Assembly: GCA_963931865.1 (NCBI GenBank)
Contig: OZ007509.1
Span: 2,991,554 to 3,055,553 of the forward strand
Length of the DNA: 64,000 nt
Direction: 5' to 3'
From: Axinella damicornis
Lineage: Eukaryota > Porifera > Demospongiae > Axinellida > Axinellidae
The position numbers were made by a program, and so were the translations under genes. The stretch's first letter is position 1; each line of letters starts with the position of its first letter. Of this stretch, positions 1-64,000 are shown one piece after another. Under the pieces are notes generated by a model. The model was not told the DNA's origin and searched no databases. It saw only the letters and a program-made list of their open reading frames with translations.

Positions 1-7
1 GCCCAGT

Positions 8-3000
8 TCATTGGGTTGAGAGAGAGAATTCCAAGCCAAGCCTTTCGGAGAAGAACTGAAGTGCATTTTGAGTCTCTTGTTGCATCTCATCATCGCTGTA
101 TCCTAAAACTTCACGGAAAAATGTCTGATTGGTATCACGAGGGCTAATTGAAAGGCGAACTGCAGTAGCAGGAACTACGAGACTTTCACCGTAAAGAACA
201 ATCTGAGCATCAGAGGCAATCTGGTTTGCTGGATTTTAAGCGAATGAGTCCTCAAGTTAAGCTATAGTAAACACACAGGTAGCTATACTACAAATCACAT
301 GCCGTTTGAACTACTTTGCCAAGTATATATTGTGAGCCTTCGAAGTTATCCTGTGATACAGTTATAATTAGCCTCGTTCCCAGGCCTACCCCGTTTTTTT
401 CTGTTCTTCGGTTTCCATTGACTATAATACATGGATGCGGAAGGGCGGTGAAAGATGCGCCGCCCTTCCACATATCCGTGTATTATTGTCAACGGAAACC
501 GAAGAACAGGAAAAACGGGGTAGGCCTGGGAACGAGGCTAAGCTATAATAGTATGACAGAGCACTCTGCTGATCATGGCTCATCAAAGCGTGCACTGGTC
601 TTTGTACATTACCATGCACTGTGTCAGTATAGGTTTACTCATGCATGCACAATCATAGCTCTTTCTTTTAGCAAAAATTTTCCCTTGTCCCCAGGCTCTC
701 CCGGGATTCATGCAAACAAAGTGGTACAGGTCTGGGAACAAGGCTATCATGACTCTTATACCAATGCCACAGACTTTGAAAGTTCCATGACAAACACCAT
801 AGGGCACCAACATTCCCAGCCCCTTCTGTCTATCAGTAACTGTTGTGAGTGCAGCAGGTGTCCATCTGGCAGCATGAAGGAGTGCACTTTCCAGGAGCAT
901 TAGAGCACCGGCTGTTGATAATATAGCAGCAATCACCTGGACAACTGGCTGGGGTCTCTGAACCAGTACACTGGGCATCCCCACAGAAACCCACCTCCAT
1001 CATGTTTAGAGCATATGTAGAACGCTCTGAAACTCTCGAGTGAGCGTCAGCTGCAGTAGCAACACAACAACCCTTGAAGCAGTCCACCCACTTCCAGCAC
1101 AGACCTGGTAGTGAGCTCACACGCTTGTTGCACACATCCTCACAGTGTGCCTGATTATTGCAGCTGCCACAGTTGAAGAGGTACTTCACTAGCCCTCCAC
1201 CTGTTGCCTTCCCACATGGCCCACAGTACTTTGTAGTGCTCCCACCTTGGTAGGTATGGCCGTCACATGTGTTGGGAGTCGTATCGTTGCAGTTGTTGCA
1301 GCATGCATACTGGTGGACATCACTGGTACCCCCATGGTAGTGCACAGTGCAGAATGCCGGCAGGTGCTTGCCGGGGGTTGCAGCTGTCCAGTACTGACAG
1401 CGGCAATGATTTGGTTCTATTTTGTAGTCACTACAGACACAGCGTGTGTTTGTTCCGGGGTCACCACAACGGATCCGTTTCCCTTCAACGGGAGCACACC
1501 TGTTCTCTGCATCAGGAGCAACAACCCAGCTTATGACACCTGCAGGTAGACATTATGGAGGAGCCTACTACATATCTGTCCACAAAACTCAAATTCAGAA
1601 AATCGTGGTCTAGGGAATCCACCCATGCAGACTTGGTTTGGGCACCATTCATGATTACTGAATGTAATTCAGCTGGGAGTGGGTAATGATATTAGCTAGC
1701 AAGGTACATAACAACCATCATCTCCGAAGCAAAGACCATGTATATTAATAAAGTGTGTGTCTGTGTGCGACTAACGGAAGCGAGATGTTCGTGGGCCGGG
1801 ACTAGACTATAAGTGATGCCAAACGTTTGTACTTCACTACAACCTCTGAACGTTGAACTCCACAAAGAATTGTCAAGAACGTTGGACAGGGCCGGAACCT
1901 TCCAGAATGACTGGAGCTGCAAGCGGACACAGAAGCGGACACAATCGGGGAGTTGCAGCTAAATAAGATGCGATCGGGGAGCAGTAGCTGTACGAGGTGG
2001 ACGTGATCTGGGAGCATTAGCTGAGGCAGACACAAGCCGGGAGAAGCAGTTGAAGTGGATGCAATCGGGGAGCAGCAGCTGAAGCAGACACAATTGATAT
2101 TGTGGCACTGGAGGTGAGAGTTCGTCAGACCTCTGCACAGAAAGCTGCCCAGCGCTGGACTGCTTACGTAGGTGAATGAAGGGGCACAAATACTAATGTA
2201 CTCACTCGTCAGTACTCCCGTCAATACAGCAGTTTTCTGCCCATAGTGGATTACAGCAAACTAGCTACTTGGCAAGAAAGCTCTAAGAAAGAATTCTGTT
2301 ATCGTTGGAATGGGATTTGTGAGGGGATCAAATACCAATCCCGTCAGCAATGATGGTCTGGCAGTGCCACAATTTTAGTCCTATGACCATCCCTTCCAGG
2401 ACCACACTTCTGACTGGTCTTTTGGCATCACATACAAACTTCGTTTCTGCCTCTTCTTTGCGATCAGTCTTGCGTCACTAGATCTATTGGTATAAGGCAG
2501 TCCCCAGACACTCAGGGTATAGTGATGCAAGAACTGGATGCCTGACCTTGAGAATCAGTGCATGATTGGGTGAATGTGAGCCCTAGTTGAGCATGTGTCA
2601 AACTGCAACCCGACACTGTAAATCTGAAGCATGCGATACAACATACGGTTCCTGACGTCATACTGATGATGCCATAAATCTGGCAGATGCAATATAACGT
2701 ATAGAACGTTACAGTTCCTGATACTATACTGATGATACTGTAAAACTGGTACAAGCAATATAACATATGAAACGTTACAGTTCCTGACGTCATACTGATG
2801 ATACCGTAAATCTGGCGGATGCAATAAACGTTACAGTTCCTGACGTCATACTGATGATACCGTAAATCTGGCGGATGCAATATAAACGTTACAGTTCCTG
2901 ACGTCATACTGATGATACCGTAAATCTGGCGGATGCAATATAAACGTTACGGTTCCTGACGTCATATACTGATGACACTGTAAATCTGGTGCATGCAATA

Positions 3001-3559
3001 TAGTGTTTGAAACAGTTTGGACTTTAATTGTTACGAATAGTTTGGCCGTGTCCAATATTTAACGTGGTGTCTAGTGATTGAGGACATACTCTATAGTACC
3101 ACTATGACCCTGCTGACACTCAGCAATTTCATCCTTCCCGGTGGTTAAAATGTAGCCTCGTTCCCAGGCTCTCTCCTCAAAAAAACAGGGGGAGGAGAGC
3201 CTGGGACCGAGGCTAGTAAAAATGCATGCAGTTTGTTCATGCTCGCCTCACAATGTCCCTGTGTTGTATTACCCCACTGACATATTATGCAAGGGGGGGA
3301 TAGTATCGAGGCTAGGGGGGATGGATGGAGTACTATTAGTATCTGAAATACCTCCACTGTTTCCTCTTGCTGTACACGTTCCCAGTAGCCGGCCATATTT
3401 ACAGTCCGCTATACTCTTATCCACAAAATCGCCCTTCCTGCAGGTCTCAAAGGTGGGGTTGCAATCCTGCCGCGAGGGAAGTAAAAGGTTTCTTCCTACT
3501 GCACTGTCCAGTGCAAAGATAAGTACCGTGAGGACTCGCAATTTTGAGTTAATGTTCAT
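8..3559 (-). CDS. Cysteine-rich secreted protein, function unknown
   Basis: Exon 1 (3559-3352) starts with an ATG and a signal-peptide-like stretch (hydrophobic VLTVLIFAL, about residues 8-17) followed by a Cys-containing segment; its donor GGAG|GTATTT is phase 1. The next exon (1539 downward) follows a TGCAG acceptor, is phase-compatible and is very rich in cysteine, including CC, CGPCG and C-G-D-x-x-C spacings. Read without further splicing it stops at 833, giving 304 residues. Alternatively the phase-1 donor CCAG|GTGATT near 940 joins it to an exon at 228-8 (acceptor AATCCAG), which encodes a non-Cys tail with motif LGYSDDEMQQET and stops at 8-10. The Cys pattern suggests an extracellular disulphide-rich protein. 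I do not recognise the family. Further exons may exist in the 1.8 kb intron. The joins are inference; the open frames and splice-like borders are seen directly. Confidence 0.5.
369..540. mobile_element. Fold-back MITE, family A
   Basis: A near-perfect inverted repeat whose ends read TAGCCTCGTTCCCAGGC and its complement. The arms extend through a GTTCTTCGGTTTCC segment and an AATAATACA segment to a small GC-rich loop. Flanks AGTTATAAT and AGCTATAAT look like a 9-bp target duplication with one mismatch. A close relative lies at 19298-19506. Confidence 0.8.
1745..2165. repeat. Dispersed repeat, copy 1
   Basis: About 420 bp that recurs in the same orientation at 56345-56745. Both copies share GTACTTCACTA, CTGGAGCTGCAAG, runs of imperfect AGCTGAGG/GCGGACACAATC units and GGAGGTGAGAGTT. 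The middle is itself an imperfect tandem array. I see no coding frame or terminal inverted repeats, so the class is unknown. Confidence 0.7.
2640..3005. repeat. Tandem repeat of about 57-66 bp with CRE palindromes
   Basis: Six units, each built around CTGATGATACCGTAAATCTGG and CGTTACAGTTCCTGACGTCA-like segments. The palindrome TGACGTCA is present at 2653, 2785, 2841, 2899 and 2957; the remaining units are mutated or interrupted there. It lies inside the intron of the cysteine-rich secreted protein gene. Confidence 0.85.
3153..3215. mobile_element. Fold-back MITE, family A, short
   Basis: TAGCCTCGTTCCCAGGC and its complement flank a short A-rich loop. Flanking GTTAAAATG and GTAAAAATG resemble a 9-bp target-site duplication with one mismatch. 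Confidence 0.8.
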
Positions 3560-3756
3560 CTTGCTACAGTGCAGCTTAGTCTCGCGGGCCAGACTCTCCC
3601 CGTAGTGGGTGTGGCGAGAGGCTCTAGCTACAGCTCTTGTTATCTACCAAAAAGTTAACCGCGTGGACAACTACGCGCATGCGCAAATGGAATATCTCTG
3701 ATCTCTTTCATGTCTTTTCAGAATTTCAGTGCATGCATTGAATATTGAAGTATAAA

Positions 3757-4212
3757 TCACCATGTTGATCGTGTGACTCCAGAAAGCAATCCATAATCTG
3801 CAAGTTTACGAAATTTCATCCTCGTAAGTCCAAACTCTCTAATAACACCACGTCCCCTTCCACTCACTACACATCTGTTGCGAACTCTAGTAACACTAGC
3901 ATTATGCGGGTGGTTGGTTAGTGCCTGCTTTGCTTTCTGCTGTACCACCTCCGGTAGAAGCTTGTTCTTGACCATGGCTTTCAGACGTAGTCGCTCTTTC
4001 TCATAGTCTGCCACACATCTCCGCCTGTGCTGATCCCTCCTGAAAACCTTCAGATTCTTCATACTAGTGAGGGCTGTTTTAAATGTCCTACAACCAGTAA
4101 TGATATTGGCACTGTTTCTGACTAGTTTCCAAAATGCTGGAACACCATTCAGTTGCCAGTGTTGGAGTCTTGATACTTGAAACACAGAATTTCTCAGAAG
4201 GCCAGGCAGCAT
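3757..4212 (-). CDS. MRPS14: Mitochondrial ribosomal protein uS14m
   Basis: Single-exon frame of 151 residues, a little longer than the roughly 128-residue human protein. The C-terminal half carries the uS14 family signature: RVRNRCVVSGRGRG, then EFGLTRMKFRKLADYG and a final GVTRSTW. The middle has the animal mitochondrial segment YEKERLRLKAMVKN. The N-terminal 60 residues are basic and Ser/Thr-rich with no acidic residue, fitting a mitochondrial presequence. In the family this protein sits in the head of the mitochondrial small subunit; the mitochondrial form has no zinc-binding CxxC ribbon, and none is seen here. The first ATG was chosen. It is transcribed away from GINS4. Confidence 0.95.
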   Translation of the reverse strand: MLPGLLRNSVFQVSRLQHWQLNGVPAFWKLVRNSANIITGCRTFKTALTSMKNLKVFRRDQHRRRCVADYEKERLRLKAMVKNKLLPEVVQQKAKQALTNHPHNASVTRVRNRCVVSGRGRGVIREFGLTRMKFRKLADYGLLSGVTRSTW

Positions 4213-5461
4213 CTTGAATAATGTCCCTCTCAGGTTCTAGCGATCATCCAGTGAAGAGAATGAGCTTTAATTGGAATATAGTTAGGTGGGCTCTATTTAG
4301 ACTAACGTTCATGTCACGTGGAAGCTGAGATGAAGAGCTCAGAAAGATAGCTACAGAGGTAAAGACTATACTTTGCTTGACACTTCAGTTGCACAGGCAA
4401 GGGTCTCAACCTTTGACTTCCATGTGAAGATGCAGCTCAGCTTTCGGTTTGTGATGGGAATAATAACCATATAGGGCTATGCTGTATTCTCTGCAATCAA
4501 TATTATGTAGGTGGTGGAATTAACTGAGGGGGGGGACACAAAGGGTGTACACTGTACTTGAGCTGTGACTGTCCAAAAACTGCTCATGACTGCGTGATCA
4601 CACTACTAAACTGCCAGTGACCATGGCAAAGATCCACTTTTTAAAATATGGAGAAATATGACAAGCCACAGTGATACCCACATATCTGCCATATACGAGG
4701 TCACAATCCTGGTCGTAGCTCATATGGTGAGGCTTAATTAGGTAGCCCCATTCCCAGGCTGCAGCCTGGGAACGATCGAGACTAGAGGCTTAGGGTATCC
4801 AGATTTCCTCAGCTGTGTTAGAACTTGTAAAGGAGACAGATGTCCATCCTTGCTTCTAAATCAAGGGTGGTCACCAACCCCTTGCAACTTTGCAGCTGTG
4901 CTCAAGTAGACTGCTACTTATGCACTCTTCTTGTGCTTCAATGTGTCCATGAATTAAATTCCCAGTGAGGCAGTGACAGTTAGGTGGGCGGGGCTCTGGC
5001 CCACAACATTTGCACCCTTCTACTGCCCATGTTAGTTCACACAATCCCAGTTGCAGCTGTATAGGTACTGTAGCGCAGTTCCCGTTCTCGCACGCACCCG
5101 AAGCTCAGAGTTTCACCATTTGGCAATATTGATGGTCATGACAGCAGCTCCCATACACTGTACAACCAGGGCATTTTGTAGGACACCAGTTGTAGATGAC
5201 AATGCATACACAAAACATGGACAATGATACGAACATGCCAAGACAGGTAGTCTGACTCCAAGCACGACTCTGAGCACAATGCCAACACCGGCTGCATTCT
5301 GCTGCAATCACTTGCCATTATGTTTCAGTAGAGTCTCGGAACAAGACTCCCAACCCTTGGTATGGGAGTCTGGTACCAAGACTAGTTTCGGTACTATCGG
5401 AGTGACCACCACAGTTATAGTCAGAATAATTGGATCATTCCACAGCCCCATTAGTTCCTAC

Positions 5462-5497
<36 letters not shown>

Positions 5498-5511
5498 AGC
5501 CCTTGGTATTG
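4213..5511. other. Intergenic region between MRPS14 and GINS4
   Basis: No convincing gene. It contains a degenerate family A fold-back near 4743-4790 and, at its right end, a run of 35 C (5463-5497) followed directly by AG. That AG could be a splice acceptor for a 5' UTR exon of GINS4. Presumably the upstream regions of both divergent genes lie here; no TATA box was identified. Confidence 0.5.
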
Positions 5512-8500
5512 ATGGCAGAGTACCCTGGGGATGAGGTGCCAGGTGTGGGTGTGGAGGCGGCAGGCGGAGGAGAGGGCGGAAGCAGTGATGAATACGAGGT
5601 TGAGACAATGACAGCTGCAGAAGTCCTGGAGAAGCTTGAAGAGGTGGGTGCCAGCTATGAAGAGATCGATTCTGTACTTTTCTTAGCGGCTGTTTTGAAA
5701 GACAAATGAGAACCCCAATGAGATCAATCTTGTAACTAGAGGTGCTCAGTAGGACACTTACCCCGTTTCATATATTTTTTTGGTGACATCATTGCAGCTA
5801 AGTATTCTGTGCTGATTGGTACGTTCGTGCAGGCCTGGCTGAATGAAAAGTTTGCTCCCGAACTATTGCAACACAAGACGGAAATTGTGGAATGCATTCT
5901 GGAGCAAATCAGGGAGATGGTGAGTCCTATATAGTATACTAGGATGTACTGTAGTATACTAGAGTGTACTGTAGTATACTAGAATGTACTGTAGTGCACT
6001 AGGATGTACAGTAGTATACTAACATGTACATATATAGTATACCAGGATGTACTAGGATGTACTGTAGTATTGACTAGGGAATTTCCCTACTCTGGCATGT
6101 AGCTAGTAACCACCCTCTTCATTCCTCAATTAGCACTCAATTAGTTGTGCAAACTACAAGCCAGTGTACATGTGATCCAAGTATACCTAGTGGTATACTC
6201 CGTATACTATGATATGGACTGTGGAGTGATGGCTGACATTTTCACAGGAGGAGAATTTGAGCCATGTAAGGAAAGGAGACTTTGTTGCCGGCATACACAA
6301 ACTCGAGGTGTGTTGCTATGGCCATTAGAGGGAGAGCTTGTATCAATGATGTTCTGTTGTTTCTCTTCCTTCAGGTCGACAGAATCCGCTTTGTGCTATG
6401 CAGCTATCTCAGGATCAGATTAAAGAAGGTATGTACCGACCCAGAATATGGACCCACCTTCTGCCTCCTCCCCCTTGGATTGCACTCCTCCTTTCTTGTA
6501 GCCCCCTCCAATTCTGTCCATCTCACTCTTCTTTCCCTTTCCCTCCCTCTTAGCCTTTCGACTCCTCCTACCCTACCTCATTCTCTCACTCACTGGGACT
6601 GCACACACTTCAGAGCTCTCTCTCTTTCTCCCTTTCTCCCTCCCTCCCTCCCTCCCTCCCTCCCTCCCTCCCTCCCTCCCTCCCTCCCTCCCTCCTCTTT
6701 ACCTCCTTTCTCCTCCCTCCCACCCTCCTCTTCCCCTCCCCCTCTCCCCTTCCTACTCTTTCCTTTTCTCCTCCCTCCTCCCCCTCTGCCCTTTCTCTCC
6801 TTCTTCTCCTCCCCCTTCCCCTCCTCCTTCCCCTCCTCCTTCCCCCTTTCTCCATTTCTCTCCACCCTCATCCTCCTAGATTGAGCAGCATGTGGTCCAT
6901 GTTCTGGAGCAGGAAGCGTCCCGGGAGCCGGGCTCCCCCTCTCGTCTCTCTCCTGAGGAGCTAGTATATGCAAAGGAATTTGCGGATAACATGGACACCC
7001 ACCTGCACTCCCTAGCCCTCCGGCACATGCCCTCCAACCTCCAGAAGATGGACAGAAAGAAGGCAGGTTGGTGCAGCTGTGTTTATAGTCTCGGTCCCAG
7101 ACCCAAACCAACCCCAGCTATCGGATATCCTCTGAATAGGGCCAAAAATTGGCTATCAGCAATGTACTACAAAATAAATGTTCCATGCATTCTAGGAATC
7201 TTCAGATTGCATTGCGGAATCTGGAGACTGTGTTCCAACCTCACAAGACTTCAACGTATTGTGCAGTCTCGAGATTGTGCAGCAAAAGTGTGCAATCTCA
7301 TGATAGATCTTAAAAGTGAATGGTACTTTCAGGATCATTCCGTAGTCTGCATTATCTTCTGGCCTTTCTCTTGTGTTATGATCTGGCTGGTTGGCAGCCA
7401 TTTTCTCCGTATTGCTCCATGCAAAACGCTAAAAATTCTCTCGCTGCTTATCAATCCACTGTTCCAGATCAGCCTAGGGCTGTACTGAGCACAATTGGCC
7501 TCTCCCCATGCTCTTCCAAGCCTGTTCCTAGCCTCATTCCCAGCCTCATTCCCAGCCTCATTCCCAGCCTCATTCCCAGCCTGTTCCAAGCCTCATTCCC
7601 AGCCTGTTCCAAGCCTCATTCCCAGCCTGTTCCAAGCCTCATTCCCAGCCTGTTCCAAGCCTCATTCCCAGCCTGTTCCAAGCCTCATTCCCAGCCTGTT
7701 ACAAGCCTCATTCCCAGCCTGTTACAAGCCTCATTCCCACCCTGTTACAAGCCTCATTCCCACCCTGTTCCCAGCCTCATTCCGATGCTGTTCCTATGTA
7801 TAACACATGATGAGCTTGTTCTCTCTCACAATCTGAACCGGTTCCCGTACCGTGAGCAGGAATCAGTATGAGAACCACTACCTCTGTGTGTGTGGTTGTG
7901 ATGTCTGTCTCTATGTCCTCAAAGCTCAGTACTGCAGTGGTGCCATGTTGTTCTCATTTCCAGAATATAGTCTGGGAATGTGACCCTAGGATCTGGTTCC
8001 ATTGCCACATGATCAGCACATGTGCAGCAACTGCTCTAGCTAATGTTTTGTTTGTCTACGCCCAATTTAACTTTGCCCCCTGACCTCTATCAACAACATT
8101 TGTGGTTACAAAGTACAGCACTCATTGATCATATCAAAGCCGTCTTTGGGTATACTAGTAAGTAGTGGCCGCTTGTTGAAAGATTTTGTTTACATCATTT
8201 TGACTGGAAGTGTCCTAAGGCCATTCATTTCACAGTAACTGTTATGTGTTATGGTGGATGATATCATAGAACGTGCTAGACACAATCTTTACCAAGTCAT
8301 TTCACCAAACATAGTGTGCTCTAACTGTTTCTGGCGGTGTGGTATGAATAATCTATGCCCAACCATTGCTGCTATGACTTGCAATGGTATTGTGTTTCGA
8401 GCCCCAGCTAATGCTGAGAGCTGCAGCTTGATGTGCAGTGTCATTGTACCCCGAGCTCCCTGTGAAAACTGGAACACCTTTTATGCTGAGCCAGAGGATT

Positions 8501-11500
8501 TGAGTGCGCTTTGAATGTCCTTATGGTACAAACGCCCATATAGGCATTACATCATGCATAGGCATGCCTAGCACCTGATGCTCGTGCGTATGTGCACTTA
8601 CTGATAATGCACAATGTGCTAGCTGGTGTGAATGCACACTCATACACACATCAGGAGTGCATGATGACATCATTGTGAAAAACAATGATGTCATCATGCG
8701 CTCTTGACACATACATCATGCACACACATGCCCAGTGCTCATGTGTACAACTGCACGGTACATGTATTTGTGTTGGCTGATAGTACACATTGTGTTTCTG
8801 TTACCTGACGAGCACGTTGCACGATATCTGGCAATTGTAAAAAAAATGGCACCTCTTTGGGTATTCTACATAGATGGACATGTTACAACCATCTTCTTGG
8901 AGTTGCTATGTAGAAGGAGATAGTTACCGACAAGATATTATCCGTTACATTGTTGTAATTGCACTAGGCTTGTTAATGATTGAGGGGTCTCCCCTCCCCA
9001 TCTACCCAGAGGAGCCACAAAATACTTTCCAGAGACACTCGAGTACCAGCTGAAGTCTGTCTGACCCCAGGTACCCCAATTAAACAGAACAGGCATGTAC
9101 ACATGTAAACCCTTAGTTTGCATAGACAGAGGAATGTCTTAGTCAAAGGTACAAATTTAATGGGCTCGCTTATGTAAGTACGGACTACCCAGACGGGAAT
9201 TTTTTTATCGCTCTGCCATTTGTTGGTGGGTTGTTGTATAGGATCTACTACGTCGACGCGAGGTTATGCGATTTATCCTCCGCGGGAAAGTTTGGCCGAG
9301 GCGAAGCCAAGGCTAAACTTTCCCAAGGAGGATAAACCGCATAACCTCCGAGTCGACGTAGTAGATCCGGCAACCTCCAAGTCAAGTTAGTAGCTGGATC
9401 CGGCTGCTAGACAGCTACAACTCTCTGATTCTCAGCACAGCGTGGTGGTCCTTTGATGTACCGCGGAGGATAAATCGGTTATCCTCCGCTATGACATCAT
9501 AGCGGAGGATAACCTCCGCGGTACATCAAAGGAACGCCCATGCACTGTGGTAGAAACGTTCGTCCACTGGAGTTACTCAGGTCTGGCAATAACATCTGTA
9601 CCGTGTTGTCATAGCAACACATCAGGCTGTGTCCAGGTTTCTGAGGAGCCAGTCATTCGTTTGCCAGTGGCACATTGTTTGGCTGGGACTGAGGGCCGGG
9701 TCAGTATAGGGGGTCCACTGTGCCTTGCAAAAGTGATGTGTGGTCTACTTCACCTGATTTGTTGCTATGACAACATACAGTTCAGTGATCTGGTGGGGTC
9801 ACTGCACCTGATGTGTTGCCATGACAACACAGTACAACTCCTTTTGTGGATCTGACTGACTCCAATAGACGACAAGCAAGGACTCACCAAACAATGGCAG
9901 AGTGGTACCAAAGAAATTCCATCCGATGGATGTGTAGCTAGCTTATGAGGGCTCAAGCTTGGTTCTCTGTATGCCAAACTTTACATTTCGCTTTAACAGA
10001 CATTAATTGTTTTGGGGTGCAAACTAAATGTTAACTTGTTCCGTTTAGTTTATTGGGGTCACTTGAGGTTACATATAGCAAATGAATGACATTTTAATGG
10101 CAAATGATGACACTCTTACACTTAACTGTATGTTTCATAGCAACACATTGGGTGCAGTGACCCCACAAGACCACTGTACCATGCATAGCAACAGCTCAGG
10201 TGCGGACCCCATCAAAGGTGAAAGCCAGCTGCCGCCAGTGGAATGGCATTCATTATGGTGTGAAGTACATGCATGACCCTGAGTGACCCCACCTAACAAA
10301 GGAGATAAACACTCGTGAAACTGTAAGGCTTTGTCTTGGACTTCTCATATTTCCTGCCGCCTTTTGTGAGCAACTCCAATAATGAAGAACCCCCAAACAA
10401 TGGCCGAGTGACAATTTTTTTGATGTTGGTTTTCAGCTTGCTTTTGTTTGATGCTCTCCTGCTCTGACATCTACTTTGGCCTCTTCCAGGGACGACAAAC
10501 TGGGTACTTTGGAGTTTCTACGAAAACTAGTTTTAGATGAGGTTTCTTGTGACTGGTCAGTGATGTTCATTGGCACATCCATGGCCAGTGTTGAAATTCT
10601 CTCCCCCCCAAAAATGGCTAGCTATAATATAGTGTTGTGAATTCTGAGTAGTGAGCTTGTAGCCACAGAATCAACTTGAGAAACTAGAGTGTATTCATGG
10701 ATGTGATCATAATCTCATTTGGACGTTTATGTACCTGATGCAAGTCAAAGCGATCATTTCCTTTTTTTAAGATTGTTTTCCGTTTCCATGCTATTGGCTC
10801 CACCCCTTTTGTGTTCTCATTGGTGAAGTTCCTCTTGCATGCACCAAGGCGCAATGCCTGGAGAGTGAAGTCTCTAAATGCCTTGGCTGACCTGCTTGAA
10901 GCCTTTTTAGGGGGTATTAGTAAATCAAGAAACAGAGAAACCAGAAACGAAACGAAACGAAACAGGACACGCCCATCTGAGCATGCGCAGTACGTGAGCC
11001 ACGCCCACTGCTTCTCACATGGTTTCGTGGCACATGCACTTTGAAGAGCTGATAGTGTTCTTGATCCTGTTGAATCTTAGGCTGCTATGGATCAGGTTAG
11101 TTGCTTCAGTGTTCATTGTGCTCCATGTCAGTACCTTTTGTTTTTGCTGTTGCTTTGCTTGCTTGTGAAACTCAATTAGCTATTGCTGTGTTTTTCTAGA
11201 CTGAGACCGTCAGCTTGTTGTGCACACCTACCAAGGCAGATGACATAGTTTCTGTGTCATCAGAGGGAACACCCCAGTGCTACCCGCGGTTCGAAATCGC
11301 CCGTTTTATACCTCACTTTGGCAGCTCACCGCTCGAGACAGAAGGCATGCTGTAGCTTTTAACGTTGGATCTATGAACTAGAAGGCCTGAAGTGTCTGTA
11401 AAGCTAGCGGGAAGTCAAGGGCTCTGAAGGCCTTGGCGTGGTGACAGTTTAAAAAGTAATAAAAAATTAGCGTTTTGCGAGAAGTTCCCCCTTTTCTCAG

Positions 11501-12920
11501 ATCCTGTCACATATATCACTGTGAACTCTATATCAGCTCTGGAAATACTAAACCATGTACTAACAGGATCAAGCATCAACCATGAGCCACGAGAGAAGCA
11601 GTGGGCGTGGCTCACATACTGCACATGCTTAGATGGGCGTGTCCTGTTTCGTTTCGTTTCTGGTTTCTCTGTTTCTTGATTTACTAGTACCCCTTTTTAG
11701 GTCTGACAGATGGATGGAAGCGATTGCATAACCTACTTCGCGCATGCATGTGCAAGTAACTAGGCTCTAAAATATTAACAGGTGAGTCTTATAATGAGGC
11801 TGGTATGGTTATGGTCAGTGAAACCCCTCTTACGGGACGGGTGGATTAAGGACACATTTAATCACGGCTCTTGTTTAATTAAGTCCCATCTTCATATGAA
11901 TTTTGCATTATCGTCCCCCCCCCCCCCCCCCTCCTGGCCCCTGAAATGAGAACAACTTGCTAAATTATGGCAGGTTGTTTGGGACCTCTGTACCTTACAA
12001 AAAGTGAAAGTAGGAGTGTGGTCTGTGAATACTGTTGGGTATTCATTCGCTGATAGCAGGTGTTGTTTCAAGGGGTCAAGACCTTATATTGGCATTCATT
12101 CATGTCCTACTTGCACCTTCTTGCACCCGTTGCCTAGGAGAGCAGACATGCCTCAACCTTTGTTCCCTGCTCAATTTACCAAATATGGTTTCATCCAACC
12201 TCACCTGACTGCCCAACTGGAACTTAATTCGTCTGTTTTTACCTCGCATGCGCAAAGCGGGGTTAAGCAATCGGTTTTGTCCGTCAGTCAGTCAGTCGGC
12301 TGTCTGTCAGTCAGGCAAAAAAATTGAAATCTCCCCACATAGACCCTCATAAACCATCAAAATGGAGTCAAACAATAGCAAATAGCAAAAAACTGCTCTA
12401 TGTGTACCTGACTGAAGTCAAGACGCTCTGTTTTACTGTATTTTGGCTATTTCCTACTTTTCATAACTATTCATAACATTGGCTCCACCTCTTCGTGACC
12501 TCAGAGTCCCATCAAGAACAGGACACACAGTACATTTGGAAACTTCATGCTTCGAGATGACTGCTAGGAATCAGTGTTTTCTCACGATCTATGTACTTCA
12601 CAGACATCATGGCCATTGTTTCGGCTGTTTTTTCCAGCTATTTCCTATTATTCGTAACATTTGGCTCCACCTCTCCAGCTTCACAATATATACGGTAAGC
12701 GGTCACTCCCACACCTTGGATATGGCCATACACGAACACAGTATACGCGATAGCCGCCTCGGCAGAGATGTCATGTTGATTGTAGCTGCACTGCATGCAT
12801 CCTGGCCTGTAGACGTTCAGCGCGGGGTGTGTTCTATGAACACCTCTAGTTCATTTCTGTAATGCATTTACTTTTTCTCCCCACACATCCCACCCCTCAC
12901 ACACACGTGCACACACACAC

Positions 12921-12991
<71 letters not shown>

Positions 12992-15900
12992 TACATGTAG
13001 TCTCGAGACCCAATCTAGACAGCTATGTGTTTGTGCGAGCAGTGGAGAGAACTGAGCAGGTCATAGTAGACCCAGAGTAAGTGGACGGGAGTGGGGTGGC
13101 ACCAGTCTCTGTCCCAGACCCAACCAACCCAGCGCGGATCGCTTTTAGCTATTGCATGCGGGGAAGCGATATACGCACTGGATGAAAGGTTTGGGAACGA
13201 GACCAGGTTGACAGTGATAATTATATCATTAGAGGTACAAGTATTCTGACTGATCAGCTGATCAGGACCTTAAGTCCAGCTGCAGAATAACAATCCTGTT
13301 ATGACTCGCAGCAGATATTGTCTGTTGATCACTAAGAATGGGAATACATATGAGTAGTACCGCACACAGCATATTGGACATGGTTGCCAACCTTGCTGTA
13401 GTAATGTGGGCCTGTGTGTGCACACATGTGGAGACCTGCTCGCCTCTAACAAAGTGTGTAGCTTGGAGGCACGTTAGGGCTGGCGTCTGGAGGAAGACTC
13501 TAATGGCCCTGACCAATACCACAGTACATCCTCTTAGAGTCTTGGGCCAAAACCCCACTCTCTTTGTTTACTAGGCCATGGAATCACCTCCCCCACTCAG
13601 CCTTCATGACTTTCAGGCCCATACCAAAAAGTCAGAATCTTTCCATGTCCTCCACATACCCCAGGAATTACATATTTTTCCTACCAGGAGTCTACGTTTT
13701 CTGAATACAACGTTGTGATTGTAATTTTTCACTGTCTTGACAACATAATGGAACTCACCATGGTTGTTTGGAGATTAGAGCGTTTCAGTACAGCTTGCTC
13801 ACTGTGTCCACACAGTTAATATCGTAGGGACGAGGTGATAGTACGCCCAGAGGCATCTTTCTGAAGGGTGACGTCTGCCCTACCAGCGAGTTGCAGTATA
13901 ACTACCAGGAGTGTGGTTGTGTGGAACACTCGCTCCTCCTCCAAGATCGGATGAATGCATCTACTGACCCTTAGTGTTTGCTACCTGTGATAGCACCCAG
14001 TAGGTGTGATGTGCCTCTTATGGCCGGCCGGACCTGACCACACTTGCCAACCTTCCATGTGATAACTCGGTATGTAGTAGCAGCAATGAGAAAATAACAA
14101 AACATGCTTGACTTGGTATACTGTCAACAATACAAGGTGCTTACATATGCCTGTATGCTGAGTGTACACAGGTGCATGGTGTAAACAACACCATGGCCTT
14201 CAGTTCTGTTCTGTGTTGATAACTTGGGCCAGCCAAGAGTGTGATCAGCGCTGGTACTCATTCCCACACCTCCAGTGTGGCCTGGGAATGAGCCAGACTG
14301 TTTGTAGAAGGACAAGAAACCTGGCAACTTCCATGAGTTTAAGCTGTTCATGTTAACAATTCAGCTACATGCATGCATTCGAATTCATTACTATCCCCCC
14401 CCCCCCTGTGGAAGGTCTGCATACCTTCAATCAGTCCTGTGATAGAGATGAATGCATCATGCACTAGTACAGTCTAGCCGCTAGCCCCTCTCCGCCCGAC
14501 TGTCCGGGCAGAGAGGGGCTAGCGGCTAGACTGGCACTAGTATTTACTCAGATGCCCATTCCATCCCAACCGCGTATTTTGTTGACTATCAATCACATGA
14601 TGAAAAACTTTGTCCTGACTTTGTGAGAAACTTGCAGAACCTGCATTGCTCTCTGGGTGTTCCCATCAGGTGGAAGATATTCTAGAATGTTGCCCTTACA
14701 GGCTTACATGTATACAGCTTGAACGTGTGGAAGTCACCAGGTCATTTCTCCACTCTCAAACGGCCTGGGAATAAAGCTGACCACCGCTGAGCCTCTTTAA
14801 ACCTGTGGTGTGTGCCCCTAAAAAAGCTTGCAAGTTACAAGTGCACTAGCTCCTTGTATGCAACCGCAATCCCAGAGAATGTTCATTTAGCAGGCCCGTA
14901 CCACCAACAGAAGCCTGAAGTGAGGGTGAAGCCTTGTGACGCAAAACTCCTACTTCCCTTTTACTGGCATGCCTGATCTGGAATAAGTTATTGCTTGGGC
15001 TCGAGTATCGTGCCTCACTGCATGCACACTGATTTCTTCCTGCACTGCCCTCACAGGTGCATATATATGTATAATGATGTAGGTGTGGCATGGGCGTGAC
15101 TTACCATATTACTCTGTATACTAGAAAAAGTCGCACGGTCACGGTGTGATTTTGCCAAGGTCAGGCAGGGTCACTGGCTGTTTAGCAGTGTGGTCGTGTG
15201 GCCACAGGCAGTATTTGGGTTGTCATAGCTCTAAGTATGTTGCATATTGCAGTGATCACCCCCATAGCAACACAAATAATGAAGCTCACCCACATGAAGG
15301 ATCTAGGATTACCCACTGACTTAGTGTAACACTACTTGTACATGTAATATGAGATACTACAATCGAAAGTGCGTGGTACAGTATATTGTGTCTTACAGCT
15401 GGTCATGTTGTTGTACATTGTGGGTGCAGAGTGCTACATAATGGCTGCTGCTGCTGGTGTGATTCTGTAGTGATTGACCTGATTGCATGTTGTATGGATT
15501 GAATTACTGCACAATAATAGCCTGTGACATCATGTGCGACATTTGTAAACATTTGAAATATTTAACACTGCAGATTTAAGATGAAGATTTTTTTAAAACG
15601 AAGTACTTCATAGTACACTCGATACATGTAAAGCAGGCTGACGTTTGTGATGGAAGTTAGCATGATCAAATTTGATTTAATATCAAACCACAGTGCATGC
15701 AAGTCACATGTGTAGCACATGATCAGTGGCTGCCCTCACCTTGGTAGCCATTAAACTGAAGCCAGTTGCTAATAGGTTGATCTTAGGGTCCTGGTTTGGG
15801 GTTTGGCTGATCATGTGCTACGCATGTGTGCAACATCTGACTTGCAAGCACTGTGGACGAATTCCAATGTCAGCCTGCTCTACAAATGTCACACATTTTC

Positions 15901-18900
15901 TATGTGATCTACATCACTGTGATGTGCACACTATATAAAATGCCATACATACTTTCACCATTCTTTATAAATCTCTGCCATAGTTTAAATGTCTCTGCAG
16001 TGCATACCATAGTTGTGACATAGTCATTTGGTGGTTGAATTGAGTACCTGACCGGATGTGGGGAAACAATGTCTGCAGTTGTGATAGGCTTAGCACTTGT
16101 TGATACTACATTGTGTAGTACTGCAACCATATGCATGTATATGGTGCCAGAGAACTTGTTAAGTATGCAGGTTAGGTGAGGGAGCAGCACTAGCCTCAGT
16201 CCCATGCGGCCTGGGAACGAGGCTAGAGCAGCACTAGCTTGGACAAAAGTTTCATATTGAACAGTGTGCTTACAACCTTGTTCCCAGGCTGTTCCCAACC
16301 TCCAGTCTTTGATCGCTTGCAGTATGGAATTACGGAGTGGGAAGGCCTGGGAGATCTGGTCATGTGTGGTGGCGTCAGGTAGACGGACACACAGAAAGGG
16401 GTTATCAATTGACAGGGGGCGTGATGTTTCATGTCGACCCGTTACAAGAAAGGCTTCGAGATCCTTCGTCAGGCACTGCCCCCTGTGTGTCTACCCTCTG
16501 CTTACCTGATGTCAATGTACGTGACCACATCTCCCAGGCCTCCCCCCTCTGTTTTGGGAACGGAGCTACCAGTACAAAATGAATTGCATCGGCAAAACAC
16601 TGTGTACCCCATATTTCACCACAATCTTGAGCTTGGGAAGCACTAACATAAGTTTTGAATGACAGAGACATGGCAGGAGGCCAAGCACTACTTTCAAGGG
16701 TGCCAGAATTACTCCGTCTAAAGTCGAGCTGAAGCTGGTTGAGCAGTTTGTATTAGTCTCAGGCTTGTATGAAATATGGGTTACTGAAATCTACCGTTCT
16801 GTATAAGCAGATGGGATGGGCCTGAATAGGATAATGTTGTCATGCGTGATTGTTCATAGCGTTACTGCTTCATTGTGCCGTAATACCCACTAGTACTGTC
16901 CCTGATAATGCAGCTGACCGTCTCTGACCTGTCTGGTACGGGGCCGGGGAATGGGCTGATTATTGTGGAGAATGGGACTTGTTGTCTATATACAAGTCAT
17001 TCTTTGACTAAACGACTAAGCATTCCATGGTATAATAAGACAGTTCCTCATGCTGGCAAACTTCTTTCCCTCTTGTCGATCACTGACTGCAAAACACGAA
17101 GGTTCAGTGTGTTTATGGAAAGGATGACTCTCACCAAGTACCTACATAGCCTCGTTCCCAGGCTCTCTCTCCGTCTGGAAACGAGACTGGCACCTGCAAT
17201 GGTGTATACAAACATACTGCTGTGGACATGACTGCATACAGTCGCTAACTTTCCTGCATATGAAGCTTCTGGTGGCAGCTACAGACACCACAGTCCTTGT
17301 GCACCTCACATTCTGTCCCCTAGGCCCTCCAAGGTCCCACAGTCCTTGTGCACCTCACATGCATCCCCCTAGGCCCTCCACGGTCCCACAGTCCTTGTGC
17401 ACCTCACATGCAGCCCCCTAGGCCCTCCACGGTCCCACAGTCCTTGTGCACCTCACATGCAGCCCCCTAGGCCCTCCACGGTCCCACAGTCCTTGTGCAC
17501 CTCACATGCAGCCCCCTAGGCCCTCCACGGTCCCACAGTCCTTGTGCACCTCACATGCAGCCCCCTAGGCCCTCCACAGTCCCACAGTCCTTGTGCACCT
17601 CACATGCAGCCCCCTAGGCCCTCCACGGTCCCACAGTCCTTGTGCACCTCACATGCAGCCCCCTAGGCCCTCCACGGTCCCACAGTCCTTGTGCACCTCA
17701 CATGCAGCCCCCTAGGCCCTCCACAGTCCCACAGTCCTTGTGCTGCTCACATGCAGCCCCCTAGGCCCTCCACGGTCCCACAGTCTTTGTGCACCTCACA
17801 TGCAGCCCCCTAGGCCCTCCACGGTCCCACAGTCCTTGTGCACCTCACATGCAGCCCCCTAGGCCCTCCACAGTCCCACAGTCCTTGTGCTGCTCACATG
17901 CAGCCCCCTAGGCCCTCCACGGTCCCACAGTCCTTGTGCTGCTCACATGCAGCCCCCTCGGCCCTCCACGGTCCCACAGTCCTTGTGCTGCTCACATGCA
18001 GCCCCCTAGGCCCTCCACGGTCCCACAGTCCTTGTGCTGCTCACATGCAGCCCTCTAGGCCCTCCACGGTCCCACAGTCCTTGTGCACCTCACATGCAGC
18101 CCCCTAGGCCCTCCACGGTCCCACAGTCCTTGTGCACCTCACATGCAGCCCCCTAGGCCCTCCACGGTCCCACAGTCCTTGTGCACCTCACATGGAGCCC
18201 CCTAGGCCCTCCACGGTCCCACAGTCCTTGTGCACCTCACATTCTGTCCCCTAGGCCCTCCACGGTCCCACAGTCCTTGTGCTGCTCACATGCAGCCCCC
18301 TAGGCCCTCCACGGTCCCACAGTCCTTGTGCTGCTCACATGCAGCCCCCTAGGCCCTCCACGGTCCCACAGTCCTTGTGCTGCTCACATGCAGCCCCCTA
18401 GGCCCTCCACGGTCCCACAGTCCTTGTGCACCTCACATGCAGCCCCCTAGGCCCTCCACGGTCCCACAGTCCTTGTGCACCTCACATGCAGCCCCCTAGG
18501 CCCTCCACGGTCCCACAGTCCTTGTGCTGCTCACATGCAGCTCTCCTGATTGCATGCTTTTGGCCCGACCAAAACAAACACTTGTACTGGTGTGAAGGGG
18601 GAGGGCTTCTCTGAGGAGTTGAATTAAGTGTTATTCCTGGTAAGGGGACTAGTCCACCCATCCACTACTGCCACCATAACATGCTTGGCTTTTCTCTATG
18701 TTGCATCTAGGCAGAGCTGTAGTCTTGCCATTGACTGCCAATGCTTGTTTTGACCAGTATGTCACGTGCATGTGGATTAAAATTGGGGCGAGCCTTACAT
18801 GTGAGGTGGTGGACGCATGAGAGAGTACACGACACGAGGGTACCGTAGTCATTGTTGTGAAAAGTGAGCTAGCTGCCCTACCAGTTGTCCTGCCAGGAGG

Positions 18901-20244
18901 GCAGGTCTCACTCTCACCTCGTGGGATACCCGAGCAGACTCTGATTGCATCTACCAGGTCATACTTACTCATTCCCAGGCTGCTTGTAGGCGGTTATGGC
19001 TTACTCGTCCCAATTAACACACACATTATGTGTCATCACATACTGCCAGTTGCAGTAAGTGGTCAGTGCATGGTGACCCGCAGGAAGACCAGAGCACTCA
19101 CAACTCCACCACCAAGGTGAGTTCCAGCACAATGAACACACGGTTGAGTTAGTGCACGATGGCAATCACGTCAGTGTTGTCAGAATCTTTATACACCTTT
19201 CAGAATGCTGTGTGGAATAATTTTTTCCTTGTACCAGTATATTGGCTTCTTGGGGGACTGGGCAAAATGTGTTTATCTTTCTTGCCCACCAATGGTTTAG
19301 CCTCATTCCCAGGCCTACCCCGTTTTTTCTGTTCTTCGGTTTCCGTTGACAATAATACACGGATGCGGAAGGGCGGCGAAAAACGCGGAAGGGCAGCGAA
19401 AAACGCGGAAGTGTTCCACGTTTTTCGCCGCCCTTCCACATCCGTGTATTATTGTCAACGGAAACCGAAGAACAGAAAAAACGGGGTAGGCCTGGGAACG
19501 AGGCTACCAATGGTTAGTACACAGTTCAGTGAGTTATTAGCTAGTCATCTGAAAGTGGCAAAGGGTTAATTTATACAATGACATGTTCAGCTGACATATC
19601 CGGAGGTGAGATAGAACTGGATTGCTGTGATGGTGTTGATATTGCCGCTTGATGTTGGTACAGCATGTACAGCTGTCAGCTGATCATGAGTCAGCATCAA
19701 ATCCTTATATTTGTCATTCCAGTGTTTGCCCTTTGGCCTGATTGGAGTGCGTAATTGAAGTATGAATAATGGTACCTCCACTGGCAAATTCTATTCCTAA
19801 CTAGTGTTCACCTTTGTGGAATGCAACTGACCTGAGTGATTCCCTGTATTCATTGTTTCTTTGCCGAGGCATTACCAAACCATGGTGTCTGTTCTAAACA
19901 TAGGCTAGGAATATCTGTTATGAATGTACGCTCAAACCTCCCGAGGTGGTGCTGGCACCAATTAATGCATCATTCAGCAGTGTGAGTAGCCCTGTTCTAC
20001 TGCCACAAGTTTTTGATTGCTTGTGGTCTGAAGAGTAGAGCTAGTAAGTATTGACAGGTGCTCGGCATGTGCTTGACATGTGCTTGGCATTGAGGTAGAC
20101 ATGTCATGCTAGAACTCAGAAGTTTCCCATTCAATGCCTGATGTATACAACAGCTTACCGCTGCCAACTCCGCTAACTATATCCACCTGGTAAATTTACT
20201 CGATAATTTGCCCACCTGTTGTCCGTAGTCACCATGTACCCCCC

Positions 20245-20275
<31 letters not shown>

Positions 20276-21853
20276 ACACACACACACCATTCCTGTGTCG
20301 TGTTGTCAGTCCTCAATGATGTACTCAGTAAATTGCAGGTGAAAATGGTAAGAAAAAGGAACGTAAGAGAAGGGTTGTTGAACAACAATGTTCTTCATAG
20401 ACATGCAAAGTCACTATAATTGGTCATCCCACAATCCAGACTTCCACTTCACACTGAGCAAAATGTCCTATTTATACCAGTTCATGGGTGGCGGATGGAG
20501 GTACACCTGGTATGTTTTCTAAGGAGGCTGGCTTCAGTTTGGTTGTGATAAGTGGTCAGGTTTGATTTCTTAGCATGTGATTAAACAAACTGGGGTGATC
20601 CTGCATGACCCTATTCCCTTATGACTGGTGCGTGCTTAGGAATGGCATCGTACATGTGTGGGTTTTGCTCTGTTTATTACCCCATGTCCATATGCACAAA
20701 GCAAAGGTTAAGGATTGATGTCAGTCAGTCAGTCTCTGCATCTTGAAAAAGGTTAGCTATGGCGTTTAAGACTTCATCTCAGACCTTATTTGAGCGCATG
20801 TCTCTTAGAGCACACCAGTACCACGGACTGGTTTGACCAGGTACCAAGTCCCTCAGAGTAAATTCTCTCTGATGAAGAATACAAACTGTCGGCCATCACG
20901 CTGTGGTTGTCCTTTTCAACACGAGCCCATCCTCTAGCTGCAACTGAACCAAGAGCAGTTGAACATGCCAGTGAACAAGAAGCTAATGGTTTGGTCTGAA
21001 CTACTCCAGCAATAGAATGGTAGGACAACACTGGCCAAGCTCAAGAAGACAGCATAAAATGAAAGTCTTTCGGTGCTGCCTTTCCTTGCCAGTGAAAGGA
21101 AGCACCGAAAAAACTAATAACCATACTCTTTCATTTTATGCTGTCTTCTTGAGCTCGGCCATTGCTGTTCAGCCATCCTGTTGCTGGAGTAGTTCAGACC
21201 AAATTAGTTTCTAGTTGCTCTGATCTTTTGCATTCTAAAATGGAGCCAAATGATTGAAATGGGGGAGCGGCTGTATTACAAGATGATAAATCTCTTGTTA
21301 GTTAACAAAGGCACCTACAAGGACTACAGTGGTTTAGTATTAGTATGCAACCTGGATAATTGGACTCCACCAAAGGATCAAATGAGTCCTTGCAACATTT
21401 TGGTCTGGTGGAAGATTTGAACCTGTCTATGGTGTTAATAAGTTATCCCATTGCACCCTGTAGCAGCCATATGAGCCCGGAGGGTATATACCCATAAGCC
21501 CATAAGTATTTATATGGGAGGTTTAATATTAGGCGATAGTACTTTGTACATGTTCTGTAACCTCTCTATTATGGTCACTACTGCTTGTCCCAGTTGCACT
21601 AATGCTGTACAGAATGACCTCCTTAAAGCAGCCACCTGTCTGTAGTGGCCATAATACTGGTCCCATGTGTGATCAGGTTCCACTGTATCACGTACTTGGT
21701 CAATGTGTCAATCAACAATGGTGTTTTATTTCCCCTCACAGAGATGAAGGCGCTGACAGAGAGGCTGTGGACTTTGAACCTGGCAATCAGTATATCCTAA
21801 GATACAATCCCGTCTCATCCCTTGTGCGCTCTGGGGTGGCCAAGCTGGTGTGA
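5512..21853 (+). CDS. GINS4: GINS complex subunit SLD5
   Basis: SLD5 subunit of the GINS tetramer, part of the CMG replicative helicase in the nucleus. Seven exons: 5512-5643, 5833-5919, 6248-6307, 6375-6428, 6880-7066, 13001-13076 and 21742-21853, giving 235 residues (human 223). Phases agree at every junction. Diagnostic pieces in order: LEKLEE|AWLNEKFAPELL, IHKLE|VDRIRFVLCSYLR, SRLSPEELVYAKEFADN, LRHMPSNLQ, RPNLDSYVFVR, and the C-terminal B-domain ending ILRYNPVSSLVRSGVAKLV. The start is the ATG at 5512, 12 bases after a C35-AG that may be a UTR splice acceptor. Introns 5 (5.9 kb) and 6 (8.7 kb) are very large and packed with repeats, while the 5' introns are 67-451 bp. Confidence 0.95.
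5932..6072. repeat. Imperfect tandem repeat of about 20 bp in GINS4 intron 2
   Basis: Repeats of a unit like TAGTATACTAGGATGTACTG, around seven imperfect copies. Confidence 0.75.
6600..6878. repeat. Pyrimidine-only tract in GINS4 intron 4
   Basis: Almost pure C/T on the coding strand, including a run of CCTCCCTC units (6637-6693). It ends at the acceptor of exon 5 (TCCTCCTAG). Translated frames across it are low-complexity and not coding. Confidence 0.9.
7525..7790. repeat. 23-bp satellite, about 10 copies, in GINS4 intron 5
   Basis: Unit CCTCATTCCCAGCCTGTTCC plus AAG. The core GCCTCATTCCCAG resembles the terminal sequence of the family A fold-back elements, suggesting that the satellite grew from an element end (inference). 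Confidence 0.85.
8648..8708. mobile_element. Fold-back, family C (CAAGAGCGCATGATGACATC)
   Basis: Inverted arms GGAGTGCATGATGACATCATT and AATGATGTCATCATGCGCTC around a short A-rich loop. Related hairpins occur near 30025-30060 and 34424-34456. Confidence 0.65.
9241..9368. mobile_element. Fold-back element in GINS4 intron 5
   Basis: Arms start GGATCTACTACGTCGACG and end with its complement, with stems of about 53 bp, a few mismatches and a GAGGCGAAGCC-type loop. Confidence 0.8.
9450..9532. mobile_element. Nested fold-back in GINS4 intron 5
   Basis: Outer arms CCTTTGATGTACCGCGGAGG and its complement. Inside, two smaller palindromes share GGAGGATAA/TTATCCTCC. It shares the ATAACCTCCG motif with the neighbouring element at 9241-9368. 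Confidence 0.75.
9604..9828. promoter_or_regulatory. Cluster of RFX X-box-like palindromes
   Basis: GTTGTCATAGCAAC (9604-9617), GTTGCTATGACAAC (9761-9774) and GTTGCCATGACAAC (9815-9828) fit the RFX X-box pattern closely. Weaker copies lie at 10131-10144 and 10179-10192. They sit in repeated sequence containing CACCTGAT, so they may be repeat-borne rather than a working enhancer. Confidence 0.4.
10911..11693. mobile_element. Non-autonomous DNA transposon with long TIRs (hAT-like TSD)
   Basis: 783 bp bounded by GGGGTATTAGTAAATCAAGA and the complement of GGGGTACTAGTAAATCAAGA. The inverted repeats run for about 150 bp and include AACGAAACGAAAC and GCCACGCCCACTGCTTCTC. It is flanked on both sides by TTTTTAG (10904-10910 and 11694-11700; 8 bp if the preceding C is counted). 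There is no transposase frame, so the copy is non-autonomous. Confidence 0.9.
12901..12989. repeat. (CA)n microsatellite before GINS4 exon 6
   Basis: A CA repeat that ends 11 bases before the exon 6 acceptor ATACATGTAG. Confidence 0.95.
14470..14533. mobile_element. 64-bp fold-back, family D, with 9-bp TSD
   Basis: Arms CAGTCTAGCCGCTAGCCCCT and its complement around a tiny loop. GCACTAGTA flanks it on both sides (14461-14469 and 14534-14542), a perfect 9-bp target-site duplication. A relative lies at 48989-49067. Confidence 0.9.
15113..15270. repeat. Dispersed repeat, also at about 51110-51275
   Basis: Shares GGTCACGGT, GGGGTCACT/GGGTCACT, CAGTTTGGTC/CAGTGTGGTC, ACAGGCAGT and AAGTATG in the same order and spacing with the PI4K2 intron copy. 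No terminal inverted repeats seen. Confidence 0.6.
16191..16225. mobile_element. Fold-back MITE, family A, minimal
   Basis: TAGCCTCAGTCCCATGC followed by GGCCTGGGAACGAGGCTA; only the two element ends remain. Confidence 0.65.
17286..18540. repeat. 49-bp minisatellite, about 25 copies, in GINS4 intron 6
   Basis: Unit of 49 bp containing GGCCCTCCACGGTCCCACAG, TCCTTGTGC and CTCACATGCAGCCCCCTA. Copies are over 95% alike and fall into two main types differing at one spot: GTGCACCTCAC versus GTGCTGCTCAC. The types occur in blocks. 49 is not a multiple of 3, so the open frames across it are not a repeat protein. Confidence 0.95.
19298..19506. mobile_element. Fold-back MITE, family A, full length
   Basis: The longest family A copy: 209 bp with the same GTTCTTCGGTTTCC arms as the copy at 369-540. 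Flanks are CCAATGGTT on both sides, a perfect 9-bp target duplication. The centre has a duplicated GGCGAAAAACGCGGAAG unit. Confidence 0.9.
20237..20285. repeat. Poly(C) followed by (CA)n in GINS4 intron 6
   Basis: A C-only run directly joined to CACACA repeats. The same composite occurs at 52762-52846. Confidence 0.9.
20955..21215. mobile_element. Large fold-back in GINS4 intron 6
   Basis: Arms contain TTTGGTCTGAACTACTCCAG, CTCAAGAAGACAGCATAAAA and their complements, centred near 21085 on a second hairpin (CGGTGCTGCCTTTC / GAAAGGAAGCACCG). No coding potential; likely a fold-back transposon. Confidence 0.75.
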
Positions 21854-24373
21854 TCAGTGGCTGCTACCGTGTGTGGGAGTTACAGGTGCAATTAAACTCA
21901 CTGTGCAATTAAACTCAACCAGCTGAGTGACCTTGTTAGACAAGTCACAAGAAGGAGTTGAGTATATTGACCCTGTAACTGACATAGACCCTGTATTGTA
22001 CTGGCTTGTATGGTTATCAAATTAATGTTCATCTTTAGATTCTGGCAATGCTGTTGGGTTGTAATTGTCCTGTTTGTTGGACTTCAACCTTGTTTCAGTA
22101 CAGCAACAGCACATTTTGCTTGTATACGGTTTGCGTACAGAGACAAATGACTACCATACATACATGTATGTGTTCAGGCTATCGGTTCATTTCCATACAA
22201 ACTCAATTGGTCTGCATTTGGACAGCTTGGTGTACAGTGAATTTCGCAAAAGCCATCTAAGGCGATAATTATGAGTACACTAACTACCTCCCTGGGGTTC
22301 ATTATTGGAGAACACTTTGCAAGAAATGTTGAGGTGGAGCTAGTGAGTATATAGCATTGGAAGTTAGTTGAGTGGGTGAGAATTGGTTGCTAAGTTAGGA
22401 TGAAATTGGGAGGTGGGAGGGTCCGGAAAATAGGCCATGTAAAGCCCTTGTTTTGTTCCTGTCACCTTTGTTCAAGGCTGATTTTTCTGCTAGAGCAGTG
22501 CCTGCGAATCTTCATCGAATACTTGTTAGCAAGAGTTCATAACAACTCTTGTTGTTTGTAAGTGGGTGTGATTAGAATCACAAATGTACGTACGTACTTA
22601 GGATGGCTGAGTACAGTCCTGCGTGCAGTTTGGAGGACGAGAACCTTATCGGTTTTAGTAAAATCACAAGCTAAAAGACTGACCACTGCAATGCAGTGAG
22701 GTTGGTAAAGAGTTAACTCAAAATGCAATGGCTTTGATTCACTGCATGGCTTCTCCGGTGCAAAATGGAACAGCAAGAATCATGAACTCAGCATGTGCTC
22801 CCAGCAGCTGATTTCCACATGCTTATAAACAGTTGCCATGTGGTGATTACTTGGATACCATAATTATGTATGGCAGTTAATTCAGCTGGCTTTCCAAACA
22901 ATAACTACTACTACAATTACATCAGTGTTGCTTATCAGCTGTGTTTTATAACCGAGCCACAAAGACTGCATGTTGCTATGTGTGGATTACACAAGCCTAT
23001 GACGCTGACATTCTATATAACACCTGTATTTTTCTAACAATGACCCATCTGTGTTGCTACTGCGTGTATCATTCAGCCCCAATACTGCTAGGAAAACATT
23101 CTGCTCTAAGTATTATAGTCAATGTAGTGAAGGATACATTGCATAAACCTACCCTTTTTTGACTTCTGCAGGCTGTATACAAAATTTTACAAATGCACTT
23201 TCACAGTTACAGTCTCCTTTGTAAACTATTGCAAACATGGCTTCTGTTTGTCTGCTGGCTTGGCCCACACGATATGGAGCAGCAAGGATTTACAAACCTG
23301 ATACTTTGAATGCAGGGTGCAGAACTCGGCAGCTGACTACGTAAAATCCGAGCATGCTCTGAGTTTTTGAGCTTCATTTGACATTGAACTTTGGGCACTG
23401 CTATGGAACTGCCTCGTTCAATAACACAATGTGGTGTTCATATCACCTGTACGATGCAGGATTTATACAAGCGTATGGTGCTGCATTTTGAAAACTACCA
23501 TGACTGTGTTCGTGGCAATACTTTTTGTGTTGTTCCATCCAATAGCAAATTATAAGGCTATCAATACATTGCAGGTAGACTGATCAACAGTGTGTCAGCG
23601 GCAGGCAACCCATTCGGTGTCCCTGCTGGAGTTGTTCCTGTGCCCATTCTTGGAGATCCACCAATCTCCCCTGACTGTCTGTCTGTTCGTGGAATGTCGG
23701 TAGAGCGATTACTAGGTGGACTGTAGATAACGTTCAAAATTAATGTAGCAATGCCAGAATAATTTGTTGTCAGTTACCATGGCAACCTGCTACATGATAG
23801 CCGGATAATTATTCCTCTGAGTGGGTGTGGTATGTGTACCACATTTCATTGGCCAGCTGAAGAATCTTTCTGCAGGCCTAGCAACTTATTTTGTGGCATT
23901 CTCCTGCACCCTAATTAGTGCTTAGTCAAAACAATGATTCCATATTAGGTAAACTGAACCCTACTTGACCTGACCTGACCTGAACTCATGCATGCGCACA
24001 AGTTGTGCTGCAATTTATGGATTCACCAGTGACTTGACTTGGAGCCAGAAGCATCGACCCATCCAAAAGCTGGTGTTCCACGACACTCTACATCAGTATT
24101 GTTACATAAGATAATTACACCGTAGCTGCTGAACCTGAACTGAAGGGTTATCGTTATCATGAAATACTCTTGACAACCAGCATACAGCGTACATGAACAT
24201 TGAGGAGAATCAGAGGCAAAGCGTTTAGAGGCTATACAGACAAGAACATAATCGTGGGTAGGGTTGGAATCTCTGTGATTGTACAGGAGGCTCAACCCCT
24301 GCAACAAAAATTTGACAAACAAAAAAATTATGATGAATCTAAAATCTGAGTGATGTTGATCAAACAAATGAGA
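21854..24373. other. Region with two unassigned exon-like pieces
   Basis: 22271-22342 starts with ATG, encodes a short hydrophobic stretch with SLGFIIGEHFARN and ends at a GTGAGT donor. 23577-23729 follows TTGCAG, encodes NPFGVPAGVVPVPILGD, then MSVERLLGGL, and stops at TAG. Their phases do not match directly (0 versus 1), so a middle exon would be needed if they belong to one gene; I could not place it. Otherwise I see only a perfect X-box-like palindrome GTTACCATGGCAAC at 23773-23786. Confidence 0.35.
23773..23786. promoter_or_regulatory. RFX X-box-like palindrome
   Basis: GTTACCATGGCAAC matches the X-box consensus at every informative position. It lies just downstream of the unassigned terminal exon, with no gene start nearby. 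Confidence 0.35.
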
Positions 24374-25336
24374 CTACAAGATACTGATTACACAGTAATT
24401 TCGTCCTCTGTTGTTGTCCCAGAACTCTTGTCCATTAGTTCTGTAACGCAGTGCAAACTGCACATCATCTCCATTGATGGGTAGTTCAAAACTAAACCTG
24501 TCTGTGTGGCCGTCATTGGCACAGAACACTGCACTCGTATCGTGGCATGTTTTCCAGTTGTCGTGCGTCCATCTGATGCAGATCTCCTTATCGTACGCCA
24601 GATTAGAGACACGAATATTCCCATGGAGTGTTCTGGATTCGGCCCGAACACTTTCCAATACTATGTGTTCTTGGCTAATTCTCTCAAAGAAATTGGGTTC
24701 TGAGCCTGGCTGGGTGAACTCGAACCTACGTTTATGAGTGGGTGAAGTGACTTTGGGTGAGCTGGGAGGTTTGCAAGACCCCTGCAGTGAAGACGATGCC
24801 GAGCAAGGGAAGCCATTTGTGTGCTTGGCTGCCTTTTTCAAGGGCACTTTAGCGAATACCTGATCGTCGGTGTAGGGGACGATTTTATTTTCAGTGTAGG
24901 ACGAGTCTGCGCTGGACAGTTGATGTACGGCCTCTACCAGTGGCAGGCCTTGTGTGTCAGCAAAACGTACACTCTTCGTTCTTCTGACGACTCGCTCGGA
25001 CTGCACGCACGATTTTAGTGTCTCGAGTCGTTTGACAGTTGGAAACGACCGGCTTTTCTGAAAGTTATTTCTCCTGTCATGGCCAGAATACAATTCTCCG
25101 CTCAGGTAAGAAAACCCAGTGGGACTTGTGCTCAGCTGGCGCGTCAGTTCAGCTGCCAGGCTTTCCAGTGCGAGCTCAGTAGGCAGTGACTGCGCAGTCT
25201 GGTCATAAGGGTCAGACCTTCTCGGCCGGTTGACGGAGTTGTAGCGTCCGAAGGTAGCCGCCAATGAAGCAGAACTGTAGCTGTGAGCCATCGGCAGGGA
25301 ATGAGTTTCCACCAAGGCAGTCATTCTATCGTTCAT
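24374..25336 (-). CDS. PPP1R3: Protein phosphatase 1 glycogen-targeting subunit (PPP1R3 family)
   Basis: 320 residues in one exon. It carries a PP1-docking motif of RVxF type, KSVRFADTQGLPL (about residues 121-133), the arrangement seen in all PPP1R3 proteins. A C-terminal carbohydrate-binding module CBM21 (about 225-320) has the family features VRVSNLAYDKEICIRWT-like strands, a DNWKTC segment and the closing FWDNNRGRNY. In the family this subunit brings PP1 to glycogen, where it activates glycogen synthase and inactivates phosphorylase. The frame is open a few codons 5' of the ATG at 25336, up to a TTGCAG acceptor-like site, so a short upstream coding exon is possible. The exact vertebrate paralogue cannot be told. 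Confidence 0.9.
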   Translation of the reverse strand: MNDRMTALVETHSLPMAHSYSSASLAATFGRYNSVNRPRRSDPYDQTAQSLPTELALESLAAELTRQLSTSPTGFSYLSGELYSGHDRRNNFQKSRSFPTVKRLETLKSCVQSERVVRRTKSVRFADTQGLPLVEAVHQLSSADSSYTENKIVPYTDDQVFAKVPLKKAAKHTNGFPCSASSSLQGSCKPPSSPKVTSPTHKRRFEFTQPGSEPNFFERISQEHIVLESVRAESRTLHGNIRVSNLAYDKEICIRWTHDNWKTCHDTSAVFCANDGHTDRFSFELPINGDDVQFALRYRTNGQEFWDNNRGRNYCVISIL

Positions 25337-25351
25337 GAGGTCGAAGACCAC

Positions 25352-27391
25352 TTTCAGGGGGGTGTCTGCAACTCCACTTGTTCAGAGCTTTCTTTATATC
25401 TAGCACTGTAGCAGCAAGCAAGTGCAAAGCTATGCAGTACTAGTAGGCTAAATTGACTCCAGCTTTTACCACCTAGCTGATCATCTGAGCATCTGAGCAT
25501 GCTAACGACATGCAGAACATGTACATCGGACGCATAATAAATTAATTATACATACACCGGAAGTCAACATTCCACGCTGCGTTCATGCGCCAATCACATT
25601 CACATTAATTGACCCTTTAACTCTTTACCTACTGTCAACTTTTTTCTTGACGTAATCTTATGGCGCACATAGTGCATGCAGTGCGCGACGTGCATGCATA
25701 GCATGCAGCGCAGCCGGTGCAGCATAGATCTATTATGCTATGCTACCAGCTATAGGGGCCTAGCTCGTTCCCAGGCCGTTCCCACCACCAATAATTATTT
25801 GCACTAGATGCAGCAAATGTATTTTCAGGAAGCAAAGCCAATAGCTATAAGTTTCGATCACCAATGGGTCGTATTTGAATGGGGAGTTGCATCCCAAAAT
25901 ACAGATAGACAGATATGTCTAGATATAAATGTAGCCAGCATAAATTTTCAGATAGCTGGAAAATAGGGTGGTTGCATAGACATTGATTTTGATATGGTGG
26001 ATCACTCGGTTGCTAGGTATAATAATGGTCAGTGTTGAAGGGAAGGAGTTAAGTGGTTATCTGAATAGGGAGTATTATATGTGTGACTAAGCCGGAGAGT
26101 CTGAGTGGGCTCCCATCAGGAGAGGGGTAGCTAACTGCAGGGTACTGTATTATATACTGTATGCTAAGTTTAGGCTTGAATTCGACTTTCCTATTAATCA
26201 ATGAACATCTTCGCATGCAAGTGCTAGCTATAGCATGATGCCAACCACTAGCTAGCTGTTGTCAAACAATCAGCAGGTTCAATTTCTCTCCCCACACCTC
26301 GAGCTCCATGGATCTGAATGCAGGTGGACAGTTTGTCTGGAAATGCTCGTAGATAATAATAATTATACCATAAACCCATAGCATAAAATAATGCACATTG
26401 AATTTATGATGAGTCATTACACATTAATTACCAGACACATGTTCTGACTGAGCTGAACAGCTTATATGTTTATGTTACATGTATTATGTGCTTTCAATCA
26501 GTTATTGTATACCAATGAGGTAGAGCTTATGAACAGAGAATTGCAACCAAGAATATAATCGACCTTTCACCTCCAGGCTTTTGGGGGGGGGGGGGGGGGG
26601 GGGGGGGGGTCATGAATATCATTATTGCCAGTGGCGGTGCACCGGTGGGAGGGCTAGGGGGGTCTCCATCTGCACTTGCCCTATGTCTGGCCTCTGAGGA
26701 GGGAATACAGTAGCCTCGTACCCAGGCCCTCACGCGCAACGCGGAAAGGAACACCTAAAATGGAACGTGCCGAATAGACTACGAATTCAGTAGTTAAAGG
26801 GTTAAGCTGGCTATTACAATTGAATTTTAACCCTATCAGGCCCGGTTTTTCTTTGTGAAAGCTATAAAGCTACCTGGTGAAACGAAAATTCAACTGTGAG
26901 TTCTCAATAATGAACGAATATAGCTATAGTGCGTCTAGCTATCGGCCAATATGAATAACGTGTGAAATACTGGTTACGATAAGTAATCTTACCAGTAATA
27001 CCCATGGATAAATATGACCCCCGCAATCACCACGTGATGTGTAAATGGCCATGCATGGCCAAGAGCCAGTGAAGTGTAGGTATAGTTAAGTTTAGAATGT
27101 GTGTGGATGGTGGTGGTTAGTCTAGACCATCGAATTTCCCCCAGCAAGGATTGACTCACATGACCGCACAGGGAAAATATCCCTTTGCTTGAACTCTACT
27201 TGAAATCCAGTAGATCCATATCCGTAGCTGTCACGTGTGATCTTTCAATTCGCTTTGTGCAAGGAAAGGGTTGTGTGTATGTGTTACTAAGCTACCTGGA
27301 TCAGCATCCCATCGGACCAGGGCTGAAATTATTCTATTGCTAGGTATAAATGTTTTCTTCACTTCTTCTCTGGTAGCTCCCCCACCCAGGA
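25352..27391. other. Intergenic region before the SLC35A3 gene
   Basis: AT-rich with no convincing gene. Contains a run of about 28 G (26582-26609), isolated family A ends near 25757 and 26711, and at 27118-27270 a partial copy of the element at 30990-31443 (shared GACTCACATGACCGCAC and CAGCTGTCACGTG). Confidence 0.6.
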
Positions 27392-30300
27392 ATGGAAACA
27401 TGCCCAACTGACAGTTCAGTTTCGTTCTCCCAAGCAACCGTGGCGAACTCCGGCAAAACGCACAATCGTTCTGGGTCCTCCTCCTCCACTCTCAGTGCTG
27501 CAGCAATTGAGAAGGACGACACTCACTCCAACACCACTCCCGATCCTTCTCCGTCATTATGGGTTAAGATGTCCAAGTACATGAAGTACATGAGTCTACT
27601 AGTGCTTGTTTTCCAGAACACTGCTCTTGTTTTAACGATGCGTTATTCCCGGACGGGTGAAGGGCCAAAGTACCTTGCTTCTACAGCGGTTGTCCTGGCA
27701 GAGCTGCTGAAGTTTACCATATGCTTCGGGATGATATGTTATGAACATGATCTAGATCTTATGAGGACATTTGGAGTACTTGGGACCGAGGTTTTAGGGA
27801 ATATGCGTGTGACCGTCAAACTCTCCATCCCTTCCATCTTATACACGATTCAGAACAATCTCCTCTATTTGGCCTTATCACATCTTGATGCAGCAACCTT
27901 TCAGGTAATGTACTCCCTGGTCTCATTTTTCTCTGTGAGTGAGACTTCAGCCATGGCTGGCCTTATACTTAGGCCTCACGGCCTCAATTGGTACATGACT
28001 GTGCATGTCTCCCACACACAAATGTGGCTAAGCCTTTTGATTATGAGCTGAAAACTACAATATGCGTAACCTGTAGTCCTTGCTCTTCCCACCACTTCTC
28101 TCCTCCCTCCTCTTCCTCCCTCTCCCCTCCCCTCACCCCTCCTCTCCCTCGTCCCTCTTCACCCTATTCTTCCCCTCCACTCTCCCTCCCTCACCTTCCT
28201 TTCTCCTCCTATCCCCCTTCCCTCTCCCTCTCTTCCCCACGCTCTCTTCCCCCTCACCCTCTTCTTCCCCTCTCCCTCCTCACCTTAACCTTCCTTTCCT
28301 CCTCCCTCCCCACCTCTTCCGTCTCCTCTCCCTCCCCTCGCCCCTCTTCTCCCTCTTCTCTCTTCACCCTCTTCTTCCTTCCCCTTCTCCCTCCTCACCT
28401 TCCTATCCCTCCCCCCCCCCCCCCCCTCCCTCCCCGTCTTCCCACTCCTCTCCTCTTTCCTCCTTGCTCTCAGGTGACCTATCAGTTGAAGATCCTAACA
28501 ACCGCCTTGTTCTCCGTGGTCCTGTTGAACAGGAAGCTGACTGGTGTGAAATGGGTCTCCCTCGTCATACTCATGTTAGCTGTTGCTCTTGTCCAGGTGA
28601 TTACCTAACACTTCCAGTAAACCACTTGTCGTGGGAACCACTTACTAGCATCATCGGCAATAGCTGCAGAATCTTGGCCTTATATTTGACTGATAAGAAT
28701 TAGTTGTTTTGAGGGGGCATGTTTTAGCTATGCATGCAGAGACTGCTTTCACCATCTGAGCATCATTGTGAGTAGTAAACGCTGCAGATCTGTGCAGGAA
28801 ATGATACCGGTAGTCTTTGTGAATCCTCATATGCAGGCACATCCCCTAGTCTCATTCCAATTCCGACAACAGACTTGCAAATTGGATAGTTTCTACTGTC
28901 CCGAAGACATCAGACTCAAATGAGATTGTTTGATGCTGTGTTGCCTGCAAATAACCTGTTGATCCTTCTCTCTTCATCCCCTCTCTCTCCCCTTCCTCCC
29001 TTCCTCCTCTCCCTCTCCTTCCTGCCCTCACTTCCCTCCCCCTTCCTTCCCTTCCTCCTCCTCCCCCTCCCTCCTCCCTCCCCTTCCTCCTCCCCCCTCC
29101 CTCCCCGTCCTTCTCCCCCTCCTCCCCTTCCTTCCTTCCCCTTCCTCCTCCCTTCTACTCCACTCCCTCATCCCCCCCTTCCTTCCTTCTCCCCCTCCCC
29201 CCTCCCTCCCTTCCTCCTCCCCCTCCTCCCTCCCTCCCCTTCCTCCTCCCCCTCCCCCCTTCCTCCCCCCTCCCCACTTCCAGTTTCCCACAGATGGGTC
29301 CAACAGTGGGAACAGGTCTTCCTTCTCTTCCGTAATCGGAGTGAGTGCAGTACTGCTGGCCTGCATCTCCAGCGGGTTCTCAGGGGTTTTCATTGAGAAG
29401 ATACTGAAAGAATCAGACGTCTCCATGTGGATCAGGAACATCCAGCTCTGTAAGTCATCATACAGCACAGCTGTCAACTTATGATGTCATGCAGTTTGTC
29501 TGTTGGACACTGATTAGAACCTCTACAAGTTGTATACAAGGGGAGACTACTTAATAAGCACTGTATTTGCAATTGCAAGCACACCCCTTTCTATCAATCA
29601 CATTGCATTGCGTAAAGGCAAATGCAAATGGGAGGCGTGGTTTTCGAAGTGAAAAGGGACATAATCGGCCAACCTAATATTGACCCAGACTTTTCTACGG
29701 CCAAGAACCAAGAGAGCCATATTTGGGTGACACCCACCCCCCTCCCCGTCTCACCCTATCTGCTAGTTCAGAACGTAACTTTCCCAAGGAAGTACCAAAA
29801 TTAATTGTAGCCACCAGTAAGAAATTGCACTGGTGAGCTAAACTTAGTATGACCCAGACTTTACTACAGCCAAGAGAGCCATATTTGGGTGACACCCCTC
29901 CTCCCCCTGTCTCATCATTTCTGCTAGTTCAGAACGCAACTTTCCCAAGGAAGTAACGTCATGAGCTGAAAGTCTCAAGGGTGTCTGTAGTTGTTAATGG
30001 TGCCATTCGCGCATGATGCCATTCGCTGCAATGATGATGACGTCATCATGCGCTCTTGCTAAGGCTACCAGCCAGGAAGCTGATCACTCTGAAAACAAGG
30101 CACAAACATGTACTCTTGCAGGTGTACACCTGGCATGGGGTGATTCCCATTTATATGAGGTCCTGGCGAGGACATGTACCTACTTGTAGGACTTCTGGTT
30201 TTGAGACATGACACACTGTTGCTGGCTGCAAGTTGCTGTACCGTCTTGTGTACATTTCCAGCACCCTAAAACTATAGTTGGACGGAACGTCTGTAGATGC

Positions 30301-30416
30301 CGCCAATTTTATGAGTCTCTGGAATATGAATACATGTAGCTTTAACAGAATTTTGACACAGTTGCAGCCATAGAGAGATAGTGTAGCAACCAGGTGGTCA
30401 CCTACATATGTACTCT

Positions 30417-30450
<34 letters not shown>

Positions 30451-33400
30451 CATATTAGGTCATTGTCTACTCCAGCTACACCCCCAAAAATGGGGCCTGG
30501 TATCGTCGCTAAGCAACCAATCAGCCCATTAATTTTAATTAAAGCCCTGTGTGGGGCTACAATGTACACACACATTTCTTGTTCAACTATATCACTCTTC
30601 CTTTGCTCTCTAGCACTGCTGAGTTTTGGCTTCGGTCTGTTTGGCGTACTCGTAACTGACTGGAGTGCTGTGTACGAGAGAGGGTTCTTCCAGGGGTACT
30701 CCACCACTGTGGGTATCGTGATCTCTCTCCAGGTGTGTGTGTGTGAGTGTGTGTGTGTGTGTGTGTGTTGGGAGGGTGAGTAGAATACCACTCATGCGTG
30801 CATACAGTTCACATATGAGTGATTTCTGCAGCTCCCTCAACCGACCCTCCAAGCCCCACTACTGTGGTTTGCAGCGTTCTTGGCAATATCTGATTTGCAG
30901 AACGTCAGTGGTATGAGCCAAATGTAGCCAATCAGCGAACAGAATTCAAAGCGTCAAAGTGTTCGGCAATTCCTTGGTGGATGTTGGTATAGTCTGGCGG
31001 GCTAGCCCCTCGTATTTTCCCCAGCACGGATCGACTCACGTGACCGCACGGGGAAAAGGAGGGTCTAGAAACTTTGGACTACTTCGCTTGGGCTCTACTC
31101 GAAATCGGGTAGAGCCAATCAGATTGCAGCTGTCACGTGGTTATCTTTCAAATCGCTCGGTACAAGCGTTGAGGACTGTCTGAAGTTGCCTGCGAATGCT
31201 GTTCTCCTGCACAACGACCAAACAGACAGAAGTACAAACAGCCAACGAGGTTAGCGGGCCGGAATCGACTGACTGCAGTTGCACTAATTGGAATACTATG
31301 ACGTAAACGGACGTGAAGTAAGCTTAATTGCATTCTTTCGTACCGAGTAAAGTGGTCCAAAGTTTCTAGACCTTCCTTCTCCGCGCGCGCATACTGAAAG
31401 CGATCGCGCGCTGGAGAAAGCGAAGGGCTAGCTTGTTAGACTAGATGTTGGTACAAGAATGGAGGCTAGGAGAGGTTGTAAACCACTTGAGAAGCCATGA
31501 ATGGACCTGGAAACTCACCTTAAGGGCTGCTTCCTGGCAACCAGCCATGATCTCTGAAGCCACATTAGTGGGCACCACTGAGTAATCACATTAGTAGAAC
31601 ATTTCCTGTGGAAGATGTCATGCACACTGGAATACAAACAATAAGAGAATCTAGAAGTTAACCACAAAACCAGGAGCGCATAATGACGAAAACCAGGAGC
31701 GCATAATGACGAAAACCAGGAGCGCATAATGACGTAAACCAGGAGCACATAATACCACATAATACGTCATTATGCGCTCCTGACGAAAGGTATGGCCTCT
31801 TCGGTCTCTAATAACCACACTTTAATTATGTGTGTGGATTGGACGTTTTGTGGGATGTACTGGTCCCATTCCCCATCATGTCTGAGGAGGTGTGCATTCT
31901 TACCAAGAGCCAATAGAGTGTCTCCTCAGGACATCATGAGGAGCATGAGTCAACCCTGGCGGGTGTATGTACAGCACGTAGGTAGCAAATGGAACTCCTT
32001 GCAATTGCGTATTTAGTTTAGGCCCCGCCCAGCTTTTCGTCGCTTGCAGTACAGAAAAACGAGTTGCAAGTGATGAAAAGCTGGGCGGGGCCTGGGAACA
32101 AGGCTACAGTCATTCTACATGATGGTTATTGTTCGACTGACTTCTGCTTGTTGAACCTGCAGCAAACAGTTGCCTCCGTGATCAGAAAACCTCTACTCTC
32201 ATAGCCTCGTTCCCAGGCCCCATATGAAAAATCCGATTTTCAGATGGGCCTGGGAATGAGGCTACTGCTTTCAGCAGCTGGACAACTATTGTTCATGGTG
32301 TGGCTTCCTGCTGTGTGTTAAAGTGTAGCCCCCTTTGTGGACACACTGGTTGCATGTGAGATTCTTACTCTCTGTTGTGCTTTATGGTTGTATGTTACAT
32401 GTACTCTTGGATCCGCTCTGTTGTGTGTATGCAGGCAGTGGGAGGGCTAGTGGTTGCCGCGGTGATGAAGTATGCCGACAACATCCTCAAGGGCTTTGCC
32501 ACATCTGTCTCCATTGTCCTGTCATCCATCATTTCATATTTCTTCCTGGCAGATTTCCATCCATCCTTGTGAGTTGGTAGTGGCATGATCTAAGCCATTA
32601 AAAATGTATTAAATTGATTAATAATTATTAATAATTTGACTACTTTGAACTTAGGGTGACCACTAGTCTAATTATTGTCATGCTACAAATTTTGCATGTG
32701 AGGCACCGCTGCACTTTGCGATCTTTATCGGCATGGCATGATTGTGGCTGCAGTGGGTAGTGCGGCTGTGCATCAGCTGTTGCCTGTTGTCTAACATCAG
32801 TAAAGTGAGTACGTCGCTTATGTCTTAATTCTTCATTTCTAAAAGAGCATTTTATGCGACTTCCCAGCCACTAAGACGTTGCAGTCCAGGTGGTGGTTCT
32901 TAGTGGGTGTGGGTATTGAACAAAACATCAAACCCAATGAATGTCAGCTAGCTGTCCCAGGAGAAGCAGCAGTAATGGATGATTCCGGCTCTTGTGCACA
33001 GTAACAAGAGTGAAGGCGGCATGCATGACCCCCATTTCATGGTCTGGTTCGCTCATATCTGAGGTGTGTTTTTGTGCCGAAATTGGAAACCATTCTCAAC
33101 CAATCGTGGCACATTTTGACATGACAATTTAGCCAAAATCAGTAGTCCTGTTCTACATGTAGCTATAGGGATGTGCCATTATTTTACCAATGAACCAAAA
33201 TTGAAATTGGGTGCAGACTTGGAAGAGAACGTTGCACTATATGTTGGTGCATGTGAGATATGAAGCTGGGGATTGTGATTGTGGTCAGCATAAAAGAAGA
33301 TGTTGGGTCGGCCACATTTTGGTCATGATTTTGTTGACACAGCCATTAATTCATGCGTACACACACACGCACACACACACAGACTGTTTCTCATAGGTGC

Positions 33401-33485
33401 TTTTCTTGTGCTGGTGGCGACGTTCATGTACAGCAAGCCCCATGCTACAGCTGTCCTACCTCAGACTGACCCAAAGGGTTCCTAA
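27392..33485 (+). CDS. SLC35A3: Golgi nucleotide-sugar transporter, SLC35A3-like (UDP-GlcNAc)
   Basis: Six exons: 27392-27904, 28474-28596, 29284-29449, 30614-30732, 32435-32568 and 33383-33485, with phases agreeing throughout; 385 residues. Family landmarks: [96 protein letters not shown] and [16 protein letters not shown]. These fit SLC35A3 better than A1 or A2, but substrate is inference. The transporter exchanges UDP-sugar for UMP across the Golgi membrane with ten helices. The N-terminus has about 58 Ser/Thr-rich cytosolic residues absent from human SLC35A3. The exon 4 donor is the start of a GT repeat, and the last acceptor is CACACACAG at the end of a CA repeat. Confidence 0.93.
28080..28473. 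repeat. Pyrimidine tract with C16 in SLC35A3 intron 1
   Basis: Nearly pure CCCTCC/TTCCTC on the coding strand with C16 at 28411-28426, ending at the acceptor CTCTCAG. Translated Ser/Pro/Leu frames across it are spurious. Confidence 0.9.
28970..29283. repeat. Pyrimidine tract in SLC35A3 intron 2
   Basis: CCTCCC/TTCC-rich on the coding strand, ending at the acceptor CACTTCCAG of exon 3. Confidence 0.9.
29665..29957. repeat. Tandem duplication of about 125 bp in SLC35A3 intron 3
   Basis: GACCCAGACTTT through AGAGAGCCATATTTGGGTGA to CAACTTTCCCAAGGAAGTA occurs twice with small differences (29680-29800 and 29850-29957). Confidence 0.75.
30990..31443. mobile_element. Mutator-like MITE with 10-bp TSD
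   Basis: 454 bp with terminal inverted repeats TAGTCTGGCGGGCTAGCCCC / TAGTCTAACAAGCTAGCCCT. It is flanked by GATGTTGGTA on both sides (30980-30989 and 31444-31453). A 10-bp duplication fits a Mutator-like transposase. No transposase frame. It lies in SLC35A3 intron 4; a partial relative is at 27118-27270. Confidence 0.88.
31665..31785. repeat. 23-bp tandem repeat closing into a hairpin
   Basis: Four copies of AACCAGGAGCGCATAATGAC plus GAA, then the complement GTCATTATGCGCTCCTG. The array can fold back on itself. Confidence 0.8.
32019..32106. mobile_element. Fold-back, family A-like, in SLC35A3 intron 4
   Basis: Arms GCCCCGCCCAGCTTTTCGTC and its complement; the right end reads GGCCTGGGAACAAGGCTA. 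The arms resemble those at 54961-55038. Confidence 0.75.
32202..32264. mobile_element. Fold-back MITE, family A, short
   Basis: TAGCCTCGTTCCCAGGCCC, a small AAAATC loop, and GGGCCTGGGAATGAGGCTA. Confidence 0.85.
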
Positions 33486-34554
33486 TCACTAGCAGTCTGG
33501 TTCCCACACCTCCCTCAGGTCTGGGAACCGGACTGTTGGTGATCTCTTATCTACCTGTATCTGTCTCTCTCTTATTTTCAAGCCATTTAGTATTATTTAT
33601 TTTTATTTTTGTTGGATGTTTTTTTTTCCAACTGTCAACGTTATAATTTGGGTGGAATGTGTACACGGACATCGTCTCGCTTCCATACCGTTATGGGAAT
33701 GGAGCAAAACGTGTAGAGGTCAAGCAGTCTTCAAGTGCTTGTCTGTACGTGCAGCGCAGAGTATCTACTGTTATGGCCGCGGGACTAGTAAGTTGGGCTG
33801 GCAGAGCAGTAGGTTAACTTACAGTCTGTACTCCGTCGTATGAGCTGAGGTACGTTTCCGGCCACGCCCACAATACTTGACGGTTTTATACCTCAAGCCA
33901 TAATACTAGATATAGCTCTGCATCTGACATGGATCCCAATTCCGAGGGGCCGGGAGGTGAATGGAGAGGGTAGTGTCGATGAACCTGAGGCCAGAACTAT
34001 TTAACTGAGGGCCTCATCTGTGAAGGGAAGGATATCTTTTTGTAAGTGGATATTGGTCCGGCAGGAAGTACATACTTCATTAAGAGATCTAGATCCGCAT
34101 GCGCGTTCAGCACTGGCCCTGTCGCTAACTTACCCTAACCATTGCCCTACTTCCTGCCGGACCAATAACCACTTCATATCTTTTTATGGCTACCATGTAC
34201 CAACGGGTTTTGGCTACACAACAAAGTTACTGGACTAAAGATGGAGTGTGTTTGAAAGCAGTAACCACACCGTAGTTCACCTCTGGAGAAGGTACTGTTG
34301 TACTCATAGCCTCAATTGCCATTGCTATCTGGCGAACTCCCCTGCCACAATCACTCATAAGATAAGATATCCTCCTCTATCTCCTGATCTTCTCCCCTCC
34401 ACTTCTCTCCCTTCCCTACCAAGAGCGCAATGAGGATGATGTCATCATGCACTCTTGCATTGTGCTAATAAATACTTTGGCTGTATTTCCTAATACTGTG
34501 TACCAGTCTCAATGGCCAACGATGGCTTGATGCTTTTCGTTTATTTGTTTGTTT
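33486..34554. other. Intergenic region between SLC35A3 and ACADSB
   Basis: No gene seen. Contains a MITE of family B (34045-34175), a degenerate CTGGTTCCCACACC fold-back near 33495-33535, and a family C hairpin at 34424-34456. Confidence 0.6.
34045..34175. mobile_element. MITE family B (GGTCCGGCAGGAAGT ends)
   Basis: Left end AAGTGGATATTGGTCCGGCA, right end TGCCGGACCAATAACCACTT. Flanks GATATCTTTTTGT and CATATCTTTTTAT suggest a roughly 10-bp target duplication. Inner part carries GCGCGTTCAGCACTGGCCCT, shared with 41953-42090. Confidence 0.85.
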
Positions 34555-38492
<3,938 letters not shown>

Positions 38493-38997
38493 ACACTCAC
38501 TTATCTTTGTGTAATGCAGGTGTACACATCAAACAGCAGAGACCCTTCCAAGATTTGTGTTTGAAATGTTCTATGATAAATGGTTTCTTCCGTGTATAAC
38601 TCCATGCAATTCTGTTGCATGCTAACAGACTGTCAAAGCATGCATGCACTATCCAGTGTTCGTGACAGTACTAGTGTTCCTGATCCTGATGTCCCCAACC
38701 ATTATATAATAGCTAGCTGAAACTGTAGGCTTATAATAATTCACCCCCTCCCTAGCCTCGTTCCCAGGCCATTCCCACCGCCAGTATTTTGGAAGCGATG
38801 AAATACTGGCAGTGGGAACGGCCTGGGAATGAGGCTACCCCTTCCCAGCTCCCGAGTACCCTTGTTTATAATTTATAACCAGCCTAACCACACACAAATA
38901 CTGCAAGATGTACTTACTAACTTGCATGAGCTCTAGTCAGCATGTACTATAAATTTGGTCAACATACAATTCATGTAAATTGGATGGCTGAGTTCTT
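38493..38997. other. Intergenic region between ACADSB and the TEX36-like gene
   Basis: Convergent 3' ends. Holds one family A fold-back (38753-38837, flanks CCCCCTCCC and CCCCTTCCC). Otherwise AT-rich with nothing recognisable. Confidence 0.7.
38753..38837. mobile_element. Fold-back MITE, family A
   Basis: TAGCCTCGTTCCCAGGCC, arms ACCGCCAGTATTT / AAATACTGGCAGT, and the complementary end. The flanks suggest a 9-bp target duplication with one mismatch. Confidence 0.88.
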
Positions 38998-39909
38998 TCA
39001 AAACGAAAATGTCCATGTGTTATGCTTCAAGAAAGGCTGTTGGGTTGCAGCGAGAACAGAGAGAGGGGTTGAGTAAGCTCCATCTTGACCCCAGTCAGTT
39101 GTACGTGTGGTAGGTTTGGTACTTGTGGGATCTTCAGGGAATTGGTGACTTCGCGGGAAGCGCCTGAACGTCAGTTTGGTTGGTGTGTGAAATTTCTTCA
39201 ACAGGGTCGTGTCTGCTCTCTGGGTGGACTGTGCACAGCTTAGCAGTCCCTCTTTGTTACCATAGTAGCCAGCTGTGTAAGTGGAAGTGTAGGAGGGGAG
39301 GGAGTTGCTGCTCCACGAGATGTGGTTGTCCGAGCGATGCTGGTTGATCTCACTGTCCCTCACAAGCCTCTTGCCAAGTCCCTGTGGTGTGTGTGTGAAG
39401 CCATCATCATGAATTGGACAATTAAGGTGGCATTAATTATCATGAATGGAAGTGTTTCCAAAGGAATAAGCACCGGCTACATGTATGCTGAGATTGAATG
39501 TCAGAGTCCTAAATTAATCTTGTATCTTCATCACCACATCCCTATATGAAGTTGCTGACCTCATAGATAATAAGGTAGGGACTCTGTTAATTATCTATGC
39601 TGACATGAGTCTGACCTGTCCGAAGTAGACTCCTGAGTTCTGTAAGGCATGGCGGTTGTCATGCTTTGAGAATCTGTTGCTCTTCACAGCCTTCTGCAAA
39701 GCAATAACGTAAGTCAGTGCATCATTGCTGCAAATAAGTTCACATAATCATTGGATAGGCCTATAGTACTTTGGTTCCTCGACCCAGTACAGCTCGCTAG
39801 CCCCGCCCCCTTTGCTGACGAAACTAGGAAGTAATGGCAACTCGCATGGTAAACCCCGTTATAAATATAATACCTGGTTGATGTGGATCGGGGGTAGTGT
39901 TGAAGCCAT
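38998..39909 (-). CDS. TEX36: TEX36-like protein
   Basis: Three exons: 39909-39874, 39693-39616 and 39381-38998, all phase 0; 165 residues (human TEX36 186). The family signature spans exons 2 and 3: RFSKHDNRHALQNSG, then YFGQ|GLGKR, and later FRRFPRSH. Vertebrate TEX36 is testis-expressed with little known biochemistry; its presence here beside EFCAB10 suggests a ciliary or sperm-flagellar role (inference). No signal peptide, membrane segment or enzyme motif; the protein is small, basic and rich in Ser/Thr, as many microtubule-associated axonemal proteins are. Its start codon faces the EFCAB10 start 318 bp away with an X-box between. Confidence 0.85.
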
Positions 39910-39983
39910 GACTGCATGTAGTCTCGCTCGAGTTCAGCAGGCAGAACTAGTTTCTCACTGTAACTACGCCATCGTTGGCTGAT

Positions 39984-39997
39984 GTTGCTATGGTTAC
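39984..39997. promoter_or_regulatory. RFX X-box in a divergent ciliary promoter
   Basis: GTTGCTATGGTTAC matches the X-box core GTTGCYATGG with a slightly weaker second half. It lies 75 bp upstream of the TEX36-like ATG and 231 bp upstream of the EFCAB10 ATG, the usual place for RFX sites in ciliary promoters. Confidence 0.6.
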
Positions 39998-40227
39998 AGT
40001 AGTAAACTTTGCTGACTTGGCAAAAGAGCCAGGCTAGGGCGCGGCGCTAGGGGATACTCAGTTGCTGAAAAATGTGAGCCAAGTCATGCATCTCTAGCTC
40101 CACTAATGACTGTCAAGCTCATGGTCTCTTATATTGCATGAATGCAAGTTTTTGTGCTGGCAGTAGGGTTGCATGCATTCATTCATCTTTCTAAATAAAT
40201 TTATGTAGCCATGCAGCTACTCTGACA

Positions 40228-40656
40228 ATGGAGCCACAGAATGATGTATCCAACCCTCATGAGACAGACACCCTCAAGTACCTGAAGGAACACAAGATTG
40301 TGGAGCTATTTGAAAACCTCACAGCTGCCCTGGTGTACCACAGACCCGAAGATCCCAAGACTTTCATGAGAGAGCACATCCAGCAGTTGCAGAGGGCCAA
40401 GTCGGATCCAGAACAGGCAGACTCTCCATCTCTTATTGACGAGTCAAACATAAGGTCAGTATTCGGTATGTTGGACATTGCAAAGAAGGGTCACATTGCT
40501 CACCAGCAGTATGTGCGTGCAATGGATAACTTGGGAGTGACGCACTACAACCAGAACCCAGCAGGAGCAGAGCTGAACAAGATCACCCAAGAGACATTTG
40601 TTAGGGAGACCAAGGCAGCACTAAGAGCTGCTACCTCAACATTCCTTGATTATTAA
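40228..40656 (+). CDS. EFCAB10: EF-hand calcium-binding domain-containing protein 10
   Basis: Single exon, 142 residues. The N-terminal half is a dimerisation-docking-like helical pair: YLKEHKIVELFENLTAALVYHRPEDPKTFM, then a HIQQLQRAK helix, the RIIa/DPY-30-like module found in radial-spoke and other axonemal proteins. The second half, from LIDESNIRSVFGMLD to KGHIAHQQYVRAMDNLGV, is a degenerate EF-hand pair as in human EFCAB10, with loop residues D-x-x-K-x-G incomplete for calcium. Likely a ciliary protein that docks amphipathic helices. It shares a divergent promoter and X-box with the TEX36-like gene. Confidence 0.9.
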   Translation: MEPQNDVSNPHETDTLKYLKEHKIVELFENLTAALVYHRPEDPKTFMREHIQQLQRAKSDPEQADSPSLIDESNIRSVFGMLDIAKKGHIAHQQYVRAMDNLGVTHYNQNPAGAELNKITQETFVRETKAALRAATSTFLDY

Positions 40657-41549
40657 TAGTACACACTGCACTGCAAACTTTCATCACAACTATATATACG
40701 GTATACTGGTATACATATTTTTTACTGTGTGCTAAATCCTTGATTATGAACTAGTGTAGAGAACGCTGCCTCCAGTGCATGTCTAAACTCGGCACTTGCA
40801 GGTTTAATGCTGCTGTCCATTTGTTTGTTCAGGAGCCTCCCTGTCCGTAGCTCTTCCAAAATACACTTCCGAATGGAATTTGCTTGCTGTGCCAATTGTA
40901 CCTTAGGCTCACCACCTGAGAGAAACCGAATGGTAGCTATATTCATACAAACCTTGCCAGTGGAAAGAACACAACGGCTTGTGCCTACCTGCGTACCCTT
41001 TCAAAATGGCAGACACACACTTTCTGAGGACTTGATCAGCTTGATGAACATAACTCTCCAAATTGGTGATTCTGCATGATTCCTGTGTATCATATGGTGT
41101 GCGTGTGCGTGCGTGTGAGTTTTTACTCTGATAGTTAGTCTGCTCTGAACTGAAATCAGCACTATCATGTCATCACAACTCTATAATTGTGCCATGGATG
41201 AACTACTGCTAGGCAGTGCATTTTATACCACTAGCTATATAGGCCTACTGAGCGTGAGGTCCTCTGTCAGCTAGCTGTTGTCTACTGCTAGTCCTCCTTC
41301 TTGGGCCACCTTGCAACCTGTAATTACGCCTCATTCTCAATCTGCACAACCTCATTAAGATAATTAAGCTGTCCAACTCTCAATTAGTGGAGGAATCAAG
41401 AAGAAGAATGGGCCCATTGCCATGGTCATTGTTTCTTGACAAACACCTGCAATATCATAGATCATAAAGTCCCCGCCCATAAATATAATGTACTATCTAT
41501 CTGCACTAAAGAAGGGCTCTTCCGCAGCCGAAAAGACAAAGCAACTATT
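40657..41549. other. Intergenic region before the megasynthase gene
   Basis: A 74-codon frame on the minus strand (40946-40722) with MNIATIRFLSGGEPKVQLAQ has no recognisable family and is not strongly supported. Otherwise AT-rich sequence and a short GTGCGTGT repeat near 41099. The promoter of the megasynthase should be near 41400-41549. Confidence 0.4.
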
Positions 41550-44500
41550 ATGGCAATGTCCGAGACGGCGCTGGACGCCATTCTTCGCAATTGCGAAACA
41601 TTCGCTGATAAGATCGCATTGCACTGGCTGAACAAAGAATGCGAGGTCGTTCGCGAGCTGTCGTATCGCGATCTGGAGCGCAACACACGCGAACTGGGCA
41701 AGAGGCTCCTGGAGAACTATGCTGCAAGGGGGCAGCGAGCGGTACTCTGCTACCCACCAGGACTACATTTCATCGAAGTCTTCATAGCGTGCCTCCGCAC
41801 GGGAGTGATAGCAGGTACGTACGTACGTACCAGAGAGCTATAGCTGTACTGTGCACTTTTAGGGTAATCCTAGGCTATGCACGCACGCACGCATGTACAG
41901 TAGTGTACCACGCGTACTGCAATAGTGCAATAGTGCACTGCAATAGTGCAACGTGGATATTGGTCCGGCAGGAAGTACATACTTTCGGTATAGCTATATA
42001 GGTAAACGGGCACACATGCGCATTCAGCACTGGCCCTGGCTTATACACTAACCCGGTACCATCGCCCTATTTCCTGCCGGACCAATGATAACACAAAGCC
42101 AGATGTAGCGCTATATAGCAATCCGACCTGTTCTGCAATCTGCTTCTACTATACATGCACTATTACTTATGCAGTGCCAGTCAGTCCCCCTAACCCCTAC
42201 CAAAGTGCCTACACCACCGAGACCCTCATTCGCATTGTCTGTGACTCGGGTGCCCACTGCGTACTCACCAACGACCAGTTCACCCAAGATATCGACCATC
42301 ACCAGCTGGAGAGCCTCAAGCGAGGGAGCCTTGTCCCCTGGTACTCCACTACAGCTGTCCTGAGCACACACGGCCACACGGAGGAGGGAGCATGCGAGGA
42401 CTCACATGGCGTTGTGTGCACGTGTGCTGAGAAGCTAGACACTGCACTACTGGAGGATGTCGCCCTCCTCCAGTATACATCAGGATCAACAGGTGTGTAA
42501 GATGCCGTGAAGACTTTACAGCCATAGCCGATAACATCAATCAACTGACAAGGGTATGCCAGGTCACAGTTCTGATGTCAGGCTAAGCAAGACTGGTTAG
42601 CCCTTCATGGCGCCCCAAAAAGTTGCCAGGGGCATAATATTTGGTAGCACATAATTTCCTGCAGTAATTATGTAACATCCTAGCCTCGTTCCCAGGCCAC
42701 GTGCCCTGGGAACGAGGCTAGTAACATCCCATCACTGTCATGCCAATAACCGGCCATAGTACCACATGACATTGTAGTACAATGTATATTCTTATTCTTG
42801 GTACCACGGAATCCAATACCTCACCACCACAAACTGGTACCGATATCACTATTGGAGGAGCCCTACCATAATTGTACTGTTCACCCTGTCCTGTGAAACT
42901 CCTGTGCAACTTATCATTAATTCCCCCCCCCCCCCCCCCCCCCCCCCCACAAATTCTGTTTCTGCTTAACTTATTATCGAAGTTGTGTCTTGTTTCTTGC
43001 TGCAGGTTTCCCCAAGGGTGTGATGGCCACCCATGCCAATCTGCTGCACAACTGCAAACTCATGTGTGCTGTCATGCAAACGGACAAATTGATGGTCGAA
43101 GTCAGCTTTCTGCCCCACTTCCACGACATGGGGCTTATCTGCAGCTACCTACAGCCTCTGTATTCTGGAGGCACAGGCTATTTCATGTCTCCAGTTACCT
43201 TCGTAGAGAACCCGGGCGTCTGGATCGAAGCCTTTTCCAGGTACAAAGGAACCCACAGCAAAGCCCCAAACTTTGCATTCGAGTTGGTCCTTCGCAAGGG
43301 TTTTCCTGGGAACACCGATCTTAGTACAGTGCGCTACATCACAGACGGTTCCGAGCCAGTTTACGCTGAAACCATCGCCCGATTTGAATCCACCCTTGCC
43401 CCATATGGGCTGAAGAAGAACTCGATTCGTGTTGGCTATGGCCTGGCTGAACACACAGTCTTCCTGTGCGGTGCCCAAGACGAAGACCCGGTAACTGTCA
43501 ATGGTAGAATCAGCTGTGGAAGGCCTACCATGGGAGTCACCGTGAAGATAGTCGATCCCGAGACACGTACAGAAGTCCCCGAAGGAACAGAGGCAGAGAT
43601 ATGGGTGCACAGTGAGTCAAAAACTATTGGCTACTGGGAGAAAGAGGATGAGACACAGAGTACCTTCGAGGCACAGCTGGTCAATGACACAAGAAGACGC
43701 TACCTTCGTACCGGTGACTTGGGGTTCGTCAAACAAGGCCAGCTGTTTGTTTCAGGACGAAGAAAGGACCTCATTGTGATACACGGTCGCAACGTACACC
43801 CAAGCGATGTCGAACTGAGAATTGAGTCACAGCAGGATGCGGTGAGGGCTGGACGAAGCGCTGCATTTGAGTACGAGTATACCTGCACATGTCTTCAGGA
43901 TGCAATACCCACTAGAGGAGTTGGCTTTGTAGCTGAGATCCGCTTCCCCGAACAGCATACTCCTTCTCACCTCCACATGCTTGCTGAACAGGTGGTGGCC
44001 ACCATCACACTGGACTTCCAGGTCGAAGTGCCGGTGGTAGTTTTCATCAGGCCTCGAGCGATGCCTCGTACCACGTCCGGCAAGAGACAGAGGCTACTGT
44101 GTAAGAAGCAGCTGATTGCTGGCCTCCTTAGTGAGCTATATCACTGGTCAAAGTTCAAAACACCACCTCATTCAGATGCAACCCCTGGCCGCAATACAAA
44201 ACCTCACACTCCCATTTTACCGTCCATACTAGAACCGGAATCGGAGCTGGAGGAATGTGGTGATGACTCTCCTGACACACCAAAGGCATCTTCCCTACAC
44301 TCACAGAGAAAGACCACAAAATCACCGTTCATTGCCTCAGGAAAAAAAGCAACTCCTTCAAAGTCTCCCAAGAGACGGAGCAGCTTAGACACACTCACGG
44401 CAACCGTGAGCACAGTACTGGGGGTCAAGCTCCAACCACATTCAAACATTTGGGCGTATGGGTGCAACTCGGTGAAGGCAGTTCAAATCAGCCAAATACT

Positions 44501-47500
44501 GCAGGCGGAGTTTGGATTTGCAGTGGAGCCCCACTTGTTGTTCACACACCAGACACCTAAAGCCCTACTGGAAAAGCTCACGAGAAACCTCCTGAGTGTG
44601 CAGTCTCCCGAGAAAAAGGAGAAAGAGAAATCGCAGGGAAAAAGTCTCAGGTCGCAGTCACTGCCAGCGTCACAGCCACAGCTCCCCCACCTGTTCAAAG
44701 ATGGTCCTCAACCTGCACTGAGCTCCAAGCACAGAAAGGAGGACATTGCAATTGTGGGGATGGCCTGCTGCTTTGCGGGTAAGCGATCTTTTACCACTGA
44801 CTGCGGCATGTGCTTTGTTTTTGTGTGTATGGCACTAGCCTCGTCCCCAGACCACATTGGGAGGCCTGGGAACGAGGCTAGTGGTACATGAATGAGAAAT
44901 ATCTTATTACATGTCATAGCAGACCAGAACGTTTGCATTTCCATGGGTTGCTAATAAGCAGTGCTTCACTTCCTGTCTAGGGGCCAAATGCAGTTCCCTC
45001 ATTGGTTGAACCTTTGACCTACATAATAGCCAAGTACACACAAAGGTTGTATATGTTCCACCAGGAGCCTTCGCGGCGCTCATAAGCTCCTGGTTCCACG
45101 CAATGTAGGAATTTGCAAGATTGTATTTTCAATTTCCTAAATTCCGAGATTGCACAACACAATCTCCAGACAGTACACAAATTCCAAGAGTCCATGGAAC
45201 ATATGTAGAGGTGATAAGCCACTATGAGAGGATCATGTCATGTAGTGCTTTCTATCTCTGTCCAGGCTGTGACTGCCCTGCTTCCCTTTGGGATATGATG
45301 ATCAACAAAAAGGTGGCAACCACTTCCATCTGCAACCCCACCACCAGTCAAACGATCCACGGGGCATTTGTGAAGGAAACCAGTACCTTTGACTACAGCT
45401 GGTTTGGAATTTCGGAATGGGAAGCCTCAATCATGGACCCCCAGCAGTCACTGCTTCTACACCGGACCTGGGAATGCCTCCAGAGTGCAGGGTACGGTTC
45501 ACGTGAGTCACTGGATCGAATCAGAGGGTCTGACTTTGGCGTATTTGTGGGGGTGTGCAGTAGTGATGCACGTGTACTGGGCCAGTCGAGAAAACCGCTT
45601 CCGCTTGGGACTAGCTTTGTGAGTAGCATAGCCGCAAACAGAATCTCCCACAGCTTTGGCTTCACAGGTCCGAGCGTGGCTATTGACACTGCATGTGCAG
45701 CCTCTCTCTCAGCTCTTCATGCAGCATGCACCTCCCTCCATCTCAAAGAATGCAATGCCTCCCTCGTAGGTGGCGTCAACGTCCTCCTCGACCCAAATGG
45801 TACTGCAATGCTGGCCAACATGGGCATGCTCTCTCCAGACGGCAAGTGCCGTGTATTTGACGCCGGTGCAAACGGATATGTTCGAGGTGAAGGATGTGGG
45901 ATGGTTCTATTGATGACGGTATCAAGAGCCAGGAAGGAAGGCAGGAGGATCTCAGCTGTGATAAAGTCCACTGCCACAAACCACAACGGGACTTCGGCTA
46001 CCCTGACCTCTCCAAGCAGCACAGCTCAGAAGAAATTGCTTCAGAAGTCGCTCAGTGTTGCAGAACTCCGACCCAAGGATATCGTCTACCTGGAGGCGCA
46101 TGGCACTGCCACAGTACTTGGAGACCCCATAGAGGTAGACACCGTAGAAGAAGTATTTGGCTCGCAAAGTGAAGAAGAGGGAAGAAGTTTTCCACTCGTC
46201 TTGGGCTCTGTCAAAGCCAACATCGGACATCTTGAAACTGGTGCTGGAATCGCTGGGTTGATAAAAACGGTGTTGGTGCTTGAGCACGCCAAAGCACCTG
46301 GTAATGCCTGCCTACAAACCATCAACCCTGCATTCAGCTACAGTCACGCACAGATCAACATCCCACGTGATGCGGTCAGTCTTGAAGGCTGTTGTCATGG
46401 AGACTACGACCTCTTGTGTGCAGGGGTCAGCTCGTTTGGGTTTGGGGGGACAAACGTGAATGCCATACTGCAGCAGTACAGCCAGCTACCACACATGGCA
46501 GGAGTGGAGTGCAGCGTCCTCTTTGCTCCGGTGCACGTGACAGGAAGAGAAAATTTGGCTGAATTTCTTTCTTCGATGTTGGCATCGCTTTGCTCAATGG
46601 TGGCATCCTTTCAGCATGCCTACCTGTCCTGTCAAGATTGCATCACCAGGGCTCTCAAAGGCTATGCCAGCACAGCTACCAAAAAATCGTCCCTGGAATG
46701 CCTAGACCTGTCGACCGTTCTACAGCAGCCAGAGGTGCTGGCGTTTCTTCTCTTCTACAGTGTAGCAGTCACTCTTCAGGTGCAGAGAGTCAAGATCTCA
46801 CTGATCGGTGGTCTTGACTTGTGTGGAGAGCTAGTGGCCCTTGCTTTCAGTGGAGTTTTGGGGCTTTCAGACATAATGCGTCTACTGCTCCATGGCATAG
46901 CTCCAGACAAATGCAGCATTTATGCCCTACCTTCGGCTGGGAGCATTGCACTACCTCCTACAATGCCCATCTTCTCACACACTCTCGGCAAAGTTTGTAG
47001 CCCACAACAATCAGAGTTCGGCAATGACTACCTTCTTCGCGTAATCTCAAAGTTGCGGGAAGGCAAACTCCAGCAGACAACACCACTGGAAGCCAGTACC
47101 ACTTTCATAGCGCCAAGCTTCCAGCCAGGTGTCTGTATCTCACTCCTCCCTGACACCACCACCATTTTCCAGAGCAAAGCTAGCAATACTATCTTCATCA
47201 CATTTCAAGATGAATCCTACTCTCCTGTGGAACACTTCAGGGAAAAGTGTCTGGAGCTTCGGTGTTTGAGCGACACGTTAGCACTTGAAAGCTGCAACAA
47301 CAAGCCCTCCAGCAATGTGAAGATGCCTGCGTTCTATGAACGCTACCCACTCAGAGCTCTTGTTGACGGGCTCCGTCCGCCAGCAGAGCACATGCCAGAG
47401 ACAACCAGTGATGGGAAACACCGCTCACATACGAGGCAGTTAAATGAGACAGAACTGAAGGAGAGTGACAATGCAAGCATCGCGAGAGAGGAGTCGGGTT

Positions 47501-48720
47501 ATATCACTCAAAGTGCCTCCACTGAGCTAGTAGAGTTGCCACTCCCTTCACAGCGGCAAGCTCCCAAGACTGACACCTCCCTTCCCTTCCCTAAAATAGT
47601 GTCCCGAATGGAACAAGCAAAGCAGAAAATCATCAGTGATCTCTTCAGCATAGTCATGAAGGACCTGGAGAATCCTGACATGCCGGTTGGAAAGGTTGCA
47701 ACAATGGGTTTCTTTGCAATGGGGCTTGACTCTCTGAACATGATGGAGATTCGTGACTACATGTTCAGAAACTATGAAGTCAGTCAGAATTACTCAGACC
47801 TCTTGGAACTGGAAACACTTGAAGCAATGGCAGAGGTAGTAATGGAAGCTAATCCATCCCTGATGATGAAACTCAGCTGTGGATGTGGAGAAGACGAAGA
47901 GGAAGCGTCTGTCCAGCACTCTGACGCTCACGTTGACACGACCGTAGTACTGCAAGCTCTGCTTCAGTTGGTCGAGAATGAAATCGAATCGCCAGACTTG
48001 TCTCTTGAGAAATTTGCAAGTAGCGGTATATTTCAGTTGGGATTGGATTCCCTCAATATTATGCAAATAGCTGACTTTCTCCGCCAGGCGTACAAAGTCG
48101 ACAAAGAGTTCTCAGAATTGATTGAGTGTGAAACGATGGGAGAAATTGCAGAAATGGTCACCCGAGAAACTCCAGTTCTGGCAGCAAAAGAAGAAGAAAG
48201 CAAATCTATCTCAAAGACCGAAGGCGTGTCAGGCATTCAACCTGCCACATCTCCGGATGCTACAGAGGGCAACAGCATCACTCTTGGTGAGTTGGCAGCT
48301 GCAGCTCCACTTGTTCTGACAAAGGAGGGCTACTACACTGTACCATCAACCGCTGAAATCGCCAAGCTGTCACTCAAAGACTTAGAAATGGTTCACAACT
48401 TCACGGTTGGCCGTAGAGGGGTTGGTAAAGTCACATTCCTTGGAGCATCTGACATTTCAGAGCTCAACTTAGATCAGTTGGTGCAAATTGAACCACAGCG
48501 TGTTCAACTGCATCCCAACCAGCACAAGAGTGGGAACCTGAACAAGCCGGCACTCATTTTCTTTGAGAACATCCATCCACTGGAGAAGACGGAGAGCAGC
48601 TACAAGATCCTTGAAAGAGCGCTGAAGTACTTGTGTGACAAGCAACAGGTGTCAGCTCAGTTTGTGAACCACGATGCGGAATCAGGTGAATTTGTGATGA
48701 AAGTTGATCACTTTTACTGA
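41550..48720 (+). CDS. FAAL-ACP-KS-(dead AT)-ACP-ACP-Nup98 autopeptidase megasynthase
   Basis: Four exons: 41550-41814, 42175-42492, 43006-44778 and 45266-48720; 1936 residues, phases agree. Domains: (1) fatty acyl-AMP ligase, about 1-600, with YTSGSTGFPKGVMATH, the FAAL-type THSKAPNFAFELV segment, YGLAEHT and RTGDLGF...GRRKDLIV; (2) ACP1, Ser near 682 in YGCNSVKAV (Asp of DSL is Asn); (3) ketosynthase, about 770-1190, Cys929 in DTACAAS, His1064 in EAHGTA, His1107 in NIGHLE; (4) acyltransferase-like region, about 1200-1400, where GHSxGE has become GGLDLCGE, so no nucleophile; (5) ACP2 and ACP3 with intact GLDSLN, Ser1608 and Ser1714; (6) Nup98-type S59 autopeptidase, about 1807-1936, from GYYTVPS through LNKPALI to FVMKVDHFY. 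No KR, DH, ER or thioesterase. Expected: activates a fatty acid, extends it with extender units loaded in trans. The introns make it a eukaryotic gene. Confidence 0.92.
41953..42090. mobile_element. MITE family B in megasynthase intron 1
   Basis: GTGGATATTGGTCCGGCAGG at the left, TTTCCTGCCGGACCAAT at the right, and the shared GCATTCAGCACTGGCCCTG inside. Confidence 0.8.
42681..42720. mobile_element. Minimal family A fold-back with TSD
   Basis: TAGCCTCGTTCCCAGGCCAC directly followed by the complementary end, 40 bp in all. GTAACATCC flanks it on both sides. Lies in megasynthase intron 2. Confidence 0.9.
42923..42948. repeat. Poly(C) tract in megasynthase intron 2
   Basis: Run of 26 C on the coding strand, 57 bases before the exon 3 acceptor. 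Confidence 0.95.
44836..44880. mobile_element. Family A fold-back in megasynthase intron 3
   Basis: TAGCCTCGTCCCCAGACC and GGCCTGGGAACGAGGCTA around a short loop, inside the intron that splits the ketosynthase N-terminus. Confidence 0.8.
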
Positions 48721-48790
48721 AAACTAGGGTATGCTTTTAGCCTTTGCAATCCTCAATTGAATGACAGTTAGTCCTTTCAATGTGTAATTA

Positions 48791-50265
48791 TCAACAATGA
48801 AAGTGAATGAGTACCGTTATCCTTACTTGCAGTTCCGGGTTTCCTTCAGGTAGAGGTGGGACAGGGTGGGCAAAAGCATCTTCAATGAGGGGAAGAATGG
48901 CTTGGCTACAAAAAAAAAAGATGTCATACTAGTCATGAAAGAGGTAGACAAAAGGTTTCCAAATTTTGAATAGCAAGAAGGGACCCAGTCTAGCCGCTAG
49001 CCCCTCTCCACCTGGCCGCCAAGCACGTGTGTGACCGGCCAGGCGGGAGAGGCAAGTTGCTAGACCGGAAGCAACCTACCAGGCATTTTTAAGATACTGT
49101 TCCTGATCACCCGCACTGCTGATTACGACGCTCCTTCTTTCCCAGTGGTAGTTGGCATGGTCAGGCAGTTCCATTCTCTGTTCCATTCCCTCGATGGTGG
49201 AATGGGGAATGGGGATCCTTCTCATGGAATTCCGCTCAATAGCTACTGAAATGGGACACTGGACACACACTTCTGCAAACCCTAACTGATCTGCACGTAA
49301 ACAACAAGCAGACATGTTGGTGAGCATGGAAATGGGTTAGGCTAGCTTACAGAAGGCTCCAGGATGTATTGGGTGTACATTTTCTTGCCATTTGGTAGTA
49401 TTCATATCGCATGCTTCTCAGTGGCATGTTGTCATCTAGAAAGAGAACTGTGGGTCGTCTGCAGCTGTGATAGAGTCTTGGGGGGAGGGGAGGAAGGAGG
49501 GGACGGAGGGAGGGAGGGAGGGAGGGAGGGAGGGAGGGAGGGAGGGAAAGAGAGGGCACGTACAGTAGAGTGTAAGGGATAACAAGTAAGTTTGGTTGTG
49601 ATCAGCGTACCTTCCCCTCTCATCCAGGAGCTCCCTTCCACTGCAGCTGTTACAGACACAAGACACAAACCTCTCCCACTGAGAGGGAGTGTCAGTACCC
49701 GGCAAATCCATGCCTCCACTGCTGCAGCTGCTTACTCCGAGGTTATTGAGTGCTATCAAGTACTCTAGACATGCATTCACTTCCAATCTCACTGCCTTCT
49801 GCATGAACGGCTCAGTACTGGTTTCCTGTCATAGAAAGTAAGTGGTTGACATGGGAATTGAGACAAAAATTGGTGTCCTTGTGGCTTAAGTTTCAATCCA
49901 TGTTAACATTAGTGCATGAATTATGCCAGTACCCATAATAATGTAACCACGAGTTGATTACATCATGAGTAGGTTTATTTCATATCGTTGGCTTTCAGTA
50001 TTATCAAATGAGGAGTCAGACTACCCATACTGTTAAGTCAGATCAATGGACAAACCTCTTCTTTGCTCTGTTCAAGATGTTCACGAAACCTCAGATCTTG
50101 GGGATAGAAGTTGTCAAAATTTACTGCAACAAGGTTCCACCGCAGATCAGCACCAGGGGAGCTGCCAACTAAATGTCTCGTGAGCAGAGTCTTCCCAGAT
50201 CCAGGAATACCGAAGATCGGTAGGATGCACGCTGCGAGCGGGGGGATCCTCTCTTGGGCTGACAT
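48791..50265 (-). CDS. PSTK: O-phosphoseryl-tRNA(Sec) kinase
   Basis: Phosphorylates Ser-tRNA(Sec), the step before SepSecS in selenocysteine synthesis. Exons: 50265-50056, 49825-49611, 49458-49379, 49290-49080 and 48905 downward. The N-terminus has the P-loop GIPGSGKT (about residues 19-26); exon 3 gives FLDDNMPLRSMRYEYYQMARK, joined across a phase-1 intron to YQLGFAEV, the characteristic PSTK stretch. Exon 5 encodes LPLIEDAFAHPVPPLPE. The 3' end is uncertain: reading on past a GCAA|GTAAGG donor gives a stop at 48791 and 276 residues; a further short exon may exist, since animal PSTK is usually near 350. The gene converges on the megasynthase stop (71 bp apart) and diverges from PI4K2 (140 bp between start codons). 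It implies the organism makes selenoproteins. Confidence 0.88.
48989..49067. mobile_element. Fold-back, family D, in PSTK intron 4
   Basis: CAGTCTAGCCGCTAGCCCCT at the left, GGCAAGTTGCTAGACCGG at the right, same family as 14470-14533 but with a longer loop and no clear target duplication. Confidence 0.75.
49495..49550. repeat. GGGA repeat (pyrimidine on PSTK coding strand)
   Basis: GAGG/GGGA repeats; read on the minus strand they are CCTCCC units 37 bases upstream of the PSTK exon 3 acceptor. Confidence 0.9.
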
Positions 50266-50405
50266 GATGCTGATGTCAGCAAATCTGTATCTTCCCGGGA
50301 CTCGTGTTCGAATCTGACCAATCACAGTTTAAAGATATTCATGACCACGTGGTGAAGGAAGGGCCAAGGCCAGTGACGTATGCATGCATTTGATAGGCCT
50401 TAGCC
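50266..50405. promoter_or_regulatory. Divergent promoter of PSTK and PI4K2
   Basis: Only 140 bp separate the two start codons. The stretch contains CCAATCAC (a CCAAT box on one strand is ATTGG on the other) and CACGTGG (E-box). No TATA box. Confidence 0.55.
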
Positions 50406-55565
<5,160 letters not shown>

Positions 55566-55821
55566 CAATTTATTTATGAGAATCCTAGTTTTTGTACGTG
55601 GTTTATCTGTAAGCTGTTTAGTGTGTGGCTGTGTATTGGCATCTGGATGCGTATGTGTGTGTTTATGTTGTGTATGTGTGGAGAATACATGGTTGTTCTA
55701 TGGACATTAATTGTGTCAATTCCCACATGGGCCTTGGCAGATCTAGTCTCGAAGAGGCTAGGGCCTTGGCTGACAGTGCTCTCCAGAATGAGAAATGGGA
55801 GTCCCTAATAGGGATCACCTA

Positions 55822-55889
55822 TAGCCTTGTCTGGTAGGTCATTCCCAGGCCCGGCCCAGCTTTTCATCGCCTGGGAATGATCAAGGCTA
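55822..55889. mobile_element. Degenerate family A fold-back
   Basis: TAGCCTTGTCTGG...ATTCCCAGGC and GCCTGGGAATGATCAAGGCTA, downstream of PI4K2. Confidence 0.6.
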
Positions 55890-56087
55890 GCTAGTACAGT
55901 GTAGCCAGCTGGTCCCTAGATTTGTCTTGCAGCTTCTTCAACGCTGAATGTCGGGGGGAGAGGGGATGATCCTGGTTATAAGGATATGAAGTGGGTTCCA
56001 TTCTAACCAGAGAACCAGTAAAATGTGCAGTACGCATGGCAGCATACAATAACTTTTGAATGACCTCTAAAAATAAATAGCAATTCA

Positions 56088-57080
56088 CTAGCTTGGAGCA
56101 TCACAAAATGGAGTGACCTTGTAGTCACATTCGAGCTTCACATTGACAAAGTGCAGTGGAGCTCCGGCTATCGTCATCTCAATGTCACTCACTACCTCGT
56201 ACTTGAGAGTGCTGAGTCCAGTGTTGCGGTCCCGCTTTCTAGACATCTGAAATATTACCATGGCAACCACAAGAGGTGAGCTAAGGTCATTCCAATTGGA
56301 TTTCCTGACCTACCCATCCTTTCGACTATCAATACATTAAGATTTAATGTGTGTCTGTGTGTACATAACGGAAGTGGGATGTTCAGGGGGAAGGACTAGA
56401 CTAGTGATGCGTGACCTTTGTACTTCACTATAGCCTCTGAACCTCGTGGACTACACAAGAATGGTCGAGAACATTTGACAGGGGCTGGAACCTTCCAGAA
56501 CGCCTGGAGCTGCAAGTGGACACAAATGGAGAGCTAGTGATTGGGAAACAACTGCGGAAGCGGACACTATCTGGGAGCAGCATCTGAGGTGGATGCAATC
56601 ATGAGCACTAGCTGAATCAGCTGAGATCGTGGAGCAATAGCTGAGGCGGATGCAATCTGGGCACGGGAGCAGCAGTTGAAAAGTGGACACAATCCGGGAG
56701 CGGAGGTGAGAGTTTGTTAGACCTATATATGCACAGAGAGCTGCCTCCGCGAGCGAACCTACTTGTAAGCATTATGGATATTTCCCTGCAGGTCACGTTT
56801 AGACATTAATGTTCTGCTGCAAAGACCCCCTTAGGTATTCACTTTATGTTTATCTCAACCAAGTAATCTATTTGGAACGGTCCACACACTAGATAGTCTC
56901 GTGCCCAGACGGGTATGGGAACAAGACTACACACGAGACGTCTCAGTAAAGGGTGTGCCTACCTCGTGCTGGTTGAAGTATCTTCTTTGATCTCTGGGTC
57001 TTGCTACTCTGTCATGAATGTGTTTGAATGTGTTATAACCTGTTGTGATTCCCTCCGGATATTGTACCTGTGTAATGGGT

Positions 57081-57111
<31 letters not shown>

Positions 57112-58387
57112 TCAAATGGAGGAGAGGGGTAAGGAAACGATGTATTTGCTGTGCTGATGGTGATATTATACCTTCATCCTGGCTTCTTGCATCCTGACGT
57201 ACAGTTCATCGTCCTCTCTCCCCCAACCCCAGAATAAGTTAGAAAGGCCGTTTACCTGAAGGCAGAAGAGCAAACCACATCATCGAGGGAAGAGAAAAGA
57301 GACCAAATGGATTCAGTTGCGTTAGAAAATTTTTGCGCTATGAATGAGAGATTCACGAAAGTGTCCATGCAACCAGGATAACGTGATCATGGAATACGAA
57401 ATCCACTAACTAGGGCAGGAAGATGTGTAGTCTACCACAAAGAGATTTCACAGTGGACTCTTCAACTTTCATTATGTACCTTCTCAAACTGTCCTCTGGA
57501 CATGATGAGGATCCCACCTACAAAGGTCTTGTAGTGGTAGAGAGGATGAAGCGCGGGAGCTGACACATGCAGAGGACCGGCGTTGGGAAAGCTGTACTGC
57601 AGGTCATCGTTCAAGGGGAGCAGGTCTATGTCGTGCATAGCAATGTAGTCACACTCCTTGCGGCTTAATAAAAAGCCAACGTTCAGTAGAGAAGCCCTGT
57701 TGAACCTACGTGTGCATGTACAGATAGAGACAACAATTAGGCTTAATGTCAGTTACTAGCCCCAGTGGGGTGGTTGAGGGCACGTGCTTCCGTCAGGAAG
57801 TTGAGGTGCTCTGAGGAATTTTGGTCCCCCTGACCAACTTTTCATCAACTACAAAGGACACACTACATGTACCTGTGTTTGTCAGCCTGGTTCACGATCC
57901 AAATCTGGTGCCGTACTTTCTGCCTAGTCAGGAAGCTGTGAATATGTGGCGCAAACTCCAGCAGCTCTTCAAATCTGTTTCTAAACGGTACCACAACTGC
58001 CAACTGGTGAGGATTAGTTCTTTCATCGGTTTCATTTGATACCCTTGGTGGGATGCTAGGGGGGGCAGTTTCACTATGAGAAGCAGTTGCCTCTCTTTGG
58101 GTGGCATCAATCAATGAAGAAACTATGATAGTAGCGTTCAGGAATTTCATGGATTCAGTGCTTGAAACAGTGTTACTATGAGAAATCCTTTTCGTGTCTC
58201 CGTCGCTACAGTCACACACACATTTCAGCTCATGGGCATCTTGTAACTGGTTCCACAGGAACAGAACATTCGTCGTCAGAAGTGTCACTCCTGCCAACAA
58301 CAGTATCGCCACTCCCCGGCAGAGAGGCAGTCTCGCTCTCATCCTTTGTCCCGGATATTCGATCCACGCGCTAGCTCCTTGTACCAT
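56088..58387 (-). CDS. B4GALT7: Xylosylprotein beta-1,4-galactosyltransferase 7
   Basis: Transfers the first galactose onto xylose of the glycosaminoglycan linker in the Golgi. Exons: 58387-57873, 57705-57480, 57255-57172, 57067-56963 and 56246-56088; phases agree; 362 residues (human 327). Type II topology: short cytosolic tail, a signal anchor ([21 protein letters not shown], about residues 23-45), and a Ser/Thr-rich stem with a CVCDC segment. Catalytic domain: [17 protein letters not shown], metal-binding [10 protein letters not shown] (DVD in human is DID), [38 protein letters not shown] and GLSTLKYEV. The ATG at 58387 is the first in frame. Head to head with the Ig-protein gene. Confidence 0.95.
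56345..56745. repeat. Dispersed repeat, copy 2, in B4GALT7 intron 4
   Basis: Same-orientation relative of 1745-2165; shares TTCCAGAACGCCTGGAGCTG-type and GGAGGTGAGAGTTTGTTAGA-type segments. Confidence 0.7.
57081..57110. repeat. Poly(G) run, poly(C) on B4GALT7 coding strand
   Basis: 30 G. On the minus strand it is C30 placed about 13 bases before the exon 4 acceptor ATTACACAG. Confidence 0.95.
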
Positions 58388-58631
58388 AGACGTGGACTCG
58401 AATACCCATTCTTTATGTAGCTTGAACTTCACACATGGCGGCCATGGCCTCTCGTAATCGTGTCTCTAAATGGTGCCCACCCCACGAAAGTTCATGTATA
58501 CAATCTGAGGCCCCGCCCAATTTAGGGACTTTCCCGGCCCGATCCTTTTTCAGCTAGCTGCGGCGCATGCGCTTGCATAATTTCTGCGCGGCTTTTCGAA
58601 GTTGGTGATGACGGTCTAGGTCTGCGCTGCA
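58388..58631. promoter_or_regulatory. Divergent promoter of B4GALT7 and the Ig-domain gene
   Basis: 244 bp between start codons, GC-richer than the surroundings, with CGCGCG-type and GCGCATGCGC (NRF1-like) sequence near 58562-58572. No TATA box seen. Confidence 0.55.
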
Positions 58632-61600
58632 ATGCACCCTGCAATGCGTATGCTGCTTCTTCTGTTCACGGTGCTCTTGCAGCTACCCCCTGTTTCCTGC
58701 TGGCATATTACCGGGCTACGGCTATACCCTAGGGATCTCCACCCCACGCGGATCAGCCAGGAGATCACCGTGAACGGAGCAGCTGCAGCAAAAGGATATG
58801 TGGTGTTTGCTTCTGTTGATAAGCAGAGGTATGGCAGTAAATGATAATGTGCTGTAAGGTAAGTCCGGGTAATTTCGGTCACCGGGTATTTCCGGTCACT
58901 TAACTTTTTTTTAGGCGGATACGCGCAAAGGATGCAAGGTGTATTATCCATGATGCAAGGTCTCGATTTTGCCGACAGATATGTTACAAGGGGGTGACAC
59001 TCCCATTGACGCCGTAGTCAGAGCTGCGACCGGGGTCAAGAAATCTTGACCGTCATTTTTGCTGCTTGACCGCTTGACCGCATCGCAAAAAGACTCTTGA
59101 CCGTTTGACGGCGCTGTATCAAGGGGGTCAACGGCTGTATCAAGCGGTCAACGGCTGAAATACAGCGCAGTCAAACGGTCAAGAGTCTTTTTGCGAAGCG
59201 GTCAAGCAGCAAAAATGACGGTCAAGATTTCTTGACCCCGGTCGCAGCTCTGACTACGGCGTCAATGGGAGTGTCACCTCCTTGTGTATTTCAGCCGTTG
59301 ACCGCTTGACCGCCGATAGTATACGGAAGAATGCGTAGCGACTGCAGCCTTTCCTTAGTATACGGGGTCAAGATTTGCTGATAAGCCCGGTCGCAGCTCT
59401 GACTACAGCGCGTATGGGAGTGTCACCCCCTTGTGTTATAGCTGAGTGTTGCCTCTATCTGCACAGCACCATAGTTTTGGCTGAAAACGTAGCTTTTAGA
59501 ATAGAGAAGCCCTTCTCTACTAAGTGACCGGAAATAAACCGTGACCAAAATTACCCCGACTTACCTTAGCTATTCCGCCGTGAGCGAATACCGAGACTAT
59601 CCTGTAGCCACTATGAACAGCCTACTTTTACCTGACTAGCTATCTTCATGGACTACAATAATAATCGACGTGGATATCGGTCCGGCAGGAAGTGCATACT
59701 TTAGGTATTGATCAAAGGCCAAAGGTTGATATGAGAAGCCCACAAGGAGCACCAAGGCGTACATGTACAAAACAAGACAGTCAAGAGACAAAACAGTACA
59801 AATTTCTGAACTTTCCAATATTCATGTCCACAAGACGGTTGAGCAGCCACTCAGTGTCAGCTTCTGGCTCCAGCCTAAGTTCCACCAGGTGTGTACTGTT
59901 CCTGCTAGCAAGCAGCTATTGTTATTCGAAGTGGATATTGGTCCGGCAGGAAGTAGAGCAATGGGTTAGGGTATAGCTATTAGGGCCAGGGCCGGTTCTA
60001 GATGCGCGCGCATGTATTGTACCGGAAACGCGCACGCATCTAGAACCGGCCCTGGCCCTAATATACCCTAACCCATTGCCCTACTTCCTGCCGGACCAAT
60101 ATCCACTTCGAATAACAATAGCTGCTTGCTAGCAGGCTCAGTACACACCTGGTGGCCAACAGCCATACTTCATGTATTTGCAACGTGGCTGTTTCCTTGC
60201 AATAGGTGCCTGATGGGCTGTGCTTAGCCTCGTCCCCAGGCCTCTGCCCAGATTTTATCTTTTAGCCTGATTTTTTCTCCACAGCTGCGAGATAACATCT
60301 GGGTGAAGGCCAGGGAACTAGGGTAGGCTGTGCTCAAGTAATCCAAAGCCTTTCCTTTTTCTGCAGGCCACTGGGTCTTGTTTGCGCATGGAGGGACTGT
60401 AAGATATACACTGAGAAAGTGTCCCGTAACCCCCATACTGGTGATGTGCACTATATAGTAAACGTACAAGTGGGGTTAGTGAGATTAGAGTATGCAGGCA
60501 GCCTCATGGTGTGCACTGGACCCAAAGACCTCTTCAGAAAGACGCCACTGATTCATATTGATCGAGATGTACACTGCAAAGGAGGAAATCTCCTTCTTAC
60601 CCACTATGAAGGTTTGCTGCATCGCAGCCTTTTGTGCTGATACACACTGCACCTGAATACATGTTGCAAATGTACCTTAAGTACCAGGGCTAAAACTTTT
60701 GGAGCATAATCTGACTCTGTTTGAAGTAGTTCAATTACAACTTCCTGCATGCTAGCAAATGAATACAGCAGAAATGCTACTCTCATGCATTGCAGACCTC
60801 TGCACCTCCAGTGTTGACATGTACACTGAAAGGAAGACACCAGAAGACCAACTCAGTTAGCATTTCAACCAAGTTAGCCTCGTACCCAGGCGGGGCGGGG
60901 CCTGGGTACAAGGCTAAACCCACTAAGTTCAAGTTGAAACTCCTGTAGAGGAGCTAATATCATGCAGTAACCTAGCCTACAGCTTTAGTCCAAGCAACTC
61001 TCTGCAAACAGGGATGTGGCTTGAATGCACTAACTAACTACATACATGTACATCTAATCAATCTGTCTATCTATCTATCTACCCATCAATCCATCCATCT
61101 TACATCTATCTATCGTCTAACTGTCCATTTGTTGTTTTCCTCAACCCATATAGCTGAGGAGTTTTACCCTGTTGCTGCATACACCTGGTTCATGACGGAG
61201 GAAAATTACCAAGAACTGAGAGAGGGAAACAAAACCGAGGTGTTCGTCCCATTGTTCACAAACAGTTACAAGCTGCCATTCGTATTTGGCTTCTGCTGGC
61301 ATCTATCTACCCAAAGAGCATTCCTCCAGACTCCTAGTTCGGGAAAGTTCCGTCCAACAACCCTGGGGTATTTCCTAGGTTTAACGTCGCATTCTCCTAC
61401 TTCCAAGTGCAGAGTGTTCACACTCGACATTGATGCTGCTGTTGAAAATTCCGGAGATTACGTGGTAGAATTTAGAGGGAGTGTTTTGTACACCCCATAT
61501 TATTCAGTGCAAGCCTATGGATCTTTCACCCAGAATCAAGTTAAGACAGTGACGATATCCTTCTTTCGAGGTATGTGTGTATGATGCAGATCATAGATAT

Positions 61601-64000
61601 GCATGTATAGTCACATCGACTGTACAGAGTTCAGTGGACAGCTAGCCTCCTGCATGAGGTACCAGCACCAATGATCTATGAACTCCAGAGTAGCTTACAG
61701 CTGGACTATACCATGGTCACAGACGTTGACATTCAGACTGCACAACATGCTGCCTATTGCTAAACATTAATCTGGGTCCAAAACGTACATATAGCAACCT
61801 ATAGTGAACTGTACAGACTGTTCTCTGAAGATCTGGGATCAAACAACATGTCCTTTGCATGTTTGTAGCTGAGAACTGCTCCTTCAAATCTCTTGGCAGC
61901 ACCAAACTTAGACCGAGGTCTGTAATGGAACTTGCAAAGGACATGTTGATTGAGCCGGAGCCCGGCCCCTGAAGTTACACAATCCTGAATAGCATTCAGC
62001 TGCTTACACATGCAGCATAGGCATCCATTGATTGCCACACATACTCATTTGCATTGATTTATTATGCTAATGGTATTGTACATGTAGCCTACTCATTTGT
62101 AATTCCAGGCAAAGTCATTACTTAGCTACCTTCCATTGCGAGTTGCAACCACATGGTTGGGAACTGGCAGGGCACTGGTAAGTCGTTGCCCTGTGAGTTG
62201 AAATTCCTTTCCCATTGAAGCCTATCTGATTTATCGTATGTATACCTAATGTGCGGATTGTTAAGTGGAAATTCTCAACAACAGACCTGTGGTTTCAAAA
62301 CCTTTTACTTGAATGTATGGCATGCATATTGCTCTGTGTCCGAGACAGGTGCACATGCAGTTTCAGGATCAGTTTGTAAAGTCAAATATGACCTTTCCCT
62401 TCCTGCATGCAGGGCCAAAGATTACAATTGCAGGCCACAAAGACCACAGGGTGGTGTTCTCACCAGGGGAGACATCTGGAACATTCACAGTGGACGTTTA
62501 CACCACCTCCCAACTTGTGGCCTTCAGGGTGCAAAGGTCAGATGGTGATCCTCAAGGGCAACAAATGCTGACCGAGTTTGTCTCCTATCCATCAAATAGC
62601 ATAGTTGCCAAGTATCGTATCGGTATTCCATGGATGACTGAAAAATTGAATGGGATATACACGATATCAGTTACTAACAATGATGGTGAGTCTGCTACCC
62701 AAACTGTGAAGATCGAGAAAGCTGCAGGTAAGTTAGTCTCTTTCCCAGGCTACAGGCATGCATTGTAGGTCATGCAGATCTTAGGAAGCACTACATTATT
62801 GCATGAGTGCACAGTCAATACATTGTACTATTGGCACTCGCCCTTGGGCCACGTGCACTCATGCAGTAACTATAGTTGTTGCATGAGATGCCACTAATGA
62901 TATCATTCTCAGTGCCATATATATTTGCATAGCTGTACCTTTGAACTCGTAGGCTATCATTCAACAAATACTCACACACTCCTCGCCACTGAGGTTCGTA
63001 AGCTCCAAAATCCAAAAACCACATGTTCTGTTGGGGGGGGAGGGGGGGGGTGGAGCTTCAAATTTATGAAGACCTTTTCAATCAGATACTTTCTCTCCCC
63101 CCCCCCCCCCCCAATCCGATACACCCGATCCTTTACATATAGCTTTGGAGATCCTTGTGAGTCCAAAACAGCAGATAGTTGGTGAAGCAACTCCGGTATC
63201 ATATGAATGCCTCGTTGTTGGCCACCCAGTAAGCAGCATCTCATGGGCCAGAGATTTTGAAACCCTAAGCCCAGACAAGGTAAGAATATTAAATAAGAAT
63301 TATGCATGTGGCACAACAGAGTTAGCAAATGTTTCTCTCCTGTGCATGTATATGTATAGTACAACATCCAGACAGGAGTGTTTGGTGAAGACGGAAAAGG
63401 CCTGAGGTTGACCTTCCTCTCTCCAAGATTGAATGACTCTGGAGTTTATGTCTGCTCGACTTCCAATCAGTTTGAAACAGTGCAGAACACTGTAGATTTA
63501 GCAGTGTTCCCCCCAGGTATGAGACCTCATATACGGTAAACGACTTCTATTCTGGATCTAGAATTCAGGACAAAAGTGTCTATTCTATAGATGTGTGTAT
63601 ACTCTAATGTTTGCTACTGTATATTAAATGTCTGACTAGTGTAATCAGCTAGCTGCATGTGTATAGCTAGCTTCGAACATGTAATACTCCTAAAGAGTCA
63701 TGTTTGCTACCATGCTCAGCAATATTCTATAGCAATTGGATCTCGGACATAGACGGTAGTTTGCAAGACATTTCATTTTGCAACTTTTCAATTACAGTCT
63801 GGTATGCCTGAAGAAGATACCAGAGCGTATTCGAAACGTTGCAAAGATAAAAATTTCTTGCAAACTATACCGTCTATGTCCATATCTGAACATGATTATT
63901 TGTTTCAGGTAGTCCTTACATTGACCCAACTTACGAAGCAGAAGTGACTGGCGTATCTGCACTGAATGGCACAACTGACAGCAATTACACTCTGACCACT
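58632..64000 (+). CDS. Secreted or membrane Ig-domain protein, 5' part
   Basis: Exons: 58632-58828, 60367-60611, 61154-61570, 62413-62727, 63143-63279, 63360-63516 and 63909 to the edge; phases agree; about 520 residues so far. Starts with a clear signal peptide (MLLLLFTVLLQLPPVSC). The first segments (exons 1-3) have no domain I recognise. Exon 4 (VFSPGETSGTFTVDV...NGIYTISVTNNDGESA) and exons 5-6 (YECLVVGHPVSSISWARD ... LNDSGVYVCSTSNQF) are Ig-like; the second has the Cys, Trp and DSGxYxC hallmarks. The last exon has an N-glycosylation site NGT and looks like the start of another domain. Nearly all introns are phase 1, as expected for shuffled extracellular modules. It could be an adhesion protein or a receptor kinase; the end is outside the window. 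Confidence 0.8.
58857..59566. mobile_element. Mariner-like MITE with internal palindrome
   Basis: 710 bp with ends AGGTAAGTCCGGGTAATTTC and a near complement (AGGTAAGTCGGGGTAATTTT), both flanked by TA. The inside, 58985-59290, is a second large palindrome with stems of about 130 bp carrying repeated CGGTCAA / TTGACCG, plus a partial third arm at 59290-59430. In intron 1 of the Ig-domain gene. Confidence 0.85.
59883..60155. mobile_element. Large palindrome containing MITE family B
   Basis: An inverted repeat of about 273 bp. Family B ends GTGGATATTGGTCCGGCAGG are 50 bp inside it, so the flanking sequence (CCACCAGGTGTGTACTG, GCTAGCAAGCAGCTATTGTT) is inverted too. The centre is GCGCGCGCATGTATTGTACC between TCTAGAACCGGCCCTGG arms. 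Confidence 0.88.
60875..60916. mobile_element. Minimal family A fold-back
   Basis: TAGCCTCGTACCCAGGC, GGGGC loop, GCCTGGGTACAAGGCTA: compensating changes (CGTACCC / GGGTAC) keep the stem paired. Confidence 0.85.
63746..63880. mobile_element. MITE, family E, in Ig-gene intron 6
   Basis: Ends GACATAGACGGTAGTTTGCA and TGCAAACTATACCGTCTATG-like complement. Inside lies GCCTGAAGAAGATACCAGAG followed by CGTATTCGAAACGTTGC, a motif seen at the ends of several eukaryotic elements. Confidence 0.7.

Follow-up and report, generated by a model that had tools for sequence, protein, structure and literature searches.

A predicted gene of Axinella damicornis joins a fatty-acid-AMP-ligase-like polyketide synthase to a Nup98-type S59 domain

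Results

Gene model and domain order

The window, by which we mean the whole 64,000-nucleotide stretch of Axinella damicornis DNA analysed here, contains a predicted gene of four exons whose 5811-bp coding sequence is uninterrupted by internal stops (Table 1). The encoded protein presents, in order, a fatty-acid-AMP-ligase-like module, an ACP, a ketosynthase (KS), about 370 residues without an assignable family, two further ACPs and a Nup98-type S59 domain. This model was predicted by reading splice sites in the genomic sequence. The KS, the tandem ACPs and the S59 domain share one frame of the 3455-bp fourth exon, as an earlier sequence-only reading of this DNA had proposed, and all of the motifs that it quoted are present. 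That reading had recognized the two C-terminal ACPs; the total, however, is three, with ACP1 lying between the ligase and the KS.

Table 1. Predicted features of the fusion gene (positions in the window)
Feature	Position	Strand	Residues	Remarks
Whole predicted coding span	41550-48720	+	1936 aa	4 exons; ~213 kDa
Exons	41550-41814, 42175-42492, 43006-44778, 45266-48720	+		Predicted; GT-AG introns
Fatty-acid-AMP-ligase-like module	41586-44111	+	13-563	PF00501; two introns within
ACP1	44391-44573	+	657-717	PF00550, E 2.3e-09; Ser683 at phosphopantetheine position
Ketosynthase	45346-46308	+		PF00109, PF02801; Pfam E 3.9e-59 and 1.1e-32
Stretch without assignable domain	46480-47590	+	~370 aa	Pfam to E 5: PF22881 alone, 0.015, below cut-off
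Tandem ACP2 and ACP3	47634-48159	+	Ser1608, Ser1714	PF00550, 2 stretches, 1.5e-13; left edge estimated
ACP3-S59 linker	48160-48324	+		Open; coding signal in same frame
Nup98-type S59	48325-48720	+	1806-1935	PF04096; ends VDHFY-stop

Introns 2 and 3 contain a CTCGTTCCCAGGC-type repeat that is also present at the Nup98 locus of the genome. Nine other frames of the window were scanned, six of which match a Pfam family and three none; these families include EFCAB10, acyl-CoA dehydrogenase and nucleotide-sugar transporter. The shared repeat and the Pfam-bearing frames argue for host DNA, and the fusion gene is probably nuclear and, as far as our searches show, single copy. The same genome also holds a silicatein-type exon (locus L042) and a mitochondrial contig of 41 kb, rich in tRNA, both of which indicate that the host is most likely a demosponge.

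Synthase modules

The AMP-binding family PF00501 matches the ligase module with an E value of 2.5e-66, and PF23024 matches it below its cut-off. When the N-terminal 786 residues were compared with NCBIfam, the top model was PRK05691 (NRPS/PKS; 331 bits against a cut-off of 4090) and the top fatty-acid--AMP ligase was PRK05850 (314 bits against 775). Seven of the ten best models are named fatty-acid- or fatty-acyl-AMP ligases, all of the best 25 of 100 families scoring below their curated cut-offs. Exon 3 alone likewise returned such names for seven of its ten best models, and its best PDB match, 7r7e, is named polyketide synthase.

The catalytic residues of the KS are kept (Cys in DTACAAS, 926; His in LEAHGT, 1061; His in NIGHLE, 1104), as are the serines of all three ACPs. 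A Cys-His-His KS and ACPs on one chain (PF00109, PF02801, PF00550) constitute the composition of a type I PKS. Pfam searches up to E 5 found no acyltransferase after the KS, as a cis-AT PKS would have, and no dehydratase, pseudo-KR, KR or reductase family was matched by Pfam in the fusion protein. The start of the unassigned stretch overlaps a match to the KS C-terminal extension PF16197, itself below cut-off.

Two further type I KS frames occur on other contigs, C1 and C11. A by-eye reading of the unassigned stretch as an acyltransferase relic was rejected for lack of support: its alignment to the C1 acyltransferase scored 30, a value attained in 263 of 300 shuffles. Against C11 the score was 48, reached in 6 of 300 shuffles, but this alignment pairs the front of the stretch with the rear part of the C11 segment.

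The ligase-ACP-KS order is common to the fusion protein and cyanobacterial FAAL-ACP-KS starters such as LEP3755_65830 of Leptolyngbya sp. NIES-3755 plasmid2, the two proteins being identical at 173 of 420 KS residues (41%) and at 189 of 620 residues of the exon 3 ligase-ACP stretch (30%). After its KS, however, the Leptolyngbya protein continues with an acyltransferase and a dehydratase, whereas in the fusion protein the KS is followed by the unassigned stretch, the tandem ACPs and the S59 domain. What the fusion protein shares with animal FAS and FAS-like PKS (AFPK) is a type I KS with ACP encoded by an animal, but of the animal FAS series KS-MAT-DH-ER-KR-ACP only the KS and ACPs are found here.

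Integrity of the fusion

Of 223 scoring windows along exon 4, 213 favour the true frame by codon score, and 212 do so with a second background. In the linker between ACP3 and S59 the score per codon is +0.25 in the true frame, compared with -0.07 and -0.30 in the others (second background: +0.29, compared with -0.13 and -0.41). Neither AATAAA nor ATTAAA occurs between the synthase and S59 parts; this is weak evidence because both are also missing from the 1 kb past the stop codon. We regard it as highly probable that the synthase and S59 belong to one predicted gene. The fused frame could instead be a genomic coincidence, in which alternative promoters or splicing would give a separate synthase and Nup98-like protein, or would remove S59 from the majority of transcripts. 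The frame is predicted from genomic DNA, and a donor-like GTGAGT lies at 48287 in the linker, with two more GTGAGT elsewhere in exon 4, but the single exon, the single frame, the coding signal of the linker and the lack of in-frame stops make such a coincidence very unlikely.

The S59 domain

The S59 domain matches PF04096, whose members include human Nup98, yeast Nup116 and yeast Nup145N, with an E value of 2.8e-25 (89.6-92.3 bits; cut-off 28.4), which bears out the sequence-only reading on this point. The match covers profile positions 2-143 of 148, and the motifs follow in the order of the Nup98 autoproteolytic domain: GYYTVPS at 1807, FTVGRRG at 1831, LNKPAL at 1877 and FVMKVDHF, ending in the C-terminal HF, at 1928, with NIHP in the same translation. 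The closest PDB matches, reaching 71 bits, are vertebrate chains that bear the name Nup98 or Nup98-Nup96; the fungal Nup145 and Nup116 chains score 36-45 bits. An AlphaFold model from a 3-row alignment had a mean pLDDT of 39.1 and was useless.

In Nup98 the S59 domain serves to anchor the protein at the nuclear pore. The fused domain differs in that it is joined to a synthase rather than to FG repeats, and in that HF is followed by Tyr and a stop (residues 1932-1936) rather than by Ser. Since the serine nucleophile is replaced in this way, self-cleavage is not expected, and a role as an active autopeptidase was rejected; "autopeptidase", the term used earlier, probably describes the ancestry of the fused domain and not its activity. 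Yeast Nup100 and Nup116 likewise end near the HF site and are uncleaved. The GLFG repeats of Nup98 are absent from all 1936 residues. FG occurs eight times, scattered along the chain, and four of these dipeptides fall inside the KS Pfam matches. A role in product release, for which S59 had been proposed as a scaffold, was dropped for lack of support, no thioesterase-like family having been found in the protein by Pfam.

A genome search for S59 found one other copy, in a Nup98 gene. Its S59 contains two introns and the HFS cleavage site (EHFSKYK), which indicates that a separate housekeeping Nup98 exists; the fused S59 is intronless. The two domains are identical at 48 of 135 aligned residues (36%), and their local alignment scores 176 against a shuffle maximum of 49 (n=300), so the likeness is not due to chance. 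The best PDB score of the genome's Nup98 is 161 bits. Because the fused domain is far more divergent, its Nup88- and Nup96-binding surfaces may have been lost.

The fused S59 is probably derived from a copy of Nup98 whose introns were lost or which passed through RNA. The missing introns and the missing serine would also suit a retrocopy tail of recent date, functionless and in decay, yet the 36% identity marks the domain as old, and it has neither stop nor frameshift, reaches 92 bits in the profile and retains its codon signal; we judge a functionless tail to be highly improbable.

Discussion

The domain families suggest a course for the synthase. The ligase module would convert a fatty acid to acyl-AMP and load it on ACP1, and the KS would condense the loaded acyl group with a malonyl-type unit on ACP2 or ACP3. 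A trans-acting acyltransferase would charge the extender unit, a step we propose because none was detected within the fusion protein.

From the predicted protein, docking or tethering is our best inference for the role of the fused S59; a megasynthase fusion together with such a docking role has, in our estimation, about an even chance of being correct. With the serine lost and a stop following HF, the S59 domain would stay permanently at the C-terminus of the synthase, in the manner of the mature Nup98 domain after cleavage, and could hold the enzyme at an S59-binding partner. At the nuclear envelope the simplest partner would be a nucleoporin of the Nup88 or Nup96 type, although a new partner is conceivable. 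The fullest form of this proposal, that a captured, non-cleaving Nup98 domain permanently tethers a fatty-acid-extending synthase to the nuclear pore or envelope, where its lipid or polyketide would be made, is speculative and on balance unlikely.

The domain might alternatively be a structural part, or one for docking within the enzyme; it would bind the KS, an ACP or a partner enzyme acting in trans and be unconnected with the nuclear pore. It directly follows the tandem ACPs, the usual place for a docking or release domain, and is highly divergent from Nup98, and the protein has no GLFG and only the scattered FG dipeptides described above. The near-complete profile and the conserved HF end, however, are what would be expected if the ancestral interface were still used, and no partner enzyme is known; intra-enzyme docking is, in our estimation, somewhat unlikely. 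If the fusion is expressed, a megasynthase has captured a nucleoporin anchoring domain, and our searches of the open literature found no precedent for addressing an enzyme of biosynthesis to a structure of the cell in this way.

A 2024 survey reports type I ketosynthase proteins as absent from sponges (PMC10764717). The intron-bearing fusion gene, as predicted, disagrees with that statement: if the organism is a sponge, at least one gene for a type I ketosynthase lies on its chromosomes, which would bear on the origin of animal FAS and PKS genes. The C1 and C11 KS frames are at most candidate sponge genes, because a COX1-family match on contig C4 is a gene pair of bacterial look. The host repeat was found in neither flank of these two frames, and its equal absence at the silicatein-type locus makes this indecisive. 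A scan of the genome's contigs gave two loci at 27-28% identity, and the fusion KS is identical to the FAS-like frame on C1 at 140 of 409 residues (34%). In a poorly resolved KS tree, built with 6 of the 12 plasmid matches listed (1217 records) and the Leptolyngbya KS, seven of nine inner branches are open; the fusion KS stands apart from the C1 frame and joins the KS of a Vibrio PKS, on a branch whose support of 94/98 does not attain the starred level.

Identification of a synthase fused to a Nup98-type domain

The fusion gene lies on a 20.3-Mb contig (C5), of which the window spans 2,991,554-3,055,553, in a genome comprising 226.5 Mb in 120 contigs, and the gene's exons, predicted from splice sites, are joined by GT-AG introns into a frame that has no internal stops and encodes 1936 aa. 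Pfam searches of the product identified an AMP-binding domain, an acyl carrier protein (ACP), a ketosynthase (KS) in two parts, two further ACP stretches and an S59 domain (PF04096, E 2.8e-25, profile positions 2-143 of 148); the match to the KS C-terminal extension was under its cut-off. The sequence-only reading had claimed a fatty-acid-activating polyketide synthase fused to a Nup98-type autopeptidase domain. The complete open four-exon frame and the significant PF04096 match of the C-terminal part confirm the fusion, and the last exon has the claimed size of 3455 bp. The two ACPs that it reported are present as a C-terminal pair, recovered again when scanned alone, but the protein has three in all; similarly, the S59 family assignment holds, but the cleavage serine of an autopeptidase is missing. 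The fusion is both real and surprising.

Coordinates of the fusion gene and of other features in the genome
Feature	Location	Strand	Basis or content
Fusion gene, four exons	window 41550-41814, 42175-42492, 43006-44778, 45266-48720	+	predicted from splice sites
Acyl-CoA dehydrogenase exons	window 34494-38234		
Two adjoining frames, 486 aa and 208 aa	C4, near 14.81 Mb (L023:1399-3470)	minus	
FAS-like type I single open frame, 1877 aa	C1:17095094-17100727 (L017:595-6228)	minus	KS, AT, FAS pseudo-KR, KR, ACP
Hybrid NRPS-PKS single frame, 4098 aa (part)	C11, L018:6796-9999 and L019:3-8000	minus	domain matches
Silicatein-type exon, Ser for Cys	L042, C2:12070000-12079900	minus	region rich in cathepsin-family matches

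The S59 domain and its connection to the synthase

Against the PDB, the fused S59 domain matched 23 distinct solved relatives, named Nup98, Nup98-Nup96, Nup96, Nup145 or Nup116, with a best score of 71 bits (Nup98-Nup96) and a best Nup145 score of 45 bits. Aligned with the S59 domain of the genome's own Nup98, it is identical at 48 of 135 residues (score 176; maximum of 300 shuffles, 49). A rival explanation is that the synthase and S59, connected by a linker that follows the third ACP, are made from separate transcripts. To train a codon score, five pieces were taken from the genome's other KS-bearing frames (two of them from the C11 frame). This score preferred the true frame in 213 of the 223 forty-codon windows of exon 4 when the background was window stretches not screened for genes, and in 212 when the background came from reading those training frames in the wrong frame. 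Across a 38-codon linker stretch the true frame scored +0.25 per codon, versus -0.07 and -0.30 in the other forward frames, with the first background, and +0.29 versus -0.13 and -0.41 with the second. A donor-like GTGAGT occurs in the linker at 48287, with two others elsewhere in exon 4. Neither AATAAA nor ATTAAA was found in 47001-49800, which covers the linker and the kilobase past the stop codon; this absence says little about the linker, since it extends to the kilobase past the fusion gene's own stop.

A family search revealed at least three S59 stretches in the genome: the fused copy and two others, which are parts of a single gene on contig C2. The exons of this C2 Nup98 splice into an S59 domain that has two introns and the site EHFSKYK, whereas the fused domain is intronless and terminates in VDHFY-stop, an organization equally compatible with an old retrocopy and with intron loss. 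The best solved relative of the C2 domain, a Nup98-Nup96, scores 161 bits, and by this measure the divergence of the fused copy is far greater. Nup98 self-cleavage proceeds by an acyl shift at HF|S; lacking the serine, the fused domain cannot run this known chemistry. Such losses could also mark a decaying tail, a rival reading against which stands the codon preference seen in most windows of exon 4. The S59 domain is reportedly, from a title by Hodel et al., the pore-targeting part of Nup98. The fused domain may still target the pore, though its divergence from Nup98 calls for caution; alternatively, S59 may serve docking within the enzyme itself. The safest reading, in which we have moderate confidence, is that the synthase would load a fatty acid and then extend it, carrying the non-cleaving Nup98-type S59 as a putative docking domain.

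Composition of the synthase

The Cys and both His residues of the KS are present, as is a serine at the carrier position of each of the three ACPs. When the N-terminal 786 aa were searched against NCBIfam, the ten best models included seven named fatty-acid- or fatty-acyl-AMP ligase; the top row was an NRPS/PKS model, and the best 25 of 100 models were all under their cut-offs (314 bits for the best ligase-named model, cut-off 775); exon 3 alone gave a similar outcome. No acyltransferase was detected in the fusion protein. A cyanobacterial plasmid protein shares its ligase-ACP-KS order (41% identity in KS, 30% in ligase-ACP), but there acyltransferase and dehydratase domains follow the KS.

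Eight KS matches were found in the genome, three in large frames (C5, C1 and C11) and five FabF-like (three on C2, two on C7). The C1 KS (22.6-Mb contig) is 34% identical to that of the fusion, and the C11 frame (12.9-Mb contig) contains two AMP-binding stretches, condensation, KS, AT and thioesterase domains. A KS tree of 12 rows, with seven of nine inner branches open, does not settle the origin of the KS. The exon 4 protein had nine genomic matches including itself, among which only the fusion gene extends past a KS or S59 piece, and exon 3 had six including itself, the next best at 30% identity. From these searches the fusion gene looks single copy.

Host origin

The two adjoining frames on C4, a 20.6-Mb contig, comprise a COX1-family frame (486 aa) and a small c-type-haem frame with a CxxCH haem site (208 aa), which we take to be a look-alike of bacterial norC-norB (nitric-oxide reductase). 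In NCBIfam one matched no family and the other a single weak domain under cut-off. They look like scaffolded symbiont DNA or a transfer; large contigs may thus hold foreign stretches, and the fusion gene therefore required a test of host origin. Introns 2 and 3 contain the repeat type CTCGTTCCCAGGC, also present at the Nup98 locus, and Pfam scans of nine other frames in the window gave families for six (EFCAB10, CBM21, nucleotide-sugar transporter, acyl-CoA dehydrogenase, glycosyltransferase 7 and ribosomal S14) and none for three. On this sequence evidence, the fusion gene is host DNA. The exons for an acyl-CoA dehydrogenase, which precede the synthase by a few kb, are probably neighbours by chance. 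The repeat was absent from the flanks of the C1 and C11 KS frames and also from L042, so it is uninformative on their host origin, and these frames are not proven sponge genes.

Relation to published work and identity of the genome

No literature was found on polyketide synthase, Nup98 and sponge together; by their titles, records on Nup98 and polyketide synthase concerned only rice blast or rice disease, and the accessible parts of those on Nup98 domain architecture described no synthase-S59 fusion. If the genome is that of a sponge, the C5 gene disagrees with a 2024 survey, whose available text reports no type I KS proteins in sponges (PMC10764717).

Ten cathepsin-like loci scanned first were split evenly between those with the ordinary Cys motif and those with no such motif (five each). 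Among four further stretches two had Cys and one, L042, Ser for Cys; the best PDB match of this exon was silicatein alpha (42.3 bits), by a narrow margin over a cathepsin-silicatein chimera (41.4 bits) and cathepsins (at most 40.8).

The mitochondrial contig (C120) has 41,168 bases, unusually large for an animal. Over the 35 kb analysed its GC content is about 49%, and ARAGORN found 21 tRNA genes there, all on a single strand. Its cox1 is in three pieces, two with TGA inside. A tRNA set of this size, with TGA translated as sense, points to a sponge or placozoan and away from a cnidarian. Considered along with the silicatein-type exon, these traits make a demosponge the most likely source of the genome. 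In six-frame translation, the mitochondrial contig repeatedly yields the same peptides.
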